In this document: positions 1 to 5,244 of the stretch, one piece after another
How positions within the stretch are numbered: the stretch's first letter is position 1
Layout of the letters: every line of letters starts with the position of its first letter
Source: Zetaproteobacteria bacterium
GTDB lineage: Bacteria; Pseudomonadota; Alphaproteobacteria; Micavibrionales; Micavibrionaceae
Assembly (NCBI GenBank): GCA_002747015.1
Contig: NVXI01000003.1
Coordinates: 118,317 to 123,560 of the forward strand
DNA length: 5,244 nucleotides
Direction: 5' to 3'
The notes under the pieces: model-generated
Told to the model about the DNA's origin: nothing
The model's input: only the letters and a program-made list of their open reading frames with translations
Databases searched by the model: none
Position numbers and translations under genes: made by a program

Positions 1-867
1 ATCCGCCGAACGCTTAGGATTTTTCCTTTATATTACTTTGTGCTCTTTCTCTATTTTTCCATTACTTATCTACTCGGAAATATGGAGCATTTAGGCGGGG
101 CAGACATAATGTATGTCCTGTATGTCGGCAATTGGGATGAATGGGCAGGGTTTGACAGGCCCTATGCTCTGCGCCACCTTTGGTCTCTCGCTGTGGAAGA
201 ACAATTCTACCTCATTTGGCCCGCATTATTCATGCTCTCTAGCAAATACAACATGGCAAAGCATGTCTGTATTTTCACAATCATTGCCACGATTATTTTC
301 CGTATTGCCTTTGTCTGGTTCGATCATCACGACTATATCTATCACATTACCATCACACGTGGAGATAGCCTACTGGTCGGAGCATTGCTCGCCATCATCA
401 TCAAGGAAAAAGGTCTTCAATATTTCAATGTATCAAAATCTCTATGCGTTTTAGCTATCGGATGCGTTATTATTGCTGCCCTTGCCTATATCAATGGCAG
501 CTTTAGCGGGAAAACGCCGCTGATTTTGATGTTCGGGCTACCTTCGCTGTTCCTTATCTTTGTGCCGATTATCCTGCTAACATTCCTACTACCCCAAAAT
601 CATATGCTCCAACGGGTTCTATCCTCGCCTGTCCTTACGTTCATGGGAAAGATAAGTTACGGCATGTACGTGTATCACTGGTTCGTGATTATACTGATTT
701 ACAATCTAAACCTTATACCCATAGAGAGTTATAGCTTTTGGCCACGACAAGCCCTATTTTTTGCCTATGCTACACCTGTAACCATTATACTTTCATGGAT
801 CAGCTACGAATATATAGAGCGCCCAATTCTGGGCTATAAGGATAAATGGGCATCCTATAATGACTAA
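1..867 (+). CDS. Acyltransferase-3 (OafA-like) membrane protein, 3' part
   Basis: Integral-membrane O-acyltransferase; the family moves acyl groups, often acetyl, onto cell-surface sugars or lipids, but the substrate here cannot be told. The reading frame is open from base 1 (IRRTLRIFPLYYF..., typical of the family after its first membrane segments), so the true start lies outside and 288 residues are visible. Numbering from base 1: the signature RHLWSLAVEEQFYLIWP at residues 58-74, an RGDSLLVGALLA segment near 120-131, the KISYGMYVYHW motif at 217-227 and YIERP at 271-275 just before the C-terminus. Hydrophobic stretches between these fit the remaining membrane helices. No SGNH esterase domain follows, so this is the short form. 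The N-terminal catalytic-region His/Arg motifs are off-window. A GTG at base 40 could be taken for a start, but family sequence continues upstream of it. The stop overlaps the convergent transporter gene by 4 bases. Confidence 0.93.
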   Translation: MRRTLRIFPLYYFVLFLYFSITYLLGNMEHLGGADIMYVLYVGNWDEWAGFDRPYALRHLWSLAVEEQFYLIWPALFMLSSKYNMAKHVCIFTIIATIIFRIAFVWFDHHDYIYHITITRGDSLLVGALLAIIIKEKGLQYFNVSKSLCVLAIGCVIIAALAYINGSFSGKTPLILMFGLPSLFLIFVPIILLTFLLPQNHMLQRVLSSPVLTFMGKISYGMYVYHWFVIILIYNLNLIPIESYSFWPRQALFFAYATPVTIILSWISYEYIERPILGYKDKWASYND

Positions 868-1805
868 ATATGCACGCCTTTAACACGGTGACGGGCATCC
901 TCGGTATAGCCTTCGGGATCAATATGAATAAGTACCTCAGCCGCAGGATATAGCTGCATAATCCCCTTCTCCAAGTCTTTTGCAATCTCGTGCGCTGACC
1001 ATAATGTCATCTCAGGGTCGACCTCAATATCAAACGACATCACATAATCCGTACCATTACGATGTGTCCGTAAATCATGCCACCCCGCAACACCATCATG
1101 AGATTCAATAATTCCAATGATTTTTGTGCGATCATCATCGGATAGCTCCCGATCCAACAGCATATCCAAAGACTTAACCGCAATTCCCCGCGCCAAATAA
1201 ACCATAAAGCCCGCAACCCCCATCGCAAACAGCCCGTCAAGCCAAAGAGGCGCGCCATAAAATCCTACCACCAAAACGATTAATGTCCCTGTATTAATCA
1301 AAATATCACTGCCGTAATGGACGCTATCGGCCTCCACCGCGAGCGATCCTGAATGCTGTAATGCGCGACGTTGAATGAATACAAGCCATCCAGACAAAAC
1401 AATAGAAACCCCCATCACATAGATCCCGATCATATGATGCGTAACCACATCCGGATGCACAATACTGTCAACCGCCTCAAATACAAGGAACACGCCACCG
1501 CCAACAATAATCGCCGATTGAAACAAGGCCGAAACAGCCTCCATCTTTCCATGCCCCCAGCGATGATCAGCATCGGCGGGTCTACGCGCATAATAAATAC
1601 TGCTCAAAGCCATAACGGACACAAGCGAATCTAAAACAGAGTCAATCAAGGATGACAAAATACTAACCGCACCGCTCTCGTAATACGCATAGCTCTTAAT
1701 AACAATCAAGATCGTGACGATAAAGATCGCCGTATACCCTGCAAAAATAGCGGATCGGGTTTTAGGGACAATATCGGCTATAGGTTTTTGTGGCGCATCG
1801 TTCAT
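864..1805 (-). CDS. fieF: Cation diffusion facilitator, FieF/YiiP-like metal exporter
   Basis: Inner-membrane divalent-cation/proton antiporter of the CDF family, expected to export Zn, Fe, Cd or similar ions from the cytoplasm. The 313 residues align almost without gaps to E. coli FieF (300 aa) as I recall it. Six membrane segments fall roughly at 16-38, 45-68, 93-112, 124-144, 165-183 and 187-205, followed by a cytoplasmic domain from about 210. Transport site A is complete: D55 and D59 in TM2, H163 and D167 in TM5 (the DD-HD set seen in Zn/Cd/Fe transporters). Site B is present as D78, H81 and H85 in PADADHRWGHGK. In the cytoplasmic site C, H243, H272, H294 and D296 are kept, but D259 stands where FieF has H248. 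It is the last gene of the bufferin cluster, 41 bases after bufC, on the same strand. No clear Shine-Dalgarno precedes the ATG. The stop overlaps the convergent acyltransferase gene, leaving no room for a terminator. Confidence 0.93.
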   Translation of the reverse strand: MNDAPQKPIADIVPKTRSAIFAGYTAIFIVTILIVIKSYAYYESGAVSILSSLIDSVLDSLVSVMALSSIYYARRPADADHRWGHGKMEAVSALFQSAIIVGGGVFLVFEAVDSIVHPDVVTHHMIGIYVMGVSIVLSGWLVFIQRRALQHSGSLAVEADSVHYGSDILINTGTLIVLVVGFYGAPLWLDGLFAMGVAGFMVYLARGIAVKSLDMLLDRELSDDDRTKIIGIIESHDGVAGWHDLRTHRNGTDYVMSFDIEVDPEMTLWSAHEIAKDLEKGIMQLYPAAEVLIHIDPEGYTEDARHRVKGVHI

Positions 1806-1846
1806 GGGCGCATTGTGAAATAAAACACACCATAAGACAACAGAGC

Positions 1847-2626
1847 TTATAAAGAAGAAAAACTCTCTAATGTCGTATGCTTTTGCAAGAAGGCCGTGAA
1901 ATCAAAAGCCGGGAACGCCGTCATAACTTTTTCAACCGCCTCACCTAGGGGTACTTTATTGTGCAGCAAGAGCAGAATCTCGAACTCATCCTCTGGTAAA
2001 GAAATGATATTCACCTCCAAATCAGGGCGCACAATAAGAAGACGGCACGTACAATTTTTCGTCAGATCAGGAGCAGGATTATTATCCGCATCCAGACAGA
2101 AAGTCCGTATTTGTTCCAATGGGTATCGTGAGGATATAAGTGTTGCAGAAGAGCGCAATTTTAAAACCACTTCACTTAACGACTCTGGCTGCACCTGCGC
2201 CAGATAATCAGGAGCAAGCGTAACATCATCGGACGCGTAATATGCAGTATTTAGCGCAAGTTCCAATGTCGCTACATCTGGTAAATAAGGCAAGGATTTT
2301 GCCGGCTCATAGGTCTTGATAAAACCATCAAACCCTTCACCATATTCATGCAAACATCCACTGGTTGGAGGGTTTCCAAAAATAAACTCTCGCGCCATAG
2401 ATTTTAAAAAATCTGCGCCAACCAAATTCTCCAGCAAAGGAAACGTCGCGCGCAGAACCTCGGACAAACTGCCCACAACATTATTGTGATACACTTTTAA
2501 CCGCTCATCCAAAGGGATATCACCTTCAGAAAATAGAGCTTTAAAATCATGCTCACAATCTTGTATCTCGCGCACAGGACGAAACATTGTCTCCTTGAAT
2601 TTCTTTTGGAATTTAGCCAGCTTCAT
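1847..2626 (-). CDS. bufC: DUF2063 bufferin maturation partner (BufC-like)
   Basis: DUF2063 proteins are the usual partner of DUF692 enzymes and are thought to bring the precursor peptide to the oxidase in the cytoplasm. The 259-residue product has the usual family length. The N-terminal DUF2063 domain covers about residues 3-125: a FQKKFKETMF opening, RLKVYHNNVVGSL at 42-54, TFPLLENLVGADF at 61-73, PPTSGCLHEYGEGF at 86-99 and LPYLPDVATLELA at 112-124. The C-terminal part, about 150-259, is less conserved and probably holds the peptide-binding fold described for such partners. I chose the ATG at 2626 because family proteins begin this way and a GGAAAG lies 7 bases upstream. A longer in-frame TTG start at 2686 would add 20 Ala/Ser-rich residues and overlap bufB by 74 bases, which is less likely. 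The chosen start overlaps the end of bufB by 14 bases, suggesting coupled translation. The family call is firm; the exact role rests on the operon. Confidence 0.9.
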   Translation of the reverse strand: MKLAKFQKKFKETMFRPVREIQDCEHDFKALFSEGDIPLDERLKVYHNNVVGSLSEVLRATFPLLENLVGADFLKSMAREFIFGNPPTSGCLHEYGEGFDGFIKTYEPAKSLPYLPDVATLELALNTAYYASDDVTLAPDYLAQVQPESLSEVVLKLRSSATLISSRYPLEQIRTFCLDADNNPAPDLTKNCTCRLLIVRPDLEVNIISLPEDEFEILLLLHNKVPLGEAVEKVMTAFPAFDFTAFLQKHTTLESFSSL

Positions 2627-3524
2627 GGCTCTGCTTTCCGGCGGTGACGCGCTCAATAATGCTGCGCGCGCGGCCTGCTTCTTCAACTAAAGTTTCTAGG
2701 GGCGGAAAATCCTGATCCCATTCGATCAAAGTCGGGATAGAGCCTATGCGCTTCACTGCATATTCATACAAGTCCCACACCTCATTGCGCACCAATTGGT
2801 TATGACTATCAACCAGAATTGTATGCTCACCTGCTTTTTTTACGATATGACCAGCCAAATGCATTTCACCCACATTCTCAGGCTTTACATTATCAATATA
2901 TTCAATCGGATCGATACCGTGATTATGGCTCTGTACATAAATATTATTGATATCCAGCAACACACCGCACCCTGTTTTCTCGCACAGCGCATTCAGCAAT
3001 TCATATTCCGGCATTTCATTATCATTAAAGGCAAGATAAGTGGACGGATTTTCAACCAGAATTTGCCGTCCGAAATAACTTTGCGTCCGGTCAATATTGT
3101 CGCATAAGCGGTTAAGCGTTTCCTGCGTATAGGGCAAGGGCAGCAAGTCATTCAAATGCGCATTACCACTTGCGCTCCATGATACATGGTCTGAAACAAC
3201 GAAAGGCTCAAATATATCAATCAACTCTTTAAACTGACGCAAGTGATTTTCATCAACGGCCTGATCCGAGCCAAGAGACAAACCAACGCCGTGCATGCTG
3301 ATCGGAAAATCCTGTCTAATTTGTTTTAAATAGTGACGATGCATACCGCCGCCAAAATAATTCTCGGGGTGAACTTCAAGCCAACCTATTTTCGGTGGCT
3401 GATCTATAATTTCTTGATAATGAGGTGATCTAAGCCCAATACCCACCGGATCATCTACTGACAAATCCGATGAGCTTAAAGGAACAGCCCGCGACACCTC
3501 ATGATTTGTAACGAGCTTATTCAT
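2613..3524 (-). CDS. bufB: MNIO-family (DUF692) peptide-modifying iron oxidase, BufB-like
   Basis: Multinuclear non-haem iron-dependent oxidase, a TIM-barrel enzyme relative of MbnB, TglH and ChrH. In bufferin systems it converts precursor cysteines to thiooxazoles using oxygen, in the cytoplasm before export. The 303 residues carry the full run of family motifs: GIGLRSPHY at 28-36, EVHPENYFGGG at 50-60, SMHGVGLSLGS at 76-86 (H78), SDHVSWS at 111-117 (D112, H113), LVENPSTYL at 156-164 (E158), LLDINNIYVQSHNHG at 189-203 (D191, N193, H200), MHLAGH at 221-226, VDSHN at 238-242 and LIEWDQDFP at 266-274. These His/Asp/Glu positions are the ones that bind the iron cluster in the family, so the enzyme should be active. 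It begins 8 bases after the bufA stop with only a weak ribosome site, suggesting coupling to bufA. About 20 N-terminal residues before the barrel look like a non-conserved extension. Confidence 0.95.
   Translation of the reverse strand: MNKLVTNHEVSRAVPLSSSDLSVDDPVGIGLRSPHYQEIIDQPPKIGWLEVHPENYFGGGMHRHYLKQIRQDFPISMHGVGLSLGSDQAVDENHLRQFKELIDIFEPFVVSDHVSWSASGNAHLNDLLPLPYTQETLNRLCDNIDRTQSYFGRQILVENPSTYLAFNDNEMPEYELLNALCEKTGCGVLLDINNIYVQSHNHGIDPIEYIDNVKPENVGEMHLAGHIVKKAGEHTILVDSHNQLVRNEVWDLYEYAVKRIGSIPTLIEWDQDFPPLETLVEEAGRARSIIERVTAGKQSHEAG
2634..2639 (-). promoter_or_regulatory. Ribosome binding site that sets the bufC start
   Basis: Minus-strand GGAAAG, 7 bases before the ATG at 2626 and inside the 3' end of bufB. 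It supports this start over the upstream in-frame TTG codons. Confidence 0.5.
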
Positions 3525-3532
3525 AGTAATAC

Positions 3533-3829
3533 TTAATGTGCTTTTTTCATGTCATCAGCTGCATGGAATTCTAGAGATCCACCAACTAATTTTTCACATG
3601 TACCTGTCGGAACAGCGACCCATTCAGCAGCAGCACCATCAACTGTGGCTTGACCAGCACAGCTATGTGACTTATCAGCAGCACCACAACCATTCATACC
3701 AGCCTTAACGACGCCATAGCATTTCTCTTGACCGTCCTTCATCGCATGCGCAGACGTTGCCATTGAACCTAGGGCAGTAACGGCAACAGCACCTGCCAAT
3801 AATGTATTTAAAGTTTTCTTAGTTGTCAT
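3533..3829 (-). CDS. bufA: Bufferin precursor (DUF2282), secreted four-Cys metal-binding peptide
   Basis: Precursor of a ribosomally made, post-translationally modified metallophore of the bufferin family. The characterised Caulobacter members bind copper and help growth under copper stress. The 98-residue product starts with a Sec signal peptide: KK at 4-5, a hydrophobic run to about residue 23, and a likely signal peptidase I cut after AHA (residue 29), leaving a mature peptide of about 69 residues. That peptide has exactly four cysteines, C37, C48, C57 and C78, in the DUF2282 pattern EKCYGV...AGMNGCG...SHSCAGQA...GTCEKLVGGSL. There is no C-terminal follower to be removed; the signal peptide takes the place of the usual leader. 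The tail after GGSL is charged and holds H89 and a final H98. It is first in the operon, behind a strong Shine-Dalgarno and a promoter candidate. Which cysteines are modified cannot be read from the sequence. Confidence 0.93.
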   Translation of the reverse strand: MTTKKTLNTLLAGAVAVTALGSMATSAHAMKDGQEKCYGVVKAGMNGCGAADKSHSCAGQATVDGAAAEWVAVPTGTCEKLVGGSLEFHAADDMKKAH

Positions 3830-3837
3830 AGCTTTAT

Positions 3838-3844
3838 TCCTTCT
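3838..3844 (-). promoter_or_regulatory. Strong ribosome binding site of bufA
   Basis: On the minus strand AGAAGGA lies 8 bases before the bufA ATG. It is the best Shine-Dalgarno in the window; bufB, fieF and ribF have weak or no visible sites. This fits a precursor made in excess over its modifying enzymes, which is an inference. Confidence 0.75.
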
Positions 3845-3863
3845 AATCCATTTGTTTAAAATT

Positions 3864-3912
3864 TAACTCTACTCATCAATATCAAGAAACAATCCTATAT
3901 ATAATAGAGTTA
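3864..3912. repeat. 8-base inverted repeat in the bufA leader
   Basis: TAACTCTA at 3864-3871 pairs exactly with TAGAGTTA at 3905-3912, separated by 33 bases. The right arm lies at the predicted 5' end of the bufA transcript and the left arm about 35 bases before the ATG, just upstream of the Shine-Dalgarno. It could form a long-looped stem in the leader or be two half-sites for a regulator. Chance is possible in such AT-rich sequence. Confidence 0.4.
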
Positions 3913-3920
3913 TTTCATCT

Positions 3921-3946
3921 TTCGCATGATATGAACACAAAGTTAC
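3921..3946 (-). promoter_or_regulatory. ECF-sigma-like promoter of the bufferin operon
   Basis: Read on the minus strand: GTAACT (-35, 3946-3941), a 16-base spacer, then CGAA followed by A (-10, 3924-3921). The AAC core of the -35, the CGxA -10 and the spacing fit ECF sigma factor promoters. It closely resembles the motif I recall for Caulobacter SigF (GTAACC, 16 bases, CGAA), which drives heavy-metal-responsive operons including bufferin genes. Transcription would begin near 3912-3916, giving a leader of roughly 85 bases before bufA. No sigma/anti-sigma gene lies in the window. Confidence 0.55.
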
Positions 3947-3954
3947 ATTACCAA
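3926..3954 (-). promoter_or_regulatory. Sigma70-like promoter reading overlapping the ECF motif
   Basis: On the minus strand TTGGTA (3954-3949), a 17-base spacer and TATCAT (3931-3926) match the housekeeping consensus at 4/6 and 5/6 positions with ideal spacing. It covers the same bases as the ECF-like motif, so the two may be alternatives or one may be chance in AT-rich DNA. If real it would start near 3918-3920. Confidence 0.4.
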
Positions 3955-3963
3955 GAAAAAAGT

Positions 3964-3996
3964 TTGAGTAACAAAATAAATTAATGTGTATATAAA
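3964..3996 (+). promoter_or_regulatory. Weak promoter candidate for ribF
   Basis: TTGAGT (3964-3969) is followed 19 bases later by TATATA, running on as TATATAAAT from 3989. The spacer is longer than ideal and the region is very AT-rich, so this is only the best of several poor candidates upstream of ribF. No FMN riboswitch or hairpin is seen in the short leader. Confidence 0.25.
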
Positions 3997-4037
3997 TAAG
4001 ACGTACAAAAATTTAAACATAGATATCCATAAATAAT

Positions 4038-4964
4038 ATGCAGCTCTTTGATACATATGAAAATATCCCCTTTAATGCACAAGGATGTGTCGTCATCATC
4101 GGAAATTTCGATGGTGTGCATAAGGGACATCAGGCGTTAATCGACAAAGCGCATATGATCGCAAAAGAATCACAAAAGCCCTTGGCTGTTCTTACATTTG
4201 AGCCACATCCAAGGCAACTTTTCCGCCCCGACGAGCCACCATGCCGTATAACTCCGCAAGACTTAAAAGCTGAACGCTTGGCTTTACACAATGTCGATTA
4301 TGTTTTTTCGCTGCCCTTTGATTGGGATTTCGCCAGCCAATCTGCACAGGATTTTATCCAAAACATCCTGATCGGCGGCCTCAATGCATCACACGTTATT
4401 GTCGGACATGATTTTAAGTTTGGCCAACTACGCAAAGGGACACCTCAAACAATCAAGGCTGCGGGGCTACCCGTTACTATCATTAGCGAGGTGAAAGGTG
4501 AAAATAACTGCAATTTATCTTCATCGCATGTGCGACAGCTCTTGCGTCATGGAAAGATTGAAGAAGCCAATGCGATCCTTGGGTGGGATTGGGAAATACG
4601 TGGTGAAATCTTTAAGGGTGATCAACGCGGACGCGAGCTGGGCTATCCTACCGCAAATATGAAGCTGAATAACATCGTCCACCCTGCCTATGGTATTTAT
4701 GCCTGCCTGACGCGTATAAAGGGTGAAAACACTTGGATGACGGGTGCCGCCAACATAGGGATAAGACCCATGTTTGAGGTTCCCATAGCGCAAGTCGAAA
4801 CATTTATTTTTGATTTTGACCAAGAAATATACGGAAAAACACTATGCGTACGCCCGATCAAACGTCTACGCAGTGAAGCAAAATTTAATTCTCTTGATAA
4901 TTTAATCATTCAAATGGAAAAAGATTGTGCACAAGCCAAAGATATCCTGAAAGATATTGTATGA
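4038..4964 (+). CDS. ribF: Bifunctional riboflavin kinase / FMN adenylyltransferase
   Basis: Makes the flavin cofactors in the cytoplasm: ATP plus riboflavin gives FMN, then ATP plus FMN gives FAD. The 308 residues are full length for the bacterial fused enzyme. The N-terminal adenylyltransferase domain (about 1-180) has GNFDGVHKGH at 22-31, TFEPHPRQLF at 53-62, VGHDFKFG at 122-129 and SSSHVRQLL at 161-169 (the SSTxVR motif). The C-terminal kinase domain has GRELGYPTAN at 198-207 (T205, N207), AYGIYAC at 217-223, GAANIGIRPMFE at 236-247 (Met where Thr is usual), the catalytic-base Glu at E254 in VETFIFDFD, IYGK at 264-267, and the closing LRSEAKFNSLDNLI segment at 277-290. The ATG has no evident Shine-Dalgarno in its AT-rich leader. 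The stop overlaps the start of the following permease gene (ATGA), so the two are probably co-transcribed. This differs from the common ribF-ileS neighbourhood. Confidence 0.96.
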   Translation: MQLFDTYENIPFNAQGCVVIIGNFDGVHKGHQALIDKAHMIAKESQKPLAVLTFEPHPRQLFRPDEPPCRITPQDLKAERLALHNVDYVFSLPFDWDFASQSAQDFIQNILIGGLNASHVIVGHDFKFGQLRKGTPQTIKAAGLPVTIISEVKGENNCNLSSSHVRQLLRHGKIEEANAILGWDWEIRGEIFKGDQRGRELGYPTANMKLNNIVHPAYGIYACLTRIKGENTWMTGAANIGIRPMFEVPIAQVETFIFDFDQEIYGKTLCVRPIKRLRSEAKFNSLDNLIIQMEKDCAQAKDILKDIV

Positions 4965-5244
4965 GTATTTTCTTATCCCTGTTTATCAATTTACTTCCCC
5001 TCTATTTTCTTATTGGATTGGGATACTTCGCTGGACGCGTATTAAAAGTAGACCGTCGAAGCCTTGGTACACTTGCTATATATATCTTCATGCCCATTGT
5101 TGTCTTTGGATTTGTGGCGGATCTCGACTTCCAACCTTCTTACATTGTACTACCGGTTTTTATCTTCATTGTAAGCACTCTGACTGGTGTTGCTTTTTTG
5201 GCTATTGGAAAAAAAGTTTATAAAGATAACCAAGCGAATTTACT
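4961..5244 (+). CDS. AEC-family (auxin efflux carrier-like) permease, N-terminal part
   Basis: N-terminal third of a membrane transporter of the AEC family, whose bacterial members move organic acids or are uncharacterised; the family usually has about 300-320 residues and about ten helices. The frame stays open to the right edge, giving 94 complete codons plus two bases. The opening LPLYFLIGLGYFAGRVLKVD (12-31), then the second helix with its conserved proline, IYIFMPIVVFGFVA (40-53), is typical of the family. A third helix runs about 62-83. The ATG overlaps the ribF stop as ATGA, with only a weak GAAAGA upstream, so translation is probably coupled to ribF. Substrate cannot be inferred, and a link to flavin metabolism is not shown. 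The same stretch also holds a longer closed reading frame in another phase (4957-5223), which has no family resemblance and is rejected. Confidence 0.8.
   Translation, partial: MSIFLSLFINLLPLYFLIGLGYFAGRVLKVDRRSLGTLAIYIFMPIVVFGFVADLDFQPSYIVLPVFIFIVSTLTGVAFLAIGKKVYKDNQANL

Follow-up and report, generated by a model that had tools for sequence, protein, structure and literature searches.

A CDF exporter gene as the last gene of a Buf1 bufferin operon in one clade, probably placed there by a local inversion

Gene content of the window

The stretch of DNA that we analysed, referred to below as the window, is 5,244 nt long, and its features are listed in Table 1. Its minus strand carries a run of four genes, bufA-bufB-bufC-CDF, from 3829 to 864, with gene order, strand and coordinates confirmed. 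The initial annotation had described a bufA-bufB-bufC cluster (DUF2282, DUF692, DUF2063) with a CDF gene behind it on the same strand, which the profile matches and coordinates confirm. A search of NCBIfam profiles with the bufA product gave no match. Read by eye, the N terminus of BufA is signal-peptide-like (KK, a hydrophobic stretch, then AHA), and four Cys residues lie past this N-terminal stretch. The bufC and bufB frames overlap by 14 nt, an alternative TTG start of bufC at 2686 is possible, and the bufC product scored below the NCBIfam HvfC equivalog cut-off (42.5 of 142 bits).

Table 1. Features of the window, with the profile scores or other evidence for each
Feature	Position	Strand	Evidence or remark
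Acyltransferase gene, 5'-truncated	1..867	+	PF01757, 61.2 bits
CDF exporter gene, FieF-like (Fe/Zn) kind, 313 aa	864..1805	-	PF01545, 132.4 bits; PF16916, 81.2 bits
bufC-CDF spacer, 41 nt	1806..1846	-	putative inversion junction in or beside it
bufC, DUF2063 partner, 259 aa	1847..2626	-	PF09836, 67.1 bits (cut-off 27.2)
bufB, MNIO maturase, 303 aa	2613..3524	-	PF05114, 348.7 bits; NCBIfam MNIO_BufB, 374 bits (cut-off 310)
bufA, Buf1 (DUF2282) bufferin precursor, 98 aa	3533..3829	-	PF10048, 79.3 bits (cut-off 22.4)
ribF/bufA divergent intergenic region	3830..4037	.	inside the putative inverted block
Sigma-F-type ECF promoter motif GTAACT-N16-CGAA, 5' of bufA	3921..3946	-	one mismatch to the Caulobacter sigma-F consensus
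ribF	4038..4964	+	PF06574 and PF01687; NCBIfam PRK05627, 318.1 bits; not a bufferin gene; in the putative inverted block
AEC-type transporter gene, cut by the window end	4961..5244	+	PF03547, 22.8 bits, below the 25.7 cut-off (partial frame)

The truncated acyltransferase gene is convergent with the CDF gene, which it overlaps by 4 nt, and lies outside the block that we believe to have been inverted (see below). The AEC-type gene overlaps ribF by 4 nt and would belong to that block; a homologue occupies the equivalent place in loci L095 and L096. The head-to-head arrangement of ribF and bufA is found in the window and in 18 of 33 BufB loci. No doxX gene is present in the window; in the related genome NORP106 (G002), doxX follows ileS at a distance of about 6 kb from bufA.

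The exporter had been called FieF-like with a DD-HD site, and all four residues of the site (D55, D59, H163 and D167) are present. The label is fair, given that the nearest solved structures are FieF/YiiP chains (best E 6.6e-56), but the protein missed the NCBIfam FieF equivalog cut-offs (279.6 of 420 and 244.1 of 447 bits). Like FieF/YiiP (PDB 3j1z, 5vrf, 2qfi, 3h90), it has the two domains and a DD-HD transport site, and its residues D78, H81, H85, H243, H272, H294 and D296 align with FieF residues, whereas Asp259 stands where FieF carries His. Some of the seven aligned residues presumably correspond to FieF metal ligands. The features that define the FieF-like Fe/Zn group are all found: PF01545 with ZT_dimer, Asp at signature position 10 (D55) and a His in TM V (H163). 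According to the relevant sections of the published CDF classification, Asp at position 10 is shared by the FieF-like cluster with the Mn group, the TM V His marks the Zn and Fe/Zn groups, and characterised Fe/Zn-group members transport Zn, Co, Cd and Ni besides Fe, copper being unnamed in those sections (PMC1868760). The strict CDF signature as given there is unmatched, because its first position, Ser or Cys in the published form, is Ala46 in the window protein (by eye). Across three species (dS ~0.6-2) the CDF gene has a dN/dS of 0.08-0.11, indicating strong purifying selection.

Gene order in relatives points to an inversion

The usual order in related genomes is CDF-ileS-ribF followed, in the divergent direction, by bufABC-doxX-lspA. 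In G091 the whole region lies on one contig (hldE- BTLCP+ CDF- x+ x- ileS- x- x- AEC- ribF- bufA+ bufB+ bufC+ doxX+ lspA+). G003, which is the nearest genome outside the window's clade by BufB (77%) and by RibF tree path, fits the same order over two contigs, both ending in ileS, without the AEC gene. Elsewhere the CDF gene follows ileS with a 4-nt overlap (G090) or a 2-nt gap (G089), distances that depend on mechanical ORF starts. This position behind ileS suggests that the former expression of the CDF gene was probably housekeeping.

In the window and its two clade members, NORP84 and NORP106, the order is that expected from one inversion of ileS-ribF-bufABC, which would have carried the CDF gene from the tail of ileS to the tail of bufC and doxX the opposite way. 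NORP106 retains the outer flanks of the usual order around a reversed inner block. Both ends of the rearrangement are visible in this genome only; the G001 contig breaks off beside ileS, and the window does not reach far enough. The inverted state forms a single clade in a RibF tree of 22 rows (support 99/97). Two extra genes in the clade, x183 behind ileS and the acyltransferase gene behind the CDF gene, point to further changes beyond one inversion. A different layout, with ileS on the opposite strand, is seen in G005 and G009. Over the 33 BufB loci, the gene 3' of bufC is doxX in 12, lspA in 5, CDF in 2 and another gene in 10, and the contig ends there in 4.

A sigma-F-type promoter motif precedes bufA and the displaced doxX

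The Caulobacter sigma-F promoter consensus is GTAACC-N16-CGAA (PMC3511200, in the part describing the regulon). The window has no strict GTAAC-N17-CGAA match other than the motif 5' of bufA, which begins 117 nt before the bufA start and has a core that is invariant in an alignment of the window with G001, G002 and G003. Of 30 related loci, 17 have a strict site 5' of bufA and 13 do not; the density of such sites across these loci predicts 0.008 per 400 nt. The displaced doxX genes of G001 and G002 are each preceded by an exact GTAACC-N16-CGAA that starts 60 nt before the ATG; the chance of such a site is about 1.3-1.4e-4 per one given 100-nt stretch. We dropped a genome-wide regulon derived from the motif because exact sites (6, 8 and 8 in G001, G002 and G003) were no commoner than the reversed pattern (11, 17 and 7) in G001 and G002. 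The argument for sigma-F thus uses just the sites 5' of bufA and doxX.

G001 encodes an ECF sigma factor and NrsF, a pair also known from the Caulobacter system, in adjacent genes 1 nt apart, on a different contig from the bufferin genes; NrsF was looked for in relatives and not found in G002 or G018. To judge from the promoter motif, sigma-F would control the window operon. The Caulobacter regulon responds to Cu, Cd and Cr, and no CDF gene is among the genes listed for it in the parts of the two reports that bear on this point (PMC3511200, PMC8224329).

The bufC-CDF spacer

With the last base of the bufC stop at 1847 and the CDF ATG at 1805, the gap measures exactly the 41 nt first reported. 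The same four-gene order is found in NORP84 and NORP106, where the spacers are 41 and 38 nt long. Spacer identity is 34/41 for the window and G001, 32/41 for the window and G002, and 29/41 for G001 and G002, and identity at fourfold sites of the CDF gene in the same pairs is 67/124, 75/120 and 85/130. The spacer therefore exceeds the fourfold sites in two pairs, and barely does so in the third (G001 and G002).

A promoter or terminator between bufC and the CDF gene was looked for by a sigma-70 and terminator scan, which gave no match in 1806-1846, and the minus-strand sigma-70-type promoter scan found no site within bufC or the spacer; over 700-4100, sites in these scans were no commoner than in shuffled sequence (6 versus 8.3 and 4 versus 3.1). 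No sigma-F-like site with fewer than three mismatches lies within 300 nt 5' of the CDF gene. We consider a single bufA-bufB-bufC-CDF transcript plausible because the genes share one strand, the spacer is 41 nt, no promoter or terminator matched within it, one sigma-F-type site lies 5' of bufA, and the spacer is retained in the three species despite a dS of ~0.6-2.

The CDF-bufferin linkage is confined to one clade

The initial annotation had proposed that one transcript couples periplasmic metal capture with cytoplasmic export, and had itself named a lack of conserved linkage in related genomes as a refutation. By that yardstick a general coupling fails, since such linkage is not conserved: CDF lies directly 3' of bufC in 2 of 33 BufB loci, both in the window's own clade, and within 5 kb of BufA in 3 of 222 sampled BufA-domain genomes (217 with usable positions; among the matches listed). 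One of the three belongs to the window's clade and two have other layouts. Chance alone would give roughly 1-2 genomes, by an unscripted estimate from ~2.2 CDF rows per genome and genomes of 3-4 Mb. In this count, positions were joined by eye from tables, five BufA genomes had none (G131, G320, G424, G439, G452), and pairs split across contigs are invisible. The near misses were G145 (8.7 kb) and G654 (10 kb).

Within the family of G002, a relative of the window CDF adjoins the operon in 3 of 50 BufB genomes (G001, G002 and G045) when the window CDF is the query at E up to 1e-30, a search beyond whose reach distant CDFs lie. G045 was rejected as a second case of the operon, since doxX lies between bufBC and the CDF gene and the 63-nt doxX-CDF gap holds a terminator-like hairpin and a T run (by eye). 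In G419 a FieF-like CDF gene lies 120 nt before bufA, without a strict sigma-F site, and the contig ends directly behind bufA. In G369, a short gene resembling CDF lies about 1.1 kb 5' of bufA; it is more likely a unit of its own because one gene intervenes and a MerR gene lies beyond. G002 carries two more CDF-domain genes, so that the captured exporter may not be the main one. Literature searches, limited in reach, turned up no description of a CDF gene in a bufferin operon.

Discussion

The bufferin operon itself is known; the CDF gene as its last gene is a variant confined to one clade, and the pairing is no general rule. One of the closest described systems is the Buf1 operon of Caulobacter vibrioides (CC3254-CC3257, encoding DUF2282, DUF692, DUF2063 and DoxX), a member of the sigma-F regulon. 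The window shares the first three families and their order with this operon, which ends in DoxX, whereas the fourth gene of the window is CDF (PMC3511200, in its description of the operon). The displaced doxX genes of the two relatives, with sigma-F sites of their own, are a further difference. The gig operons of Cupriavidus metallidurans and Legionella pneumophila likewise contain DUF2282, DUF692, DUF2063 and DoxX genes, and they keep DoxX, with no CDF mentioned for them in the part of the report that concerns them (PMC5413113), unlike the window, which has CDF and no DoxX.

Our preferred interpretation, to which we give a probability of roughly 0.7, is that an exporter gene of a housekeeping operon was captured through an inversion into a sigma-F-type Buf1 bufferin operon, whose last gene was exchanged. 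The ancestor would have had two divergent operons around the ribF/bufA promoter region, one running from ribF (through the AEC gene in some genomes) and ileS to CDF, the other from bufA-bufB-bufC and doxX to lspA. A single inversion spanning ileS to ribF and bufABC would have exchanged their tails, leaving CDF behind bufC and doxX behind ileS with its own sigma-F site. Most likely, metal stress would then release the ECF sigma-F from the NrsF anti-sigma factor, and sigma-F polymerase would transcribe bufA-bufB-bufC-CDF. BufB and BufC would install thiooxazoles on BufA, which would be exported by Sec and bind copper in the periplasm, while the CDF protein would expel cytoplasmic Zn, Cd or Fe. 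That the move from the ribF-ileS operon to the sigma-F promoter, with the displaced doxX gaining a promoter of its own, thereby created a response in two compartments under one switch, periplasmic copper capture together with cytoplasmic export of a different metal, is a more tentative proposal, which we rate a little short of even odds.

One could envision instead that the linkage was selected, the CDF gene having been recruited to the bufferin operon, or kept there, since capture in the periplasm and export from the cytoplasm cooperate. The adjacency has lasted in three species under strong purifying selection on CDF, spacer conservation is somewhat above that of fourfold sites in two of the three pairs, and sigma-F answers to Cd, a metal that FieF-like CDFs can move (PMC3511200 and PMC1868760, in the passages on induction and substrates). 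CDF genes are, however, not overrepresented near BufA among the matches listed, the CDF gene already adjoined the other end of the block before the presumed inversion, and retention by itself is no proof of selection. We consider this explanation possible but doubtful.

Alternatively, the genes might simply lie side by side, the CDF gene being driven by a weak promoter of its own inside bufC and not co-regulated with the bufferin. The probable housekeeping expression of CDF behind ileS is compatible with this, as is the hairpin that separates CDF from bufBC-doxX in G045; the short spacer, lacking a terminator in the scan, and a bufC and spacer free of minus-strand sigma-70-type sites argue against it, and we think that it is unlikely.

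The initial annotation had also taken the Zn/Fe/Cd-type neighbour to mean a wider or different metal range of the bufferin. This does not follow, because a local inversion would explain the adjacency, BufA keeps its four Cys residues, and the Caulobacter sigma-F regulon responds to Cd and Cr as well as Cu without a listed CDF. Binding of Zn, Cd or Fe instead of copper by this clade's bufferin would agree with the substrates of characterised Fe/Zn-group CDFs, but is very improbable given the retained Cys residues, a BufB above the curated bufferin maturase cut-off, the positional cause of the adjacency, and the Caulobacter bufferin operons, which are induced by Cd and Cr besides Cu and yet encode a Buf1 described as a copper binder in the relevant parts of the reports (PMC3511200, PMC8224329, PMC12452194).

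If capture by inversion is correct, a single stress signal may now turn on bufferin and exporter together in a small Micavibrio-related group, and the clade offers a single example of a gene that changed regulon without leaving its flank. It also illustrates how an attractive reading of gene order as a functional operon can arise from a local inversion. Should the CDF gene be under sigma-F control, the clade would be a natural experiment on cooperation between bufferins and cytoplasmic export. A bufferin joined to the handling of another metal has a parallel in the MerC-bufferin fusions of mercury clusters, as outlined in part of one report; there a MerC domain is fused to the bufferin, whereas the window has a separate CDF gene, probably placed by rearrangement (PMC12452194). 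The sigma-F site before the displaced doxX, if real, would imply that DoxX belongs functionally with bufferins, and the same report, in the part on cluster composition, calls doxX core. We have not treated doxX as obligatory; behind bufC it is missing in the five of 33 loci in which lspA comes next.

Linkage of the bufferin genes to a CDF exporter

Each of the genes named in the initial annotation (bufA, bufB, bufC and the CDF exporter gene) was confirmed in the window, as was the 41-nt spacer between the last two. Among the loci mapped, only those of the window's clade carry an acyltransferase gene between the CDF and BTLCP genes.

Features of the window and related sites
Feature	Location	Strand	Remark
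bufA	3829-3533	-	bufferin precursor gene
bufB	3524-2613	-	maturase gene
bufC	2626-1847	-	partner gene
CDF exporter	1805-864	-	last of the four-gene run
ribF	4038-4964	+	divergent from bufA
AEC-type transporter, 5' part only	4961-	+	divergent from bufA, same side as ribF
acyltransferase	1-867	+	convergent with CDF, overlapping its stop by 4 nt
acyltransferase, other clade sites	L095:8670-9815; L096:10009-11148
MNIO in long open frames	G091:C1:46673; G011:C5:44824; G041:C18:86358; G008:C11:127493; G042:C22:215531; G094:C38:80668

A BufB scan of the genome collection gave 33 loci, and the order bufA-bufB-bufC-CDF was common to the two closest, those of NORP84 (G001; BufB 94%) and NORP106 (G002; BufB 91%); no match to the window's CDF was found in open frames of the other 31. 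The gene following bufC was doxX at 12 loci, lspA at 5, CDF at 2 and something else at 10, with the contig ending at 4. Within the family of NORP106 (104 genomes), a relative of the window's CDF (E up to 1e-30) occurred in 76 genomes and BufB (E up to 1e-20) in 50; the two were adjacent in three, NORP84, NORP106 and G045. The order in G045 is bufA-bufB-bufC-doxX-CDF, and its 63-nt doxX-CDF gap contains, as read by eye, a hairpin and a T run.

BufA-domain genomes numbered 135 of 385 in an even class sample and 102 of 398 in a like sample of the phylum, 15 being common to both, and PF01545 was searched in all of the resulting 222, with distances to BufA joined by eye. In three of the 222 (NORP106, G419 and G369; five lacked a BufA position), BufA had a CDF domain no more than 5 kb away, against roughly one or two expected by chance in an unscripted estimate. 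In G419, a FieF-like CDF gene stands just before bufA, near the end of a contig. These frequencies, with 2 of 33 BufB loci, gave no sign that the linkage seen in the initial annotation is conserved.

A probable inversion as the origin of the adjacency

On one contig of G091, the order (x, other genes; + and -, strands) is hldE- BTLCP+ CDF- x+ x- ileS- x- x- AEC- ribF- bufA+ bufB+ bufC+ doxX+ lspA+ DUF3035+. G003, which by BufB and RibF path is the nearest genome beyond the clade, fits this order on two contigs, both ending in ileS. Because CDF directly follows ileS in G090 (4-nt overlap) and G089 (2-nt gap), by mechanical ORF starts, its former place was behind ileS. Read in the same direction, NORP106 has hldE- BTLCP+ acyltransferase+ CDF- bufC- bufB- bufA- ribF+ AEC+ ileS+ x183+ doxX+ lspA+ DUF3035+; thus, the ileS-to-bufC block is reversed relative to G091, whereas the outer flanks are the same. 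A single inversion of this block would account for the difference, and would have swapped the tails of two divergent operons, exchanging CDF for doxX.

The polarity follows from the available text of two reports, in which DoxX is the fourth gene of a Caulobacter bufferin operon (PMC3511200) and belongs to gig operons (PMC5413113); doxX after bufC would, therefore, be the older state. In the window's operon, CDF is the fourth gene. The doxX product was identified as DoxX by Pfam. In a RibF tree of 22 rows, the window, NORP84 and NORP106 formed one clade (99/97) beside non-inverted relatives. Both inversion ends are visible in NORP106 only, and G005 and G009 have a different layout, with ileS on the opposite strand. 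As far as seen, the tail swap would be confined to one clade.

Between the window and NORP84 or NORP106, dS was about 0.6-2 or saturated in the genes compared, and dN/dS of CDF was 0.08-0.11. Identity over the 41-nt spacer was 34/41 (window/NORP84), 32/41 (window/NORP106) and 29/41 (NORP84/NORP106); CDF fourfold-site identity for the same pairs was 67/124, 75/120 and 85/130. Judged from this divergence and the shared spacer, the arrangement is not of recent origin, and a misassembly in a single genome does not explain it.

A putative sigma-F-type promoter

GTAACT-N16-CGAA was found upstream of bufA (window 3946-3921). In the available part of PMC3511200, the Caulobacter sigma-F consensus is GTAACC-N16-CGAA, and promoters were mapped by 5'RACE for both bufferin operons. 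The strict motif GTAAC-N17-CGAA preceded bufA (up to 400 nt) at 17 of 30 loci, against 0.008 expected per 400 nt (one of the 30 had only 22 nt upstream); its core was invariant in the window, NORP84, NORP106 and G003. A search of 21 genomes for NrsF, the anti-sigma factor, gave matches in all but two, NORP106 and G018; in NORP84 an ECF sigma gene lies 1 nt before an NrsF gene. Exact sigma-F sites showed no genome-wide enrichment.

An exact site also precedes the displaced doxX in NORP84 and NORP106 (60 nt from the -35 start to the ATG), and doxX lies 6 nt after bufC in G003; doxX thus appears to have stayed in the regulon by gaining its own promoter. In the 300 nt before CDF, no sequence comes closer than three mismatches to a sigma-F site. 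Elsewhere, NORP84 and NORP106 share an identical sigma-F-like site (L157 and L159, 1501-1526) within the frame of an efflux-type gene; the frame downstream resembles, by eye, a heavy-metal efflux adaptor. Coding conservation may explain this shared site.

The exporter and its possible role

The description of the exporter as FieF-like holds: it matched FieF/YiiP chains of known structure (best E 6.6e-56), and its transport-site positions are occupied by D55, D59, H163 and D167. Since it scored below the curated FieF equivalog cut-offs, it is not FieF proper. In the alignment, Asp259 stands at the position of a metal-ligand His in the C-terminal domain of FieF.

According to the available text of the following reports, characterised Fe/Zn-group CDFs transport Fe, Zn, Cd and others (PMC1868760), and Cd and Cr switch on the Caulobacter sigma-F regulon (PMC3511200), as does Cu, a sigF mutant being copper-sensitive (PMC8224329); sigF and bufferin-gene mutants showed no added sensitivity to Cd or dichromate in the part of PMC3511200 available. 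From this induction and these substrates, the swap probably means that cells under metal stress now produce a divalent-metal exporter alongside the bufferin. We infer one transcript, sigma-F control and both metal ranges. With two further CDF-domain genes in NORP106, the bufC-linked CDF may account for only part of the export there. Binding of a different metal by the bufferin itself was not supported; the initial annotation is correct in observation and over-read in function, the tail swap being the more specific explanation.

Other bufferin loci

In G089, bufA lies between ribF and lspA (L098, 5593-5979) without bufB and bufC there, and a BufB relative (52%) is on a different contig (L110). 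In G369 (L143, 6384-8522), the genes ahead of bufABC-doxX encode a 200-aa protein, a short CDF-like protein and, divergently, a MerR regulator. An in-frame stop splits bufB in G016 (L016, 7944-8846), by decay or sequencing error. BufB and BufC relatives at L022 and L027 are on MAG contigs titled Rickettsia typhi, names that are possibly misassigned. At six sites, an MNIO (40-42% identical) lies within open frames of 550-658 aa, a possible fusion protein.
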